From Trinickia caryophylli (lineage in GTDB: Bacteria > Pseudomonadota > Gammaproteobacteria > Burkholderiales > Burkholderiaceae): a stretch of 64,000 nucleotides of DNA. The position numbers and the translations under genes were made by a program. Shown here in pieces: positions 1-64,000 of the stretch. Location of the stretch: contig NZ_CP139971.1 in assembly GCF_034424545.1 (NCBI RefSeq), positions 868,001-932,000 of the forward strand, in the 5' to 3' direction. Every line of letters starts with the position of its first letter. The stretch's first letter is position 1. The notes beneath the pieces are model-generated. The model worked only from the letters and a program-made list of their open reading frames with translations, had not been told where the DNA came from and made no database searches.

Positions 1-442
1 GCCACCACGCGCGCACCGAGTGCACGTCGAGCAAGGCCGCCATCGAGCGGCGCACGGACACGGCGGCATTGCGCAGGCTGACCGCCGTCTGGCGCGCGAG
101 CTGAGACACGAGCCCGTTCTCGGAGATGGCCGCGAGCACCGCCGAGGCGCCGCTCGCGGGCGCCGCGGACGAGGCCGCGCTCGCCTGCTCCGGTGGCGCA
201 CTCAGCGCACCCGCCGCGGCAATGGCGCGCAGCGTGTCGGAAATACGCGCGCGCGACTTCGGATCGTTGATGGCGTCGAGCGCGCGCTTCGCCTCATCGG
301 GCGTCAGCGTCACGGGCGAGGGATTGGACGCGCCGGCCGATGCCGCGGTGCCCGATGCCCCAGTGGGCGCGGAGGCGGCGGCAGCGTAGGCCACGACGGT
401 CGACAGGAAAAAGAAAAATACGGCTGCGGTCAGTTTGCGCAT
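1..442 (-). CDS. MscS-like mechanosensitive ion channel, N-terminal part (runs off window)
   Basis: The first 147 codons of a minus-strand gene lie here; the rest is beyond the left edge. The product begins with a hydrophobic signal sequence (MRKLTAAVFFFFLSTVVAYA). An Ala/Ser/Pro-rich stretch follows, then a segment with LTPDEAKRALDAINDPKSRA and a helical part ending in LLDVHSVRAWW. From memory, this arrangement (signal peptide, LTPDEA-type periplasmic helix region, then membrane part) occurs in large YbiO/MscS-type channels of Burkholderiaceae. The channel domain itself is not visible, so the family call is inference. The ATG at 442 is the only start that gives a signal peptide. It is followed, 157 bases away, by the stop of the next minus-strand gene. 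Confidence 0.5.
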   Translation of the reverse strand, partial: MRKLTAAVFFFFLSTVVAYAAAASAPTGASGTAASAGASNPSPVTLTPDEAKRALDAINDPKSRARISDTLRAIAAAGALSAPPEQASAASSAAPASGASAVLAAISENGLVSQLARQTAVSLRNAAVSVRRSMAALLDVHSVRAWW

Positions 443-599
443 AGACGTTCGGAACACGGCACGGAGGCGGCGGCGCCGCACGCCGTTTACTGCGCGCGGC
501 GCCGCCCGGTATTTCGGTACGACCCCGGGTCGCGCCAGCAGTTCAGTGCAGCGCGCAAGGCAGCAAACACTGTGCCACCGCGGTATCGAATAACCGGGG

Positions 600-3500
600 C
601 TACGTGCGCTCGAGCGTGGCCATTTCGCGCACGAGCACGAGCAGCATGGAGAGGCTCGCACCCGCCGTGGCCCGCTGCTCCGCGAGCACGCGGCCGTATC
701 GATCGAGGGCATCGGCGTGCTTTTCCTGCCATAGGGCGACGATCGCCTGCGCATCCGCACGCGGCTCGACCTGCGCGAGCGCGCTCGCCGTCAGCGCCCG
801 CTTGAGCCTCGCATACTCGGCCAGTGCCGAGGCGCGAGCGAGCACGTCCCAATGCGTATGGGCCGGTAGCGCGGCTGCACGCTCCACCACGAAGGCATCG
901 CTCAGCATCGTGCCGAGGCAGAAATAGACGCCCGCGACGAGTTCGAGCGGATGGCCCGCAGTCGCCGCGATGTCGGCGATATCGAGCACTGAGGCGGCGA
1001 TCCGGCCGTGCGCCACGCGCATCGCCAGATCGGCGTCCACCCCGGCCGCCTCGAGTGCCCGGCGCTGCTCCGCCAGCGATTCGCGCTGTGCCTCGGGCAG
1101 CAGCCGGTCCAGCTCCGGCCCGATGCGCGCCGCCGCGTCGCGGCAACGTGCGATCAGCTCCGCCGCGCCGTCTGCATCGCGCGCGGCCGCGTCCGCCTGC
1201 CAATGCCGCAGGAACCAGAGCGCCGAGCGCTCGACGAGCCCTGCCACGTCCACGAGCATGCCAGCCTGCACGTCGTCGGCCACCTTGTTGTCGAGCCCGT
1301 CTACCCGCTGCCAGACATCGTCGATATCGAACACGTCGCGCGCCATGATCGACGCGCGCACGATGTCGGCCGGCTTCGCATCGGTCTCTTCCTGAAGCCG
1401 GTGCACAAACGCACAGCCGACGCGATTCACAAGCGCATTGGCCAGATGCGTCGACAGAATTTCCCGCCGCAGCGGATGGCGTTCGCTCGTCTGGGCAAAG
1501 CGCGCTTGCAGCGCACGCGGGAAATACTCGCGAAACATGTCTGCGACGAGCGGGTCTTCGGGCAGCGCCGAGTCGAGCAACGCGTCATAGAGCCACATCT
1601 TGCTGTAGGCGAGCAACACGGCGCGCTCGGGCGACGTCAAGCCGGTCTTGGCCGATTGACGCTCGGCGATTTCCTCGTCGCCGGGCAGAAATTCGATCGC
1701 GCGATTGAGCCGGCCCGCCCGCTCGAGGGCGCGAATCAGCCGGACTTCGTCGTCCAGCAACTCGGCCGAGTAGCGGCGGGCGATCGACAGCGCCTGCGTT
1801 TGCTGATAGTTGTCGCGCAGCACGAGTTGCCCGACCTCGTCAGTCATCTCCGCGAGCAGCGTGTTGCGCTGCTTTTCGGTCATCTCACCGTCGGCCACTA
1901 CGAGCCCGAGCATGATCTTGATGTTGACCTCGTGATCGGAGCAATCGACGCCGGCCGAATTGTCGATTGCATCCGTATTGATGCGGCCGCCCTTTTGCGC
2001 GAACTCGATCCGGCCCAGCTGCGTGAACCCGAGATTGCCGCCTTCGGCCACCACTTTCGCGCGCAGATCGGCTCCGTTGACGCGCACTGCGTCGTTGGTA
2101 CGATCGCCAACCTGCGCGTTCGTTTCGCGCGCCGATTTCACGTAGGTGCCGATCCCGCCGTTGTATAGCAGGTCCACGGGCGCAAGCAAGATCGCGCGGA
2201 TGAGTTCGTTCGGCGCGAGTGCCACGGCCTCGATGCCCAATACCGCGCGCACCGCCGGCGAAAGCGCAATGGTTTTCGCGCTGCGCGGGAACACCCCGCC
2301 GCCCGTGGAAAGGCGCGATGTGTCGTAATCGGCCCAGCTCGAGCGCTCGAGCGAGAAGAGCCGCGCCCGTTCCTCGAAGCTCGACACCGGATCGGGGTCC
2401 GGGTCCAGAAAAATGTGGCGATGATCGAATGCGGCAATGAGCCGGATATGGCGCGACAAGAGCATGCCGTTGCCGAACACGTCGCCCGACATGTCGCCTA
2501 CGCCCACCACCGTGAAGTCCGTCGTCTGCGTATCGACGCCCATCTCGCGAAAGTGCCGCTTGACGGATTCCCAGGCGCCGCGCGCCGTGATCCCCATCTT
2601 CTTGTGGTCGTAACCCACCGAGCCGCCCGATGCGAAGGCATCGTCGAGCCAGAACCCGTAGTCGCGCGCGATCGCGTTCGCGTAGTCGGAAAACGTCGCA
2701 GTGCCCTTGTCCGCCGCGACGACAAGATAGGGATCGTCGCCATCGTGGCGCACCACGCCGGGCGGCGGCACGATCGCCCCCGCGCGCCGGTTGTCGGTCA
2801 CATCGAGCAGCCCGCGCAGGAACATTTGATAGCAGCGTACGCCTTCGCGCAGCACCGCCTCCCGATCGCCGGCTGGCGGCGGGTTCTTGACGACGAAACC
2901 GCCCTTGGAGCCGACCGGCACGATCACGGCGTTTTTCACCATCTGGGCCTTCATGAGCCCGAGCACCTCCGTGCGGAAATCCTCGCGGCGATCGGACCAG
3001 CGCAGGCCGCCACGCGCGACGCGCCCGCCGCGCAGGTGGACGCCCTCGACGCTCGGCGAGTAGACCCAGATTTCGAACATCGGCTTCGGCTCGGGCAGCC
3101 CCGGCACACGCGCCGGATCGAGCTTGAAGGAAATGTACGGCAGCGGCTTGCCCGCCGCGTCGCGCCGGAAATAGTTCGTCCTGAGCGTGGCCGTCACCAC
3201 GCCGAGGAACTGGCGCAGGATACGGTCTTCGTCGAGATTCGGCACCTGATCGAGGCCGGCCTCGATCTCTTTCTCGAGCATCTCGGTGCGGGCCTCGCGC
3301 GCCGCATCGAGCGAGGGATCGAAACGCGCGAGAAAGAGCTCCACGAGCTTGCGCGCGAGGCCTGCGTTGCCGGTGACGGCGCGCTCGATATAGGCATCGC
3401 TGAACGTGGAACCCACTTGCCGCAGATACTTCGCGTAGGCCCGCAGTATCGACACCTCCCGTGCGCCAAGTTGCGCGCGCAGCACGAGCCGGTTGAAATC

Positions 3501-5462
3501 GTCGTTTTCCGCTTCGCCAGCCCATACGTGCGCAAAAGCGTCCTCGAACAGCGACTTCGCGCGCTCGATGTCGAACTCCACCTCGTCGGTCAGTTCGAGG
3601 CCGAAATCGTGCACCCATGCCGAAGGCGCGCCTTGCGGCTCGATCAGATAGGGGCGCTCCTCGTCCACGCGCACGCCGAGATGCTCGAGCATCGGCAGGC
3701 TGCGCGACAGCGCAATCGATTGGCCCACCCGATAAACCTTGAAGCGGAACTGGCGCGGCGAGGCCTCGATGGGACGATACAGGTTCATCGAGAGCGCATC
3801 GGCGGCGCGCGCCGCCTCGACCAGCTCGATATCGCGCACGGCTGTGCGCGCCGCATAATCCTCGCGGTAGCCGGCCGGAAACGACTCGCCGTATTGCTGC
3901 AGCAGCAAGTTGCCCTGCTCTTCTCCGAAGCGTTCGAGCAGCGCGTCGGCGAGATCGTCCTGCCAGCGCCGTGTCACGTTGACGAGCCGCGCCTCGAGTT
4001 CGCTCGTATCGACTTGCGGCATCACACCCGTCCCCGTCCGCACGACGATGTGAATGCGCGCGAGCGGCGACTCGGACAGGAACGGCGTGAATTCGACGCT
4101 GGTACCGTTGAATGCGCCCGCGAGCAGCTTTGCCATACGCCGCCGCAAGTCGGTGTTGTATTTTTCGCGCGGCACGAACACGAGACAGGAGACAAAGCGC
4201 TCGAAGCGGTCGCGCCGAACGAAAAGCCGCGTGCGCTGATGCTCCTGCAGCCGCAGGATGCCGAGAGCGATATCGTACAGATCGTCCTCGTTGGCCTGAA
4301 AGAGTTCGTCGCGCGGGTACTGCTCCAGCACGGTGACGAGCGACTTGTGCAAGTGGCCCTTGGCCAGAAAGCCGGCGCGCTGCATGATGTTGGCGCACTT
4401 GCGGCGCACGATCGGAATGTCGGCGCTGGAGCCCGTGTAAGCAGTGGACGTGTAAAGGCCGAGGAAGCGGCGTTCGCCCACGATCTTGCCCGTCTCGTCC
4501 ACGAGCTTCAGGCCCACGTAGTCGAGATACCCGGGGCGATGCACGGTGGCGCGCGAATTGGCCTTCGTCAGAAAAATCGGCATCGGCTCTTCGATGATGC
4601 TCGCGGCCGTGGCAGGCAGCGGCGTGACCTGCACGGCATCGGGGGGGCGCAGGTCGTCGCGCAGAATACCGGCGCCGGTGCCCGGGATCGGGCGCAGCCC
4701 GCGCCCTCCGCCGTCGAGATCGACGAGCGCGTAGTCGCGCTGGCCGAGGAACGTGAAATGGTCGGCCACCATCCATTCGAGGAACGCGCGGGCTTCGTTG
4801 CCGTCCGGCCCCAGATCGCGCGCGGACATGCGCTTGATGGTCTGCCGTGCGGTATCGATCATGCGCGGCCAATCTTCGACGGCCGCGCGCACGTCGCCGA
4901 GCACGCGTGAAATGTCGGCGCGCAGTTGCGAGAGGCGGGCCGCGTCGCCGCAACGGTCGATCTCGAAGTGAATGAACGATTCGAGCCGCGAATGACGCAG
5001 CGATTCGTCGTCGGGGCGGCCGGCGACCCCGGGCTCCACACGCTCGATCGCGCCCGTGGTGTCGCGCCAGACCCGAAACACGGGGTGAATGGCGGAGTGC
5101 AGCGTAAATCCGCAGCGATTGACCTCCATCGTGACCGAATCGACAAGAAACGGCATGTCGTCATTGACGATCTCGATGACCGTGTGGTCGGAGTGCCAGC
5201 CGTGCTCGTCCACCACCGGATTGTAGACGCGCAATACATGGCTGCCGGAGACGAATTTCCGGGCCGCCTGCCAATGCGCCATGGCCGCCCCATAGAGGTC
5301 GGCCAGACCGCGGCTTTGCAGATCCTGCGTATCGGCGAGTTCGTAGTAAAAGCGCAGAAAGGACTCGATGGGATCGAACGCGTCCGCGGGCCAGCGGCTC
5401 TTCGCGTATTCGACGACATCGGCCAGCAAATGCGCAACGGCTTCTTCGTTCTTCGCTTGCAT
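600..5462 (-). CDS. gdhB: NAD-specific glutamate dehydrogenase, large (about 180 kDa) class
   Basis: This 1620-residue protein belongs to the large bacterial NAD-GDH class. The class oxidatively deaminates glutamate to 2-oxoglutarate and ammonia in the cytosol, usually for amino-acid catabolism. The length matches the family (about 1600). The long N-terminal regulatory half is followed by the catalytic core, which contains VPVGSKGGFVVKNPPP, GGLRWSDRREDFRTEVLGLM and VVGVGDMSGDVFGNGML, all typical of this class. A longer open frame begins at 5642, but ATG 5462 is preceded by a GGAGG ribosome site and starts MQAKNEEAV, as family members do. The gene is monocistronic, with a 368-base gap upstream to a divergent hydrolase. 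Confidence 0.93.
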   Translation of the reverse strand: MQAKNEEAVAHLLADVVEYAKSRWPADAFDPIESFLRFYYELADTQDLQSRGLADLYGAAMAHWQAARKFVSGSHVLRVYNPVVDEHGWHSDHTVIEIVNDDMPFLVDSVTMEVNRCGFTLHSAIHPVFRVWRDTTGAIERVEPGVAGRPDDESLRHSRLESFIHFEIDRCGDAARLSQLRADISRVLGDVRAAVEDWPRMIDTARQTIKRMSARDLGPDGNEARAFLEWMVADHFTFLGQRDYALVDLDGGGRGLRPIPGTGAGILRDDLRPPDAVQVTPLPATAASIIEEPMPIFLTKANSRATVHRPGYLDYVGLKLVDETGKIVGERRFLGLYTSTAYTGSSADIPIVRRKCANIMQRAGFLAKGHLHKSLVTVLEQYPRDELFQANEDDLYDIALGILRLQEHQRTRLFVRRDRFERFVSCLVFVPREKYNTDLRRRMAKLLAGAFNGTSVEFTPFLSESPLARIHIVVRTGTGVMPQVDTSELEARLVNVTRRWQDDLADALLERFGEEQGNLLLQQYGESFPAGYREDYAARTAVRDIELVEAARAADALSMNLYRPIEASPRQFRFKVYRVGQSIALSRSLPMLEHLGVRVDEERPYLIEPQGAPSAWVHDFGLELTDEVEFDIERAKSLFEDAFAHVWAGEAENDDFNRLVLRAQLGAREVSILRAYAKYLRQVGSTFSDAYIERAVTGNAGLARKLVELFLARFDPSLDAAREARTEMLEKEIEAGLDQVPNLDEDRILRQFLGVVTATLRTNYFRRDAAGKPLPYISFKLDPARVPGLPEPKPMFEIWVYSPSVEGVHLRGGRVARGGLRWSDRREDFRTEVLGLMKAQMVKNAVIVPVGSKGGFVVKNPPPAGDREAVLREGVRCYQMFLRGLLDVTDNRRAGAIVPPPGVVRHDGDDPYLVVAADKGTATFSDYANAIARDYGFWLDDAFASGGSVGYDHKKMGITARGAWESVKRHFREMGVDTQTTDFTVVGVGDMSGDVFGNGMLLSRHIRLIAAFDHRHIFLDPDPDPVSSFEERARLFSLERSSWADYDTSRLSTGGGVFPRSAKTIALSPAVRAVLGIEAVALAPNELIRAILLAPVDLLYNGGIGTYVKSARETNAQVGDRTNDAVRVNGADLRAKVVAEGGNLGFTQLGRIEFAQKGGRINTDAIDNSAGVDCSDHEVNIKIMLGLVVADGEMTEKQRNTLLAEMTDEVGQLVLRDNYQQTQALSIARRYSAELLDDEVRLIRALERAGRLNRAIEFLPGDEEIAERQSAKTGLTSPERAVLLAYSKMWLYDALLDSALPEDPLVADMFREYFPRALQARFAQTSERHPLRREILSTHLANALVNRVGCAFVHRLQEETDAKPADIVRASIMARDVFDIDDVWQRVDGLDNKVADDVQAGMLVDVAGLVERSALWFLRHWQADAAARDADGAAELIARCRDAAARIGPELDRLLPEAQRESLAEQRRALEAAGVDADLAMRVAHGRIAASVLDIADIAATAGHPLELVAGVYFCLGTMLSDAFVVERAAALPAHTHWDVLARASALAEYARLKRALTASALAQVEPRADAQAIVALWQEKHADALDRYGRVLAEQRATAGASLSMLLVLVREMATLERT

Positions 5463-5830
5463 GAGGTCCTCCGCAACGGGGGGCGTTCTGCTGGATTTCG
5501 GCCTGACGGCTGCGCCAACCGCATTATGCGCCGGGCAGTCCGGCGTGTCGCGGACCCTTCCCCCGGGGCGACGCCGGGCCAACCGGCACGCAATCGCCGT
5601 ACCCAACGCCACACCCAACGCCGACGCTCGCGGCCGCCGCATGACCGCGATATGCCGCGCCGGGCAGCCCTCGCCAGCTTGCGCCCACGTATCTCAGAAA
5701 ATTCGCCTGTGCCCACGCGCCGGTCGACAATACGCTCTTTGCCGACGCGTGCATCGGCTCCCCCTTCGGGGTTCCCCCATCGCTTTCGCATGAGCTGCCG
5801 CCGCCCGGTCCGCATCGAAGGAGAAAACCC
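5463..5830. other. Divergent intergenic region between gdh and hydrolase
   Basis: This 368-base stretch lies between two divergent genes and must hold both promoters. I see a small stem with a TTCG loop near 5761-5771 (CCCC-TTCG-GGG) and the hydrolase ribosome site at about 5818. There is no convincing reading frame or repeat, and no clear -35/-10 pair. Confidence 0.4.
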
Positions 5831-6649
5831 ATGCCGTATTTCACATCGGCCGATATCGATCAGTACTACGAAGTGCACGGGCAAGGCCAGCCCGTCGTGC
5901 TCGTTGCCGGCTACACCTGCGACCATACGTTCTGGAGCGACGTTTGCCGCGAGTTGCAGCCGCATCGGCAAGTCGTCGTTTTCGACAACCGCGCGGTGGG
6001 GCTCTCGAAGGACGGCGGCAGGCCGTTTTCCATCGACACGCTGGCCGGCGACACAGCCGCGTTGATTCGCCATCTGGGCCTCACCAAGCCGACCGTCGTC
6101 GGCCAATCGATGGGCGGAGCGATCGTGCAAACGATGCGCGCGCGCTTTGCGTCCTCGTGCGGGCCGAGCGTCATCGTCAACTCGACTCAGTTGTTCAGCC
6201 CGAAGGCGCAGCTGGCGCTGCGCTCGGCGCTTGCCTTGCGCCATGCCGGCGTCGACATCGATTTGATCGTCGACACCGTCCTGCCCTGGGTAGCAGGTAG
6301 CGCGTGGCTGGCCACCCCCGGCAACATCGAGGCATTCAAAACGGCGGTGAAATCGTCGCCGGCGCCGCAGACCGCGAGCGACCAGGCGCGCCAGCTCGCG
6401 GCCATCGAGGCGTTCGACGGACGCTCGCTCGACATTTCGCCCGCGCCGGCGCTCGTCGTCTCCTCGGCCGACGATGCACTGACACCGGTCGGGGAGGGCC
6501 GGCAACTGGCGCAGCGCCTCGGCGCGGCGTTCGTCGAAATCGAAGGGGGCCACGGCAGCGCCCTCGAGCAACCGGCACGTCTTGCCGAGCTGATCCTGAC
6601 ATTCTCCGAACGCTGGCAGGGCGAGCACCAAGGCGCTACGGCAGGCTGA
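5831..6649 (+). CDS. Alpha/beta fold hydrolase
   Basis: This is a 272-residue alpha/beta hydrolase. The nucleophile elbow GQSMGG gives Ser93, VSSADDAL around 210-216 supplies the acidic residue, and GGHGSAL gives His241, so the triad looks complete. The oxyanion region VLVAGYTCDHTFW is also typical. Family members cleave esters, lactones or C-C bonds; the substrate here cannot be told. An AAGGAG ribosome site sits about 9 bases before the ATG. The gene converges on the next hydrolase gene and their 3' ends overlap by 14 bases, so each stop lies inside the other gene. No cofactor or membrane segment is evident. Confidence 0.85.
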   Translation: MPYFTSADIDQYYEVHGQGQPVVLVAGYTCDHTFWSDVCRELQPHRQVVVFDNRAVGLSKDGGRPFSIDTLAGDTAALIRHLGLTKPTVVGQSMGGAIVQTMRARFASSCGPSVIVNSTQLFSPKAQLALRSALALRHAGVDIDLIVDTVLPWVAGSAWLATPGNIEAFKTAVKSSPAPQTASDQARQLAAIEAFDGRSLDISPAPALVVSSADDALTPVGEGRQLAQRLGAAFVEIEGGHGSALEQPARLAELILTFSERWQGEHQGATAG

Positions 6650-7409
6650 CCGGGCGCCGCACCGCACAGGCCCATTCGGCGATGGCGGTCGCGAGCCACC
6701 CGGCATCGTCATGCGGCAGATCGTGCCCGGCCCAGGAATGGATGCGATGCTCGGCATCCCAGGCTCGCGCGATCGCCGTGGAGCAGGCCGAGTCGACGAG
6801 CGCATCCTCGCGCGACGAAACGATCAGCACCGGACACGGCGGGGCCTCCCGCGACGCTCGAAACCGCGCCGCGGCCACCAGTTGCCGCAACGCGTTCGCG
6901 CGGCTGACGGGCGCGCTCCGGTAGATCGCAATCCACTGCGCGAGATCGGTATCGATCTTGTCGCGCCGCTCGCACGTGACGGCGTGAATCGCGGCTTCAG
7001 CCGCGCGGCGCGAGCGCCATCGCGCCGCCGCAAGCAGCAGCGCCGGCCACGCGCCGGGACGCAGCCGCGCGAGCGGCCCGCTGAACGGACGCAGGCTCGT
7101 ATTGATGAGCACGAGCCGCTCGACCTCTCCCGGAAAACGCCGGGCCCAATCGACGGCGACCATGGCGCCGAGCGACAAGGCGACGAAGCGATAAGGCGGC
7201 GCGTATCCGCGAGCCGCCAGATCGCGTCGCACGAACTCGGTCATGCCGCCCACGGCCAACGGTGCCCTTACGGCGGCATGCTCGCCGCAGCCGGGCAGAT
7301 CGACGCTCAGCACCTCGCCCTCGACGCCTGCCTCGCCCATCTGCCGCGGCAGCTCTGCCCAATGCCGCGCTTCGCGCGTCAGGCCGCGCACCAGGACCCA
7401 GGCGCTCAT
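6636..7409 (-). CDS. Alpha/beta fold hydrolase, coupled to M14 peptidase
   Basis: The 257-residue product opens MSAWVLVRGLTREARHW, typical of esterase/BioH-like hydrolases. The nucleophile motif is ALSLGAM (Ser79), a variant of GxSxG with Ala first. SREDALVDSACS probably gives the Asp, and SWAGHDLPHDD the His. The start ATG overlaps the stop of the upstream M14 peptidase gene in an ATGA arrangement, so the two are probably translationally coupled and may act on one substrate. The in-frame extension to 8174 only duplicates the peptidase region in another frame. Substrate unknown. Confidence 0.8.
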   Translation of the reverse strand: MSAWVLVRGLTREARHWAELPRQMGEAGVEGEVLSVDLPGCGEHAAVRAPLAVGGMTEFVRRDLAARGYAPPYRFVALSLGAMVAVDWARRFPGEVERLVLINTSLRPFSGPLARLRPGAWPALLLAAARWRSRRAAEAAIHAVTCERRDKIDTDLAQWIAIYRSAPVSRANALRQLVAAARFRASREAPPCPVLIVSSREDALVDSACSTAIARAWDAEHRIHSWAGHDLPHDDAGWLATAIAEWACAVRRPVSLP

Positions 7410-8446
7410 GGGCGGCGCCTCCTGTACCAATGCTCGATCGCCCGCGTCATCAACTGCTGGCGTCCGGCCCCTTCGGGCAGCCATCGTTGGGCCCCATAAG
7501 CGGCACGCGCGAGGAAGTCGAACAAATCGGCGTGGCGGCGCAGCACACGTTCGGTACGATGCGCCTTGATCGGATTGAAGATCCCTTCCCGCCGCAGGAT
7601 CTGCATCGGATTCTTGCGGATCCAGAGCCACGAACCGAGCTCCAGCGTGAGCGGCAGGAAGATCGCGGGCGGCCGGGCGCGGTCGTATGCGTAGTCCCAC
7701 AGGTCGCCATGCGCCAGATACTGCACGCTTTGCGGCTCGAACAAATAGCCGTGGTGCGGATGAGCGCCTTCGAGCATCGCCTTCAGCGCGAACATCTCGG
7801 GCAGATGTGCGATGTGCCGGGTGCATTTGGCATAGGGAAACCAGATGCTGTCGCGAAAGCCGTAGCCCGAATGACAGTCGAGCGCGAGACTCAACGGGCG
7901 AGAAATCAGTTCCTCCTCCACCACGCGCATGAGCAGCGCCGCCTCGTGCTCCATTGGGGCGCCATGCCGGCCGCGGTACCAGGGCAGCCAGGGGCCCAGG
8001 CGTTGCCCGCCCGCGAGAAACGGCACGCGCCCCTCGGCACTGTGCGGTGCGTTGCGCATCAGGTCGACCCCATTGGGATTGGAGCGCCGCATCGCCCACA
8101 TGCCGCCGGGATTGACGATCGGCATGAACACGAGGCGAACCGATTGCAACTGCTCGTACAACAACTCGTCCCATTCGAGCCGGCGCAGCAGCACGCGCAT
8201 GTAATCGAGCAGCAGTTGCGTACCGATCCGCTCGAGCCCATGGATTCCCGCGAAAAATCCGATGGCCGGCGCGCGCGGGTCGGTCGATCCCATCGTCGCG
8301 ACGTGAACGGCGAACCGGCGGCCCTCCGCCTCCACTTCCCCGGCGATGCCGACTGCCATGTGCCCGCTGCCGGCGTCCAGAATGGCACGCAGCGCGTCAT
8401 ATTCCGCGAACGTCGTCTCGGGCAAGGAGGTAAGAATGGCCGTCAT
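7406..8446 (-). CDS. M14 family zinc carboxypeptidase-like protein
   Basis: This is a 346-residue metallopeptidase of the M14 (carboxypeptidase A-like) group. Zinc ligands appear as HGLE (His69, Glu72) and DCHSG (His192). The substrate-binding segment reads NPGGMWAMRRSNPNGVDL, and LTLELGSW near residue 290 is the likely catalytic Glu region. No signal peptide is visible, so it is probably cytosolic. The family includes peptidases and deacylases that remove terminal residues from peptides or conjugates. The ATG at 8446 gives the conserved start MTAILTSLPETTF; no strong ribosome site precedes it. It is coupled to the downstream hydrolase by an ATGA overlap. Confidence 0.8.
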   Translation of the reverse strand: MTAILTSLPETTFAEYDALRAILDAGSGHMAVGIAGEVEAEGRRFAVHVATMGSTDPRAPAIGFFAGIHGLERIGTQLLLDYMRVLLRRLEWDELLYEQLQSVRLVFMPIVNPGGMWAMRRSNPNGVDLMRNAPHSAEGRVPFLAGGQRLGPWLPWYRGRHGAPMEHEAALLMRVVEEELISRPLSLALDCHSGYGFRDSIWFPYAKCTRHIAHLPEMFALKAMLEGAHPHHGYLFEPQSVQYLAHGDLWDYAYDRARPPAIFLPLTLELGSWLWIRKNPMQILRREGIFNPIKAHRTERVLRRHADLFDFLARAAYGAQRWLPEGAGRQQLMTRAIEHWYRRRRP

Positions 8447-8764
8447 CGCATGAGCGCCGCGCGTCGGACTGACAGGTGCGGGCGCACCGCACCTCGATGC
8501 AATCAATATAGGTTGTCCGCGCGGCCATAGCGGTTCGTAGCCGAGGCATTTTTCGACGTCACGACGAAGGCGCCCGCACCGCGGCCGGCGATCCGTCCGA
8601 AGTAAGCCGCAGCCAGGGCTTGCGCCCACCAATTGGCTCCCTCGTTTTTTTGAAAATGGCTCTGATCGAAAGAGCCAAAGCTGGCTATAGTCCCCGTGAC
8701 AGGCAACGCCGCGCAGGCTTGCCGCCGATTGCGACCGAGCAAACGCCAACGCGAGGAGAATACC
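8447..8764. promoter_or_regulatory. Divergent promoter region upstream of gabT
   Basis: This 318-base region separates the M14 gene from gabT. It contains a perfect inverted repeat TGGCTCT at 8657-8663 and AGAGCCA at 8671-8677 with a 7-base spacer. This is followed by a likely -10 element TATAGT at 8686-8691. The palindrome sits where a -35 box and an activator or repressor would bind, so I infer an operator controlling gabTD, perhaps by a GabR/MocR-type or other regulator. No such regulator is encoded next to it. Confidence 0.45.
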
Positions 8765-10048
8765 GTGACGAATCTCGAACTGAAGGCCCGCAAAGACGCC
8801 GCGACACCGCGCGGCGTCGGTGTGATGTGCGATTTCTATGCTGCCCGCGCCGAAAACGCCGAACTCTGGGACATCGAGGGCCGGCGCTTCATCGACTTCG
8901 CGGCCGGCATCGCCGTCGTCAACACGGGCCATCGCCACCCGCGCGTCGTGGCGGCTGTGCGCGAGCAGCTCGACCGCTTCACGCATACCGCTTATCAGAT
9001 CGTTCCTTACGCGTCGTACGTCGAACTGGCCGAGAAGATCAACCGCCGCGCCCCCGGCCAATTCGTCAAGAAAACGGCTTTCTTCACGACGGGCGCCGAA
9101 GCCGTCGAAAACGCGGTGAAGATCGCGCGCGCGGCTACCGGCCGCCCCGGCATCATCGCATTCGCGGGCGGCTTTCACGGCCGCACGATGATGGGTATGG
9201 CGCTCACGGGCAAAGTGGCGCCGTACAAGCTCAACTTCGGCCCGTTCCCGTCGGACGTGTTCCACGCACCGTTCCCCAACCCGCTGCATGGCGTGTCGAC
9301 CGCCGATTCGCTGCAGGCGATCGAAACGCTCTTCAAGGCCGATATCGATCCCGCGCGCGTGGCCGCGATCATCTTCGAGCCGGTGCAAGGCGAAGGCGGC
9401 TTCTATCCCGCCCCGGCCGACTTCGTGCGCGGCCTGCGCCGCATCTGTGACGCGCACGGCATCCTGCTGATCGCCGACGAAGTCCAGACCGGCTTCGCGC
9501 GCACGGGCAAGCTCTTTGCGATGGAGCATTACGACGTGGCGCCCGACCTGATCACGATGGCCAAGAGCCTTGCGGGCGGCATGCCGCTTTCGGGCGTCGT
9601 CGGCCGTGCCGAAACAATGGATGCCGCCGCGCCCGGCGGGCTCGGCGGTACCTATGCCGGCAACCCGCTGGCCCTGGCCGCCGCGCACGCCGTGCTCGAC
9701 GTGATCGACGAGGAAAAGCTTTGCGAACGGGCCGTCACGCTCGGCTCGCGCCTGAAAGCGCGCCTCGAAGCCTTGAAGGCCGACGTGCCGCAGCTTGCCG
9801 ACGTTCGCGGCCCCGGCGCGATGATTGCCGCGGAGTTTCTCTCGCCGGGCACGCAGGCGCCCGACGCCGCATTTACCAAGCGCGTGCAGCAACTGGCGCT
9901 CGAGCGCGGCCTGCTGCTGCTCGTATGCGGCACGTACGGCAACGTCATTCGCTTCCTCTTCCCGCTGACGATCGAGGAGGCCGTCTTCGACGAAGCACTC
10001 GGGCTGCTCGAGGAAGCACTGAAGGACTGCGTCGGCGCGCTGGCGTAA
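8765..10048 (+). CDS. gabT: 4-aminobutyrate--2-oxoglutarate transaminase
   Basis: GabT transfers the amino group of GABA to 2-oxoglutarate, giving succinate semialdehyde and glutamate (PLP-dependent class III aminotransferase). The 427-residue length equals the family norm. Visible motifs are TTGAEAVENAVKIARAATGR, the cofactor segment IADEVQTGFARTG, and ITMAKSLAGGMPLSG with the PLP lysine at 267. I chose the GTG at 8765 because GAGGAG precedes it by 6 bases and it yields the usual TNLELKARKDAA start; the frame extends upstream but without a better start. It is the first gene of gabT-gabD, with 25 bases between the two. Confidence 0.93.
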   Translation: MTNLELKARKDAATPRGVGVMCDFYAARAENAELWDIEGRRFIDFAAGIAVVNTGHRHPRVVAAVREQLDRFTHTAYQIVPYASYVELAEKINRRAPGQFVKKTAFFTTGAEAVENAVKIARAATGRPGIIAFAGGFHGRTMMGMALTGKVAPYKLNFGPFPSDVFHAPFPNPLHGVSTADSLQAIETLFKADIDPARVAAIIFEPVQGEGGFYPAPADFVRGLRRICDAHGILLIADEVQTGFARTGKLFAMEHYDVAPDLITMAKSLAGGMPLSGVVGRAETMDAAAPGGLGGTYAGNPLALAAAHAVLDVIDEEKLCERAVTLGSRLKARLEALKADVPQLADVRGPGAMIAAEFLSPGTQAPDAAFTKRVQQLALERGLLLLVCGTYGNVIRFLFPLTIEEAVFDEALGLLEEALKDCVGALA

Positions 10049-10073
10049 GCGCTCGTTCTCGTTGGGAGTCGAT

Positions 10074-11540
10074 ATGCTCAATTTCGAATCGATCGAACTG
10101 AAGGACCCGTCCCTGCTGCGAACCAAGGCGTTCGTGGCGGGCGAATGGCAGGATGCGCAAGGCGGCGCGACGTTCGAAGTCCGCAATCCGGCCACGGGGC
10201 GGGTGCTGGCCACCGTGCCGAAGATGGGCGCCGCCGAAACGCGCCGTGCGATCGAAGCGGCAAACGCCGCGTGGCCCGCGTGGCGCGCGCAGCCGGCGAA
10301 GGCCCGCGCGGCCATCCTGCGCAAATGGTACGACCTGATGATCGCCCACGCCGACGATCTCGCGCAGATCATGACGGCCGAGCAAGGCAAGCCGCTTGCC
10401 GAGGCCAAGGGGGAGATCCAGTACGCAGCGTCGTTTCTCGAGTGGTTCGGCGAGGAAGCAAAGCGCGTCTATGGCGACACGATCCCGAGCCCCGCGAACG
10501 ACAGGCGCATCGTGGTGGTCAAGGAGCCGGTCGGCGTCTGCGCGGCCATCACCCCGTGGAATTTTCCCGCTGCGATGATCACGCGCAAGGTCGGCCCCGC
10601 GCTCGCGGCCGGCTGCCCGATCGTCGTCAAGCCGGCCGAAGCCACGCCGCTTTCGGCGCTGGCACTCGCGGCGCTCGCCGAGCGCGCCGGCCTGCCCGCG
10701 GGCGTGCTGAGCATCGTGACGGGCGAGCCCAAGGAAATCGGCGGCGAGCTGACCGCCAACCCGCTCGTACGCAAGCTCTCGTTCACGGGGTCGACCGCGA
10801 TCGGGCGGCTGCTGATGGCGCAATGCGCCGCCACCGTCAAGAAGGTCTCGCTCGAACTCGGCGGCAACGCGCCGTTCATCGTGTTCGACGATGCCGATCT
10901 GGACGCCGCCGTCACGGGGGCGATCGCCTCCAAATACCGCAACAGCGGGCAAACCTGCGTCTGCGCGAACCGCTTTTACGTGCATGAGCGCGTGTACGAC
11001 GCGTTTGCCGAAAAGCTGCGCGCGGCAGTCGAACAGTTGAAGGTCGGGCGCGGCACCGAGGCCGGCGTCGTACAGGGGCCGCTCATCAACGAGGCGGCCG
11101 TGCAGAAGGTCGAGGCGCATATCGAAGACGCGCTCGCCAAGGGCGCGCACGTGGCTACGGGCGGCAAACGCCATGCTTTGGGCTACAGCTTCTTCGAGCC
11201 GACGGTGCTCACAGGCGTAACCCCGGCCATGCGCGTGGCGAAGGAGGAAACGTTCGGTCCGGTGGCGCCGCTGTTCAGGTTCGCGTCGGACGACGAAGTG
11301 GTCCGGCTCGCCAACGACACGGAGTTCGGTCTCGCAGCCTACTTCTACAGCCGGGACGTCGGCCGCGTCTGGCGCGTGGCCGAAGCGCTCGAATACGGCA
11401 TGGTCGGCATCAATACGGGCCTCATTTCCAACGAGGTCGCGCCTTTCGGCGGCGTCAAGCAATCGGGCATCGGCCGCGAAGGCTCGCACTACGGCATCGA
11501 CGAGTACGTCGTCGTCAAGTACCTCTGCCTCGGCATTTGA
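10074..11540 (+). CDS. gabD: Succinate-semialdehyde dehydrogenase
   Basis: GabD oxidises succinate semialdehyde to succinate, finishing GABA breakdown into the TCA cycle. The 488-residue protein is a full-length aldehyde dehydrogenase. It has the cofactor segment ITPWNFPAAMITRKVGPALA, the glutamate motif LELGGNAPFIVFDDAD and the catalytic cysteine in SGQTCVCANR (Cys295); the second cysteine two residues later is typical of this subgroup. The start at 10074 is preceded by GGGAG; an upstream in-frame TTG overlaps that site and is less likely. It follows gabT closely, so the two are probably cotranscribed. Cofactor preference (NADP likely) is from family knowledge. Confidence 0.92.
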   Translation: MLNFESIELKDPSLLRTKAFVAGEWQDAQGGATFEVRNPATGRVLATVPKMGAAETRRAIEAANAAWPAWRAQPAKARAAILRKWYDLMIAHADDLAQIMTAEQGKPLAEAKGEIQYAASFLEWFGEEAKRVYGDTIPSPANDRRIVVVKEPVGVCAAITPWNFPAAMITRKVGPALAAGCPIVVKPAEATPLSALALAALAERAGLPAGVLSIVTGEPKEIGGELTANPLVRKLSFTGSTAIGRLLMAQCAATVKKVSLELGGNAPFIVFDDADLDAAVTGAIASKYRNSGQTCVCANRFYVHERVYDAFAEKLRAAVEQLKVGRGTEAGVVQGPLINEAAVQKVEAHIEDALAKGAHVATGGKRHALGYSFFEPTVLTGVTPAMRVAKEETFGPVAPLFRFASDDEVVRLANDTEFGLAAYFYSRDVGRVWRVAEALEYGMVGINTGLISNEVAPFGGVKQSGIGREGSHYGIDEYVVVKYLCLGI

Positions 11541-11894
11541 CCCCGAGCCGCCAAGGCCGGCAGGTGGCGAAGCATTGGAAATGCCTTTGCCGCCGCCGGC
11601 CCGCGCTGCACCGATAGCCGACGACCCCTCCCCCGGCTGCGTCCATCGTTCCTGACTATCGACTCCGGCTGCGCTTTTTCGACACAGCCGGGTCATTCAT
11701 TCGAAAAACGCCTCGAACCGAGCTGGAAACCGTTGCATTTCCACGCCAACCGGTGTTTTACTACCGCGGCCATCATTTTTGGCTTGGTATGCTTGGCGCC
11801 GCGCTCGCTGCCGACGCCGGCAGCCTTGAGAATCAACAGCCCCCGTGCGGCACGACCGCCATGGGGCACGACCAAACCGCTTCGAGGAGTCAAC
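11541..11894. other. Intergenic region upstream of amino-acid binding protein
   Basis: These 354 bases lie between gabD and the binding-protein gene on the same strand. There is no clear terminator after gabD and no conserved reading frame. The last 20 bases hold the GAGGAG ribosome site. The A/T-richer part near 11750-11800 is the likely promoter zone for the downstream gene, but I cannot name the boxes with confidence. Confidence 0.35.
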
Positions 11895-12677
11895 GTGAAG
11901 AAAATATTCGCCGCAGTAGCCATCGCCGCGCTCGCCGTTTCGGCGGGCGTTGCACAAGCGAAAGAATGGAAGGAAATCCGCTTTGGCGTGGACGCCAGCT
12001 ACGCGCCGTTTGAATCGAAAGCCCCGGACGGCAAGCTCGTCGGCTTCGATATCGATCTCGGCAACGAAATCTGCAAGCGTGTGAATGCGAAGTGCGTGTG
12101 GATCGAGAACGACTTCGACGGCATGATCCCCGCGTTGAAGGCGAAGAAGTTCGATGGCGTGCTGTCGTCGATGTCGATGACGCCCGCTCGGGAAAAGGAA
12201 ATCGCATTCTCGAAGAAGCTCTTCAATACGCCGACCGCCCTCGTGGCCAAGAAGGGCTCGCCGCTGAAGCCGACGGCTGACTCGCTCAAGGGCAAAACGG
12301 TCGGCGTCGAGCAGGGCACCATTCAGGAAACCTATGCGAAGACCTACTGGGAAAAGGCGGGTGTGAAGGTTACGCCGTACCAGAACCAGGACCAGGTCTA
12401 TCAGGATCTGCTCTCGGGCCGGCTCGACGCCGCCCTGCAAGACAAGGTGCAAGCTGAAATCGGCTTCCTCAAGACGCCGCGCGGCGCCGGCTATCAACTC
12501 GTCGGCGAAGACCTCAACGATCCGAAGGTGCTCGGCGAAGGCGCCGGCATCGGTCTGCGCAAGCAGGACACCGACCTGAAGGCGAAGATCGACAAGGCGA
12601 TCGACGAAATCCGCGCTGACGGCACGTACGACAAAATCCAGAAGAAGTACTTCGATTTCGACGTCTACGGCAAGTAA
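11895..12677 (+). CDS. Periplasmic amino-acid (Lys/Arg/Orn/His type) ABC transporter substrate-binding protein
   Basis: This is a 260-residue class II solute-binding protein of the HisJ/ArgT group. Its signal peptide is KKIFAAVAIAALAVSAGVAQA. The mature start EIRFGVDASYAPFE and the segments GFDIDLGNEICKR and PALKAKKFDGVLSSMSMT are hallmarks of polar amino-acid binding proteins. The GTG start at 11895 is chosen because GAGGAG lies just upstream and it gives the signal peptide; an open extension to 11733 has neither. No permease or ATPase gene is adjacent, so it is an orphan here. The partner transporter must be encoded elsewhere. Confidence 0.88.
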   Translation: MKKIFAAVAIAALAVSAGVAQAKEWKEIRFGVDASYAPFESKAPDGKLVGFDIDLGNEICKRVNAKCVWIENDFDGMIPALKAKKFDGVLSSMSMTPAREKEIAFSKKLFNTPTALVAKKGSPLKPTADSLKGKTVGVEQGTIQETYAKTYWEKAGVKVTPYQNQDQVYQDLLSGRLDAALQDKVQAEIGFLKTPRGAGYQLVGEDLNDPKVLGEGAGIGLRKQDTDLKAKIDKAIDEIRADGTYDKIQKKYFDFDVYGK

Positions 12678-12689
12678 TACGGCAAGTAA
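12666..12689 (+). repeat. 12-bp tandem duplication across a stop codon
   Basis: The unit TACGGCAAGTAA occurs twice back to back, at 12666-12677 and 12678-12689. The first copy encodes the final Tyr-Gly-Lys-stop of the binding protein. The second restores an in-frame second stop after three more codons. It looks like a small slippage duplication. Confidence 0.8.
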
Positions 12690-12747
12690 TGCATCGCGGG
12701 CATTGCGGTACGGCTCGTCCGTGCCGCAACCCGGCCGCGCTGCTCGA

Positions 12748-12772
12748 GGCCCCGCGCGACGCGGGGCCTTTT
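12748..12772 (+). terminator. Intrinsic terminator after the amino-acid binding protein
   Basis: A perfect 9-bp stem, GGCCCCGCG (12748-12756) with CGCGGGGCC (12760-12768), has a 3-base loop and is followed directly by TTTT and further T's. It lies 70 bases after the stop and is a textbook rho-independent terminator. Confidence 0.88.
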
Positions 12773-12858
12773 CGTTTGTATGCGCCCGGCGGCGCACCGA
12801 CGTACAATCGAATGCCTTGCGCTTTCATGTCCTTCGCGACCCCGCGGCGTCAGCAAAC

Positions 12859-13974
12859 ATGCAAACACGAATCCATCCGTTGATTTCCCCTTCGCTCGGC
12901 ACCGGGCGCCATCTGCAAAGCTTCCATTACGGCCCGGGCGGTGCTCAAAAGGTATACATCCAATCGTCGCTGCACGCGGACGAACTGCCCGGCATGCTCG
13001 TGGCATGGGCGCTGCGGCGCAAGCTCACCGCACTCGAGGAAGCCGGCAAGCTGCGCGGCGAGATCGTCGTCGTACCCGTGCCCAATCCGATCGGACTTAG
13101 CCAGCACGTACTCGGCCAGATGATCGGCCGCTTTGAAACGAATTCGGCCAGCAACTTCAACCGCAACTTCTACGATCTGGCCGCGCTCGTAATGCCGCGC
13201 ATCGAAAGCCGCCTCGGCAACGACGCCCGCGCGAACATGCAGGCGATCCGCGCGGCGATGCGCGAAGCGCTCGACGAGCAAAAACCGCGCACCGAACTCG
13301 AATCGCAGCGCCTCGCGCTGCAGCGGCTTTCGTACGACGCGGACATCGTGCTCGATCTGCACTGCGACTTCGAAGGCGCGATGCACCTTTATACGAACCC
13401 GGACCTCTGGGAGGACGTGGAGCCGCTCGCCCGCTATCTCGACGCCAAGGCTTCGCTGCTCGCCCTCAACTCGGTCGGCAATCCGTTCGACGAAATTCAC
13501 AGCTTCTGCTGGTCGGAGCTGCGCGCGCGCTTCGGCGAGCGCCATCCCATTCCCAATGGCGGCATTTCGGTCACCGTCGAATTGCGCGGCCAAGCCGACG
13601 TCTCGTACGAGGATGCCGAGCACGACTCCCAGGCAATCATCGAATACCTCACGCAGCGCGGGATCGTCGAAGGTACCGCGGCGCCGTTGCCGCCGCTCGC
13701 CTTCGCGGCCACGCCGCTCGCCGGCACCGAGCCGCTCGTTGCACCGATGTCGGGCGTCGTCGTGTTCCGCGCGAACGTGGGCCGATGGATCGAGGCCGGA
13801 CAGCCCGTGGCCGACATCGTCGATCCGCTCGCCGATCAAGTCGCCACCGTGACAGCGGGCACGCCCGGCGTGCTCTATGCGCGCCACCGGGCGCGCTTTG
13901 CCACGGCCGGCATGGAGATCGCGCGCATTGCCGGCGCAACCGCTTTCCGCACGGGAAGCCTGCTCTCGCCTTGA
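12859..13974 (+). CDS. Succinylglutamate desuccinylase/aspartoacylase family (M14-like) deacylase
   Basis: This 371-residue zinc hydrolase is of the AstE/AspA type. Zinc ligands are seen as SSLHADELPG (His39, Glu42) and VLDLHCDFEG (His168). NPIGLSQHVLGQMIGRFE and SNFNRNFYDL match the substrate-binding region. The C-terminal part (APMSGVVVFRANVGRWIEAG) has the small beta-barrel, biotinyl-like tail of this group. Family members remove acyl groups from N-acyl amino acids or polyamines; the true substrate is unknown. ATG 12859 is preferred over an extended frame from 12703, which overlaps the terminator just upstream. Confidence 0.82.
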   Translation: MQTRIHPLISPSLGTGRHLQSFHYGPGGAQKVYIQSSLHADELPGMLVAWALRRKLTALEEAGKLRGEIVVVPVPNPIGLSQHVLGQMIGRFETNSASNFNRNFYDLAALVMPRIESRLGNDARANMQAIRAAMREALDEQKPRTELESQRLALQRLSYDADIVLDLHCDFEGAMHLYTNPDLWEDVEPLARYLDAKASLLALNSVGNPFDEIHSFCWSELRARFGERHPIPNGGISVTVELRGQADVSYEDAEHDSQAIIEYLTQRGIVEGTAAPLPPLAFAATPLAGTEPLVAPMSGVVVFRANVGRWIEAGQPVADIVDPLADQVATVTAGTPGVLYARHRARFATAGMEIARIAGATAFRTGSLLSP

Positions 13975-14064
13975 GCAACGCGAACGCGAACGCGAGCGAG
14001 CGGCGCGCGAACATACCGCGCCGGCATCGCAACGCACCGCACCGGTTACCCTCGGTAACAATCG

Positions 14065-14087
14065 GCCCGCTTTCAGCGGGCTTTTTT
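14065..14087 (+). terminator. Intrinsic terminator after the deacylase
   Basis: The stem GCCCGC (14065-14070) and GCGGGC (14076-14081), with loop TTTCA, is followed by six T's. It lies 90 bases after the deacylase stop and should end that transcript. Confidence 0.88.
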
Positions 14088-14236
14088 ACGCGCCTCTTAA
14101 GTTTGGCTTAATTCTGCGCTGAGACTATGACCATCCATACCACCCCCTGTTGAGCCGCCGGAGTATCGGCGGCATCTTTTTGTCTTCTTCGTGCGGCGCC
14201 TGCTGGGCCCATGAGGTGTCGCAAACGGATACGGCG

Positions 14237-14491
14237 ATGATAGAAGATTCCGTGTTCAAACATGTGCGCACGATGCTCAAGCGTCAGCATGCGTTGCCTG
14301 TGCAGAGCTGCCGCGTCTCGCAACCCGTGCAGCGCCCGTGGGGCCGTACCTATCGGCTCGTCGAATGGACGGTAACGAAAGATGCGCCGTCGCATCGGTG
14401 CGTCGTGCCGGCGGAACTCAGCGCGGCAGAAATCGCGCGCCACGTTGCCGCCCACATCCCCGGCCGCATCTACTTCGACGAACCGCGCTGA
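14237..14491 (+). CDS. Conserved small hypothetical protein
   Basis: This is an 84-residue basic protein starting MIEDSVFKHVRTMLKRQ and ending PGRIYFDEPR. There is no signal peptide, membrane segment or recognised domain. Codon usage matches the neighbours (strong G/C third positions). ATG 14237 is preceded only by a weak GGAT; an in-frame TTG at 14150 would add 29 unlikely residues. I do not recognise the function. It lies alone between a terminator and the next membrane protein gene. Confidence 0.6.
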   Translation: MIEDSVFKHVRTMLKRQHALPVQSCRVSQPVQRPWGRTYRLVEWTVTKDAPSHRCVVPAELSAAEIARHVAAHIPGRIYFDEPR

Positions 14492-14693
14492 CGCCGCTCA
14501 CGCTGCATGCCAGTCCGTCCAGGCGTACGAACACGGCGATCCGTCGTGTCCGTGCCCAAAACCGTACGCGTCATCGGCGTCGCAGGCACCATGGGCGTCA
14601 TGAGTGACATGTGCGCCGCGGTTTGAGCGGCGCGCGTTCTCTGCTACGCTTTCAGGCCGTAGTCTTCCACTTGGCCTGTCAGCACCTCATCCG

Positions 14694-15077
14694 ATGGAAA
14701 ATTCGTTCAACGAACGCGGCGTGACGATCACCCGCAACGGCCTCAGCGCGGGCGGCCAGCTTTTCGCGCTGCGCGACATTCAAGCACTGCGCGTCGTCAC
14801 CGTTCACAAGAACAAGGCCTTGCCCCTCGTCGTCGCACTCATCGGTGCGGCAACGGCGGCCACCGGCGGCGTACTCGAGATGGGCTCGCTGCTCGTGATC
14901 GGCGTCATGCTCGTCGTCGTGGGGGCGCTTGCGTGGTACGTGCAGGACATCACGCACCGCCTGATGATTCGGACCGCAACGGGCGAACGCGAAGCGCTGA
15001 CGAGCACCGACATCGAATTCGTCGAGCGCGTCGGCCAAGCCGTGCACGACGCGCTCGCGCGCACTCAATCGGTCTGA
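14694..15077 (+). CDS. DUF6232-like two-TM membrane protein
   Basis: This 127-residue protein begins MENSFNERGVTITRNGLSAG and then FALRDIQALRVVTV. Two hydrophobic segments follow, around residues 42-57 and 61-80 (LVVALIGAATAATGG and SLLVIGVMLVVVGALAWYV). A soluble tail RLMIRTATGEREALTS comes next. This is the layout I associate with DUF6232, a family of unknown function; the name is from memory. An extended frame from 14604 is possible, but ATG 14694 gives the natural N terminus. The 3' end overlaps the convergent glgP gene by 13 bases. Confidence 0.65.
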   Translation: MENSFNERGVTITRNGLSAGGQLFALRDIQALRVVTVHKNKALPLVVALIGAATAATGGVLEMGSLLVIGVMLVVVGALAWYVQDITHRLMIRTATGEREALTSTDIEFVERVGQAVHDALARTQSV

Positions 15078-17518
15078 AGCGGCCTCACGCGCCAGATTTC
15101 GCGCGCATATTCGGAAATCGTGCGATCCGACGAAAACTGCCCCATGCCGGCAACGTTTTCGACCGCGCTGGCCGTCCACGCGCGCGGATCGCGAAAGCGC
15201 GCGTCCACGGCGTCCTGCGCCTGCGCATAGGCACCGAAATCGGCAAGCACCATGTAATGGTCGCCCCAGTCCACGAGCGTATGGAATATATCGGAGTAGC
15301 GATGCGAATCGCCACCCGAAAAGTAGCCCGTACGAATCTGATCGAGCGCGAGCCGCAATTCCTCGTTCTCTTCGTAGATCTGCCGCGGCCGGTAGCCTGA
15401 CGCCCGCAGATCGCCGACTTCGCTCGCAGTGAGGCCGAAGATGAACATATTCTCGCGCCCTACGGCCTCGCAGATTTCGATGTTGGCACCATCCATCGTG
15501 CCGATCGTGAGCGCGCCGTTCAACGCGAGCTTCATGTTGCCCGTGCCCGACGCCTCGGTGCCTGCCATCGAAATCTGCTCGGACAGATCCGCCGCCGGAA
15601 TCATGAGCTCGGCGACGCTCACGCCGTAGTTCGGCACGAACACGACCTTCAGCAGATCGCCGATCGCCGGATCGTTGTTGACCTTCTGACTCACGTCGCC
15701 AATGAGCCGGATGATCGTCTTGGCCATCTTGTACGCGGATGCGGCCTTGCCCGCGAAAACGATCGCGCGCGGCACCCAGTCGCGCTCCGGATGCGCGCGA
15801 ATGCGGTTGTAGCGCACGATCACATGCAGCACGTTCAGCAATTGCCGCTTGTACTCGTGAATGCGCTTGACCTGCATGTCGAACAGCGCATCGGGATGGA
15901 TCGTGCAGCCCGTGTCGTGCAACAGGCGCTGCGCCAGACGAATCTTGTTGCGCCGCTTCGCGGCACGAAATTCCGAGGCGAACGCGGGATCGTCCTTGAG
16001 CGTGCGCAACTGCGCCAGCTCGAACAGATCGGTGCGCCACCGCGTACCGATGCGGCTGTCGATCAGCGAGGAGAGCGGCGGGCTCGCCTGCGCGAGCCAT
16101 CGCCGCGGCGTGATGCCGTTCGTCACGTTCGTGAAACGCTCGGGGAACATCCGTGCGAAGTCGCTGAAGAACTCGCGCTCCATCAATTGCGAATGCAGCT
16201 TCGATACGCCATTGACTTTCTGGCTCGCGACAATGGCCAGATGCGCCATGCGCACACGCCGCTGCCCGTATTCGTCCACGAGCGATATACGGCGAATGAC
16301 ATCGATGTCATGGCCGAAGTGCTCGCTCGCCACTTTGAGGAAATTGGCGTTGATCTCGAAGATGATCTCGAGATGTCGCGGCAAGAGGCGCGCGAGCATA
16401 TCGACATCCCAGGTTTCCAGCGCTTCCGGCATCAACGTGTGGTTGGTGTAGGAAAACACCTGGTGGACCATCTTCCACGCGCGCTCCCACGGAATATGAT
16501 GGACATCGACGAGCAACCGCATCAACTCGGGTATCGCGAGCACCGGGTGCGTGTCGTTCAGGTGAATCGCCACTTTCTCCGCGAAGCGGCCAAAGGTGCT
16601 GTGCGTGCGCTGATAGCGGCGGATGAGATCCTGCATCGTCGCCGAAACGAAAAAGTACTCCTGGCGAAGACGCAACTCGCGCCCTGCCGGCGTGGAGTCG
16701 TCGGGATAAAGCAGCCGCGAGACGTTCTCCGAGTATTCCTTCGCCTCGACCGCGCGCCTGTAGTCGCCCTGGTTGAACGCCGAGAGATCGAGTTCCTCGG
16801 TCGCGCGCGCCGACCACAACCGCAGCGTATTGGTCGCGCTCGTCCCGAACCCCGGGATCACCGTGTCGTATGCCATCGCGTTGACATGCTCGGTCTCGGT
16901 CCACTCGACACCATGCTCGCGCTGGACGGTGCGCCCGCCGAAGTGAACGACGTATTGCACCTCGGGGCGCGGGAACTCCCACGGGTTGCCCGCGCGCAGC
17001 CAGTAATCAGGGGTCTCCACCTGCTCGCCGCCCACGATCTGCTGACGGAACATGCCGTACTCGTAGCGAATGCCATAGCCGAAGCCGGGCACCGCGAGCG
17101 TCGCCATCGAGTCGAGAAAGCAGGCAGCCAGGCGGCCCAGGCCGCCATTGCCCAGTGCCGCGTCAGGCTCGAGTTCGGTGATGGCCGCGAGGTCCACACC
17201 GACGCTCGCCAACGCCTCGTGCATCTGATCATGGATCCCAAGTGCAAGCAGCGCGTTCGTGAACGTGCGCCCGATCAGGAATTCCATCGAGAGGTAGTAG
17301 ACGCGCTTGACGTCCTGTTCGTATTGCTGCCGCGTGGTTTTCATCCATCTCGCGACGAGGCGGTCACGCACGGCAAACGCCGCGGCATTGAGCCAGTCTT
17401 GCGGGCGGGCCGCCACGGCGTCCTTGCCGACGCCGTACATCAAGCGGTTGGAGATGGAGCGTCTGAGTGCATCGACGGTGCTGTTGAGCTGATCGAATTC
17501 CAGGTCGACGGCTGTCAT
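15065..17518 (-). CDS. glgP: Glycogen/alpha-glucan phosphorylase
   Basis: GlgP releases glucose-1-phosphate from glycogen or maltodextrin chains. The 817-residue length is typical. Visible marks are YYLSMEFLIGRTFTNAL, ALGNGGLGRLAACFLDSMAT, NDTHPVLAIPELMR and the PLP-lysine signature EASGTGNMKLALNGALTIGT, with the lysine near residue 663. The start at 17518 has AGGAGGG upstream. It stands alone, without glgABC genes nearby, and converges with the DUF6232-like gene. Cytosolic; no sign of the phosphorylation-controlled N terminus of eukaryotic enzymes. Confidence 0.95.
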   Translation of the reverse strand: MTAVDLEFDQLNSTVDALRRSISNRLMYGVGKDAVAARPQDWLNAAAFAVRDRLVARWMKTTRQQYEQDVKRVYYLSMEFLIGRTFTNALLALGIHDQMHEALASVGVDLAAITELEPDAALGNGGLGRLAACFLDSMATLAVPGFGYGIRYEYGMFRQQIVGGEQVETPDYWLRAGNPWEFPRPEVQYVVHFGGRTVQREHGVEWTETEHVNAMAYDTVIPGFGTSATNTLRLWSARATEELDLSAFNQGDYRRAVEAKEYSENVSRLLYPDDSTPAGRELRLRQEYFFVSATMQDLIRRYQRTHSTFGRFAEKVAIHLNDTHPVLAIPELMRLLVDVHHIPWERAWKMVHQVFSYTNHTLMPEALETWDVDMLARLLPRHLEIIFEINANFLKVASEHFGHDIDVIRRISLVDEYGQRRVRMAHLAIVASQKVNGVSKLHSQLMEREFFSDFARMFPERFTNVTNGITPRRWLAQASPPLSSLIDSRIGTRWRTDLFELAQLRTLKDDPAFASEFRAAKRRNKIRLAQRLLHDTGCTIHPDALFDMQVKRIHEYKRQLLNVLHVIVRYNRIRAHPERDWVPRAIVFAGKAASAYKMAKTIIRLIGDVSQKVNNDPAIGDLLKVVFVPNYGVSVAELMIPAADLSEQISMAGTEASGTGNMKLALNGALTIGTMDGANIEICEAVGRENMFIFGLTASEVGDLRASGYRPRQIYEENEELRLALDQIRTGYFSGGDSHRYSDIFHTLVDWGDHYMVLADFGAYAQAQDAVDARFRDPRAWTASAVENVAGMGQFSSDRTISEYAREIWRVRPLQTD

Positions 17519-17700
17519 CGAATCCCTCCTGTCAGCGCGGCGGCATGCGCCTTGCTCTCGCCGGCAAAGACGAATGCACGAACCGCTGGGCGTTCAGGTT
17601 ACGCCTTTTTGCCTGCGGACGGGGCGCCCGCCGCTGCGAAATAAATCGGCAAAAAATCTTCGCGGCGAGAGGCCCGGCGGCACGCGGGCGTGCTTGCGCA

Positions 17701-17730
17701 TTGGCATGGCGCAGGCGCCGTGCCTAATAT
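17701..17730 (+). promoter_or_regulatory. Sigma-70-like promoter
   Basis: TTGGCA at 17701-17706 and TAATAT at 17725-17730 are separated by 18 bases. The -10 box lies 30 bases before the ATG of the small downstream gene, consistent with its promoter. This is a visual prediction. Confidence 0.5.
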
Positions 17731-17759
17731 GAACAGGTCGGGTTATAACGGAGACGGCC

Positions 17760-18002
17760 ATGACGACGCGCACGGACATTCACACGGTGCTCGGCACGAT
17801 GCACTCGCACGAGCTGTTGATGCTGTCGCTGATCCGGGCGCTGCCGCCCGAAATTCGCCAGCGCGCGATAGACGACTTTCAGGCGCAGGTGGAACAGGCC
17901 GACCTGCCGCATCTGAGCGCTGACAGCGAGCGGGAAACGATCGATGCCTGCCGCGCGCATCTGCGCAAGATGTCGATCGTATTGAGCGCGATATCGTCGT
18001 AG
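17760..18002 (+). CDS. Small hypothetical protein
   Basis: This is an 80-residue protein, mostly helical by composition, starting MTTRTDIHTVLGTMHSHELL. It is acidic overall, with no membrane segment or known motif. A GGAG ribosome site sits at a good distance and a plausible sigma-70 promoter lies just upstream, which supports a real gene. It is divergent from glgP and converges on the LysM lipoprotein gene. Function unknown. Confidence 0.6.
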   Translation: MTTRTDIHTVLGTMHSHELLMLSLIRALPPEIRQRAIDDFQAQVEQADLPHLSADSERETIDACRAHLRKMSIVLSAISS

Positions 18003-18027
18003 CCGCCGCTATGCGGTTTCGGCCACT

Positions 18028-18747
18028 TCAGCGCGGCAGATAAGCGAGCGGATCCATCGGCGTGCCCTCGCGCCGGATCTCGAATTGCACGGTCGCACGG
18101 CCCGTCTTGTCGGTGCCCATCTGGGCGATCGACTGCCCCTTGCGAACCGTGTCGCCCTCTTTCACCGCGACGGGTCCGTTCACGGCATACGCCGTCACGA
18201 GCGAATCGCTGTGCTTGACGACGATCAGCGTCGCATACTGCTCCACCGCATTGCCGATATAGATGACGTTACCGTCCGCCGCCGCTTTGACGGGATCGTC
18301 GGCACGCCCCGCGATCATGATGGCTTTCGACGCCGCGCCCTGCGTCGGCTTCAGCACGTTCCCGTAAGCAGGCCACGCGAGACGGACGGCCGGGGCGCCC
18401 GAGACACTGGCATTCGCCCCGGTCGGCGGCACGACGCGCAGCACCTGTCCAGGAACGAGCAAAGCGGTCATGGGCAGCCGGTTCCATTCCGCGATGTCCT
18501 GCTGCCGTTGGCCGAAGCCGGCCGCGACGCTGGCGAGCGTATCGCCCGCGTTGACCCGGTAATAGCCGGGCTGCACGCCTGGCTGAGCGAGGCGCGCGTT
18601 CGATTGCGAGCCGGTGGACGAGGTGCCGAACCACTGATCGGTCGTCGTGCATCCCGCCGCGAGCGCGATGCACGCCGTCAGCGCGATATGGGTGAGTGTG
18701 CGCACCCGAATGGCGGGCACCGCAGCCGTTGTGTTTGTCGTTGTCAT
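18028..18747 (-). CDS. LysM/M23 (NlpD-like) lipoprotein, catalytic histidines missing
   Basis: The 239-residue product has a signal with lipobox LAAGC, so it is probably a membrane-anchored lipoprotein. A LysM domain follows (YYRVNAGDTLASVAAGF to LLVPGQVLRVVP), then an M23 LytM fold (AAADGNVIYIGNAVEQYATL, VKEGDTVRKGQSIAQMG). In active M23 enzymes the fold carries HxH and HxxxD zinc ligands. Here the equivalents read AYAVNG and VQFEIR, so the domain looks catalytically dead. In NlpD/EnvC such domains activate peptidoglycan amidases at division, which is the likely role. Two adjacent ATGs are possible; 18747 has better spacing from GAGGGG than 18750. Confidence 0.85.
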   Translation of the reverse strand: MTTTNTTAAVPAIRVRTLTHIALTACIALAAGCTTTDQWFGTSSTGSQSNARLAQPGVQPGYYRVNAGDTLASVAAGFGQRQQDIAEWNRLPMTALLVPGQVLRVVPPTGANASVSGAPAVRLAWPAYGNVLKPTQGAASKAIMIAGRADDPVKAAADGNVIYIGNAVEQYATLIVVKHSDSLVTAYAVNGPVAVKEGDTVRKGQSIAQMGTDKTGRATVQFEIRREGTPMDPLAYLPR

Positions 18748-18954
18748 CATTTCCCCTCGATCGATGCGTTGCGCCCGTGCACGACCTCTCTTTTCGTGCA
18801 CGCGACCCTCGCTGGTCGGACGCTGTTTGCTTCCTTGGCCGCGCCACGCGACTTGCGGGCGCCGCCCTGACCGGGTGGCCGCAAGCCATGCGGCACCAAC
18901 TGGAGGGTCGAGGATCGCACATCTTACCGCCCCGAGGCAAAGCGAGGCCGAAAT

Positions 18955-18996
18955 GAAACTGGCTCGCGCCCCGACAAAGGGCAGCGAGCCAGTTTC
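18955..18996 (-). terminator. Strong stem-loop after the DUF4148 gene
   Basis: GAAACTGGCTCGC (18955-18967) pairs perfectly with GCGAGCCAGTTTC (18984-18996). Inside, GCCC (18968-18971) can pair with GGGC (18979-18982). It lies 65 bases downstream of the DUF4148 stop, in the otherwise gene-free 18748-19061 gap. On the minus strand it is followed by ATTTCGG, a weak T tract. It probably acts as a transcript end or stabiliser. Confidence 0.65.
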
Positions 18997-19061
18997 CTGG
19001 GGCATGCCGGCGAATCGTCAAAGGCGATCCGTCGGACTTCCCTCACACCGCAAGCTTGCGC

Positions 19062-19409
19062 TTAGCGGCCGAAGTAAAGCGGGTGCACACCGTCGACATT
19101 CATCGGACGGCTTTGTTGCGCCGAGCCCGACTGGCTGTTGTCGGCAGCCGAGCCACCATAGCCCGACGTATCGGCCGTAGCGGCCACCTGGGCGCCTTGC
19201 TGCGCGTCGACGCGTTGCTCGGCGGCCTGGATGTCGGCCGGATAATACGGATCCTGGCCGGTCGGACGGTAGCCCGCCTGTTCGAGGCGGATCAGGTCTT
19301 GCTTGACTTGCTCCCGCGTCACGGGGCCGTTCGATTGGGTTTGTGCCATCGAGACGAGCGGGACCGAAAGAGCGGTAGCGGCGATAAGGGCATAAGCGAG
19401 CGATTTCAT
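19062..19409 (-). CDS. DUF4148 secreted protein
   Basis: This is a 115-residue exported protein. Its signal peptide (MKSLAYALIAATALSVPLVSMA) is followed by the DUF4148 pattern TREQVKQDLIRLEQAGYRP and DPYYPADIQAAEQRV. The rest is a low-complexity Ser/Gln/Gly tail ending VHPLYFGR. DUF4148 proteins are very numerous in Burkholderiaceae; their function is unknown. The start has GGAGGT upstream. A 17-base inverted repeat lies in its 5' region. Confidence 0.88.
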   Translation of the reverse strand: MKSLAYALIAATALSVPLVSMAQTQSNGPVTREQVKQDLIRLEQAGYRPTGQDPYYPADIQAAEQRVDAQQGAQVAATADTSGYGGSAADNSQSGSAQQSRPMNVDGVHPLYFGR

Positions 19410-19436
19410 GACTGACCTCCGTAATTTGTTTTCGCC

Positions 19437-19453
19437 CCGAACACCGTGTTCGG
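19437..19453. promoter_or_regulatory. Inverted repeat upstream of the DUF4148 gene
   Basis: CCGAACAC at 19437-19444 and GTGTTCGG at 19446-19453 form a perfect dyad with one central base, 28 bases before the DUF4148 start codon. It could be an operator, or a 5'-UTR hairpin near the ribosome site. A second dyad, GTAACG-ATT-CGTTAC at 19546-19560, lies further up, beyond the gnd stop. Confidence 0.4.
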
Positions 19454-19604
19454 AAGCGATTGATCACAGTCTAGCCAGCGCATCACCTAGGGAAAACCAC
19501 TAATTTGATGAAAGAGTTTTTCCCCGAGAGCAACAATAACGCCCTGTAACGATTCGTTACCGCCAAAAACAGTGACAATAGACCCTGCTGTCCACCGGGT
19601 CTTG

Positions 19605-21014
19605 CTACGCCCAATTAGCGTGGTAGCTGCCTTCCTTATCGATACGCTCGAACGTGTGGGCACCGAAGAAATCGCGCTGTGCCTGAATCAGGTTCGCCGG
19701 CAGGCGCTCGGCGCGATAGCCGTCGAAATAGGCAATGGCCGATGCGAACGCCGGTACCGGTACGCCCGCGGTCACGGCAGCGATCACGACCTCGCGCAAC
19801 GCCGCCTGATATTGCTCGGCAATCTCCCGGAAATACGGGTCGAGCAAGAGGTTGGCGAGTGCGGAGTTCTTCGCGTAGGCGTCGGTGATTTTCTGCAGGA
19901 ATCGCGCACGAATAATGCAGCCTGCACGGAAAATTTTCGCGATCGAACCAAATTCGAGATTCCAGCCGTATTCCTCCGAGGCGGCCCGCAACTGCGCGAA
20001 ACCCTGCGCATACGAGATCACCTTGCTCAAGTAAAGGGCGCGCCGCACGGCTTCGACGAATGCGTCACGGCCCTCGAGCCGGGGCGCGGGGCGCGGCCCG
20101 GAGAGGATTTTGCTCGCCGCGACGCGCTGTGTCTTGAGCGACGACAGCACGCGCGCGAATACCGATTCCGTGATGAGGGGCAACGGCACCCCCAGGTCGA
20201 GCGCATTCTGGCTCGTCCACTTGCCGGTCCCTTTTTGCGCAGCCCGGTCGAGGATCACATCGACGAGTTCGCGGCCCGTTTCATCGTCCTTGCGCCCAAA
20301 GATCCTTGCGGTGATTTCGATCAGATAGCTGTCGAGTTCGCCTTCGTTCCATTCGGTGTAGACACGCGCGAGCTCGGCGTTCGTCAAGCCCGCCACTTGC
20401 TGGAGCACCGAATAGCTTTCCGCGATGAGCTGCATGTCGCCGTACTCGATGCCGTTGTGAACCATCTTGACGAAATGTCCGGCGCCGTCGGGGCCCATGT
20501 AGGCCACGCAGGGCTCGCCGTCGGGCGCCTTTGCGGCAATCTCTGTGAGGATCGGCGCAACGAGGTCGTAAGCCTCGCGCTGCCCGCCCGGCATGATCGA
20601 CGGCCCCTTGAGCGCGCCCTCTTCGCCACCCGACACGCCGGTGCCGATGAAATGCAGGCCCGCCTTCGCCAGCTCCTGGTTGCGGCGAATCGTGTCGGTG
20701 AAATGCGTATTGCCACCGTCGATGAGGATATCGCCGGCGTCCAGCAACGGCTTGAGCGCCGCAATGGTCGCATCGGTTGCCTCGCCGGCTTTCACCATCA
20801 GCAAAATGCGGCGAGGCTTTTCGAGCGAAGCGACAAATGCTTCCAGCGTGTAGGCCGGCACGAGTTGGCGCCCCGGAAACTGCGCGAGCAGTTCGTCCGT
20901 TTTCGCGCGGCTGCGGTTGTAGACGGCGACAGTATGGCCGCGGCTCTCGATGTTCAGCGCGAGATTGCGCCCCATGACCGCGAGACCGATGACGCCGATG
21001 GCAGGTTTGCCCAT
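19605..21014 (-). CDS. gnd: 6-phosphogluconate dehydrogenase, decarboxylating
   Basis: Gnd converts 6-phosphogluconate to ribulose-5-phosphate and CO2 with NADP in the pentose phosphate pathway. The 469-residue length equals the classic dimeric enzyme. The nucleotide-binding start [21 protein letters not shown] is interrupted only by normal substitutions. The signature [38 protein letters not shown] and [15 protein letters not shown] are all present. ATG 21014 has AAGGAG upstream; the extra 10 residues of the longer frame are not conserved. It is separated by about 100 bases from the sirtuin gene on the same strand. Confidence 0.95.
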
Positions 21015-21110
21015 TGTGGAATTCTCCTTGGAAGGCTGCCGCACGATCCTTATGCCGCACGGCGCGACAGTTCGCGCATCGAGCCGGGCATCTCGCCGGC
21101 CGAAACGCGC

Positions 21111-22028
21111 CTAAACAAAATGTGTCGTCACGTTTGCCGCGAGTGTCGCCAGCGCGTCGCCGCACGGGGCCTCGACTTTCAAGGCCAGCAGCGGATCGGC
21201 ACGCGTGCGCCCGATATTGACGGCGGCAATCGGCGTTCCCGCCTTTTCGGCCCACACGCAGAAGCGATAGCCCGAGTAGACCATCAGCGACGAGCCCACC
21301 ACGAGCATCGCATCGGCGGACTCGAGCGCGTGCACCGCCGCGTCCACACGTTCGCGCGGCACGCTCTCGCCGAAAAAGACGACCGCGGGCTTCAGCATCC
21401 CGCCGCACTCGGGGCAGCCCGGCACGCTAAACGCGTCGAGCGCCGCCCATTCGAGGTGGGCATCGCCATCCGCCGATGCTTCGGCGACGATTCCCGCCAG
21501 CTCCGGATTGGCGCGTTGGAGAAGCAGTTGGACCTCCGAGCGGTCATGACGCGCGCCGCATGCGAGGCAGGTGACCGCATCGATGCCGCCGTGCAGCTCG
21601 ATGACGCCGGCGCTGCCGGCCCGCTGATGCAGGCCGTCGACGTTTTGCGTCACCAGCGCCGCAATACGCCCCGCATGACCGAGCTGCGCGAGCGCACGAT
21701 GCGCCGCGTTCGGCTGCGCCGCGGCAAGTATCGGCCAGCCCACCATGCTGCGCGCCCAATATCGGCAACGCGCCGCTTCCGAACCGAGGAACGCCTGCAG
21801 TTGAATGGGTTGCGCGCGCATCCATTCGCCGTTTGCATCGCGGTAGCCGGGAATGCCGGAGGCGGTGCTGACGCCCGCCCCCGTCAACACGAAGAGCCGC
21901 TCATGACGCCGTACGAATTCGCCCAGCGCATCGAGCGCTTCGAGCGCTTCGGCGTGGGCGTGATCATGCGCGGGCGCCGCCAATGAAGCGGATGGAATAG
22001 AAGACAGCAAGGCATCGGTTTCGGTCAT
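21111..22028 (-). CDS. Sir2-family NAD-dependent protein deacylase
   Basis: This 305-residue sirtuin uses NAD to remove acetyl or other acyl groups from protein lysines. Seen motifs are LTGAGVSTASGIPGYRD (residues 48-64), TQNVDGLHQRAG, the catalytic His in IELHGG, and zinc cysteine pairs CLAC and CPEC. PAVVFFGESVP and VVGSSLMVYSGYRF complete the NAD pocket. The insertion between the zinc pairs and the fold suggests a class II-like (SIRT4-type) sirtuin. The start at 22028 excludes an upstream Arg-rich extension. The target protein is unknown. Confidence 0.88.
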   Translation of the reverse strand: MTETDALLSSIPSASLAAPAHDHAHAEALEALDALGEFVRRHERLFVLTGAGVSTASGIPGYRDANGEWMRAQPIQLQAFLGSEAARCRYWARSMVGWPILAAAQPNAAHRALAQLGHAGRIAALVTQNVDGLHQRAGSAGVIELHGGIDAVTCLACGARHDRSEVQLLLQRANPELAGIVAEASADGDAHLEWAALDAFSVPGCPECGGMLKPAVVFFGESVPRERVDAAVHALESADAMLVVGSSLMVYSGYRFCVWAEKAGTPIAAVNIGRTRADPLLALKVEAPCGDALATLAANVTTHFV

Positions 22029-22187
22029 GGGCGGCAATACCCGGCCAAGCGTTGGACCCGGCCGGAAGCAACGTGACGCGACGACGCGCATTCTACGCCG
22101 TTCGCCGCAACGTTGCCCGCGGCTTGCCGCCTGCACGCGCGCTCGGGCGCCCGCGATGCATCAGTGGATGCTTCGCGCTTCAGCGCT

Positions 22188-22850
22188 TCAGCGCTTGGCC
22201 GCTTGCTGGCCGAGTACCGTCTGGATCATGCAATCCATTTCCTTGACGATATCGGAGAGAAGCGCGGTGACGACGGCGAATTCGCGCCCGTACGGACCGG
22301 CCCGCCCGGCGGAAATGCGTGCGTTGATCGCGACGATGTTCGCTTGCATCGAAATATGGCCGAGCTGCTCGGCCAGATCGGCATTGCGCTTTTTCGCCGC
22401 TGACTCGACCCCGCGCATTTCGTTCTGATAAGCGAGCGTGATCTGCTGGAGGAGCTCGAGCAGCGGCGTTGCCTGCGCGATGATCGCAGCGACTTCCTCG
22501 CCATCCGGACCTGCTCCGGCCGCGATCGAAGCAATAGCCGCCGTTGCGTCCGCAACGAATTGCCGGATGCGCTGATCGGCCCGGTGCGTGCCGAAGTAGA
22601 GCGCCTGGAGCGCATCGGAAAACACCCCCGGCAGGCGGTCGTTGCCATTGACGAGATCGGCATGCGCGCCCGAGAACGTCGCGAGGCACTCGCGCGCGAT
22701 GGCGAGCGCGGCGGCATCGCCCTGCGCCGCGAGCAGCACATGCAGCACGATCCGTTGCGACAGCATGCGCTGCCGCCCGGCTACGTTGATGAGTTCGCCG
22801 ATGGTTTGGCCCGAGACGGCACTTTGTTCTTTTTCTGCCAGTTGTTTCAT
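22188..22850 (-). CDS. Short soluble PilJ-N/MCP-like protein
   Basis: This 220-residue protein combines two pieces. Residues 20-36 read LINVAGRQRMLSQRIVL, the hallmark of the PilJ N-terminal (type IV pili chemotaxis transducer) domain. Residues 168-205 contain LGHISMQANIVAINARIS and then AGPYGREFAVVTALL, which resembles the hairpin tip of chemoreceptor signalling domains. There are no membrane segments and no HAMP or long coiled coil, so it is far shorter than normal MCPs (over 500). It may be a cytosolic sensor or a decoy for CheA/CheW. The start 22850 is weakly supported; an open extension to 22991 exists. Confidence 0.65.
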   Translation of the reverse strand: MKQLAEKEQSAVSGQTIGELINVAGRQRMLSQRIVLHVLLAAQGDAAALAIARECLATFSGAHADLVNGNDRLPGVFSDALQALYFGTHRADQRIRQFVADATAAIASIAAGAGPDGEEVAAIIAQATPLLELLQQITLAYQNEMRGVESAAKKRNADLAEQLGHISMQANIVAINARISAGRAGPYGREFAVVTALLSDIVKEMDCMIQTVLGQQAAKR

Positions 22851-23234
22851 ATCGGTAGCGCCGCTCGATCGCTCGACGGCGCGGTTTCCTTGCTGAAGGA
22901 CGCCATTGCCCTTCGTCAGCCGCCCGCAAACGGCGGCTTGCCGACTCCGACCCGCGGCAAAGCCGCCGTTGGCTCTGCCACGGCCGCTCACGCAATAGCC
23001 ATGCCATCGCGCCTGCCGTGCGGCACCGCAACACCGCGCACGCAGCGGCAGCGCGGCGCAATGCGCGCGTGGGCACGGTCATGAGCACGTACACGACGGC
23101 GCACGTTGGTGCATCGCGGCACCCGACGCACCGGCACAGGGAAGTGGAGAACCGCACGGCAAGCTGCGCGCCGGTTTTCGAGAAGCGCTCCGCGAAGCAT
23201 GCCGAAAGCCGCCTGGAAGCGGGCTGGAAGCGAA
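22851..23234. other. Gene-free interval between the PilJ-like and FAD dehydrogenase genes
   Basis: This 384-base interval separates two minus-strand genes. It should contain the promoter of the PilJ-like gene near 22900 and the end of the FAD dehydrogenase transcript. I see no convincing frame, strong hairpin or repeat in it. Confidence 0.35.
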
Positions 23235-24467
23235 CTAGAAGCGGTCGACGCGAAACGGCGCCGGGTCGACGAAAGGTACCGCGCCCGTCATCATTTCGGC
23301 AATGAGGCGGCCCGTCACGGGGCCGAGCGTGAGGCCGTGATGCGCATGGCCGAAAGCGAACCAGAGGTCCTTGTGGCGCGGCGCAGGGCCGATGACGGGC
23401 AGCATGTCGCCGGTACAGGGCCGCTGCCCCATCCACGGCTCGCTGTCCACCCGCTCGCCCAGCGGAAAGAGCGCCCGCGCGATCGGCTCGACGGCGGTAA
23501 GCTGATCGGGTGTCTTGGGCTCGTCGAGCAATCCGAGTTCCGCGCCGGTTGTGAGCCGCACGCCGCGCGCCATCGGCGTAATGAGGTACCCCTTCTCCGC
23601 ATCGAGCACGGGATGATTGAGCCGCGCGTTCGCGCTGGAACGATAGTGCATGTGATAGCCGCGCTTGATGCCGAGCGTGAGCCGGTAGCCCAGGCGCTCG
23701 CTGAGCGGGGCCGACCAGGGCCCCATCGCCACCACCGCGCTCTTGGCCTCCACGGCGCCGGCTTCCGTGCGCACGCGCCACTTCGGCTCGAGCGTCGTCG
23801 CGTCGCCCGTCAGGAAACGCCCGCCGAGCGCTTCGAAATAGCGCGCGTAAGCCATCACGAGCGCGTTTGGATCGTCGACCGACACGGCTTGCGTGTAGTG
23901 CACGGCGCCGACGAGCGCCGGCGACAAATCGGGCTCGAGCGCATGCAAGGCAGCGGGATCGAGCGCGTCGTAGGCGACGCCGAACTCCGCCTTCCACCGT
24001 TCGGCAGTCTTCAATTCTTCCTCGAAGCGGTCCGGCGTACGGTAGACCCGCATCCAGCCGTTGCGGCGCAGCGAGCCCGCAACGCCTGCCGCTTCGGCCA
24101 GCGCATCGTGCTCGCTCACGCAATGCTCGATCAACGTGGCGTAGCGCCGCGCAATGGCCGCATGCCGTCCCGGCGCCGAATTACGCCAATAGCGGAACAG
24201 GAACGGTGCCAGCTTGGGCATGGCCGCCGGATGATAGCGAACGTCGAGCGCCTTGTTGCCGGCATAGTGCAGCAGCGCGCCCAGGCCGCGCGGAAAAGCG
24301 TAGGGATAAACGCCCTCGCGCTGGATGAGCCCGGCATTGCCGAACGATGTCTCGTTACCGGGCGGCTTGCGATCGATCAGCGCCACGGCCAGCCCGCGCT
24401 TTTGCAGATGGACGGCAACGGAAACGCCGACCATGCCGGCGCCAAGCACAAGAGTGTCGAATTTCAT
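23235..24467 (-). CDS. FAD-dependent D-amino acid dehydrogenase-like oxidoreductase
   Basis: This 410-residue DAO-fold flavoenzyme resembles DadA. The FAD-binding motif VLGAGMVGVS begins at residue 7. PPGNETSFGNAGLIQREG matches the DadA N-terminal region. Near the end, WMGQRPCTGDMLPVIGPA and FAFGHAHHGLTLGPVTGRL are typical of this family. Such enzymes oxidise amino acids or opines to keto acids and pass electrons to the respiratory chain. It is transcribed divergently from an XRE-cupin regulator with tandem operators between, so it is probably that regulator's target. Exact substrate unknown. Confidence 0.87.
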   Translation of the reverse strand: MKFDTLVLGAGMVGVSVAVHLQKRGLAVALIDRKPPGNETSFGNAGLIQREGVYPYAFPRGLGALLHYAGNKALDVRYHPAAMPKLAPFLFRYWRNSAPGRHAAIARRYATLIEHCVSEHDALAEAAGVAGSLRRNGWMRVYRTPDRFEEELKTAERWKAEFGVAYDALDPAALHALEPDLSPALVGAVHYTQAVSVDDPNALVMAYARYFEALGGRFLTGDATTLEPKWRVRTEAGAVEAKSAVVAMGPWSAPLSERLGYRLTLGIKRGYHMHYRSSANARLNHPVLDAEKGYLITPMARGVRLTTGAELGLLDEPKTPDQLTAVEPIARALFPLGERVDSEPWMGQRPCTGDMLPVIGPAPRHKDLWFAFGHAHHGLTLGPVTGRLIAEMMTGAVPFVDPAPFRVDRF

Positions 24468-24531
24468 CGAAGCGAAGATCGAAAGGGGAAAGCGCCAGCG
24501 AAAACGAGGAGCCCGGCGGCGGACAGCCTCG

Positions 24532-24571
24532 TTATCATATACGAGAATCGACGATTTCTCGTATATGAGAA
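24532..24571. promoter_or_regulatory. Tandem palindromic operator between the FAD dehydrogenase and XRE-cupin regulator
   Basis: Two 16-base sites, TTATCATATACGAGAA (24532-24547) and TTCTCGTATATGAGAA (24556-24571), lie 24 bases apart centre to centre. Each has the pattern TTmTC-N6-GAGAA. Together they also form a 13-base perfect inverted repeat (24535-24547 and 24556-24568). They sit in the divergent gap and are A/T-rich within GC-rich DNA. They probably bind the adjacent XRE-cupin protein. Confidence 0.72.
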
Positions 24572-24636
24572 TATTCGCCACCGCCTCCCTTCACCGCCTC
24601 CCTTTTTGCCGGGGGCTCCGCCCAAACGTTGCCGTC

Positions 24637-25257
24637 ATGCCGAAGAAACCCGCCGCCCCGCCGCAGATCGACCACGCGCTCGTCGGGGAGCGCCTTCGCG
24701 CCGCGCGGAAGGCTCGGGGGCTCACGCTCGCGCAACTGTCGGAACAATCGGGCGTGGCCGTCTCGACGATTTCGAAAGCCGAGCGCGCCGATATTGCGCT
24801 CACCTACGACAAATTCGCCGCGCTCGCGCACGCGCTCGAGGTCGACTTCGCCGACCTCTTCGCGCAACCGGGCAAGGCCCGCACGCGGCGGATGACGCCC
24901 TGCTTCACGGCGGCCGGCACGCAGCCCGTCTACGATACGCCGAACTACGATTACGGCCTCATTGCCCACAGTCTGAGCGGCAAACGCATGGTTCCCATCC
25001 GTGCGCGAGTCCGCGCCCGCTCGCTCGCCGAGTTTCCCGACTACATCCGGCACGCGGGCGAAGAGTTCGTCTTCCTGCTGAGCGGCACGCTTCGGCTCGA
25101 ATTCGAAAACGGAAGCGCCTATACGCTCGCTCCCGGCGACAGTCTCTACTTCGACAGCACCATCGGCCATGTCTATCTGAGCACGGGCGACGCGCCCGCG
25201 GAGGCGCTCGTCTGCTGCGTCGATACCGGCGCGCATCGCGGCGAAGGCGTCATCTAG
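24637..25257 (+). CDS. XRE-family regulator with cupin domain
   Basis: This 206-residue regulator has an N-terminal helix-turn-helix (RLRAARKARGLTLAQLSEQS, then GVAVSTISKAER) at about 18-65. A C-terminal cupin at about 120-195 reads HAGEEFVFLLSGTLRLEFE, with GDSLYFDSTIGHVYLS. This PuuR-like build usually represses catabolic genes until a ligand binds the cupin. ATG 24637 gives MPKKPAAPPQID; the frame is open upstream but crosses the operator. It is divergent from the FAD dehydrogenase gene and probably autoregulated. Confidence 0.87.
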   Translation: MPKKPAAPPQIDHALVGERLRAARKARGLTLAQLSEQSGVAVSTISKAERADIALTYDKFAALAHALEVDFADLFAQPGKARTRRMTPCFTAAGTQPVYDTPNYDYGLIAHSLSGKRMVPIRARVRARSLAEFPDYIRHAGEEFVFLLSGTLRLEFENGSAYTLAPGDSLYFDSTIGHVYLSTGDAPAEALVCCVDTGAHRGEGVI

Positions 25258-25437
25258 GCCCGCTCGCGCCCATTGCAGACCCCTGGCGCCGCCATTCAGG
25301 GTGCGCCGCGAGAGCGCTCGCCGCCAAATTGTGCTTTACTTCCGGTGCAACTCGAAAAACAACGACGTATTGCCGAGCAAACCGGCACCGAGCGCATCGA
25401 GGAGTGCCGAGTCTCGATCCCCCCAAGGAGACAATCC

Positions 25438-25938
25438 ATGGCGATCAGCATCAGCCTGACGGTCAACGGCGCACCCGTGACCGCCGATGTCGAAGCTCAC
25501 ACCCTGCTGGTTCATTTCCTTCGCGATCACTTGAGGCTGACGGGTACGCACGTCGGCTGCGATACCGCTCAATGCGGCGCTTGCACCGTGCATCTCGACG
25601 GCCGTGCGGTGAAATCCTGCAACGTGCTGGCCGTACAAGCCGACGGCACGCAGGTCACGACGATCGAAGGGCTCGCGAAAGACGGCGAGCTTCACCCGAT
25701 GCAAGCCGCGTTCCGCGAGTGCCATGGGCTGCAATGCGGCTTTTGCACGCCCGGCATGGTGATGAGCGCGGCGGCGCTGATCGCGCGGCAACCCGACGCC
25801 ACGGCCGACGAGGTACGCCGCCAGCTCGACGGCAACTTCTGCCGCTGTACCGGCTATCACAATATCGTCAAGGCGGTGCTCGAAGGCGCGGCGCAGATGA
25901 AAGCCGGCCACGCCGGGACGCCCGCGGCAGTTCGTTGA
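25438..25938 (+). CDS. (2Fe-2S) small subunit of CODH-like molybdo-hydroxylase (CoxS-like)
   Basis: This 166-residue iron-sulfur subunit belongs to the xanthine dehydrogenase/CO dehydrogenase family. The plant-type ferredoxin cluster cysteines are in [16 protein letters not shown]. The second cluster is in [15 protein letters not shown] and [12 protein letters not shown]. It passes electrons between the molybdenum site on the large subunit and FAD on the medium subunit. AAGGAG precedes ATG 25438; the open frame to 25273 has no such site. It is the first gene of a seven-gene operon in order S-L-M, then MoxR ATPase, VWA, SRPBCC and XdhC. Confidence 0.93.
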
Positions 25939-25951
25939 GGAGAGCGAAACA

Positions 25952-28351
<2,400 letters not shown>

Positions 28352-28365
28352 CGAAGGAGTCCTAA

Positions 28366-29166
28366 ATGTATTCCTATTCGTTCGACTATCAGCGTGCCGC
28401 CGATGCCGCCGCGGCTGCCGCGCCCCTGAAGGCCGATGGCGATGCGAAGTACCTTGCCGGCGGGCAGAGCCTGCTGCCCGCCATGCGCCTGCGGCTCGCG
28501 CAACCGACGACGCTGGTGGACGTGACGCGCATCGCCGCCTTGAAGGCGATCCAGGTGGACGACTCGCTCGTGACGATCGGCGCGGCCGTCTGCCATGCGG
28601 ACGTGGCCGAGCACGACGCCTTGCGACGCGTGCTGCCGGGACTCGCCGATCTGGCCGGTAACATCGGCGACCGGCAGGTACGCGCGCGCGGCACCCTCGG
28701 CGGCTCGCTCGCCAACGACGATCCCGCGGCCGACTATCCAGCCGCGGCCCTCGCGTTGGGCGCGACGATCGTGACCGACAAGCGGCGCATCGCAGCCGAC
28801 GATTTCTTCGTCGGCATGTACGAAACGGCACTCGAACCGGCGGAGCTGATCATGTCGGTGGAATTCCCGGTGCCCGAAAAGAGCGCCTACGAAAAATTCC
28901 GCAATCCCGCGTCGCAGTTCGCGCTCGTCGGCGTATACGTCGCGCGGCACCGCGATGGCGTGCGCGTGGCCGTGACCGGCGCGGGCCCCTCTGTGTTTCG
29001 CTCGATGGACCTCGAAAAAGCACTGACGGCAAACTTCGCGAGCGCCGCCGCGCGCGCCGTATCGGTGCCGCCCGACGATCTGAACACCGATCTGCACGCG
29101 AGTGCCGAGTATCGCGCGCACCTGATACCGCTGCTGGCCGCGCGCGCCGTGGAGCGCGCCCGCTAG
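28366..29166 (+). CDS. FAD-binding medium subunit of CODH-like enzyme (CoxM-like)
   Basis: This 266-residue flavoprotein subunit of the same complex has the FAD-binding motifs AGGQSLLPAMRLRLA (33-47) and GTLGGSLANDDPAADYPAA. The length is slightly short for the family (about 280-290), mainly at the C terminus. It receives electrons from the iron-sulfur subunit and hands them to a quinone or other acceptor. AAGGAG precedes its ATG, 15 bases after the large-subunit stop. The order S-L-M differs from the M-S-L of classic CO dehydrogenase operons. Confidence 0.92.
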   Translation: MYSYSFDYQRAADAAAAAAPLKADGDAKYLAGGQSLLPAMRLRLAQPTTLVDVTRIAALKAIQVDDSLVTIGAAVCHADVAEHDALRRVLPGLADLAGNIGDRQVRARGTLGGSLANDDPAADYPAAALALGATIVTDKRRIAADDFFVGMYETALEPAELIMSVEFPVPEKSAYEKFRNPASQFALVGVYVARHRDGVRVAVTGAGPSVFRSMDLEKALTANFASAAARAVSVPPDDLNTDLHASAEYRAHLIPLLAARAVERAR

Positions 29167-29178
29167 CGCCCTTTCGCG

Positions 29179-30066
29179 ATGCAACCGGTATCGATCGACG
29201 ACGCCCTCGCCCGGCTCGCGGCACACGGCTATTTCGCCAGCCGCGAACTGGCCGCCGCGCTCTACCTTTCCTTGCGCATGGAGCGGCCGCTTTTTCTCGA
29301 AGGCGAGCCCGGCGTGGGCAAGACGGAGCTGGCGAAAGCGGCCGCCGCCATGCTCGGCACCACGCTGCTGCGCCTGCAATGCTATGAAGGGCTCGACACG
29401 GCCAGCGCGCTCTACGAGTGGGATTACCCGCGCCAGATCATGGCGCTGCGATTGGCCGAGGCATCCGGCGAACGCCCCGGCAACGATACGCTTTATCGCA
29501 GCGAGTTTCTGCTCAAGCGGCCGCTCCTGCAGGCGCTTCTGCCGGACGAAGCGCACCCGGGCGCCCAGCGCGTACTGTTGATCGACGAAATCGATCGTGC
29601 CGACGAGCCGTTCGAAGCGTTTCTGCTCGAACTGCTCTCCGACTTCCAGGTTTCGATTCCGGAGTTCGGAACCGTGCGCGCCGAACGGCCTCCGCTCGTC
29701 GTCGTCACGTCGAACCGCACGCGCGAAGTCCACGATGCCCTCAAGCGCCGCTGCCTCTATCAATGGATCGGCTACCCCGAGCGCGAGCGCGAACTGGCCA
29801 TCGTGGCGGCCCGGGCGCCCGAGGCCGGTGCGGTACTGCAGCGCCGTGCCGTCGCGTTCGTGCATCGGCTGCGTACGATGGATCTGTTCAAGGCCCCGGG
29901 CGTGGCCGAAACAATCGATTGGTGCCGCGCCCTGGCCGCGCTCTCGGTGCGCGAGCTCGATCCGCAATCGGTGCAGGACACGCTCGGCGTGCTGCTCAAG
30001 TACCAGGACGACCTGGCCCGCCTCGATGCGGAGCAGATCGCGCAGTGCCTGGCCGTGACGGAGTGA
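29179..30066 (+). CDS. MoxR-type AAA+ ATPase (CoxD-like maturation factor)
   Basis: The 295-residue ATPase has Walker A GEPGVGKT at 42-49 and Walker B LLIDEID at about 133-139. The sensor segment VVTSNRTREVHDALKRRCLY follows. In CO dehydrogenase systems the MoxR ATPase CoxD works with the VWA protein CoxE to insert copper/sulfur or otherwise finish the Mo site. It lies 12 bases after the FAD subunit, and the VWA gene starts 3 bases after it. No clear ribosome site precedes its ATG, so it may depend on translational coupling. Confidence 0.9.
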   Translation: MQPVSIDDALARLAAHGYFASRELAAALYLSLRMERPLFLEGEPGVGKTELAKAAAAMLGTTLLRLQCYEGLDTASALYEWDYPRQIMALRLAEASGERPGNDTLYRSEFLLKRPLLQALLPDEAHPGAQRVLLIDEIDRADEPFEAFLLELLSDFQVSIPEFGTVRAERPPLVVVTSNRTREVHDALKRRCLYQWIGYPERERELAIVAARAPEAGAVLQRRAVAFVHRLRTMDLFKAPGVAETIDWCRALAALSVRELDPQSVQDTLGVLLKYQDDLARLDAEQIAQCLAVTE

Positions 30067-30069
30067 TCG

Positions 30070-31344
30070 ATGGCACCGCCCGAATGCGGCACCGGCGCCT
30101 TGCCGATATTCGCACGCAACGTCGCGCACTTCGTACGCGTGCTGCGCGCGGCGGGCTTGCCGATGTCCTCGGCACAAGCCGTCGATGCACTGCATGCCCT
30201 GACGCTGGTCGACATCGGCCGCCGCGACGACGTACAGGCGGCGCTCGCGGCGACGCTCGTCACCTCGCCCGACGAGCGCGCACTCTTCGACGCGGCATTC
30301 GACGTCTATTGGCGCGACCCCGATTGGGAAAACCGCCTGCGCGCGATGCTGCTGCCCAAAGTGCAGGGCGCGGCCCCTCCGCCCACGCGCAATAACCGTC
30401 TTGCCGACGCACTGGCGGCGCGCGAAGCCGATTTGCAGCGCCGGCGAAACGATCGCCCGGTACCCGACGGCGAGCAACAGGAGATGACCGCACGGTTCAC
30501 GTTCAGCGCCGAGGAACGGTTGCGTCACCGCGACTTCGACACGCTGAGCGCCGACGAATGGCGTACGCTGCGCCACGTGATTCGCCAACGCCGCATCGCG
30601 CTGGCGATGGAGCCGACGCGGCGGCTGCAGCCCGCGTCGCATGGCACGCATGCCGATGTCCGCGCGAGCGCGCGGCAAGCCGTGCGCGCAGGCGGCGACT
30701 GGGTTCAATGGAAGTATCGCGGCCGTCGCCGACGCAAACCGCCCCTCGTGCTGCTGCTCGATATTTCGGGTTCGATGAGCAGCTATTCGCGTGCCGTGCT
30801 TTATTTCTGCCACGCGTTGCTGCAATCGCGCGAGCGGCTGCAAGTTTTTCTCTTCGGCACGCGCCTCACGAATGCGACGCGCGCACTGCGCGAACGGGAT
30901 CCCGACGTCGCGGTCGCGACGCTCGCGGAGCGCGTCGTCGACTGGTCGGGCGGCACGCGCATCGGCGCGGCGCTGGCGGAATTCAATCGCCGCTGGGCGC
31001 GACGCGTGCTCGGGGCCCGCGCAACCGTCGTACTCGTGACCGACGGGCTCGACCATGAATCCATCGAGCTGCTCGAAGCCGAAATGGCGCGCCTCGCCCA
31101 TTTCGCCCACCGCATCGTCTGGCTCAATCCGCTCTTGCGCTACGCGCGGTTCGAGCCGCTCGCGCGCGGCGTGCAGGCGATCCTGCCGCATGTGGACGCC
31201 CACCGCCCCGTTCATCATCTCGACAGCCTCAGCGCGTTCGCACGCGACCTCGCGAGCCTCGAGCACGCACGGCACGCGCGGCGCCCGCCGCACGCCCGCG
31301 CGTTCGCCCCGCCACCCGGAGGAATTCCCCATGGAACTGACTGA
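30070..31344 (+). CDS. VWA-domain protein (CoxE-like maturation factor)
   Basis: This 424-residue protein has a C-terminal von Willebrand A domain. The metal-binding MIDAS motif LLLDISGSMSSYS starts the domain (Asp231), and RVVDWSGGTRIGAAL and VVLVTDGLDHESIE are its later loops. It partners with MoxR ATPases. In cox operons CoxD and CoxE act as a pair on the large subunit. Its 3' end overlaps the SRPBCC gene start by 14 bases. The long Arg-rich linker before the VWA domain is typical. Confidence 0.9.
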   Translation: MAPPECGTGALPIFARNVAHFVRVLRAAGLPMSSAQAVDALHALTLVDIGRRDDVQAALAATLVTSPDERALFDAAFDVYWRDPDWENRLRAMLLPKVQGAAPPPTRNNRLADALAAREADLQRRRNDRPVPDGEQQEMTARFTFSAEERLRHRDFDTLSADEWRTLRHVIRQRRIALAMEPTRRLQPASHGTHADVRASARQAVRAGGDWVQWKYRGRRRRKPPLVLLLDISGSMSSYSRAVLYFCHALLQSRERLQVFLFGTRLTNATRALRERDPDVAVATLAERVVDWSGGTRIGAALAEFNRRWARRVLGARATVVLVTDGLDHESIELLEAEMARLAHFAHRIVWLNPLLRYARFEPLARGVQAILPHVDAHRPVHHLDSLSAFARDLASLEHARHARRPPHARAFAPPPGGIPHGTD

Positions 31345-31900
31345 GCAGTACGTGTTGCCCGTCCCGCAGCATCGCGCCTGGGAGGCGCTCACCGATACCG
31401 CCGTGCTGCTGGCCGTCATTCCAGGCTGCGAAAGCATCGAGGCGGATGGAGAGAATACCTACAACGTCGCGATGCGCGCCGCCGTCGGGCCTGTCAAGGC
31501 GCACTTCAAAGGCCGCATGTCGCTGACCGACATCGATGCGCCGCACACCTACACCGTCGTCTTCGAAGGCCAGGGCGGCGTTGCCGGTTTCGCGAAGGGC
31601 AGCGCGCATGTCACGCTCGAAGCCGACGGAGAATCGGCAACGAAGCTATCCTATACGGCACACGCTCAAGTCGGCGGCAAACTCGCGCAGATCGGCTCAC
31701 GCCTCGTGGACGGGGCAGCGCGCAAGATCGCGAGCGAATTCTTCAAGCGGTTCTCGGCCCATATGACGAATGGCGCGGCGCCCGGCGAAGCGGCCACGCA
31801 AGAGCCTGAGCCGTTGACCGATTCGGCGCCCGGGGAAACGGGCGCGGCGCCGACGGAAAAAGGAAAGAAATCATGGAAAGCATGGATCTCGAAGTCTTGA
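31331..31900 (+). CDS. SRPBCC-family protein (CoxG-like)
   Basis: The 189-residue protein is a START/SRPBCC fold member. It begins MELTEQYVLPVPQHRAWEAL and continues ILLAVIPGCESIEA-type sequence, as CoxG proteins do. CoxG is thought to help anchor or recruit the CO dehydrogenase complex to the cytoplasmic membrane. A C-terminal tail rich in Glu/Pro/Ala follows the domain and ends in Lys-rich KKSWKAWISKS, which might contact the membrane. GGAGGA lies just upstream of ATG 31331. It overlaps the VWA gene upstream and the XdhC gene downstream. Confidence 0.87.
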   Translation: MELTEQYVLPVPQHRAWEALTDTAVLLAVIPGCESIEADGENTYNVAMRAAVGPVKAHFKGRMSLTDIDAPHTYTVVFEGQGGVAGFAKGSAHVTLEADGESATKLSYTAHAQVGGKLAQIGSRLVDGAARKIASEFFKRFSAHMTNGAAPGEAATQEPEPLTDSAPGETGAAPTEKGKKSWKAWISKS

Positions 31901-32889
31901 GCTCGAGTGCGCGATGGCTCGAGGAAGGCCATCGCGTATTGCTCGTGACGGTGGTGAAAACGTGGGGCTCCTCGCCGCGCCCGCAAGGCGCAATGCTCGC
32001 CGTGCGTGACGATGGCCTCGTGGTCGGCTCGGTATCGGGCGGCTGCATCGAAGACGATCTGATCGACCGCGTACGCCGCGCCGGAATAGGCGGCACGCTG
32101 CCGGAATCCGTGAAGTACGGCATCAGCGCCGAGGAAGCGCACCGCTTTGGCCTGCCTTGCGGCGGCACGATCGAACTCGTGTGCGAACCGCTCACCCCGG
32201 CAAGCGCAATCGCGGAACTGCACCAGGCCGTGGAGTCGGGCCGGCTCGTCGCGCGCTCGCTCGACATGCGCACCGGCCACGCTCGGATCGCACCGGCGAA
32301 AGCCGCGGACGGCCTCGAATTCGACGGCAACCGGCTGCTGACGATCCACGGGCCACGCTACCGCATGCTCGTGATCGGCGCCGGGCAGCTGTCGCGCTAC
32401 CTGTGCAGCATTGCCGTCGGACTCGACTATCAGGTCACCGTCTGCGATCCGCGCGAGGAGTACACCGACGAATGGCAGGTGCCAGGAACGACCGTCGTGC
32501 GCACGATGCCCGACGACACCGTGCTCGACATGAAGCTCGACGAACGATGCGCCGTGGTCGCCTTGACCCACGACCCCAAGCTCGACGATCTCGCGCTCAT
32601 GGAGGCACTGAAAACACCCGCGTTTTACGTCGGCGCCCTCGGTTCGCGGCGCAACAACGCCGCGCGGCGCGAGCGCCTCAAGGAGTTCGATGTGAGCGAC
32701 GCGCAACTCGCGCGGCTGCACGGGCCCGTGGGCATCTACATCGGCAGTCGCACGCCGCCTGAAATCGCGATATCGATTCTTGCCGAAGTCACCGCTGCCA
32801 AGAACGGCGTTTCGCTGCCCACGCTGCTGCAGGTGGAAGGCGCGAAAGCCGCGCGCGAGGAAGATGCCCGGCGCGGCGTGCATGCCTGA
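31873..32889 (+). CDS. XdhC-family molybdenum cofactor maturation protein (CoxF-like)
   Basis: This 338-residue protein has the N-terminal XdhC_CoxI region (TVVKTWGSSPRPQGAMLAV, then VSGGCIEDDL with the conserved Cys). A Rossmann-like C-terminal half reads MLVIGAGQLSRYLCSIAVG and LGSRRNNAARRERL. XdhC proteins bind and sulfurate the Mo-cofactor before insertion into the large subunit. The gene overlaps the SRPBCC gene by 28 bases and ends the operon. A second in-frame ATG at 31882 is possible. Confidence 0.9.
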   Translation: MESMDLEVLSSSARWLEEGHRVLLVTVVKTWGSSPRPQGAMLAVRDDGLVVGSVSGGCIEDDLIDRVRRAGIGGTLPESVKYGISAEEAHRFGLPCGGTIELVCEPLTPASAIAELHQAVESGRLVARSLDMRTGHARIAPAKAADGLEFDGNRLLTIHGPRYRMLVIGAGQLSRYLCSIAVGLDYQVTVCDPREEYTDEWQVPGTTVVRTMPDDTVLDMKLDERCAVVALTHDPKLDDLALMEALKTPAFYVGALGSRRNNAARRERLKEFDVSDAQLARLHGPVGIYIGSRTPPEIAISILAEVTAAKNGVSLPTLLQVEGAKAAREEDARRGVHA

Positions 32890-33079
32890 GAATCTCGCCT
32901 TGCACATGGCAGCGTCAAGCTCGCCGCGCGATCGGCGTTTCGAGGTTGGCGTTTGCCCGCGTTGACGAGACGCGGTGCGCCCCTCGACGATGACGAACGC
33001 GAGCCGGCTCACGCCACCGCCTGCGCCCGCGCCTGCTGTTTTCCACGAACCGAATCGCTCATTTCCCTTCGGACGCCCG

Positions 33080-34528
33080 ATGACCGATGCTTCTTTTCGC
33101 CCCGCCCTCGAACACGCCTTCGACCATGCACTCGTGCATCTGGAGAGCCTCGGACGCCAGCCGGTGGCGGCAACCGCCACGCTCGACAGCCTGCGCGAAC
33201 GTCTGGCAAAGCCGCTCAATGCCCAGCCGCTGCCGCCCGAGCGCGTGGTCGACGAACTCGCGGCCGACACGGCGGGCGGCATCGTGGGCAGCGCGGGCGG
33301 CCGATTCTTCGGCTGGGTGATCGGCGGGGCGTTGCCGGCCTCGCTGGCAGCCGACTGGCTGACGAGTGCGTGGGATCAAAATGCCGCGTCGTATGCATGC
33401 GCCCCGGCCGAGGCTGTCGTCGAAGAGGTCTGCGGCGTCTGGCTGAAAGACGTGCTGCGCCTGCCGCCCGCGGCAAGCTTCGCGCTCACGAGCGGATGCC
33501 AAACCGCCCACGTCACGGCGCTGGCCGCTGCCCGTCACGCACTGCTGCAACGGCGCGGCTGGCAAGTCGAGCGCGATGGCCTTTTCGGTGCGCCGCGCAT
33601 CCGCATCCTCACCAGCGATCAGTTTCACGGCAGCGTATTGCAGGCAGCGCGGCTGCTCGGCATGGGCACCGCCTCGGTGATCGGCCTGCCTTCCAACGAG
33701 CATGGGCAGCTGGATGCTCCGACGCTCGAGGAGGCACTGGTTGCCGATGCCGACGCCGCGACGATCGTCCTGCTGCAAGCCGGCGATCTGAATATCGGCG
33801 CTTACGATCCGTTTCCCGAACTGATCCCGCTCGCGCACCGCTACGGGGCCTGGGTCCACGTGGACGGCGCATTCGGCCTCTGGGCCAACGCGAGCGCGCG
33901 CCACCGGCATCTGCTCGAAGGCGTGGAGCAGGCCGACTCATGGGCCACGGACGGGCACAAGTGGCTCAACGTTCCGTACGACAGCGGTTTTGCGTTCGTC
34001 GCCGACAGTGAAGCCCATCGCGGCGCGATGGCCCATCAGGCCAGCTACGTGTCGTACAACGATCAGGTGCGCGAGCAAAAGGATTGGACGCCGGTGTGGT
34101 CGCGCCGCGGACGCGGCTTCGCCACCTACGCGGCGTTGCGCGAACTCGGGCGCGAGGGAATCGCATCGCTCGTGGAGCGTAATTGCGCGGCCGCCCATGC
34201 GCTTGCCACGCGCATCGGCGCGCTGCCGGGCGCCGAACTGGTCTGGGCACCTCAGATCAACCAGGGCCTCGTGCGCTTTCCAGATCCCCGGGCCGGCGCG
34301 ACGCAAGACGACCACGACGCCTGGACCGATGCCGTCACGCAAGCCATACTCGCAACCGGCGAAGCGCTTTTCAGCAATACGACATGGCGAGGCATGCGTT
34401 GCATGCGGATTTCGGTCTGCAATTGGCAGACCGACGAAAACGACGTGGCCCGCGCGGTTGCAGCTGTGGAGACGGTGCTGCGTGCGAAGCATGCCGGTGC
34501 GGCGGACCGGTCGTCCGTCGCCGGGTAA
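33080..34528 (+). CDS. PLP-dependent decarboxylase/aminotransferase-like enzyme
   Basis: This 482-residue fold-type I PLP enzyme is of the group II decarboxylase (aromatic amino acid/glutamate) type. It shows LTSGCQTAHVTALAAARHAL, VHVDGAFGLWANASARHRH and the PLP-lysine motif SWATDGHKWLNVPYD. A cytosolic role in decarboxylating or cleaving an amino acid is expected; which one cannot be told. Frame extensions upstream to 32975 are Pro-rich and unlikely. It lies about 190 bases after the XdhC gene, probably in its own transcript, though cotranscription is possible. Confidence 0.8.
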   Translation: MTDASFRPALEHAFDHALVHLESLGRQPVAATATLDSLRERLAKPLNAQPLPPERVVDELAADTAGGIVGSAGGRFFGWVIGGALPASLAADWLTSAWDQNAASYACAPAEAVVEEVCGVWLKDVLRLPPAASFALTSGCQTAHVTALAAARHALLQRRGWQVERDGLFGAPRIRILTSDQFHGSVLQAARLLGMGTASVIGLPSNEHGQLDAPTLEEALVADADAATIVLLQAGDLNIGAYDPFPELIPLAHRYGAWVHVDGAFGLWANASARHRHLLEGVEQADSWATDGHKWLNVPYDSGFAFVADSEAHRGAMAHQASYVSYNDQVREQKDWTPVWSRRGRGFATYAALRELGREGIASLVERNCAAAHALATRIGALPGAELVWAPQINQGLVRFPDPRAGATQDDHDAWTDAVTQAILATGEALFSNTTWRGMRCMRISVCNWQTDENDVARAVAAVETVLRAKHAGAADRSSVAG

Positions 34529-34604
34529 ATGCCGGTATGAGCGAGCACGCGCTAGCCTGCGCCCGCCCGTGCAGCCGCCCGCTGGTGACGTCCCGCAGAC
34601 CGGC

Positions 34605-34636
34605 GAACTGGCGAATTGGCGAATTGGCGAATTGGC
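34605..34636. repeat. Four tandem copies of an octamer
   Basis: GAACTGGC at 34605-34612 is followed by three perfect GAATTGGC units (34613-34636), ending one base before the TetR stop codon. Such a short repeat downstream of a gene can slip and is a likely strain-variable site. Confidence 0.85.
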
Positions 34637-34637
34637 G

Positions 34638-35198
34638 CTACGCGCCAGCATGCTTCGTATGCTCGGCGATCCATGCATACGTTTCGCTCAACACTTCATC
34701 CGACAGCGCCGCGTCGTCGCTGAGACGCGCAAACAGCATCGCCCCCACCATCGCGGCCCAACTGCCGATCGCGGCACGGCGCGCTGCCGCAGGATCGGCC
34801 TCGGACATTTCGCGCGCGAAGCGTTCGATCTGGTTTTTCAATCCCGCCGCGAGCGCCGCGCGCGTTCCGGGCGTCTGCCGGGCCGCCTCGGCACCGAGTG
34901 CCGCAATCGGACAGCCTTGCGCGACATTGTCGCGATGCGCCGGCGACAGATAGCGCGCCGCATAGCGCACCAGATCGGCCTCCCCTTGCGCCCCCTGCGC
35001 CATCACATGCTCGAGCGTATGCGCGATCAGGTCGTCCTTCGACTTGAAGTAGCCATAAAAACCGCCGTGCGTCAGGCCAGCCGCATGCATCACGTCGGCC
35101 ACCGTCACGCCATCGAAGCCCCGCTCGCGAAATAGCCGGCCCGCCACCGCAAGAATCTTCTGACGGTTCTCGGCAACCTGCTCTCGACTGACTCTCAT
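34638..35198 (-). CDS. TetR/AcrR-family transcriptional regulator
   Basis: This 186-residue repressor has an N-terminal TetR helix-turn-helix (FDGVTVADVMHAAGLTHGG, then FYGYFKSKDDLI) at about 30-60. A helical ligand domain with NVAQGCPIAALGAEAAR follows, typical of the TetR_C (YdeS-like) group. It is divergent from an SDR gene, with two palindromes in the 111-base gap. It very likely represses that SDR and itself. ATG 35198 is preceded by GGGGGAA; the longer frame from 35225 would run into the palindromes. Confidence 0.87.
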   Translation of the reverse strand: MRVSREQVAENRQKILAVAGRLFRERGFDGVTVADVMHAAGLTHGGFYGYFKSKDDLIAHTLEHVMAQGAQGEADLVRYAARYLSPAHRDNVAQGCPIAALGAEAARQTPGTRAALAAGLKNQIERFAREMSEADPAAARRAAIGSWAAMVGAMLFARLSDDAALSDEVLSETYAWIAEHTKHAGA

Positions 35199-35230
35199 CG
35201 CATTCCCCCAAGTCTCGCTTGACATTATAC

Positions 35231-35275
35231 ATGATGGCCATCATCATAAGGCGTTACATGATGATCATCATGTAA
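35231..35275. promoter_or_regulatory. Twin palindromes, likely TetR operators
   Basis: ATGATGG-CCATCAT (35231-35244) is a perfect 14-base palindrome. A 22-base perfect palindrome with arm TTACATGATGA follows at 35254-35275. Both share the core ATGATG-nn-CATCAT and lie 27 bases apart between the divergent TetR and SDR genes. A TTGACA box at 35219-35224 suggests that the sites overlap the promoter. Confidence 0.75.
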
Positions 35276-35309
35276 ATGATGCCTGCCTCATTCCTCATTG
35301 GAGAACGAA

Positions 35310-36104
35310 ATGTCGACGAAACCCACTGTCCTCGTCACCGGTGCGTCATCCGGTATTGGTGCAACGTACGCTGAGCGCTTCGCCCAGCGCGGTCACGATC
35401 TGGTCCTCGTTGCCCGAAATCGCGAGCGGATGCAGCAACTCGCCGAACGATTGCACGCGGACCACGGCGTCGGCGTCGAAGTGCTGCAAGCCGACCTGAC
35501 GAATTCGGCCAATCTGTCGGAAGTCGAAGCCCGCCTGCGGGACGACGCGCGCATCGGGGTGCTGATCAACAATGCCGGCACCGCAGTGCCCGGATCTTTC
35601 GTCGAGCAGACGCCCGAAGCCGTTTCCAGCCTGATTGCGCTCAATGCGACGGCACTTGCCCGACTGGCTGCCGCAGTGGCCTCGCGCTTTGCGCGCGAGG
35701 GCGGCGGCGCGATCGTCAATATCGGCTCGGTGGTGGGGCTCGCGCCGGAGCTCGGCATGACCGTCTATGGCGCGACGAAGGCATTTGTCCTGTTCCTCTC
35801 GCAGGGCCTGCAGGTCGAGCTCGGGCCCAAAGGCGTCTATGTCCAGGCGGTACTGCCGTCCGCCACCCGCACGGACATCTGGAATCGCTCGGGCAAGGAC
35901 GTGAACGAATTCCCAGCTGTCATGGAAGTGGGGGAACTCGTGGATGCGGCGCTCGTCGGGTTCGATCGGCGCGAAGCCGTTTCTATTCCGCCGCTGCCGG
36001 ACGAGGCTCAGTGGAAAACGTTCGAAGGCGCACGGCAGGCTATGCTGCCGAACTTCCTTCAGGCTCATGCCGCAGCCCGCTATCGCGACACGGTCCAAGC
36101 TTGA
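35310..36104 (+). CDS. SDR-family NAD(P)-dependent oxidoreductase
   Basis: This is a 264-residue short-chain dehydrogenase. The cofactor motif TGASSGIG is at 12-19, the conserved NNAG follows, and the catalytic Ser/Tyr/Lys are seen in IGSVVGL and VYGATKAF. Substrate unknown. ATG 35310 has GGAG 8 bases upstream; an in-frame TTG at 35298 is not needed. It is the likely target of the divergent TetR repressor. A strong stem follows its stop. Confidence 0.9.
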   Translation: MSTKPTVLVTGASSGIGATYAERFAQRGHDLVLVARNRERMQQLAERLHADHGVGVEVLQADLTNSANLSEVEARLRDDARIGVLINNAGTAVPGSFVEQTPEAVSSLIALNATALARLAAAVASRFAREGGGAIVNIGSVVGLAPELGMTVYGATKAFVLFLSQGLQVELGPKGVYVQAVLPSATRTDIWNRSGKDVNEFPAVMEVGELVDAALVGFDRREAVSIPPLPDEAQWKTFEGARQAMLPNFLQAHAAARYRDTVQA

Positions 36105-36106
36105 TA

Positions 36107-36132
36107 GCGTGGGCGGCCTGCGCCGCCCACGC
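36107..36132 (+). terminator. Stem-loop after the SDR gene
   Basis: GCGTGGGCGGC (36107-36117) pairs with GCCGCCCACGC (36122-36132) around a 4-base loop, three bases after the SDR stop. It lacks a following T tract, so it may terminate weakly or protect the mRNA end. Confidence 0.5.
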
Positions 36133-36214
36133 CCGGCGGCGCCTCTCGAGTAAGCACACGGCATCACCCGCGGCGCGTAGGCCCGGCCGGCTGCGGCTGC
36201 GGTGAAATGCGGCA

Positions 36215-36314
36215 TGAATCGATTTTCGTTTGAATCGATTTTTATCTTGAATCAATCGAAAACCATTCGTAAGATTCAACCGTCTCGCACAACCGCGATG
36301 ACTCAATCGATTGA
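36215..36314. promoter_or_regulatory. A/T-rich region with repeated TGAATCGATTTT and TCAATCGATTGA
   Basis: TGAATCGATTTT occurs at 36215-36226 and again at 36231-36242. A diverged TGAATCAATCG follows at 36248-36258, and a perfect TCAATCGATTGA palindrome at 36303-36314. The region is clearly A/T-richer than its neighbours and lies upstream of the DUF3103-like gene. It looks like a regulator-bound promoter. The rest of the 344-base gap (36105-36448) holds only the SDR stem-loop and the AAGGAGG ribosome site. Confidence 0.5.
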
Positions 36315-36448
36315 ATAACCAGAATTACCCATCATTTATCGCAGGTTCCAAACTATTTGTGGCTTTAGAGCCATTAATCGACTCATGGAACTGCCGCATT
36401 GAACACGCCGGTGCTTTTTCGACGAAACCCGCTAAGGAGGCTTCCGGA

Positions 36449-37687
36449 ATGATTCATCCGTCGTCTTTCAATCTCCCGGTTTTCCGCATACTGCGCGCAT
36501 GCGCGCTGGCCATCTGCATACCCGTGGCGCACGCGAACGAGGCCGCATCGACGGCCAGTTCGAACACCATCGCGGCATCTGGCACCGTCGACAATGCCAA
36601 GCGCGAGGCGGCAGCCACCGTGACGCATCTGCTTGCCGATCCAGCGTTTGCGGACAGCTTATCCGAAGAGTTCGGCGGGGCCGCGGCAGGCAACGATAAA
36701 ACGGCGTCATTGGCACGCGTGGCCCATCGATATCAAGCCAAGCTGGGACAACGGGCGCCAGGCCGCGATACGTCCATACAGAGCCGGTCGGCGCAAACGC
36801 TGCATCGCCTCGATCAATCGCTGCTCGCCTATAAGGGAATCGAAAAGCTCAGTGCGGGATTATTGCAGGTGCGGCTATATCGCCCGGCCGAGCAATCCAT
36901 TGCGCCGATCGATCTCGCTCAAGTGCTGGTCGCATACGAGCCGCCCAACGACGACAAATATTGGCGCACGGTCGATGCTTATGACAGGCAAGGCAATCTT
37001 TATCGTCTCGATGCGCGTCGGGCGCCGGATTTTCCCGTTCTCGTCATCGGCGTCGATGGCAAGGAAGACTTGCGCGCCGGCCTGATCCTCGCGAACGAGA
37101 CGCTGGCCGCGCAGGGGATGCAAGGCGCGCTTCGCGCGGGCGCTCGCGCACTCCAGGGCCGGCGCGCCGCCACGCCTATCGATGTCGCGAAACTGGACGC
37201 CGTTTCGTTGAGTAACGACGAGGAGCCATGGGTATCCGGCGCGGCGGAGGTCTATGCGCTGGTCTCGGGCGTGCAGCCATCGGCCGGAAAAGCCGAAATC
37301 CAACTCGTCGAACTACCGTACCTCCAGCACCCCAACAAGACCTACACGCCGAATCAGGTACTCGTCTACTGGGACGACTTCCGGTTCGGCGCCGCCAACG
37401 TGCAGTTGTACGAACACGACGACAATACCAACTACAAGGACTTGGCGCTCGCGCTCGCATCGGGCGTCACGCGCATCGTCGGCGTCTTCAAACCGGAATT
37501 CGGCATGGTCGCGGCGGTTGCGCAGGCCGTCGTGCAAGCCATGCCGAGCCAGTGGTTCACGAACGACGACGACTACCTCGATTCCTTTTATACGCTCGAG
37601 AAAGACCGCACATACGTCAACTATCCGGGCGCCGCGCGCAATGCCACAATAACGCTTACCCCTTATCGGCTTTCCTCCCGGTCATAG
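36449..37687 (+). CDS. Secreted DUF3103-like protein
   Basis: The 412-residue protein starts with a signal peptide (PVFRILRACALAICIPVAHA). Its later half contains DFPVLVIGVDGKEDLRAG, then TYTPNQVLVYWDDFRFGAAN and VQLYEHDDNTNYKDLALAL. From memory these resemble DUF3103 proteins, which are exported and of unknown function; I am moderately sure. The Asp-rich WDDFRFG and HDDNTN parts could bind calcium. AAGGAGG stands before ATG 36449. Base composition of the upstream region is A/T-rich and unlike its neighbours, which may suggest acquisition. Confidence 0.65.
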   Translation: MIHPSSFNLPVFRILRACALAICIPVAHANEAASTASSNTIAASGTVDNAKREAAATVTHLLADPAFADSLSEEFGGAAAGNDKTASLARVAHRYQAKLGQRAPGRDTSIQSRSAQTLHRLDQSLLAYKGIEKLSAGLLQVRLYRPAEQSIAPIDLAQVLVAYEPPNDDKYWRTVDAYDRQGNLYRLDARRAPDFPVLVIGVDGKEDLRAGLILANETLAAQGMQGALRAGARALQGRRAATPIDVAKLDAVSLSNDEEPWVSGAAEVYALVSGVQPSAGKAEIQLVELPYLQHPNKTYTPNQVLVYWDDFRFGAANVQLYEHDDNTNYKDLALALASGVTRIVGVFKPEFGMVAAVAQAVVQAMPSQWFTNDDDYLDSFYTLEKDRTYVNYPGAARNATITLTPYRLSSRS

Positions 37688-37783
37688 TGTCGATATCGGG
37701 AATAAAACCTCCGCAGGCCGGCGGCCCGTTCGTCGCCTGCGGCCGCCCCGCTGAGCCCGCGAATTCGCAGCGTGCGCCTGCCT

Positions 37784-37985
37784 TCAACGCAGGTTGGTTT
37801 TCATCAGTTCGACGAGTTCGTCGCCGCGGCCGTTGAGTACCGCGCGCAGCATGTAGAGGCTGAACCCTTTGGCATGCGCGAACTCGAGCTTGGGCGGCAT
37901 CGCCAGCTCATGCGATGAACGGCTTGCCGCGCAGCGCGTGCACGACCGGAGCACCGACTGTCTCAGCCAATACGTCGGCAAAGCT
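37784..37985 (-). pseudogene. poxB: Remnant of poxB (pyruvate dehydrogenase, quinone), central and C-terminal fragments
   Basis: On the minus strand two pieces of a PoxB-like protein are fused. The first reads [19 protein letters not shown], which matches the mid-protein segment [12 protein letters not shown] of PoxB. It runs into a stop at about 37909. A piece in another frame reads [19 protein letters not shown] and ends VELMKTNLR, as the PoxB C terminus does. The roughly 350 residues between are missing and the frames differ, so it is an internally deleted, inactive remnant. It abuts the stop of the desaturase gene. Confidence 0.7.
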
Positions 37986-39049
37986 CAGGCGGACGCCCGC
38001 CCGTCGAAGCCGGTCCACCGCGACGCGCGAAAATCATAGAGCTTGCAGTGCCGTGCTGTCGTGAAGTACCAACGCCACGAAAACGGCTGGATGACGATCC
38101 GCTGCGGCAGCAGTTCTTCGAGCTTCGCCTGCGCGTCCTTCAACTGGTAGAGAGGAATGCTCATGTCGAGGTGATGCGCCGTATGCTCCATGATGTGGTG
38201 CATGAGCGCGCCGAAGCGCCATCTGAACGTGAGGTGCACCGTGGTGGAAACGAACGGTTGCGCATTGGCCCACGCCGCCCGATCGTCGTACCAGCGAACG
38301 CGTTCGTGCGTGTGATGCACGTACACCACGAAACCGATCATCGAGCACCAGAACAGGAACGGAATCACGAAGCCGGCCAACAGCAGGAGCGACACCGATT
38401 GCCCCGTCGCCTGTGCGCCCCATACGAGTGCGGCAAGCCAGCAGGCCCAGAACACAGCAACGAGCCAGCAGTCTCGAAAAAATACGGGCCGGCGCGTGGG
38501 CATGGCGGCTTTGGTCGGAAAGAACATGCGGCGCCACCAGATCTCGATCATGTAATAGAGGCCGGGCGCCCACCCGCACCGATAAAGACGCTCGAGCCAT
38601 TGGCGCGAGCGCGGCAGCGCATCGAACTCCTCCCGCGTGAGCGGCGCCCAGATGAAATCGAATCCTTTCAGGTTCGTATAGCCGTGGTGCACGACGTTGT
38701 GCCCGACTTCCCACAGGCTATAGGGCGTCAGTGACGGCAGGAACGCAATGCGGCCCAGCCACCTGTTGAGCGTGCGATGCGGAGTCAGGCTTTGATGGCA
38801 GGCATCGTGGCCAATAATGAAAAGCCGCCCGATGACGAAACCGGCGGCGAGCGCGGCGGCCAGCTTCACGACCAGGCTGTGAACCAGCACGATCACGGCC
38901 AACAATGCCGCGAAAAGTGCGTAATCCAATATCAGAAGCAAAATCGGCCGGAGTGTCGTACGTCCAGACCAGGGTTCAAGCCAACTGCGCAGGGTTTTCC
39001 GGTGCGGCAGCGGTGCGTCCGGCGGTACTGGCCGGCTAGGCATCGTCAT
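37985..39049 (-). CDS. Membrane fatty acid desaturase
   Basis: This 354-residue integral-membrane desaturase has three histidine boxes for the di-iron site: GHDACH, HNVVHHGYTN and HTAHH. Hydrophobic segments lie at about 30-60 and 185-230 (PILLLILDYALFAALLAVIV; LLLLAGFVIPFLFWC). It introduces a double bond into acyl lipids, using oxygen. ATG 39049 or 39043 fits; the extension to 39133 is Arg-rich and unlikely. A canonical FNR/ANR-type box lies 137 bases upstream. Downstream it runs directly into the poxB remnant. Confidence 0.87.
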   Translation of the reverse strand: MTMPSRPVPPDAPLPHRKTLRSWLEPWSGRTTLRPILLLILDYALFAALLAVIVLVHSLVVKLAAALAAGFVIGRLFIIGHDACHQSLTPHRTLNRWLGRIAFLPSLTPYSLWEVGHNVVHHGYTNLKGFDFIWAPLTREEFDALPRSRQWLERLYRCGWAPGLYYMIEIWWRRMFFPTKAAMPTRRPVFFRDCWLVAVFWACWLAALVWGAQATGQSVSLLLLAGFVIPFLFWCSMIGFVVYVHHTHERVRWYDDRAAWANAQPFVSTTVHLTFRWRFGALMHHIMEHTAHHLDMSIPLYQLKDAQAKLEELLPQRIVIQPFSWRWYFTTARHCKLYDFRASRWTGFDGRASA

Positions 39050-39185
39050 TTCAAATCTTTCCCGTATCCTGGGCCGATCGCGTTGGAACAGGCCCCGTCG
39101 CCCGCGGCCCGGTGTCATCGGATGCGCGCGCACGACTCATGGTTCAAGCAATCCGACATGTTCGGCGCAGCAGCCGTGCGCCGGC

Positions 39186-39199
39186 TTGATTTATGTCAA
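39186..39199. promoter_or_regulatory. FNR/ANR-like box upstream of the desaturase
   Basis: TTGATTTATGTCAA matches the FNR-family consensus TTGAT-N4-ATCAA with one change. It lies in the 194-base gap between the tiny membrane ORF and the desaturase. Oxygen-responsive control of a desaturase, an oxygen-using enzyme, is plausible; this is a prediction. Confidence 0.45.
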
Positions 39200-39243
39200 G
39201 GCACATGCGCTCGTGCACGCGGCAAACGCCGCATACCTTCGCT

Positions 39244-39387
39244 TCAGTTCGCGTGGCGCAGCCAATCGATGATCTGCACCGTCCAGCCGGCAACCACGAT
39301 GGCGAGCCCCGCTGCAAGGCGCACGTAGCGAAGGGCCGCCGTGCGGCGCCGGTGGTGAACGGCCCACGAGCCGGTTGGACGTAACAT
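39244..39387 (-). CDS. Small (47-residue) predicted single-TM protein
   Basis: A 47-codon frame starts at ATG 39387 with GGAG six bases upstream. It encodes MLRPTGSWAVHHRRRTAALR, then the hydrophobic helix LAAGLAIVVAGWTVQII, and ends DWLRHAN. The positively charged segment before the helix suggests an N-in orientation. It precedes the desaturase on the same strand. Function unknown; existence rests on the ribosome site and composition only. Confidence 0.5.
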   Translation of the reverse strand: MLRPTGSWAVHHRRRTAALRYVRLAAGLAIVVAGWTVQIIDWLRHAN

Positions 39388-39632
39388 ACGATCTCCGCAC
39401 AGATAGCGCGACGCGCGTCAGTCGGTTTCGCGCGCAGCACGGCCCGTAACGGGCGCGGGGATGTGCGCGCAGTTCGTATCCTGCCATATAAATTCGAACA
39501 ACGCTAATAATTCTCATTTACAGTCAGCCGCAGCGATACCCCCGTAACGCCGGCAGGCGGCAGGGCGTGGACGTGCCGGCATTCGCACCGAGCGTAAACT
39601 ACGCCCCACACCGAGCCTTCCCCGTGGAACCC

Positions 39633-40175
39633 ATGCCCTCTCGCGACGACCGCTCCCCGTTGCCGGCTGCCGCGCCCCGTAGCGTGGCGGGCGCCGATGC
39701 GCTGCAGGATCCCGCGCTACTGCGCCGGCTGCTACGCGCCAAGGACCGCATGGACGCGGCCTCGCACGAATCCTGGTCGGTCAAGCGCCTATCGGCAGTG
39801 AGCGGCGTCTCCGAAGCTCATTTTGCACGCTCGTTCAAGCGGGCCTTCGGTGTCCCGCCGCACCGGTACCTGCTCACGCGGCGCATCGAGCAGGCCATCG
39901 CACTGTTGCGCGACACCGAACTGACCATTACCGAGATCGCGTTCGCGACGGGCTGGGAGAGCCTGGGCACGTTCGGCCGGATCTTTCGCGACATCACGGG
40001 CCGCAGCCCGAGCGCGATGCGCGCCGAAACCCGCGCCGACATGCCAGACCTCGACCGCGTGCCGGCCTGCATTCTGAGGGCCGCTCAGCGCCCCGATCTC
40101 ACGATCGCAGTTTTGGAGAAGCGCCGCAGAGCCACCGACGATAGAGTCGCGCCATCAACCAAGGAGGCAAAATGA
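39633..40175 (+). CDS. AraC-family regulator (single HTH domain)
   Basis: The 180-residue protein consists mainly of an AraC DNA-binding domain. The first HTH is SVKRLSAVSGVSEAHFARSF, and the second contains LTITEIAFATGWESLGTFGR with GRSPSAMR. No ligand-binding domain is evident. The stop overlaps the start of the VOC gene in an ATGA arrangement, so the pair is translationally coupled. Start uncertain: ATG 39633 is chosen; a GTG at 39567 is also open. Confidence 0.82.
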   Translation: MPSRDDRSPLPAAAPRSVAGADALQDPALLRRLLRAKDRMDAASHESWSVKRLSAVSGVSEAHFARSFKRAFGVPPHRYLLTRRIEQAIALLRDTELTITEIAFATGWESLGTFGRIFRDITGRSPSAMRAETRADMPDLDRVPACILRAAQRPDLTIAVLEKRRRATDDRVAPSTKEAK

Positions 40176-40588
40176 ACGAAGGTATCAACGTGGTGGGCCT
40201 GTACGTCGACAATCAGGACGAAGCGCTCGACTTCTACGTCGGCAAACTGGGTTTGCGCGTGCACACAGACGTGCGCAACGGCGATTACCGCTGGCTCACT
40301 GTCCAGCACCCGGATCAGCCTTCGTTCCAGTTGGGGCTCTTCAGACCGGGCTCACCCATTCATGACGAAGCCACCGCACAGATTCTGCTGGCGATGGTGG
40401 CCAAGGGTGCCATGCCGCCCCTCGTGCTTTATGTGGATGATTGCCGGGCCAGCTATGCGCAACTGAAAGCCCGCGGCGTCGAATTCACTCAGGAGCCGGT
40501 AGACCGCTATGGCAGCGTCGATGCCGGTTTTCGCGACCCTGCCGGTAACGGATGGAAGATGATCCAGGCGCCGAAGACAAGTACGTAA
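40172..40588 (+). CDS. VOC-family (glyoxalase-like) protein
   Basis: This 138-residue protein has the VOC fold: INVVGLYVDNQDEALDFYVG at the start, LGLRVHTDVRNGDYRWLTV, and DPAGNGWKMIQ at the end. Family members include glyoxalase I, dioxygenases and antibiotic-binding proteins; no catalytic set can be assigned. AAGGAGG lies upstream of the ATG, and the gene is coupled to the preceding AraC regulator. The AraC protein may regulate this gene in response to a small electrophile, but that is a guess. Confidence 0.85.
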   Translation: MNEGINVVGLYVDNQDEALDFYVGKLGLRVHTDVRNGDYRWLTVQHPDQPSFQLGLFRPGSPIHDEATAQILLAMVAKGAMPPLVLYVDDCRASYAQLKARGVEFTQEPVDRYGSVDAGFRDPAGNGWKMIQAPKTST

Positions 40589-41102
40589 GCGCGAGGTGGC
40601 GGTGACGAGCGGGGCGACAAGCGGGCGACAAGCGGGGTCATGAGCGGCGCGCTCGTCGAAAGTCGCGCCCTTTTATCGAAACATACTGCCAGCCGCTTCT
40701 CCAACCCTTATTTCTCCGCCCAATAATCCCGCATTCCGGTATCGTTTTTATTCCGACCGCACCGCACAATTACTATCGATTCAAGCAAGGGCGAATCATA
40801 AATCGCTCCGTTACAAAACAAATGATCCCCTAGGGGTAAAGCCGCAGTAAGCGACGGCCGATATCCACACTTATACGTAGCGCCGCCTGCATCGCCCCCG
40901 ATGCGCGAGGCGCCCGCGATGCCGCCGTCGGCATCGTGATTCCAATTAAAAAACTTGGGCAGCGTGAAGTGACGCTGAATCCGGCGCTTTTCCCTCGCCG
41001 ATGGAAATACGGTGCCTCAACGCATCGCATATCTTGTCCGCCGGGTTTCGCCTGAGGATCCGTCCCTTTCCGTGAATACATTCTTCGAGGGAAATTTTCA
41101 TC
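40589..41102. other. Intergenic region upstream of mcp
   Basis: These 514 bases contain no supported gene. A weak hairpin near 40646-40669 (GGCGCG/CGCGCC) with TTTT after it may end the VOC transcript. The middle is A/T-rich. A candidate FliA-type promoter lies at 40837-40864 (separate entry). The last 60 bases lead to the receptor gene. Confidence 0.4.
40837..40864 (+). promoter_or_regulatory. Candidate sigma-28 (FliA) promoter for mcp-cheW
   Basis: TAAA at 40837-40840 and GCCGATAT at 40857-40864, 16 bases apart, resemble the flagellar consensus TAAA-N15-GCCGATAA with one extra spacer base. It lies 240 bases upstream of a chemoreceptor gene, the usual target of FliA. Prediction only. Confidence 0.4.
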
Positions 41103-42776
41103 ATGCTCGGTAACATCAAGATCGGCATTCGGCTGGTCGCAGCGTTTCTCATTGTCGCCGCCGCCAGCGGCATCGTCGGTATGGTCGGCATCAGCAATGC
41201 CGGCAAGATCAACGATCTGGCCGATCGAATGTACAGCCGCGATCTGCTCGGCGTTTCCTACCTCAAGGAAGCCAATATCGATCTGATTTACATCGGGCGC
41301 GCGCGCGGCAACGCACTGCTGGCCACCACGCCGGAAGACCGCGCAAAGTTCATCGGCGTGATGAACAAGTCGGTCGAGCTGCTGAAAAGCAACCTGGAGA
41401 AAGCCCGCCCGCTCATCACCTCCGAAAAAGGCAAACAGATACTGGCCAACTTTTCGCGCACGTGGGAAGACTACCTGCGCGATCAGGCGACGTTGGTCTC
41501 GCTGATCGACACGGCCAAACTGGCCCAACGCGACCCCGCGCTCACGAAGGCGATGGAAACCGTACGCGAGAAGGCCACGTCGCTCGACGACATGATGACG
41601 GACCTCTCGCAGTTGAAGGAGGAATCCGCCAAACAGGCGTCCGACGAAACCACCCAGTTGTATGAGCAAAGCCGCTCTCTGATGATCGGCACGATCGTGG
41701 CCGCACTGGTGCTCGGCGTTCTGCTTGGCTTCAGCATCAGCCGCGGCGTCAGCAAACCATTGGGGGTGGCGCTCGACGCGGCCAACCGGCTCGCCGAAGG
41801 CGACCTCACGGTCCGCATCGAATCCAAGAACAAGGACGAGGTCGGCCAACTGCTGCGCGCGATGCAAAACATGATCGCCAGGCTTTCGCAGGTCGTCGGC
41901 GAAGTCAACAGCGGCGCCGAAGCCATCGCCGGAGCTTCCGAGGAAGTCAGTGCGACCGCCCAGGCACTCAGTCAGGCCTCGAGCGAACAGGCCGCCGGCG
42001 TCGAGGAAACGAGCGCGTCGATCGAGCAGATGACCGCGTCGATCACGCAGAACACCGAGAACGCGAAGGTGACCGACGGCATGGCGCAGCAAGCCGCGAA
42101 GGAAGCCTGCGAAAGCGGCGAAGCGGTCAAGGCTACCGTTGCCGCGATGAAACAGATCGCACAGAAGATCGGCATCATCGACGACATCGCTTATCAAACC
42201 AACCTGCTGGCACTGAATGCCGCCATCGAAGCAGCCCGCGCCGGCGAACACGGCAAGGGCTTCGCAGTGGTCGCCGCCGAAGTGCGCAAGCTGGCGGAGC
42301 GCAGCCAGATCGCCGCGCAGGAAATCGGCACGGTCGCCGGCTCAAGCGTCGAGTTGGCCGAAACGGCCGGTGCTCTGCTCGACTCGATGGTCCCCAACAT
42401 CAAGAAGACCTCCGAGCTGGTGCAGGAGATCACCGCGGCCTCGGAGGAGCAGTCGTCCGGCGTCGGGCAGATCAACGTGGCCGTCAGCCAACTGAGCCAA
42501 ACCACGCAGCAAAACGCCTCCAGCTCCGAGGAACTCGCGGCCACCGCCGAGGAAATGAGCGGCCAGTCGGAGCAATTGCGGCAAGCCATGACCTTCTTCC
42601 GTCTCGCATCGGGGCCCGCGCCCGCACGAGCCGGCGATTCCGGCAACGCGCGTACTGCTGCCGCCCGCACGCGCGCGCGCAGCGCCGCGAAACCCGCAGG
42701 CGGCATCGCCTTCGCGCCGGGGCTCACGCTCGCCGGCCCCGACATGCCCGACGAATCGCAGTTCTCGAAGTTCTGA
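41103..42776 (+). CDS. Methyl-accepting chemotaxis protein (4HB, HAMP, signalling domain)
   Basis: This is a 557-residue transmembrane chemoreceptor. TM1 lies at about 9-31, and a periplasmic four-helix-bundle-type sensor runs to about 192. TM2 follows at 194-212 ([18 protein letters not shown]), then HAMP and a long cytoplasmic coiled coil. Its hairpin tip [20 protein letters not shown] is highly conserved. It senses an unknown ligand and controls CheA through CheW, encoded just downstream (15 bases). The C-terminal tail is Ala/Arg/Pro-rich and ends [11 protein letters not shown] 41103 is unambiguous from the TM1 start. Confidence 0.92.
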
Positions 42777-42791
42777 GCGGAGCGCCGAATC

Positions 42792-43331
42792 ATGAACCCG
42801 ACTCCTGCTTCTTCCGGATCGCGGGCGCTGATTGCGACGCCCGCGGCCAACGCCGCCGAGCCGGCGCAAGTGCTGACTTTCATGCTGGCCGGCGAGGCCT
42901 ACGGCATCGGCATTCTGTCGATCAAGGAAATCATCAGCTACACCGCGCTGACGACGGTGCCGATGATGCCGGCATTCGCGCGCGGCGTCATCAACCTGCG
43001 CGGTGCCGTGGTACCGGTCATGGATCTGCTGTCGCGCTTCGGCAAGCCCTCGTCGGAAGTCACCAGGCGCACCTGTATCGTCATCGTCGAAATCCAGGTC
43101 CAGGGCGAGCGGCAAGACATCGGCATCGTGGTCGATGCCGTCAACGAGGTGCTCGACATTCCCACGTCCGAGATCGAACCGCCGCCGGCCTTCGGCTCGC
43201 ATATCCGGGCCGACTTCATTCGAGGCATGGGCAAGGTGCGCGGCCGGTTCGTCATCCTGCTCGCGCTCGAGCACGTGCTGTCGACCCACGACATCGTGGC
43301 GCTTCAAAGCGCAGCGGACGCCTCACACTGA
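42792..43331 (+). CDS. cheW: Chemotaxis coupling protein CheW
   Basis: The 179-residue CheW links chemoreceptors to CheA. Typical signs are QVLTFMLAGEAYGIGILSIK, RGVINLRGAVVPVMDLLSRF and GIVVDAVNEVLDIP. The N terminus (about 24 residues) is longer than that of E. coli CheW. It directly follows the receptor gene and shares its transcript. A 15-base-pair stem lies 50 bases after its stop, where the convergent che operon also ends. Confidence 0.93.
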   Translation: MNPTPASSGSRALIATPAANAAEPAQVLTFMLAGEAYGIGILSIKEIISYTALTTVPMMPAFARGVINLRGAVVPVMDLLSRFGKPSSEVTRRTCIVIVEIQVQGERQDIGIVVDAVNEVLDIPTSEIEPPPAFGSHIRADFIRGMGKVRGRFVILLALEHVLSTHDIVALQSAADASH

Positions 43332-43383
43332 CGACGGCCGCAAAACCGAAAAGCCCCGAAACCCAAAAACTCAAAAACCGAAG

Positions 43384-43419
43384 ATCGAGCCGCAACGGTT
43401 GACGCCGTTGCGGCTCGAT
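43384..43419. terminator. Long perfect stem between convergent chemotaxis transcripts
   Basis: ATCGAGCCGCAACGG (43384-43398) pairs perfectly with CCGTTGCGGCTCGAT (43405-43419) around 6 bases. On the minus strand it is followed by CTTCGGTTTTTGAGTTTTT, a T-rich tract, so it can terminate the cheB-side transcript. The plus-strand side lacks T's. Confidence 0.72.
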
Positions 43420-43587
43420 GCATTCTATGTGTCGAAATTTCGCCCACCCTCGATGCACTCAACCGCGCGTGAAGACGATAACCGCCTGCGGCAACACGCC
43501 GGGGGCAGCCCGATACCGTGCAGAAAACGAAGAGAGCGGCGAGATCGAAAAGCGAATGCGCCGCACGCGGTGCACGCGCCGAGTCGC

Positions 43588-44664
43588 TCACGAGCGGTGA
43601 GCTTGAACCGATGAAATTTCCTGGCTGATCGCGCCGAGCGGAATGACCTTGTCGACACCGCCGCGCTTGATCGCTTCTCGAGGCATGCCGAATACGACGC
43701 AGCTCTCTTCGTCCTGAGCGAGCGTACGCGCGCCGGCCGCATGCATTTCGGCGAGCCCGGCCGCGCCGTCGTCGCCCATGCCCGTCATGATGATCCCGAG
43801 CGCATTGCGGCCGGCGCAACGCGCGGTCGAGCGAAAGAGCACGTCGACCGACGGGCGATGGCGATTGACGAGCGGACCGTCGATAACGTCGACCATGTAC
43901 TGCGCGCCGCTGCGCCGCAGCGTCATATGCTTGCCTCCGGGCGCAATCAGCGCGCGCCCCGGCGTTACCCGGTCGTTCGGCGCGGCCTCCTTCACCTCGA
44001 TCTGGCAGATCTGGTTGAGACGCTCGGCAAACGCGGCGGTGAACTTCTCCGGCATATGCTGCACGATCACGATGCCGGGCGAGACGCGCGGCAGCGCCGT
44101 CAATACCACTTCGAGCGCCTGCGTACCGCCCGTGGAGGTGCCGATCGCCACGATCCGCTCCGTCGTTTGCGACAGCGCGCCCGCCACGCCCGGCGGCAGC
44201 ACCGCATCGGCCGTGTTCTTCGGCACGGGCGCGGCAACGGGATGCCGGCGCGCGAGCCGCGCGATATTGACGCGCGCGGCGGCGCGAATCGTCGACGTCA
44301 ATTCGTCGGCGGCCTCGAGCAGAAACTGCTTGAGACCCAGCCGCGGCTTGGCGACCACCGATACCGCGCCGGCCGCCAGCGCATCGACGGTCGTGCGCGC
44401 GCCTTTTTCGGTCAGCGTCGAGCAGATGACGACGGGCGTCGGACGCTCGGCCATGATCTTCTTGAGAAACGTAATGCCGTCCATACGCGGCATCTCGATG
44501 TCGAGCAGAATGACATCGGGCCAGCCGTTCGCAAGACGGCTCATCGCGGCGATCGGGTCCGAGACCGCATCCATCACCTCGATGCCGGCCGCCTTCAGCA
44601 TGCCGGATACCACCTGCCTGACGACTGCCGAGTCGTCCACAATCAATACACGGATTCGCGTCAT
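43588..44664 (-). CDS. cheB: Chemotaxis glutamate methylesterase/deamidase CheB
   Basis: This 358-residue protein demethylates chemoreceptors. The N-terminal receiver domain has the phosphate acceptor Asp55 in [12 protein letters not shown]. The C-terminal methylesterase has the triad Ser177 in IGTSTGGTQ, His203 in VQHMP and Asp299 in MTGMGDDGA. It is the last gene of the minus-strand che operon, 12 bases after cheR. Phosphorylation by CheA activates it. Confidence 0.95.
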
Positions 44665-44676
44665 CGTGGCGTAGCC

Positions 44677-45486
44677 TCAGTTCCCGGCACGGCCGGGCTT
44701 GCGATAGATCGACGGCGAAACCGGAATCAGATCGATGCCGAGGTCGTGCAAGGTCTCCGAATGCCCGATACAAAGATAACCGTCGGGCCTCAACAGCGAC
44801 GAAACGCGCTGGACGACCTCGCGTTTCGTGGCCGCGTCGAAATAGATCATGACGTTGCGCAGGAATGCCACATCGAAGCGCCCGAGATCGGGCAAAGGCG
44901 CGACGAGATTCGCCTGCGCGAAACGCACGTGCTGGCGCAGCCCGCGCTCGACGAGCAGTGTGCCTTCTTGTGCGCCCATGCCGCGCAAACAGAACCTTTT
45001 CCGGTAATCGCCCGGCATGAGCCGCGCGCGAATGTCGGGATAATGCGCGCGTTGCGCCGCATGCAGCATGCGCGTGCTGATGTCGGTACCGATCACCTCG
45101 AAAGGCCTGCCCGCGAGACGGTCGGCCAGCACCATGGCGATGCTGTATGCCTCCTCCCCGCTCGAACAGGCGGCGCTCCAGGTACGAAACATCGAGCCGC
45201 GCGCCTCGGACGCAACCGTGGCCAAGAATTCGAAGTGCTTCGGCTCGCGAAAAAAATACGTTTCGTTCGTCGTCAGCAAATCGATGGCGACCTGCCGCTC
45301 CGCCCGATGCGCATCGCTCGATATCAGCGAAAAGTAGGCACCGTAGCTCTCGAGCTCGCACGCACGCAATCGCTTGGCCAGCCGGCCGCTGACGAGCGCC
45401 TTCTTCGCCGGCGCGAGGCTGATTCCGGCCGCGTCGAAAATAAAAGCCTGAAACTGCCGGAATTCGGAATCGGTGATCGCATCCAT
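44677..45486 (-). CDS. cheR: Chemotaxis protein methyltransferase CheR
   Basis: CheR methylates receptor glutamates using S-adenosylmethionine. The 269-residue protein has an N-terminal helical domain and the SAM-binding segment TWSAACSSGEEAYSIAMVL. FLRNVMIYFDAATK follows in the C-terminal half. ATG 45486 is chosen; an in-frame TTG at 45510 adds eight residues. There is no clear ribosome site for either. It lies between cheA and cheB. The combination confirms an adaptation-capable chemosensory pathway. Confidence 0.93.
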   Translation of the reverse strand: MDAITDSEFRQFQAFIFDAAGISLAPAKKALVSGRLAKRLRACELESYGAYFSLISSDAHRAERQVAIDLLTTNETYFFREPKHFEFLATVASEARGSMFRTWSAACSSGEEAYSIAMVLADRLAGRPFEVIGTDISTRMLHAAQRAHYPDIRARLMPGDYRKRFCLRGMGAQEGTLLVERGLRQHVRFAQANLVAPLPDLGRFDVAFLRNVMIYFDAATKREVVQRVSSLLRPDGYLCIGHSETLHDLGIDLIPVSPSIYRKPGRAGN

Positions 45487-45568
45487 CGGTGTCGCTACGT
45501 GGTTCGTCAATACAACAGCTTCATCGGGGCGCTTGGGCCGCGATTCGACTCAGGTGCCAAGGCCCGGC

Positions 45569-47659
45569 CTAGCAGGCTGCGAGTGCCGGGCTGCCGGAAA
45601 CCGTTCCGGCGGGTCCGGCCATGGCCATCAGATCGGCAATGTCGAGAATCAGGGCGACGTCGCCGCTACCGAGAATCGTGGATCCACTCACGCCGCGCAC
45701 TTTGCCGAACATCTTGGAAAGCGGCTTGATGACGGTCTGGGCTTCACCGAGCAGGCGATCCACGAGCAGCCCGAAGCGCTGGCCGGCGTGCTTGACGACG
45801 ACGATGTTCGGACGCGCGCTTTCCGGGCCCTCGAGTTCGAAGCGCTCGCGCAGCCGAATGAAGGGCAGTACTTGCCCACGCAAATCGGTGTAGTCGTGCT
45901 CACCGCTCGACGAGAACTCGACACACTCTTCCACCGCATCGAGCGGCAAAATGAAGATCGAATCGCCGACGCAAACCTGAAACCCATCGATGATCGCGAG
46001 CGTGAGCGGCAACCGCACCGAGATCGTGGTGCCGATCCCTGCACGGCTGTCGATACCGATGCTGCCGCGCAGCGCCGTGATGTTGCGCTTGACCACATCC
46101 ATGCCGACGCCGCGCCCAGACAGGTTCGTCACCCGTTCGGCCGTGGAGAATCCCGGCTCGAAGATGAGCGCGTGGATTTCGTCGTCGGAAAGCGTGGCGT
46201 CGTGCGGCACGATCCCGCGTTCTACCGCCTTGGCTAGGATGCGATCGCGATCGAGCCCGCCGCCGTCGTCGCTGACCTGAATGACGATCGAGCCGGAATC
46301 GTGGAAGGCGTTAAGCGTCAGCGTGCCCTGCTCCGGTTTCCCGCGTGCGCGCCGGACCTCGGCGGGCTCGATGCCGTGGTCCATCGAATTACGCACGAGG
46401 TGCGTCAATGGATCGCCGATCTTCTCGACCACCGTCTTGTCGAGTTCGGTTTCTTCGCCCTCGACCACCAGTTCGATGCGCTTGCCCAGTTCCTGAGCCA
46501 CATCGTGCACGACCCGGCGAAAACGATTGAACGTCGCACCGATCTTGACCATGCGCAATTGCAGCGCGCTGTCCCTCACCTTCTGAATCAGGCCGGTCAG
46601 CGTTGCCGCGGATTCGCGCAACTCGCTGTTCTGAGCCTTGCGCGCCGCGAGCTCGGTACTCGCAGAGGCGGTAATGAGCTCTCCCACGAGGTCGATCAGA
46701 TGATCGAGCTTGTCGGCGTCGATACGAATCGAGTGAGAATCGGCCGCTTTGCCCTCGCGCGCGGGGGCGCCGCTGCGTGCGGATCCTGTCGCCGATGCGG
46801 TTGCGGTATCGGCGTTGGCAGCGTGGAGGGCGGCCGGCGGCCGTCCATCGTCTTCGGCCATCGCGACCGGCTCGCGGGAGACTACGACGGCCGGCTCCTT
46901 CGGCAGATCCGCAGGCTCGCCGTCGGCAGCCGTTATTTCCAGCGTGCAATCCTCGCGGATGAACTCGAACGCACCTTCCACGGCCTGCCTGCCCGCATCG
47001 CTGAGCAGCTCGATATGGAACGCCAGATAGCAGGCCTCGGGGTCGAGCGCCTCGAGCGAGGGGACACCATCGACGTTCGTCGCGATGCGTGTGACCTCGC
47101 CAAGCCGTGCAAGGTAATGGATGATAGAGAGCGGGTCCATCCCGTTGCGCAACACCGGCTCGCCGCATTGCAAGGAAATGAGCCAGCGCTGCATGCCAGG
47201 CGTTGCCGCCGCATCGCTGCCGTTGTCCGTGCGCGTATCGGGAGCGGGTTGCGAGCCGTCCCCGGAGGCGGCCAGATAGCGGCCGAGCGCGCCCACGAGG
47301 GGCTGCGCCTGCGCGAGCAGCGCTTCGTCGGCGCAATTCCCGGTTTCCGCCGTGAGCTCCACGAGCAGCCCGATATGATCGCCGCACGCGAGCAGCAACG
47401 AGATCAGCGATTCGTCGATGCGGATTTCGTTGTCGCGCACGCGATCGAGCACACTTTCGACCACGTGCGTAAACGCCACGATTCCGTCGATCCCGAAAAG
47501 CCCCGACGAGCCCTTGATCGTATGCGCCGCGCGAAACACGGCGTTGATCTCGTCGCTCGGATCGGCGCTGTCTCGCATGCTGAGCAGGCCGTTTTCCATC
47601 AGTGCGAGCAACTCGCGGCTTTCCGCGATGAAGGTCTGCAGTGCGTCGTCGATATTCAT
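45569..47659 (-). CDS. cheA: Chemotaxis histidine kinase CheA
   Basis: The 696-residue kinase has an N-terminal Hpt domain with the phospho-site in AAHTIKGSSG (His46). A middle region at about 155-240 includes PLSIIHYLARLGEVTRI. It is followed by a linker, dimerisation helices (DKLDHLIDLVGELITAS) and an ATPase domain (LTHLVRNSMDHGIEPAEVRR; DDGGGLDRDRI; GRGVGMDVV). A CheW-like C-terminal domain completes it. The middle region is not the classical P2. It receives signals from the neighbouring receptors and phosphorylates CheY and CheB. Its start overlaps the STAS gene stop in an ATGA arrangement. Confidence 0.95.
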   Translation of the reverse strand: MNIDDALQTFIAESRELLALMENGLLSMRDSADPSDEINAVFRAAHTIKGSSGLFGIDGIVAFTHVVESVLDRVRDNEIRIDESLISLLLACGDHIGLLVELTAETGNCADEALLAQAQPLVGALGRYLAASGDGSQPAPDTRTDNGSDAAATPGMQRWLISLQCGEPVLRNGMDPLSIIHYLARLGEVTRIATNVDGVPSLEALDPEACYLAFHIELLSDAGRQAVEGAFEFIREDCTLEITAADGEPADLPKEPAVVVSREPVAMAEDDGRPPAALHAANADTATASATGSARSGAPAREGKAADSHSIRIDADKLDHLIDLVGELITASASTELAARKAQNSELRESAATLTGLIQKVRDSALQLRMVKIGATFNRFRRVVHDVAQELGKRIELVVEGEETELDKTVVEKIGDPLTHLVRNSMDHGIEPAEVRRARGKPEQGTLTLNAFHDSGSIVIQVSDDGGGLDRDRILAKAVERGIVPHDATLSDDEIHALIFEPGFSTAERVTNLSGRGVGMDVVKRNITALRGSIGIDSRAGIGTTISVRLPLTLAIIDGFQVCVGDSIFILPLDAVEECVEFSSSGEHDYTDLRGQVLPFIRLRERFELEGPESARPNIVVVKHAGQRFGLLVDRLLGEAQTVIKPLSKMFGKVRGVSGSTILGSGDVALILDIADLMAMAGPAGTVSGSPALAAC

Positions 47660-47979
47660 GAAGCGCTCTCTGGAAATGCCGGCAGCGTCCCGCCAGACGG
47701 TTCGGCTTGCATCAATGCCTGCGGCAGGCCCAGCAGTGCGAGCGTTGCCCGCACGGCATCGCCGGCACCGACGAACTCGCAGGCTTGCGCGCGATCCGCC
47801 GCGCTGCGTCGCGCGGCAACGAGCAGTTGCACACCGGCACAGTCGATTTCGGGCACGGCGGACAAGTCGAAACGCACGCTGCCGCCCTGCTCGAGGGCAG
47901 CGAACATGCGCTCCTTGAGTTCTGCGGCGTGATAGATCGTCAGCGGGGTCTCGACGCGGACGGTAAGAAGGGCATCCAT
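47656..47979 (-). CDS. STAS-domain protein in che operon
   Basis: The 107-residue protein has the STAS (anti-sigma-factor-antagonist-like) fold. It shows VRVETPLTIYHAAELKERM and the loop EIDCAGVQLLVAARR, where the phosphorylatable Ser or Thr of classic antagonists is replaced by Cys. It lies between cheY and cheA with a 4-base overlap to cheA, so it is part of the operon. STAS proteins in che clusters are known in several alternative chemosensory systems, but the role is unclear. GGAG stands before the ATG. Confidence 0.85.
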   Translation of the reverse strand: MDALLTVRVETPLTIYHAAELKERMFAALEQGGSVRFDLSAVPEIDCAGVQLLVAARRSAADRAQACEFVGAGDAVRATLALLGLPQALMQAEPSGGTLPAFPESAS

Positions 47980-48005
47980 TGCCGGTGCTCCGTCGCCAGC
48001 GAGCT

Positions 48006-48374
48006 TCAAGGTAACACCAGCTTTTCCACAGCGGCGAGCAGTTGGGGCGGCTGGAACGGTTTGACGACCCACGCCTTTGCACCCGCCAACTGCCCTTCGC
48101 GTTTCTTCGCGTCCTGACTTTCCGTCGTCAGCATCACGATCGGCGTGAACTTGTAGGCGGGCATCTGTTTGACGGCCTTGATGAAGGCAATGCCGTCCAT
48201 GTTCGGCATGTTCAGATCGCTGATCATCAGATGGACCTTTTGTCCCTGCAGTTTCGCCAGCGCATCCTTGCCGTCGCATCCTTCGATGACTTCGTAGCCC
48301 GCGCCGCGAAGCGCGATGCCCACGACCTGCCGCACCGATGCCGAATCGTCGACGATCAAGATGGTCTTTGCCAT
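48006..48374 (-). CDS. cheY: CheY-like single-domain response regulator
   Basis: This is a 122-residue receiver-only protein. The acidic pair is in ILIVDDSASVRQ, the phosphorylation Asp in LMISDLNMPNMDG, and the switch residues are TTES and KPFQ. No output domain is present. It would be phosphorylated by the adjacent CheA and either contact flagellar motors or act as a sink; no cheZ is nearby. GAGGG precedes ATG 48374. It follows the mcp gene by 8 bases. Confidence 0.92.
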   Translation of the reverse strand: MAKTILIVDDSASVRQVVGIALRGAGYEVIEGCDGKDALAKLQGQKVHLMISDLNMPNMDGIAFIKAVKQMPAYKFTPIVMLTTESQDAKKREGQLAGAKAWVVKPFQPPQLLAAVEKLVLP

Positions 48375-48382
48375 AACAGCCC

Positions 48383-49531
48383 TCAAAAGAAAGTAATGTC
48401 GGAATTCGATTCAGCCGCTTGCGTGCTGGTTTTCGCGTCGCCCTGATGCAGCGCCCGCTCTTCGGCCATGGCGTATGTCTTTTCCAGCTCGCCGAGCAGT
48501 ACGTTGGCCTCGATGGGCGGCGGCGCCGCGCCCTGACCGTATTGCGCGCAGTGTTGGTCGACCACCTCGGGAAGACGTTCTATGTTGGCCTTCACGTGCT
48601 GCATGATCTGACTCACGCGATCCTGGAACTGCAGTTGGACGAGCGCCTCGTAGACTTCCACTTTGATACTGCGGCTCTCGTCGCGCAGTAATTCGGCGGA
48701 CGCTTCGAGCGACGAAGTGAAGTCGCGGAATCGGACGAGCACCTGCTCGATGGAACGCTGCGAATCGGACATGGCAACGGTGTCGTGCTCGGCCGTCCGC
48801 TCCGCGGCGTGGCACGCGCAAACGATTGCGTCACGGATCGTTTCGATCTTCGCGGCGATGTTCGCTCCCGTTTCGCTCGATTTGCGCGACAGGGCGCGCA
48901 CCTCCTGCGCGACGGTGGCAAATCCGCGCCCGACGTTGCCTGCGTGTGCGGCCTCGATCGCCGCGTTGATCGCGAGCAGATTCGTCTGTTGCGTGATGAG
49001 CCCGATCGCCTCGACCATGCCGCGCAATTCGTCGACGAAGCCGTGCAGTTGGCGCACCTGGCCGAGCATTTCCGCTTTGCTGTCTACCGCGGCGCGCAGC
49101 CGTTGAACGACGGCCTGCAGTTCGTGTTCGCTGGCCGAATAAACGTCATTGCCGCCCGGCGCGCCGGCAGCGCCGCCGGAGGAAGCACCCAGCACGGTAT
49201 CGAGCCGCGAGGCGATGCCGCCAAACCGGCCGCTCAGCGCCGTAATCGCGGTTTCCATTTGCGAGCGCGAGGATTCGATGTGCCGCGCCCAGACGGGCGC
49301 AAGATCCGCGCTGAAGGCGCGCTGACTCTCGAAGTACCGCTGCAACTCGCGCACGATGCGTGCGTCGGCCGTGCGCTGTCGCCAACCCAGCGCGACGCCA
49401 GCGAGGGCGAGGGCCAGGCCCAGCGCCGCACCGCCCATGCTGAACGACGATAGGGCCAGGCAAGCCAGCGCGGCCACGCAGCCCAGTAACGGGCTTGCCA
49501 GCCAAAGAAACTTATCTTGCGTATGCGTCAT
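48383..49531 (-). CDS. Methyl-accepting chemotaxis protein without periplasmic domain
   Basis: The 382-residue receptor opens with two close membrane segments at about 8-51 (FLWLASPLLGCVAALACLAL; GLALALAGVALGW). It therefore has almost no periplasmic loop and must sense inside the cell or membrane. The signalling domain contains LITQQTNLLAINAAIEAAHA, then GFATVAQEVRALSRKS. The C-terminal part (QFQDRVSQIMQHVKANIE) is unusual and resembles receptors that act with FlhF-like or che2 clusters. It heads the operon mcp-cheY-STAS-cheA-cheR-cheB. The start at 49531 is supported by the membrane segment. Confidence 0.85.
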   Translation of the reverse strand: MTHTQDKFLWLASPLLGCVAALACLALSSFSMGGAALGLALALAGVALGWRQRTADARIVRELQRYFESQRAFSADLAPVWARHIESSRSQMETAITALSGRFGGIASRLDTVLGASSGGAAGAPGGNDVYSASEHELQAVVQRLRAAVDSKAEMLGQVRQLHGFVDELRGMVEAIGLITQQTNLLAINAAIEAAHAGNVGRGFATVAQEVRALSRKSSETGANIAAKIETIRDAIVCACHAAERTAEHDTVAMSDSQRSIEQVLVRFRDFTSSLEASAELLRDESRSIKVEVYEALVQLQFQDRVSQIMQHVKANIERLPEVVDQHCAQYGQGAAPPPIEANVLLGELEKTYAMAEERALHQGDAKTSTQAAESNSDITFF

Positions 49532-49974
49532 GAAAATCGAAATGTTTTCCTGCGGCGATAAAATCAGTGCCACACCGTCTTCGGAAAACAAAATAACGGG
49601 TATGAGCGCGTTTACGTTCGCTGCGGGTTTTTCTTGATGGGAGTGACCCGAAAACCCGCGAGGCGAACGCGGCAAAATCGCATGGCGTGGCCGCATGGGC
49701 TTGGGGATCTTTTCTTCATATGGGCAAAACAGGAAACGTCCTACTCAAAGCAGCGGCCTCCCTTCACATGCGTTGCTTACTTCGGCCTGGACTGCGGATT
49801 TCCTTTGGCCGTGCCGAAACACTCACCCGAACGTTCCGCTTTCATTTTCTTCGCAGAGATCACCCTGATTAAGGGTTCGATAAGGGTTAATCGATTTCAA
49901 TCGATGGATAAAGGCAAACGAGCCCGCCGTTTCCGGCGTGCTCGCTTCCTTGTCCTCCAAGCGAAAGGCGAGCT
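49532..49974. other. Intergenic region between the che operon and SphA-like gene
   Basis: The region is 443 bases between two minus-strand genes. It includes the terminator of the SphA-like gene (49919-49944) and, nearer 49532, the unidentified promoter of the che operon. Short repeats AAGGGTT and ATCGAT occur at 49870-49905. No supported gene is seen. Confidence 0.4.
49919..49944 (-). terminator. Terminator after the SphA-like gene
   Basis: On the minus strand CGAGCACGCCG pairs with CGGCGGGCTCG around a GAAA loop, with one mismatch. T-rich GTTTGCCTTT follows. It lies 30 bases downstream of the stop. Confidence 0.7.
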
Positions 49975-50949
49975 TTAGAAATGATGGTCGTATCGGATCT
50001 GGAACTTGTTACCCTCGGTTCGATTGCGCACCGCGAACTCCCTGTAGTAATTGACGAACAGGAAGTCCTTCGGCGAGAGGGCCACCATGGCGGCGGGTCC
50101 GAGCCCGACCACCTGCTCGCGCCGGCCCGGCACCTCGGTACCGTTCACCTTCGTGTCGGTGATCTGCCTGAGCCAATAGCCGCTCAGGCCCGCAACGAGG
50201 CCCTTTTTGAACTCGTATTCGAGCGCCACGTTGGCGTGCAGCGCCTGCCCCGCCTGAGTGGAGGTCGCTTCGGTGCCGAAGGCGGCGTTCGGCTCGCTGT
50301 TTCGCGCATTCCACAAATAGTTGAAGCGGCCGCTGAGGCTCAGCTTCGGCGTGGCCCAGAAGGTGAAGGCCCAGTAGGGATCGAGCGACCAGAAGTTGCT
50401 GCCCGGGCTGACAGAGGCCGTCCGGTCGTAACGCCCCGTAGGCGCGATCACCTGTAATTCGAAGCGCTGCGAAAACAGCGGCCCCTGCGCGCCCATGATC
50501 GGATCGAACTGCAGCGAGACACCCACGGTTACGTCACCGATGCCCCGGGTGCCTTTCAACACGCTGTTGCCCATCCCGTCATCGACATGAGCCGACGCCA
50601 CCCACGGCACGAGCAACTGAAAACCAAGCTGCTTGTTGCCCCACTTGGCGCCCTGCGGCACATAGAGGAATTGAGTGACCGGGACGAACAGATCGAATTT
50701 TTGCTTCGGCGGAAAAGCCGACTGATTGCCGCCGTTGTCCATCAACTTGCTGGCCGAATAATAAGTCAGGTATTCGATCATGTAGAAACCCGGGCCGCCG
50801 GGCAGCGGAGCGCCATCGAAAAAGCTCGTGCCGCCCATGTTGACGGACGGCTCATCGAAGGCCCGGGCGGTCTGACAAGCAGCAGCGACGCAGCTCGCGA
50901 GCAGCAGCGTCCTGATGTGCTTGATGCACTTGATACGGTCGATCTTCAC
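49975..50949 (-). CDS. SphA-like outer-membrane protein (phenol meta-pathway type)
   Basis: The 324-residue protein has a signal peptide (TLLLASCVAAACQTARA) and is then beta-rich. It carries GFYMIEYLTYYSASKLMDN and RGIGDVTVGVSLQFDP, and ends KFQIRYDHHF, as outer-membrane barrels of the Phenol_MetA_deg/SphA family do. It probably aids entry of an aromatic or phenylpropanoid compound. The GTG at 50949 has AGGAGA upstream; the open extension is Arg-rich. It lies 196 bases after the SDR gene on the same strand. Confidence 0.8.
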   Translation of the reverse strand: MKIDRIKCIKHIRTLLLASCVAAACQTARAFDEPSVNMGGTSFFDGAPLPGGPGFYMIEYLTYYSASKLMDNGGNQSAFPPKQKFDLFVPVTQFLYVPQGAKWGNKQLGFQLLVPWVASAHVDDGMGNSVLKGTRGIGDVTVGVSLQFDPIMGAQGPLFSQRFELQVIAPTGRYDRTASVSPGSNFWSLDPYWAFTFWATPKLSLSGRFNYLWNARNSEPNAAFGTEATSTQAGQALHANVALEYEFKKGLVAGLSGYWLRQITDTKVNGTEVPGRREQVVGLGPAAMVALSPKDFLFVNYYREFAVRNRTEGNKFQIRYDHHF

Positions 50950-51145
50950 AAAATGTCTCCTGCATGGTCCGATCGCGCGGCGCGCACGCGCCCCGGCCGC
51001 GCGCATGGGGCGGCAAGTGCGTCGATCGAAACCTTGTCGATGTTGCGATGAATGGTCGGAACACCGCTCGCCAGCCGGATGGCGGGCAAAGCGCGGCCGT
51101 TCCGTCACGCGGCCGTCCAACGTCGAAAGCGATGTCGCGCTAGTG

Positions 51146-51913
51146 CTAGTAATAGGTGGAGGCAAGCCCACCGTCGACGGGCACGTTGACGCCGTTGACC
51201 CAGCGTGTTTCGTCGGCGCACAACAGCGCGATGACCGGTGCGATCTCGTCCGGATACGCGGGACGCTTCATCCGGTGCGCGTCTTTCTCCACCCGCTCGG
51301 CGCCGAGCATCGCGACGAAGTCGCCAAGGATTGGCGTGAATACCGGCCCCGGTGCCACGCAGTTCATGCGCACGGCACGTTGCAGGAAGAGCTTTTGCGC
51401 CTGCGTCAGCGTCCAGACGATCAGGGCTTCCTTGAAGTACTGATAGCAGGTCGCTTGCGGTACCGGGTGCCCTTTCAGCCACGCTTCCCCAGCCTCGAAG
51501 CCGCGCGTTTCGGCCAGTGACTTATGCAGGTCGATGCGCTGAGGCCACTCGGCGCCGAGGATCGATGCCACGTTGACGATGGCACCGCCCTCGGGCATGC
51601 GCGGCAACACGCACTCCGTCAACTGCCGCAAGCCGAGATAGTTGACGCGCGCGACGAGTTCCACCGAAGCCGTGCCCGGCACGCCGGCGATGTTGCACAA
51701 CCCGTCGATTTGCGCCGGCAACTGCGCGACCGCCTTGTCGATTCCTTCCATGGTCGAAAGGTCGGCCTGAACATGGCCGTCGAGGCTGATGCCCGGCGCG
51801 TTGCGGTCCACACCGATCACACGCGCGCCATGAAAGCGCAGCAGGCGCGCGGTCTCGGCTCCGATGCCCGACGAGGCACCGGTCACGACGATGGTCTTGT
51901 CGTTCAGTTTCAT
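51146..51913 (-). CDS. calA: Coniferyl-alcohol dehydrogenase-like SDR (CalA-like)
   Basis: The 255-residue short-chain dehydrogenase starts MKLNDKTIVVTGASSGIGAE. This start, plus RVIGVDRNAPGISLDGHVQ and PVPQATCYQYFKEALIVW with the catalytic Tyr/Lys, resembles CalA of Pseudomonas. That enzyme oxidises coniferyl alcohol to coniferyl aldehyde with NAD. The substrate could also be another aryl alcohol. AGGAGGAG precedes the start. It lies 48 bases downstream of the aldehyde dehydrogenase gene and should be cotranscribed with it. Confidence 0.8.
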   Translation of the reverse strand: MKLNDKTIVVTGASSGIGAETARLLRFHGARVIGVDRNAPGISLDGHVQADLSTMEGIDKAVAQLPAQIDGLCNIAGVPGTASVELVARVNYLGLRQLTECVLPRMPEGGAIVNVASILGAEWPQRIDLHKSLAETRGFEAGEAWLKGHPVPQATCYQYFKEALIVWTLTQAQKLFLQRAVRMNCVAPGPVFTPILGDFVAMLGAERVEKDAHRMKRPAYPDEIAPVIALLCADETRWVNGVNVPVDGGLASTYY

Positions 51914-51961
51914 GCTTGTCTCCTCCTTCGATTTATTTCGATGCCGTCAAGCAACGTCTTT

Positions 51962-53440
51962 TCACAACGGATACTGCGGCGCGCGTGCCTTGACGGTGGT
52001 CCATTGCCACTGCGTGTACTCCTCCCAGTCGGCCGGGCCGCCCACGCTCGTGCCGTTGCCGGCAATGCCGGGGCCACCGAACGGGTTCACGCAGTCGTCG
52101 TTGACGGTCTGGTCGTTGATGTGAACCATTCCGACGCGCAAGCGCTGCCCGAGCGCCATGGCGCGCCCGACCGACGCGGAGATAACGCCGGCCGACAGCC
52201 CGCCCTGACTGTTGTTGGCCAGTTCCACCGCTTCGTCGTCACTGTGGAAAACGATGATGTTCGCCACCGGCCCGAAGACCTCCTCCTCGAACACGCGCAT
52301 GCCGGGCCGCACGCCCCCGAGCACGGTAGGCCGATAGAACAGTCGTTCGTACGTGCCGCCCGCCAGCAGTCGCGCCCCGGCGGCCACGCTGTCCTGCACG
52401 AGCGCATGTACCCGCTGCAATTGCTTGCGATCGATCAGCGGCCCAAGCGCCGCTTTTCCGCTCGCGCCGTCGCCCACCGGAAGATGCCGCGCCTTGTCGA
52501 CTAGCCGTGCTGTCAATTCGTCCGCCAGCGACGCGTGTACGAGAATGCGGTTGGCCGCCATGCAGATCTGCCCCTGGTGCAGCCATGCGGCCCAGGCAGC
52601 GTTGCTGACGGCGAGATCAAGGTCGGCGTCGTCGAGGATGATCAGCGCGTTGGCGCCGCCCAATTCGAGCGAGACTTTTTTCAGGTGGCGGCCCGCCAAC
52701 TCGCCTATGCGGCGGCCGACTGCCGGCGAGCCGGTAAACGCGATCATCGGTACCCGCGGATGCGCGACGAGCGCCTCGCCCGCCTCGGCACCGCCCGGCA
52801 GCACGTGCAGCAGCCCGGCCGGCAAGCCGGCTTCCGCGAAGATGCGGGCGATGAGATAGCCGCCGGACACCGGCGTGCGCAGATCCGGCTTGACCACGAC
52901 GGCGTTGCCGGCCGCGAGCGCTGGCGCCACCGAGCGCAGCGTCAGAATGAGCGGGAAATTGAACGGCGAAATCACACCCACCACACCGAACGGCGCCCTG
53001 CGCGCGTAGCTGAGGCAGCCTGCGGGGCTGGCCAACACCTGCCCTTGCGGGTCCAGCGGCATGCCGGCCGCCAGGTGGCACAGCGTGATCGCCTCCCGCA
53101 CCTCGTGCTGCCCCTTGAACAATACGCCGCCGGTTTCGCGCGCGATGGCAAGAGACAGTTCATCGAAGTGCTGCGAGAACAGCGCGGCGGCGCGGCGGAA
53201 CACCTCGGCGCGATCGCGCGGCGCCATGGCCACCCACGCAGGTTGAGCCGCTGCCGCTGCCTGCGCGGCGGCGCTCATGTCCTCGGCCTCGGCCAGACCC
53301 ACGCAGGTCAGCGGGTGGCCGGTGGCGGGTTCGATCACGTCCACGGTCTGCCGGCGCAAGGGCGGTACCCACTCCCCCAGGAACAGCAGACCGTTCCACT
53401 GGGCGTCGTCCAGAAAGTGCATTGATTCCGGGGCATTCAT
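51962..53440 (-). CDS. Aromatic (benzaldehyde/coniferyl-type) aldehyde dehydrogenase
   Basis: This 492-residue NAD(P)-dependent aldehyde dehydrogenase shows ISPFNFPLILTLRSVAPALA, SLELGGANALIILDDADL and the catalytic Cys in HQGQICMAANR. The tail WEEYTQWQWTTVK is typical of benzaldehyde dehydrogenases such as XylC. Next to an aryl alcohol dehydrogenase it would complete alcohol to aldehyde to acid. AAGGAG precedes ATG 53440. A strong sigma-54 promoter lies about 100 bases upstream, next to a XylR/DmpR-type activator. Confidence 0.85.
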   Translation of the reverse strand: MNAPESMHFLDDAQWNGLLFLGEWVPPLRRQTVDVIEPATGHPLTCVGLAEAEDMSAAAQAAAAAQPAWVAMAPRDRAEVFRRAAALFSQHFDELSLAIARETGGVLFKGQHEVREAITLCHLAAGMPLDPQGQVLASPAGCLSYARRAPFGVVGVISPFNFPLILTLRSVAPALAAGNAVVVKPDLRTPVSGGYLIARIFAEAGLPAGLLHVLPGGAEAGEALVAHPRVPMIAFTGSPAVGRRIGELAGRHLKKVSLELGGANALIILDDADLDLAVSNAAWAAWLHQGQICMAANRILVHASLADELTARLVDKARHLPVGDGASGKAALGPLIDRKQLQRVHALVQDSVAAGARLLAGGTYERLFYRPTVLGGVRPGMRVFEEEVFGPVANIIVFHSDDEAVELANNSQGGLSAGVISASVGRAMALGQRLRVGMVHINDQTVNDDCVNPFGGPGIAGNGTSVGGPADWEEYTQWQWTTVKARAPQYPL

Positions 53441-53549
53441 CAATCGTGTCTCCTTTGCTGAGGTGGGATCTTCATCGGCCGGCCGCTCGGGGCTCGTGGT
53501 CTTCCGCTTACTGCTTTCGAGCCGGGCGCCGATTGCCGGCTCCCCCGAT

Positions 53550-53565
53550 TGCAAGCGCTATGCCA
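53550..53565 (-). promoter_or_regulatory. Sigma-54 (-24/-12) promoter for the aromatic operon
   Basis: On the minus strand TGGCAT-AGCGC-TTGCA matches the sigma-54 consensus TGGCAC-N5-TTGCA at 11 of 12 defined positions, including both invariant GG and GC. It lies in the 327-base gap between the divergent aldehyde dehydrogenase and activator genes, in the right orientation for the former. Confidence 0.75.
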
Positions 53566-53689
53566 TCGGCAGCCGCGTGCGCGCATGCTGTCATGCAGCA
53601 ACCGCTCGCTGCCGTTGCGTCGTGGCCATTTCCTCGCGGCGCAGCACTGCGCTGCCCGCAACGCAGCAGTGCCTCAGGCAAAACCCCGA

Positions 53690-53707
53690 CTTGCTGATTT
53701 GAGCAAG
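53690..53707. promoter_or_regulatory. Inverted repeat, candidate enhancer (UAS) for the activator
   Basis: CTTGCT-GATTTG-AGCAAG is a perfect 6-base dyad lying about 130-160 bases upstream of the sigma-54 promoter, where XylR/DmpR-type activators bind. The match to known sites is only positional and general. Confidence 0.45.
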
Positions 53708-53767
53708 CACGGACAGTATCAGGGTTCCTGACATCATCATTTGAACAATCTCTTCCCGGACCGGCTC

Positions 53768-55648
53768 ATGGCGCAGTTGCCCCGTATTTCCCTCGCCGAT
53801 GTGGCGCGCATCGCCGGGACCGTGCTCTGCCCCGCCGGCAGCGACCGCTGGAGTGCCGATTCGCAGCCCACGTTGGCCGACATCAGCGAATGCGTGTACT
53901 TCTCGCCGGGCGACGGCCGCATTTGGCTGAACGATCAGCGCATGCTGTTGCTGCACAGCCGGGCGATGGGGACGCTGCGCCGCGAACTGATCGACAGCCT
54001 CGGCATCGACAAAGCGCGCGGGCTGCTCACGCGCTCCGGCTATGTATCGGGCGCGCACGATGCGCGGCTCGTGCGGGAACGCTGGTCCGATGCCGATCCG
54101 TCGGCAATCTTCGTTGCCGGCACGCGGCTGCATACGCTCGAAGGCGTGGTGAAGGTCGTGCCGGTCAGCTTCAGCTACAACCCCGAAAGCGGCCGCTATC
54201 GCGGCGAGTTCCTATGGCACAACTCCAGCGAGGACGACGAACATCTCGATGCCTACGGTGTAGGCACTTCGCCGGCTTGCTGGCTGGAACTCGGCTACGC
54301 GATCGGCTACGTGAGCACGCTGCTCGGGCATCTGGTGATCTTTCGGGAAGTGGAATGTCGATCGATGGGCGCGGCGGTGTGCCGGGTGATCGGCCAATCG
54401 GCGGAGCTGTGGGACGACGCGAGCGAAGACCTGCGCTACCTGAACGCGCAGGACTTCGTCGGCTCCGGCATGCTCGCCGCAAGCGTACCTGTCGCGACGG
54501 CGCCAGGAGTCGGTCCGGAACCGGCGCCGGGGCCAAGCGATGGGGCGAGGTCTGCGCAGGAGGAACGCGGAGCGAACGAGTCATCCGGGCCGGCACTCGT
54601 CGGTGCCTCTTCCGCGTTCAATGCGGCGTGCCACCTGCTGCGGCGCGTAGCCCCGACCGATGCCACGGTGCTGTTCACGGGCGAGTCGGGCGTCGGCAAG
54701 GAGCGCTTCGCGCGCATGCTGCATCAGATCAGCCGGCGCCAGGATAAACCGTTCGTCGCCATCAATTGCGCGGCCATTCCGGAAACGCTGGTGGAGGCCG
54801 AGCTGTTCGGCGTGGAGCGCGGCGCGTATACGGGCGCCACGCATTCGCGCGCGGGGCGCTTCGAACTGGCGCACGAGGGTACGCTCTTTCTCGACGAGAT
54901 CGGCACCTTGAGTCTCGTGGCGCAGGGCAAGCTCTTGCGCGCACTGCAGGAAGGGGAACTCGAGCGCGTGGGATCGAGCGCGACACGGCGCGTCAATACG
55001 CGCGCGGTGGCCGCCACCAATGAGGACTTGCTGCAGGCCGTGCGCGAGGGGCGCTTTCGTCAGGATCTCTTTTTCAGGCTCAACGTATTTCCGATCCACT
55101 TGCCGCCGCTGCGCGAGCGCCGCGACGATATCCCGCTCCTGATGAGCCATTTTCTGAAGACGTATGCGCACAAACATGGCCTTGCGGTGCGCGGGTTCAC
55201 TCCGCGCGCGATCAAAGCGCTGCTCAATTACAGCTTCCCGGGCAACATCCGCGAACTGCAGAATCTGGTGGAGCGCGGCGTAATCCTCGCGCAGGAAGGA
55301 CTGCTCGATCTCTCGCACATGTTCATCAGTGGGGAAACGCTCGACCAGGAAGTGTTGTCGTTGGCCATCGCCGGTGAAGTGGGAACGCTCGCCCGCGAAG
55401 AGGGACGCGACGAGGGACTGGAAGCCGCGGCGCCGCCATCGAAAACGCTGCTGGATCTGGTGAGCGCGTGGAGCCAGCGGCAGCACGGCAGCGTGGCATC
55501 GCTGCCGGTACTCGAACAAACGCTATTGGAGGAAGCCGTCGAGCGCGCCGGCGGAAATCTGTCGTCGGCTGCGCGCGCGCTGGGTATCACACGCGCGCAG
55601 TTGGCTTACCGATTACAACGGCGAGCAGCGGGAAACGGTGACCATTGA
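53768..55648 (+). CDS. XylR/DmpR-type sigma-54-dependent activator
   Basis: The 626-residue protein has the XylR/DmpR layout. An N-terminal sensor domain runs at about 1-100, and a V4R-type ligand pocket at about 110-200 contains [21 protein letters not shown] sigma-54 AAA+ domain follows (Walker A GESGVGKE at 305, GAYTGA at 352 in place of the usual [17 protein letters not shown]). A Fis-type [22 protein letters not shown], ends it. It should sense an aromatic ligand and activate the divergent operon. ATG 53768 is chosen; an in-frame TTG at 53741 is weakly supported. Confidence 0.88.
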
Positions 55649-55734
55649 TTTGCGCGTTGTGCCGCAGCCGCCGAAGGCATAGGGGATCGCCGGGCAATGC
55701 CGCTGTCGAGTCGCGCCAGGCAACGCCGCGCCCG

Positions 55735-56625
55735 TCAGGCGTCACGGAATAAATGCTCGCACATGAAGTCGACGAACACGCGCAACTTGGGCGTCAACTG
55801 CCGGTTCGACGGCCATAGAATCGAAAACTGGCCCGGCGCGATCGGATGCTGCTCGAGCACCGTCACGAGCGCGCCGCTCTCGAGCGCCTCGCGCGCAAGG
55901 AAGTCCGGCATGAAGCCGATTCCGAATCCCGCGATCACCGCCCCGCGCAGCGCCTCCATGTTGTTGCAGACCATCGCCGCGCGCAGGTTCGGCGGCTCGC
56001 TACCGTCGCGCTCGAGTGCCCATGGTTGAAGCTTCCCGGTGGTCGGGAAACGGTAGCGCACACAACGATGTTTCGGCAGATCCCCGACCGCCCGAGGCAG
56101 CCCGTAGCGCGCCACGTACTCGGGCGACGCGCAAAGAACGAATCGAAACGGCCCGAGCCGGCGCGACATGAGGCTCGAATCCGGCAGCAAGCCGCTGCGG
56201 ATCACCGCGTCGAAGCCGCTTTCGACGACGTCGACGAGCCGGTCATTGAAGTCGAGATCGAGTTCGACGTCCGGATAGCGTGCGCTGAACGCGGGCAACA
56301 CCGGCAGCAAGAAGCGATAGCCGATCACGGGCAGGCTCACGCGCAAACGCCCGCGCGGCGTCTGCGCGGCCTCCGAAAGCGCAGCCTCCGCGTCGCGCAA
56401 TTCCTCGAGTATGCGCTGGCAGCGCTCGTGAAAATGCCGCCCCTCTTCCGTGAGCGTGACGCGGCGGGTAGTCCGGTGAAAGAGCCGCACGCCGAGCGAG
56501 CGCTCCAGTTTCGCAATCGTCTTGCCGACCGCGGAGGCCGAAATGCCGAGCTTGCGCGCGGCCGCCACGAAGCTGAGCGTTTCCGCTGTGCGCACGAATG
56601 CAACGATGCCGTTCAAATTGTCCAT
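55735..56625 (-). CDS. LysR-family transcriptional regulator
   Basis: This is a 296-residue LysR regulator. The N-terminal winged HTH is FVRTAETLSFVAAARKLGIS, then ASAVGKTIAKLERSLGVRLF, and a periplasmic-binding-like effector domain follows. It is divergent from an MFS efflux gene, with a 130-base A/T-rich gap, so it probably controls that transporter. ATG 56625 gives MDNLNGIVAFV, a standard LysR start; the longer open frame crosses the promoter. Confidence 0.9.
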   Translation of the reverse strand: MDNLNGIVAFVRTAETLSFVAAARKLGISASAVGKTIAKLERSLGVRLFHRTTRRVTLTEEGRHFHERCQRILEELRDAEAALSEAAQTPRGRLRVSLPVIGYRFLLPVLPAFSARYPDVELDLDFNDRLVDVVESGFDAVIRSGLLPDSSLMSRRLGPFRFVLCASPEYVARYGLPRAVGDLPKHRCVRYRFPTTGKLQPWALERDGSEPPNLRAAMVCNNMEALRGAVIAGFGIGFMPDFLAREALESGALVTVLEQHPIAPGQFSILWPSNRQLTPKLRVFVDFMCEHLFRDA

Positions 56626-56755
56626 TTTCCGATCCTGCCGCCCTCGCTCCTCGCCCTCTATTGCGGAATATAACTCCGCAATATACGGACCGGCACCGCA
56701 TTTTTCGCGAATTGATTCCGGATTATCTTTTTTCCCTCTTTCACGAGGATCAAAG

Positions 56756-58309
56756 ATGGATTCGACCATTCCTTCCGATTCGACGCGGCGGCTCGTCGTA
56801 CTCGGCGCCGTGTGCGTGGCCGCGCTCGCGCTGCCGCTGGCGTTTTCGGGCGGCGCCGTGGCGACGCCCGCAATCGCACGCGATCTCGGCGGCGGGCCCG
56901 TAGCGATGAACTGGATCACGAATGCATTCATGCTTGCATTCGGAAGCCTGCTGATGGCGGCGGGCACGCTTGCCGACCGCTTCGGCCGAAAGCGCGTTTT
57001 CGCGTGGGGCGTGACGGGATTTACATTGAGTTCGCTCGCTCTCGGCTTCGCGCCGTCGATCCTGGCCGTCGACGCATTACGTGCGCTTCAGGGCGTAGCC
57101 GCCGCTGCGGCGCTCGCGGGCGGCACGGCCGCACTTGCGCAGGAATTCGAGGGCGCCGCACGTACCCGCGCGTTCAGCGCGCTCGGCACCACGTTCGGGA
57201 TCGGGCTCGCGTTTGGCCCCTTGCTGGCCGGCGGGCTCATCGCCCATCTGGGCTGGCGCGCGATCTTTGCAACGGGTGCGCTCGCCGGGGCGCTCTCGCT
57301 TGCGTTCGGCGTGCCACGCATGCGCGAATCGCGCGATCCCCATGCCCGCCGCCTGGATTGGGCGGGCACGCTGACATTCACGACCGCGCTCACCTGCTTC
57401 ACGTGCGCCGTCATCGAGGCGCCATCGCGCGGGTGGACTTCGCCCCCCGTACTCGCCCTGCTCGCAGCATGCATACTGTTCGGGCTTGCCTTCGTCGCCG
57501 TGGAAATGCGCGCGACGCGGCCCATGCTCGATCTTTCGCTGTTCCGTTATCCGCGTTTCGTCGGCGTGCAGGTATTGCCTGTCGCGACCTGTTATTGCTA
57601 TGTCGTCCTGCTCGTGGTACTGCCGCTGCGCTTTATCGGCATCGACGGCCACGACGAAATGCACGCAGGGTGGCTGATGCTCGCGCTTTCGGCGCCCATG
57701 CTTTTCGTCCCTTTCATGGCAGCCGCACTCGCGCGCCGGTTCTCGGCGGGCACGATCTCGGGAATCGGGCTGTGCATCGCTGCGGCGGCGCTCTACATGC
57801 TCGGTGAAACACTGAGCGCCGGCGTAAACTCGGCCGCGCTCGGTGCAATGGTCGCCATCGGGGCGGGCGCGGGTCTGCCGTGGGGTCTCATGGACGGGCT
57901 ATCGGTCAGCGTCGTGCCGAAATCGCGGGCCGGCATGGCTACCGGCATATTCAGCACCACGCGCGTAGCCGGAGAGGGTATCGCGCTGGCGGTCGTGAGC
58001 GCCGTTCTGGCCGCATTCGTACAGGCCCACTTGCATGGGCAGTGCCCGGAGATTCCGTCGGCCGCGCTCGCCGATGCTTCCGCGCGGCTGGCAACGGGCG
58101 ATCTCGCGCATGCAGCGGCGAATTTGCCGAATACGGCGCGCGCGGCGCTGCTGGCCAGTTATCAGGCATCGTTTGAAATGCTGCTGCGGGCGCTATCGAT
58201 CATTACCCTGTTGTGTGCGCTTGCCGTGTTCGCGTTCTTGAGCCGCGTTCGGGCGCACGACGCATCGGAATCCGCCATAGGCGATAACCGGGTTAAAGGC
58301 TCGCAATAA
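56756..58309 (+). CDS. MFS transporter, DHA2 (14-TM) type
   Basis: The 517-residue protein has about 14 hydrophobic helices and motif A as GTLADRFGRKRVFAWG. The length and N-terminal GGAVATPAIARDLGGG suggest the DHA2/EmrB-QacA drug-proton exchangers. The substrate is unknown; regulation by the divergent LysR is likely. A ribosome site CGAGGAT is upstream of ATG 56756. Its 3' end is directly followed, with a few bases of overlap, by a truncated expansin frame. Confidence 0.87.
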   Translation: MDSTIPSDSTRRLVVLGAVCVAALALPLAFSGGAVATPAIARDLGGGPVAMNWITNAFMLAFGSLLMAAGTLADRFGRKRVFAWGVTGFTLSSLALGFAPSILAVDALRALQGVAAAAALAGGTAALAQEFEGAARTRAFSALGTTFGIGLAFGPLLAGGLIAHLGWRAIFATGALAGALSLAFGVPRMRESRDPHARRLDWAGTLTFTTALTCFTCAVIEAPSRGWTSPPVLALLAACILFGLAFVAVEMRATRPMLDLSLFRYPRFVGVQVLPVATCYCYVVLLVVLPLRFIGIDGHDEMHAGWLMLALSAPMLFVPFMAAALARRFSAGTISGIGLCIAAAALYMLGETLSAGVNSAALGAMVAIGAGAGLPWGLMDGLSVSVVPKSRAGMATGIFSTTRVAGEGIALAVVSAVLAAFVQAHLHGQCPEIPSAALADASARLATGDLAHAAANLPNTARAALLASYQASFEMLLRALSIITLLCALAVFAFLSRVRAHDASESAIGDNRVKGSQ

Positions 58310-59136
58310 CCCGCTGCGAGTCGACGAATACCGCGCAGGCATGCGGTGCCTGCATCGAGGTAACCAACCTCAATACTCAGCAGTCAGTGGTCGTGCGCGT
58401 GGACAACAGTTGCCCCGGATGCGCGGCCGGCAACGTCGACCTGTCGCAGGAGGCCTTCGCCCTGATCTCGCCGATCGGCGCAGGCCAAATTCCTATCAGT
58501 TGGAAGTACGTCTCCTGCGCGCCGCCGACCATGAAGCTGTATTTCAAGGAAGGCTCCTCCCAGTGGTGGACCGCGGTGCAGGTGCGCGATCACCGCAATC
58601 CCGTCGCGTCTTTGGCTTACCGGGCGAGTGGCAGCACCGGTGCCTACATCCCGCTCGAGCGGCAGACGTACAACTATTTCCTGGCGCCCAGCGGAATGGG
58701 ACCGGGCCCCTACGACCTGCAGATCACCGATGTGTTCGGCCAAACCATCACCGCCACCGGCGTGGCGCTGGCCGTCACCACCGAGATCGATTTGGGGCAG
58801 CAGTTCCCGGCACTGCTGCCGTCCGCCGACGGCAGCAGCAGCGGTTCGTCCGGTGGAAGCGGCGATAGCGGAAGCACGGCAACCCAGCCGGCCACGGCGA
58901 GCGTTTCCGTGGCGAACGACTGGGGCCAAGGCTATTGCAGCAATGTGACGGTGACGAATCCAAATACCGTTCCCCTGACCTGGACCGTCTCGTTCGCCAG
59001 CGCCGGAACGATTTACACCTCGTGGAATGCCACCCTGTCGCAAAGCGGTGGCACGGTGACAGCCAGTGGGGTGGCATGGAATCAGGTGCTGCAGGCAGGC
59101 GCCAATACTTCGTTCGGCTTTTGCGCCAATCGATGA
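58297..59136 (+). pseudogene. 5'-truncated bacterial expansin with CBM2 domain
   Basis: This frame is open from 58297 but has no ATG, ribosome site or signal peptide. It encodes AQACGACIEVTN and RVDNSCPGCAAGNVDLSQEA, then ISWKYVSCAPPTMKLYFKEG. These are the rear of expansin domain 1 and domain 2, as in plant-associated bacteria. A Ser/Gly linker (about 58828-58890) and a CBM2-like tail (NDWGQGYCSNVTVTNPN; SFGFCANR) follow. The front of domain 1 and the export signal are missing, replaced by the end of the MFS gene. Expansins loosen plant cell walls; this copy is probably inactive. A GTG start at 58387 would leave it unsecreted. Confidence 0.75.
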
Positions 59137-59165
59137 GCCTGCCGGCCTCGCGCTTCGCACCCGCC

Positions 59166-59194
59166 CCGCTGCCCGCACGGTTTGCGGGCAGCGG
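59166..59194. terminator. Stem-loop between expansin remnant and lysE
   Basis: CCGCTGCCCGCA (59166-59177) pairs perfectly with TGCGGGCAGCGG (59183-59194) around five bases. It lies between convergent genes and may end both transcripts; no T tract is present. Confidence 0.5.
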
Positions 59195-59258
59195 TGCCTC
59201 GTGAACGGCCTTCAATGCAATTCGACCTCTGTTCGAACCGTCATCGACCGTAACAGGG

Positions 59259-59897
59259 TCAAAGGCCGACTTTCGGAGCCGTGAGAATCAGTCTCAGACC
59301 CAGCACCGAAATGGCACTGGCCGCGATCCGGTCGACCCATTTCTTCGCGCGCAGATAGACTTCACGCGGGCCTTTGCTCGAAAAGCAAAGCGCGACGATG
59401 GTGTACCAACCGAACTCGATACCGAAGACGAGCGGCGGCAGCGCGAAATAGCACCAGACGGGCGGGTGCTGCGGCAGCAACGCGGCGAAGATACTGCCGT
59501 ACCAGATCGCCGTTTTCGGATTGCTGAGCTGGGTGCTCAGCCCGATCCAAAACGATTTACGCGCGCTGCGGGGCCGAACTGAAAGCTCGCCGTCCATCGC
59601 GATCGGATGAGCGGCGCCGCGCCAGATCTTCGACGCAACGAGAATCAGATAGGCACCGCCCGCGATCTTCAGGCCGATATAGAGCCACTCGACCGACTGC
59701 AGCAGCGTATAGAGGCCCGCCAGGGCAACACCCGCGAAAAACATGCCACCGATTCCCATGCCGAGCGCCGTCGCAAGACCATCGTTGCGGGACAAACCGA
59801 TTGCGTTGCGCGCCACGATAACGAAACTCGGGCCAGGGATCATTGCGCCGAGCCACAGTGCAAAAAGAATTGCGGAAACGGCTGCTGATGCGGTCAT
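59259..59897 (-). CDS. LysE-family amino-acid exporter
   Basis: This is a 212-residue membrane protein with about six hydrophobic helices. LWLGAMIPGPSFVIVARNAIG is the LysE/RhtB signature, and KIAGGAYLILVASKIWRG also fits. It exports amino acids or derivatives. AAGGAG precedes the start. It is divergent from an AraC-family gene with a 300-base gap and could be its target. Confidence 0.88.
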   Translation of the reverse strand: MTASAAVSAILFALWLGAMIPGPSFVIVARNAIGLSRNDGLATALGMGIGGMFFAGVALAGLYTLLQSVEWLYIGLKIAGGAYLILVASKIWRGAAHPIAMDGELSVRPRSARKSFWIGLSTQLSNPKTAIWYGSIFAALLPQHPPVWCYFALPPLVFGIEFGWYTIVALCFSSKGPREVYLRAKKWVDRIAASAISVLGLRLILTAPKVGL

Positions 59898-60199
59898 CGA
59901 AGGCTCCTTCGAAAGAGGAAAAGACGCCGTTTCGGCGGTTTCATCGCGCCATGATACGCGCCCCGAACCGCCCCCGGCATTCAGGCCCGCAATCGATTCG
60001 CCGATCGCGCGCGCCCGTCGGCGGCTATTTCACCGGCCCCGGGGACGCGGGTGCGGGCCGCGCGCGAGCGTTATCATTGGCCATGCTGCCGGCCAGCGTC
60101 GGCGGCGCTCAATTGCAGTAGATTTGGGCATTATTCAGGTTCAATGCCGGCGAGCCGTTCAACGGCCGTCAATCGGGGAATCGAATCGGGGAATCGACC

Positions 60200-61042
60200 A
60201 TGGCACGCAGCGATCCAAAAAATCTATCGCGCTATTGGTGGGACCGTCATACGCCGGGTCTGAGCCTGATGTGCGCCGATTTCACCACACAGCAGTATGC
60301 GCCGCATTCGCACGACGGTTTTGTCATAGCGGTGACCGAGACGGGCGGTGCCGTGATCAAGAGCCGTGGCGTGGTGGAGGAAGCTCGCTCGTCGAAGCTC
60401 TTCGTGTTCAACCCTGCCGAGGCACACGCGGGCTGGATGGGCTGGAGCGACCGCTGGCGCTATCGCTCGTTCTATCTCACGCAAGGGGCGATCGATGCGG
60501 TCGCGCGTGGCCTCGGCATCGACGACGTGCCCTACTTCACGACCAACATGTTCGGCGACGAGGACCTGATTGCCGGCTTTCTGACACTGCACCGGGCACT
60601 CGAAGAGGGCCGCGACATCTTTCGTAAAAAGGAACTCCTCTTTTCGACGTTCGGGCGGCTCTATCTGCGGCACGGCAGCGGCGGCGGGCGCATCGAACCG
60701 CCGCCGCACGATCAGGCGCTCATGCGTATCGCCCTCGATCTCGTCCATGACCGGCATGCGCGGGAGTTGCATCTCGAAGAACTGAGCGCGGCGGTCGGCC
60801 TGACGCCATTTCAGCTCATTGGGCTCTTCAAGCGCTGTCTCGGCCTGACGCCGCATGCCTATCTGACCCAGGTCCGCCTGAAACACGCGTGCCACTATCT
60901 GAGTCGCGCGATGCCCATCGCCCATGTGGCCGCCGCCACCGGTTTTTACGATCAAAGCGCGCTGACCCGGCATTTCAAGCGCTGCTATGGCATCACGCCG
61001 CTGCAATTCGCCATGGCATCGGCGGGCAACGCGTCGCGTTGA
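60200..61042 (+). CDS. AraC-family regulator with cupin sensor domain
   Basis: The 280-residue regulator has an N-terminal AraC ligand-binding cupin (QQYAPHSHDGFVIAVTETGG, FNPAEAHAGW). A C-terminal double HTH follows (LHLEELSAAVGLTPFQLIGL; HVAAATGFYDQSALTRHFKR). This build senses a small molecule through a His-containing cupin. It is divergent from LysE and upstream of the AlaX gene, so it may control either. The preceding 300-base gap (59898-60199) contains only its promoter zone. Confidence 0.88.
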   Translation: MARSDPKNLSRYWWDRHTPGLSLMCADFTTQQYAPHSHDGFVIAVTETGGAVIKSRGVVEEARSSKLFVFNPAEAHAGWMGWSDRWRYRSFYLTQGAIDAVARGLGIDDVPYFTTNMFGDEDLIAGFLTLHRALEEGRDIFRKKELLFSTFGRLYLRHGSGGGRIEPPPHDQALMRIALDLVHDRHARELHLEELSAAVGLTPFQLIGLFKRCLGLTPHAYLTQVRLKHACHYLSRAMPIAHVAAATGFYDQSALTRHFKRCYGITPLQFAMASAGNASR

Positions 61043-61162
61043 TCTGCCCTCGCTCGAGGGTAATCGCTTGCGGGTAATCCTTCGCGCAATTTTCGCCAAT
61101 ACGCCAGCCGGCCCGCCGCCCAGACTTCCGCGGTATCCCATCACCGTTCGAAGGAAGCAAGC

Positions 61163-61888
61163 ATGGCTGCACGCGCGTTCTATCACGAGCACCCCGAAAT
61201 CTTTACCGTCGAAACGACCGTGGTCGACACCAACCCGGGGCGTGTCCTTCTGGCTCAATGCCCTTTTTACCCGGGCGGCGGCGGTCAACTGGCCGACCGC
61301 GGCGTGCTGCGCCACCGTGGCGGCGAAGTGGTGGTGACCGGCTTCGAATCCGTGGCGGGCCGGACGTGGGCCATGCTGGCCGACCCATCCCTGGAAGTGG
61401 CAGGAACGGTGCAAGCCGTGGTCGATCCGGCCTTTCGCCAGATGATGCGCGAACTCCACACGGGCACGCACATCCTCAATGCGTTCGTTTTCCAGGCTTT
61501 CGACGGCGCGCTCGTGACCGGCGTTCAGATGAACGACGACGGCACGGCCCGCATGGATTTCGACTTGCCCGACGCGGACAATGACCGGTTACCGGCACTG
61601 GAAGAACCGATCAACGACGTGATCCGGCAGAGCCTGCCCGTGCGGAGTCTGTACGTGCCGTTGCAAGCGGCACGCGAAGAGCACGGGCTGATCCGGTCCA
61701 GATCCGTCGCACCGCCGCCCACACCCGATGGGCTCATTCGTATCGTCGAGATCGTCGGCCTCGACAAGCAGGCCTGCGGCGGAACACATCTCGCCGAAAC
61801 GGGCGCATCACGTGCCCTACGGATTCTGAAAATCGACAACAAGGGCCGTCATAATCGGCGCGTGCGAATCGGCCTGGCGAATGCATGA
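61163..61888 (+). CDS. AlaX-type alanyl-tRNA editing protein
   Basis: This 241-residue stand-alone AlaRS editing-domain homologue hydrolyses mischarged Ser- or Gly-tRNA(Ala). The zinc motif HTGTH gives His99 and His103; ACGGTHLAETG gives Cys205 and His209. FYPGGGGQLADRG is the conserved N-terminal glycine-rich motif. It is about 120 bases after the AraC gene on the same strand. Placement beside an amino-acid exporter and a regulator suggests a link to toxic amino acids, but that is inference. Confidence 0.9.
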   Translation: MAARAFYHEHPEIFTVETTVVDTNPGRVLLAQCPFYPGGGGQLADRGVLRHRGGEVVVTGFESVAGRTWAMLADPSLEVAGTVQAVVDPAFRQMMRELHTGTHILNAFVFQAFDGALVTGVQMNDDGTARMDFDLPDADNDRLPALEEPINDVIRQSLPVRSLYVPLQAAREEHGLIRSRSVAPPPTPDGLIRIVEIVGLDKQACGGTHLAETGASRALRILKIDNKGRHNRRVRIGLANA

Positions 61889-61899
61889 GGATTACGCCT

Positions 61900-61925
61900 G
61901 CGCCCGGATGCTCGATGCCGGGCGC
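61900..61925. terminator. Stem-loop between convergent alaX and rhaS
   Basis: GCGCCCGG (61900-61907) and CCGGGCGC (61918-61925) pair around a 10-base loop, 12 bases after the AlaX stop and before the convergent rhaS-like stop. No T tract, so it is a weak or shared terminator. Confidence 0.45.
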
Positions 61926-61956
61926 GGTGCACGACGGCCTTGCCTAACCCCGATCG

Positions 61957-62964
61957 TCAGAAATTGAAGTTGTCAATATTGCCGGCATCGAAAGTCGTCG
62001 GCGGCCCGAGAATGATTTCGCCATCCTTACCGATCGTGCGCTTGCCGAGCTTGCCGGCCTCGAACGATTCGCCTTCCTTGCCGCTGATCGCGCCCGACGC
62101 GAGATTGGCCGCGGCATAGGCGGCCAGATAGCCGAGCTGGCCCGGGTCCCAAAGCTGGAACGCCTTGACGGTGCCGTTCTTGATGAATGCGCGCATCTGA
62201 TTCGGCGTACCCAAGCCCGTCACCGCGACCTTGCCCTTGCTCGGCGACGACGAAATATAACGCGCCGCGGCGGCAATCCCCACAGAGGTCGGCGCCACGA
62301 TGGCCTTCAGGTTCGGATACGCCTGCAACAGGCCCTGCGTTTCGACGAACGACTTCTGATCGTCGTCATTGCCGTAGGCGATCTTCACGAGCTTCATCTT
62401 CGAATACTCGGGCTTCTTCAGCTCCTCCTGCATCCATTTGATCCAGGTGTTCTGATTCGTCGCATTCGGCGTGGCCGATAGAATCGCAAACTCGCCCTCA
62501 CCGCCCATCAGCTTGGAGACGAGTTGAATCTGCCCGCGGCCGATTCCCTCCGCATTCGCCTGGTTGACGAAAAGCTGCCTCCCGTCGGGGGCCGTATCCG
62601 AGTCGAACGTCACGACCTTGATACCCTGCGACATGGCCCGCTTCAGATACGGCACGAGCGCATTCGCATCGTTCGCCGCAATCACGATGGCGTTTTGCCG
62701 CTGCGTCGTCATCGTATTGATGTACTGAACCTGAGACGAAGCACCGGCATCCGACGGCCCGACCACTTTTCCGTCGCCCTTGAATTCCTTGATGGCTTCC
62801 ATTCCGCCGTTGTCGGCGATCACCTCATACGGGTTGTTGATCTGCTTCGGAATGAATGCGATCTTGAGTCCTTCCTTGATGCTCGCCGCATGCGCCGTCG
62901 CGCCGATGCCGACAAGCGCGGCACAAAGCACGACCGTGCCGGCACGGCCTAACGATCTGAACAT
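61957..62964 (-). CDS. rhaS: Rhamnose-type sugar ABC transporter substrate-binding protein
   Basis: The 335-residue periplasmic protein has a signal peptide (SLGRAGTVVLCAALVGIGATAHA). A type I sugar-binding fold follows: FIPKQINNPYEVIADNGGME, GPSDAGASSQVQYINTMTTQ, NTWIKWMQEELKKPEYSKMK and LGTPNQMRAFIKNGTVKAF. These match the RhaS group by memory; AI-2 binding LsrB-like proteins are relatives. AGGAG lies upstream of the ATG. The permease gene starts upstream on the same strand, so this is the 3' end of a transporter operon. Confidence 0.8.
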   Translation of the reverse strand: MFRSLGRAGTVVLCAALVGIGATAHAASIKEGLKIAFIPKQINNPYEVIADNGGMEAIKEFKGDGKVVGPSDAGASSQVQYINTMTTQRQNAIVIAANDANALVPYLKRAMSQGIKVVTFDSDTAPDGRQLFVNQANAEGIGRGQIQLVSKLMGGEGEFAILSATPNATNQNTWIKWMQEELKKPEYSKMKLVKIAYGNDDDQKSFVETQGLLQAYPNLKAIVAPTSVGIAAAARYISSSPSKGKVAVTGLGTPNQMRAFIKNGTVKAFQLWDPGQLGYLAAYAAANLASGAISGKEGESFEAGKLGKRTIGKDGEIILGPPTTFDAGNIDNFNF

Positions 62965-63115
62965 GAGTTGTCTCCTCTTTGAATGAACGGACGGGTCGTC
63001 CGCGCTGGTTCCTGCATCACATCCACTACCCGACTGCCAGGCGATCGAATCATCAGGTCCGTCGCGCCTGTTACATCCATCACGCCATCGAAAACGACGG
63101 TCTGTCATGGGTCCA

Positions 63116-64000
63116 TCAGTTGATGGACGGCTGCGATTGCGCGACGAGCTTTCGATCCCGCGCGGCGCGCCAGCGCGCCGCCATATTTGGAATCAGCACG
63201 GACGCGAGCAGCAGCGCGCCGGTGACGATCGTCAGCGTCTCGCTCGATACGTCGACGAGCGTCAACGCATTCTTCAACACACCGACGATAAGTAGCGAAA
63301 GCAGCACGCCATACATCGACCCTTTCCCGCCGAAAATACTGACGCCGCCGAAAAGGACGGCCGCGATGACCGACAGCTCGAAGCCCTCGCCATTGTCACC
63401 ACGCGCGCTCGTAAAGCGCAGCGTGTAGACGATGCCCGCGAGCGCGCTCATCGCCCCCGAGAGCACGAAGAGGCGCAGCTTGATTCTGGCCACGTCGATG
63501 CCTGAAAACGTGGCGGCCTCCGCATTCGCGCCTATCGCAAAGAGGCTGCGCCCGAACGCGCTCGCCTGTAGCACGACGGCGAATATCGCTGCGCAAACGA
63601 TGACGAGCACGAACGGCACCGGAATGAACCCACCGATCGTCTGCATGCCAAGCAACGTATAGGCCGCCGGAAAGTCGGCCACGGCCTGGTCGCCGAGCAG
63701 CACGTAAGCCAGCCCCCGAAAAAGCGCGAGCGTGCCGATCGTGACGGCGAGCGACGGCAGGCCCAGCCTCACGATTGCCAGCCCGTTGAGCCAACCGGCA
63801 AGCGCGCCGGCCACGAGCACGATCGTCATCACGAGCGGCATCGGCAAGCCCGCATGCCACAGCACGCCCATCAGCGCACTCGACGCACCGAGCACCGAGG
63901 CCACGGAGAGATCGATTTCGGCCGCCACGATAATGAGCGTCATCGGCAACGCCATCAGCACGACTTCGCTCAGATCGGCCAACAGATTGCCGACGTTCGA
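63116..64000 (-). CDS. Sugar ABC transporter permease (partial, rhaP/rhaQ-like)
   Basis: At least 294 codons are visible, and the 5' end lies beyond the right edge. The protein has several hydrophobic helices (VVLMALPMTLIIVAAEIDLS; PFVLVIVCAAIFAVVLQAS). It contains GANAEAATFSGIDVARIKLR, the conserved EAA-like loop of BPD_transp_2 permeases. FGGVSIFGGKGSMYGVLLSL follows. It passes the sugar delivered by the rhaS-like protein 151 bases downstream. Which of the two rhamnose permeases it is cannot be told. Confidence 0.87.
   Translation of the reverse strand, partial: SNVGNLLADLSEVVLMALPMTLIIVAAEIDLSVASVLGASSALMGVLWHAGLPMPLVMTIVLVAGALAGWLNGLAIVRLGLPSLAVTIGTLALFRGLAYVLLGDQAVADFPAAYTLLGMQTIGGFIPVPFVLVIVCAAIFAVVLQASAFGRSLFAIGANAEAATFSGIDVARIKLRLFVLSGAMSALAGIVYTLRFTSARGDNGEGFELSVIAAVLFGGVSIFGGKGSMYGVLLSLLIVGVLKNALTLVDVSSETLTIVTGALLLASVLIPNMAARWRAARDRKLVAQSQPSIN

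Follow-up and report, generated by a model that had tools for sequence, protein, structure and literature searches.

A XylR/DmpR-type activator gene and three oppositely oriented genes share a divergent locus in the analysed DNA of Trinickia caryophylli, a stretch of 64 kb referred to below as the window. The activator (53768-55648, plus strand) is separated by a gap of 327 bp from the genes for an aldehyde dehydrogenase (ALDH), an SDR alcohol dehydrogenase and a PF13557 barrel (49975-53440, minus strand), which are probably transcribed together. The features are as follows.

53768..55648, plus strand: XylR/DmpR-type sigma-54 activator, 626 aa, with XylR_N and V4R sensor, AAA+ domain with GAYTGA loop and Fis-type HTH (Pfam)
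53733..53748, no strand: putative upstream activating dyad 2, ATCATCATTTGAACAA, 15.5 bits, the weaker of the two, just 5' of the likely activator start
53691..53706, no strand: putative upstream activating dyad 1, TTGCTGATTTGAGCAA, 21.4 bits, the dyad noticed by the sequence-only reading
53550..53565, minus strand: -24/-12 promoter TGGCAT-AGCGC-TTGCA (TGGCATAGCGCTTGCA), score 12.7 of 13.8
51962..53440, minus strand: aryl aldehyde dehydrogenase, 492 aa, like benzaldehyde and 4-hydroxybenzaldehyde dehydrogenases, with GQICM and LELGG motifs
51146..51913, minus strand: SDR alcohol dehydrogenase, 255 aa, of the 'coniferyl-alcohol dehydrogenase' subfamily (NF009092), with TGASSGIG and YQYFK motifs
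49975..50949, minus strand: PF13557 outer-membrane beta-barrel, about 324 aa from GTG 50949 (PF13557; PDB 4rl8)

The activator carries XylR_N (124 bits), V4R (50.5), Sigma54_activat (225.6) and HTH_8 (42.3), all above the Pfam cut-offs and in the order of XylR/DmpR-type activators, namely XylR_N, V4R, sigma-54 AAA+ and Fis HTH. It is the sole XylR_N match of the genome, which contains two rpoN genes. Its reading frame is open from TTG 53741, which gives the 635-aa numbering used for residues below. As the database copy has 626 aa, however, ATG 53768 is the likely start. GAYTGA is a variant of the GAFTGA-type sigma-54 contact loop; among 87 sequences, 41 carried GAYTGA, 42 GAFTGA and 4 neither, three of the 87 being sensor-only PDB segments. 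The best NCBIfam match was the phenol degradation regulator MobR (NF041906), with 496.9 bits against a cut-off of 999.

The ALDH, starting at 53440, matched Aldedh with 505 bits and is nearest to 4-hydroxybenzaldehyde and benzaldehyde dehydrogenases. The SDR scored 406.4 bits against a cut-off of 242 for NF009092, which is a subfamily model and not an equivalog, and the substrate name of the SDR rests on this model. A P. putida gene called calA turned out to encode a vanillin reductase (PMC7054097). The barrel matched PF13557 with 203.7 bits and PDB 4rl8 weakly (E 3.5e-5); its frame is open to 51171, and the GTG start was picked by eye. In Herbaspirillum huttiense (L047), a barrel gene with 68% identity is found at the equivalent position. 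No barrel was found beside the SDR of the closest relative examined (G281), and a close copy occurred in one of 80 loci (the best 80 of 343 relatives by SDR profile). Being conserved least, the barrel is the weakest-linked member of the operon. The earlier description of an activator facing an operon of ALDH, CalA-like SDR and outer-membrane protein was thus confirmed by these domain scores and the NF009092 match.

The sequence-only reading had also placed a near-consensus promoter at 53550-53565 on the minus strand. Scored with weights, a threshold and a sigma-54 consensus of our own, this site reached 12.7 of 13.8. When the 327-bp gap was shuffled 1000 times, six of the shuffles contained a site scoring as high on one strand or the other. 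These 1000-fold gap sets preserved dinucleotides, whereas the per-locus, spacing, motif and 64-kb-window sets preserved base composition only. Two other sites within the 64 kb outscored the promoter, and five shuffled 64-kb windows held 0 to 2 sites of its score; taken alone, the score is modest evidence. When 79 gaps were compared (78 relatives and the window), a promoter scoring at least 11.8 was present on the operon strand in 67 and on the opposite strand in one, and the operon strand gave the higher score in 72. The per-locus shuffles matched the score of the respective locus in 0 to 28 of 200 cases. One gap (L079) was scanned over an excessive length of 1058 bp, as the activator was represented by its best matched piece alone; the sensor part of that activator lies in a second matched piece, and hence L079 contributes no sensor to the alignment described below. 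It is the conservation on the operon strand across the gaps that makes the promoter convincing, and the earlier call was therefore accepted as real. Transcription would be expected to start near 53540.

A motif learned from the loci of 78 relatives, with the window left out, read TTGATCAATTGATCAA, which we take to be the XylR/DmpR site type. Its log-likelihood was 708 for the real sequences compared with 70-81 in shuffled sets. The dyad at 53691-53706 was the best position of the 64 kb (21.4 bits, matrix trained without the window) and lies 125 bp from the -24 box; the dyad reported earlier at 53690-53707 was therefore correct apart from a single base at either end. A second, newly found dyad lies 42 bp further upstream at 53733-53748, third best of the 64 kb with 15.5 bits. 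A site of at least 15 bits was held by 3 of 1000 dinucleotide shuffles of the gap. Both palindromes lie upstream of the promoter at the spacing of XylR/DmpR-type activators, given as about 100-200 bp in the part of PMC7264223 available. The placement of dyad 2 just 5' of the activator start makes autoregulation possible. A sigma-54 promoter for the neighbouring chemotaxis gene was considered as well and rejected: although the sequence at 49712-49727 resembles a dyad, the best same-strand promoter score within 49480-49980 was 11.2, inside the gene.

Since 64 kb should contain about one promoter-like site of such a score, the -24/-12 site and the dyads might have arisen by chance beside an activator that does not regulate its neighbours. 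We regard this as highly improbable, because the gaps of relatives contain like sites and the two dyads rank first and third in the window.

The relatives were the best 80 of 343 loci found with an SDR profile, and the sample is therefore biased to close relatives and SDR-bearing loci. Gene order was read mainly from tblastn matches, because the gene caller picked some antisense frames. The activator was divergent from the ALDH or the SDR in 78 of these 80 loci; among the 66 with activator and ALDH divergent, the SDR lay 0.7-5.1 kb beyond the ALDH in six. Promoter and dyad were both present in two further relatives and in a conjugative plasmid of Neorhizobium, the plasmid promoter reaching the maximum score. 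Upstream of the activator-less SDR-ALDH operons of three relatives, neither a comparable dyad nor a strong promoter was present, the highest scores being -2.0 bits for a dyad and 11.1 for a promoter. The activator adjoined the SDR in two of nine family loci with SDR relatives fetched (L142 and L150), so that the activator-SDR link is strong only among closer relatives. The sigma-54 wiring and the alcohol-to-acid conversion proposed earlier are well supported by sequence, with gene pair, promoter and dyads conserved in 78 of these 80 loci (best 80 of 343). In the same family, Ralstonia and Burkholderia also carry closely related modules, the activators of R. pseudosolanacearum and R. syzygii being 83% identical to that of T. 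caryophylli.

The solved structures closest to the activator sensor are those of PoxR, CapR/DmpR and MopR. Residues H131 and W159 form the His/Trp dyad of the phenol sensors DmpR, MopR and PoxR, and three Cys and one Glu (C180, E203, C206 and C214) are present as zinc ligands. The His/Trp pair and the four zinc ligands were kept in all 77 activators with an aligned sensor (from the best 80 of 343 relatives). According to the available parts of PMC10715001 and PMC7264223, from which the pocket and zinc residue roles were taken, the His/Trp pair anchors the phenol hydroxyl; XylR carries Tyr in place of that His (PMC7264223, in part). Because this hydroxyl anchor is kept throughout the 77, the ligand probably bears a hydroxyl. 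Besides the dyad, 7 of the 11 other MopR cavity residues are retained, whereas positions 103 (T), 166 (V), 176 (F) and 191 (V) and the neighbouring 163 (I) differ.

These pocket residues also bear on the idea that the module handles hydrophobic alcohols, terpenoid or sterol-like, with export as its main task. The closest solved relative of the SDR is the 3-alpha-hydroxysteroid dehydrogenase 1fjh, and AmeABCD-type DUF1302, DUF1329, Ycf48-like and MMPL genes were found in the locus in 49 of the 80 relatives (best 80 of 343). Yet the sensor keeps the His/Trp dyad and most of the MopR cavity, the ALDH is of benzaldehyde type, and no DUF1329 match was found in the T. caryophylli genome. A role in handling hydrophobic alcohols, mainly by export, is therefore unlikely.

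As to the fate of the product, no ring-cleavage genes were seen beside the operon, as the sequence-only reading had stated. But benA (888.6 bits, cut-off 781) is encoded on the same replicon at a distance of about 90 kb, and pobA, vanA-like and three ech genes are found elsewhere in the genome. The candidate acids thus have at least part of a sink, and the notion of a pathway left incomplete for want of ring cleavage was rejected.

Substrates with a para-hydroxyaryl group would be the likeliest: foremost the hydroxycinnamyl (monolignol) alcohols, followed by vanillyl or 4-hydroxybenzyl alcohol. Hydroxycinnamyl alcohols are favoured because SDR-ALDH relatives (64-68% identical) share an operon with p-hydroxycinnamoyl-CoA hydratase/lyase (Ech) in three family genomes (G366, G277 and G087). 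It is possible, though we find it doubtful, that the same module instead serves benzyl or 4-hydroxybenzyl alcohol and aldehyde, yielding benzoate or 4-hydroxybenzoate. The nearest relatives of the ALDH fit this alternative, as do benA and pobA, and benzyl alcohol is kept as a possible substrate because of benA. Eleven Pseudomonas loci, 10 of them of one pocket type, lack this ALDH but contain a different one together with an esterase-like gene. In the two loci typed, the best match of the replacement was the benzaldehyde dehydrogenase MdlD, with scores of 306 and 312 bits against a cut-off of 550. An esterase-like gene was present in 17 of the 80 loci (best 80 of 343). Against the benzyl-type substrates, the Ech partners point to a three-carbon side chain, and an Ech gene lay inside the fetched locus in 3 of the 80 (best 80 of 343). 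The coniferyl alcohol cautiously suggested at first thus draws support from the His/Trp pocket and the Ech-containing operons but is not proven; benzyl- and 4-hydroxybenzyl-type alcohols would fit as well.

Taken together, we think it likely that the module is an inducible peripheral pathway for an aromatic alcohol, run by the activator via sigma-54. A small hydroxylated aromatic would bind the V4R pocket of the activator. Bound to the two TTGATCAATTGATCAA-type dyads, which lie some 160 and 200 bp upstream, the activator would use the energy of ATP so that sigma-54 polymerase forms an open complex at the -24/-12 site. The SDR would then oxidize the alcohol to the aldehyde and the ALDH the aldehyde to the acid, while the operon probably also makes an outer-membrane channel; genes elsewhere in the genome would supply the pathways that break down the acid.

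A similar gene set may be that of P. fluorescens SBW25, PFLU3304-3307, likened to the module by annotations and gene order alone. In the available part of PMC12642758, a phenylpropanoid methyl ester, compared with glucose, raised the expression of these genes by log2 6.5, 5.7, 7.0 and 2.5, and the SDR, ALDH and regulator genes showed near-zero fitness on p-coumarate and ferulate. P. putida KT2440 has no cluster of the SBW25 type (PMC12642758). The same source, again in part, ties control of the neighbouring esterase to the TetR-type gene PFLU3308, and hence the sigma-54 regulator is not necessarily the cause of the induction.

Lignin-derived alcohols are met by soil and plant bacteria. With promoter, dyads and pocket conserved, a single reporter plasmid would suffice to test for the ligand directly, and the sensor, once confirmed, could be used as it stands to detect products of lignin breakdown. 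More speculatively, the activator might be a dedicated monolignol sensor, the founder of a widespread phenol-sensor branch (Burkholderiales, Pseudomonas and a rhizobium conjugative plasmid) driving a plug-in oxidation module whose outer-membrane parts can be exchanged.

Several known systems can be compared with the module. The aryl-ester system areCBA/areR of Acinetobacter combines a XylR-type activator, a zinc aryl alcohol dehydrogenase, a benzaldehyde dehydrogenase and an esterase. In contrast, the Trinickia alcohol dehydrogenase is an SDR and not a zinc enzyme, and none of the tested neighbours matched an esterase family. CalA/CalB of Pseudomonas sp. HR199 comprise a 255-aa SDR whose name refers to coniferyl alcohol, together with a distinct aldehyde dehydrogenase, and resemble the Trinickia SDR and ALDH by description only. 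AmeABCD of Castellaniella gives monoterpene tolerance (PMC6394551, in the part available); many relatives have such DUF1302-DUF1329-Ycf48-MMPL genes after the SDR, whereas T. caryophylli has the PF13557 barrel there. The pairing of activator and ALDH is already listed for R. solanacearum GMI1000, as a prediction: the available part of PMC4676750 gives a sigma-54 activator with GAYTGA and the potential target 'benzaldehyde dehydrogenase oxidoreductase' (Rsp0228/Rsp0229). In that part the entry analyses neither dyads nor pocket, and we infer its orthology to the Trinickia module. No paper among the literature matches listed assigns a sigma-54 sensor to lignin-derived alcohols. With the XylR/DmpR/PoxR/MopR group the activator has in common the domain order, the zinc ligands and the His/Trp dyad of the phenol sensors; unlike that group, which is associated with ring hydroxylation, it apparently controls alcohol and aldehyde oxidation.

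The divergent module of the window consists of a XylR/DmpR-type sigma-54 activator gene and, on the opposite strand, genes for an aldehyde dehydrogenase (ALDH), a short-chain dehydrogenase (SDR) and a PF13557 barrel, with a 327-bp gap between activator and ALDH.

51962-53440, reverse strand: ALDH, divergent from the activator
53550-53565, reverse strand: predicted -24/-12 site
53691-53706: dyad 1, 21.4 bits, best motif match in the 64-kb window
53733-53748: dyad 2, 15.5 bits, third-best motif match in the 64-kb window
53741-55648, forward strand: sigma-54 activator with XylR_N, V4R, sigma-54 AAA+ with lid and Fis-type helix-turn-helix (Pfam)

The Pfam domains agree with the sequence-only reading, which had described a XylR/DmpR-like activator with sensor, V4R, AAA+ and Fis parts. 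Its likely start is ATG 53768, which gives the 626-aa length of the database copy. The closest solved relatives were CapR/DmpR for the whole protein and PoxR, CapR/DmpR and MopR for the sensor, while the top NCBIfam match, MobR, fell under its cut-off. Both motifs expected for activity, GESGVGK and GAYTGA, are present. The window's genome contains one XylR_N match and two rpoN genes.

The ALDH has 4-hydroxybenzaldehyde dehydrogenase as its nearest solved relative and contains the activity motifs GQICM and LELGG; no other ALDH match in the window's genome exceeded 41% identity. The SDR scored 406 bits on the NCBI coniferyl-alcohol dehydrogenase subfamily (cut-off 242), its nearest solved relative being 3-alpha-hydroxysteroid dehydrogenase. 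Its activity motifs TGASSGIG and YQYFK are present, and a close second copy was not found in the window's genome. The frame of the third gene, the PF13557 barrel (Pfam; nearest solved relative 4rl8), is open from 51171, and the likelier start is GTG 50949, just 5' of a stretch resembling a signal peptide by eye. These family matches confirmed the gene identities given for the putative operon: aldehyde dehydrogenase, CalA-like alcohol dehydrogenase and outer-membrane protein.

The -24/-12 promoter proposed earlier was scored with our own weights on the consensus (maximum 13.8). Of 1000 dinucleotide shuffles of the gap, 6 matched or beat its score, and a 64-kb stretch should contain about one such site by chance; judged alone, the promoter exceeds chance only moderately. 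On sequence grounds, the comparison across relatives settles that the predicted promoter is more than chance. The sample comprised 80 named genome loci retrieved by SDR profile, the best 80 of 343 relatives. The activator is divergent in 78 of them, from the ALDH in 66 and directly from the SDR in 12; of the two exceptions, L076 begins within the ALDH and L081 had no activator found. In 60 of the 66 loci with a divergent activator-ALDH pair, at most 300 bp separate ALDH and SDR; in the remaining six (L063, L034, L039, L080, L092 and L098), the SDR lies 0.7-5.1 kb beyond the ALDH. Among the 79 gaps (78 relatives and the window), the operon strand reached a score of at least 11.8 in 67 versus 1 for the opposite strand, and outscored it in 72.

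Expectation-maximisation on the 78 relatives, with the window left out, learned a palindromic motif upstream of the -24 box, TTGATCAATTGATCAA, which we take to be the XylR/DmpR-type site. Its log-likelihood was 708, a value reached from 5 of 15 starts, whereas eight shuffled sets gave 70-81. The upstream dyad of the sequence-only reading, dyad 1, thus ranked first with a matrix that had not seen the window. The centres of the two dyads are 42 bp apart. The distances between dyad end and -24 box are 125 and 167 bp, compared with 124 and 166 bp in Herbaspirillum huttiense (L047). In the scanned gaps of the 78 relatives, sites of at least 8 bits numbered two in 48, one in 27 and none in 3 (L031, L049 and L080), by a matrix that included the window; a few of these sites are downstream of the -24 box. 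Because dyad 2 ends 20 bp 5' of the likely ATG, the activator may also control itself.

Further loci provided independent checks. The window's layout of activator, ALDH and SDR recurs on a conjugative plasmid of Neorhizobium galegae HAMBI 1141 (46, 53 and 61% identity, respectively), where the promoter reaches the maximum score and the dyad 22.6 bits. Promoter and dyad are both present in the relatives G281 and G023, while L150 has the promoter and a best dyad of 3.3 bits, which is not good. In the three SDR-ALDH operons without an activator (L144-L146), no promoter scored above 11.1 and no dyad above -2.0 bits, which is what one would expect of sites that go with the activator. The activator-SDR link weakens with distance: among the nine family loci retrieved for an SDR relative (L142-L150), two (L142 and L150) have the activator next to it. 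In G023 the activator adjoins an ALDH (L151), with the SDR and another ALDH about 75 kb away, and on a second N. galegae plasmid (L123) the SDR and a partial ALDH occur with no activator match.

Of 11 genomes from the window's genus, one has the SDR, as do 18 of 398 genomes sampled from the family (E up to 1e-60). Two genomes of the genus (loci L005 and L006, on G005:C43 and G008:C36) have activators 53-54% identical, without the SDR. In a FastTree of activators, the window forms a group with G281, P0002 and two Ralstonia proteins (support 0.999), which Herbaspirillum joins next. Since presence is patchy and plasmids carry the module, transfer is suggested, though GC content is ordinary.

PMC10715001 and PMC7264223 describe a phenol hydroxyl held by a His/Trp dyad, with Tyr replacing this His in XylR, and zinc bound by three Cys and one Glu. 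The window's sensor has H131, W159, C180, E203, C206 and C214 (635-aa numbering), and the His/Trp dyad and zinc ligands are kept in every one of the 77 relatives whose sensor was aligned; the 78th, L079, whose sensor is a separate matched piece, was left out. As the dyad is kept, the ligand probably bears a hydroxyl, more likely phenolic than benzylic. Of eleven further cavity residues given there for MopR, four are changed in the window (103, 166, 176 and 191), as is neighbour 163. Two pocket types were seen: V166, F176 and V191 with T (45), P or A at 103 in 47 of the 77, and P103 with T166, Y176 and L191 in 30, including Duganella-like loci and 12 Pseudomonas loci. They may mark two ligand classes. 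The types (L031-L110) also partly track lineage and neighbouring genes.

In 49 of the best 80 of 343 relatives, the locus includes DUF1302, DUF1329, Ycf48-like and MMPL genes, in the same order as Castellaniella AmeABCD, which raises monoterpene tolerance (PMC6394551). DUF1329 had no match in the window's genome, and in the window and H. huttiense the PF13557 barrel occupies this place. A close barrel was present in 1 of these 80 loci, with four more at 29-30% identity, and no barrel adjoins the SDR of the close relative G281; the barrel might, weakly, be a swapped outer-membrane part. On Azospirillum sp. B510 plasmid pAB510c (L122), a related activator adjoins AmeABCD-like and NAD(P)-dependent alcohol dehydrogenase genes in place of ALDH-SDR.

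Directly downstream of the operon lie MCP, CheY-like, STAS and CheA/CheW genes (45569-49531, reverse strand), and MCP genes also occur in some relatives' loci (typed in L083 and L099); chemotaxis toward the same compounds is possible. A dyad-like site (49712-49727, 14.5 bits) lies 5' of the MCP gene, with no good sigma-54 promoter found nearby. Another promoter-like site (22991-23006, reverse strand, score 12.8) is at the start of a PilJ/MCP-type gene, and the window's second-best dyad match (23287-23302, 16.5 bits) lies about 280 bp upstream of it, within another frame; this pair may be chance. The window's top -24/-12 score (13.3; 562-577, reverse strand) falls just 3' of a large NAD-glutamate dehydrogenase gene. 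An expansin-like protein (58387-59136, forward strand), which combines a CBM_2 cellulose-binding domain with a DPBB match below threshold, fits life on plants.

Three family genomes (G366, G277 and G087) have SDR and ALDH relatives (64-68%) in one operon with p-hydroxycinnamoyl-CoA hydratase/lyase (Ech; 467-469 bits, cut-off 276). In L144, Ech is followed by an ATP-grasp-type acyl-CoA ligase, whose place a similar-sized gene occupies in L145 and L146. These three operons have neither the activator nor its sites. Such a set fits the expected route from alcohol through aldehyde, hydroxycinnamate and CoA ester to benzaldehyde. Ech lies inside the locus in 3 of the best 80 of 343 relatives. The window's genome has three Ech genes over cut-off, three VanA_C matches, pobA, and benA (over cut-off; C2:826810-828105), which lies some 90 kb away from the module. 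One Ech adjoins an acyl-CoA synthetase (PRK12582, below cut-off) and an ALDH that shares 39% identity with that of the module. A separate dehydrogenase thus probably handles vanillin, a mild argument that the module's enzymes act on a substrate earlier in the route.

A set similar by annotation is found in Pseudomonas fluorescens SBW25. PMC12642758 places a hypothetical gene, an SDR, a 'benzaldehyde dehydrogenase' and a 'sigma-54-dependent Fis family' regulator beside fcs-vdh-ech, with log2 changes of 6.52, 5.66, 6.99 and 2.52, respectively, on methyl 3-(4-hydroxyphenyl)propionate versus glucose. There, SDR, ALDH and regulator have near-zero fitness on p-coumarate and ferulate; their values range from -0.7 to -0.9 for methyl p-coumarate and from 0.3 to 1.0 for the propionate ester. 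The authors connect ester use to the TetR-type gene PFLU3308. This set, the Ech operons and the three loci with Ech lend support to the earlier guess of coniferyl alcohol; a firm claim is weakened by the benzaldehyde-type ALDH, by an SDR name that denotes a subfamily, and by P. putida calA, which turned out to be a vanillin reductase (PMC7054097).

Pieces of the module are already in print as predictions: PMC4676750 lists Ralstonia solanacearum Rsp0228 as a GAYTGA activator with the benzaldehyde dehydrogenase Rsp0229 as potential target, and PMC4417242 counts a benzaldehyde dehydrogenase and a sigma-54 regulator with V4R among strain-group genes of N. galegae HAMBI 1141. To these predictions the present analysis adds the dyads, a reading of the sensor pocket and the link to Ech.
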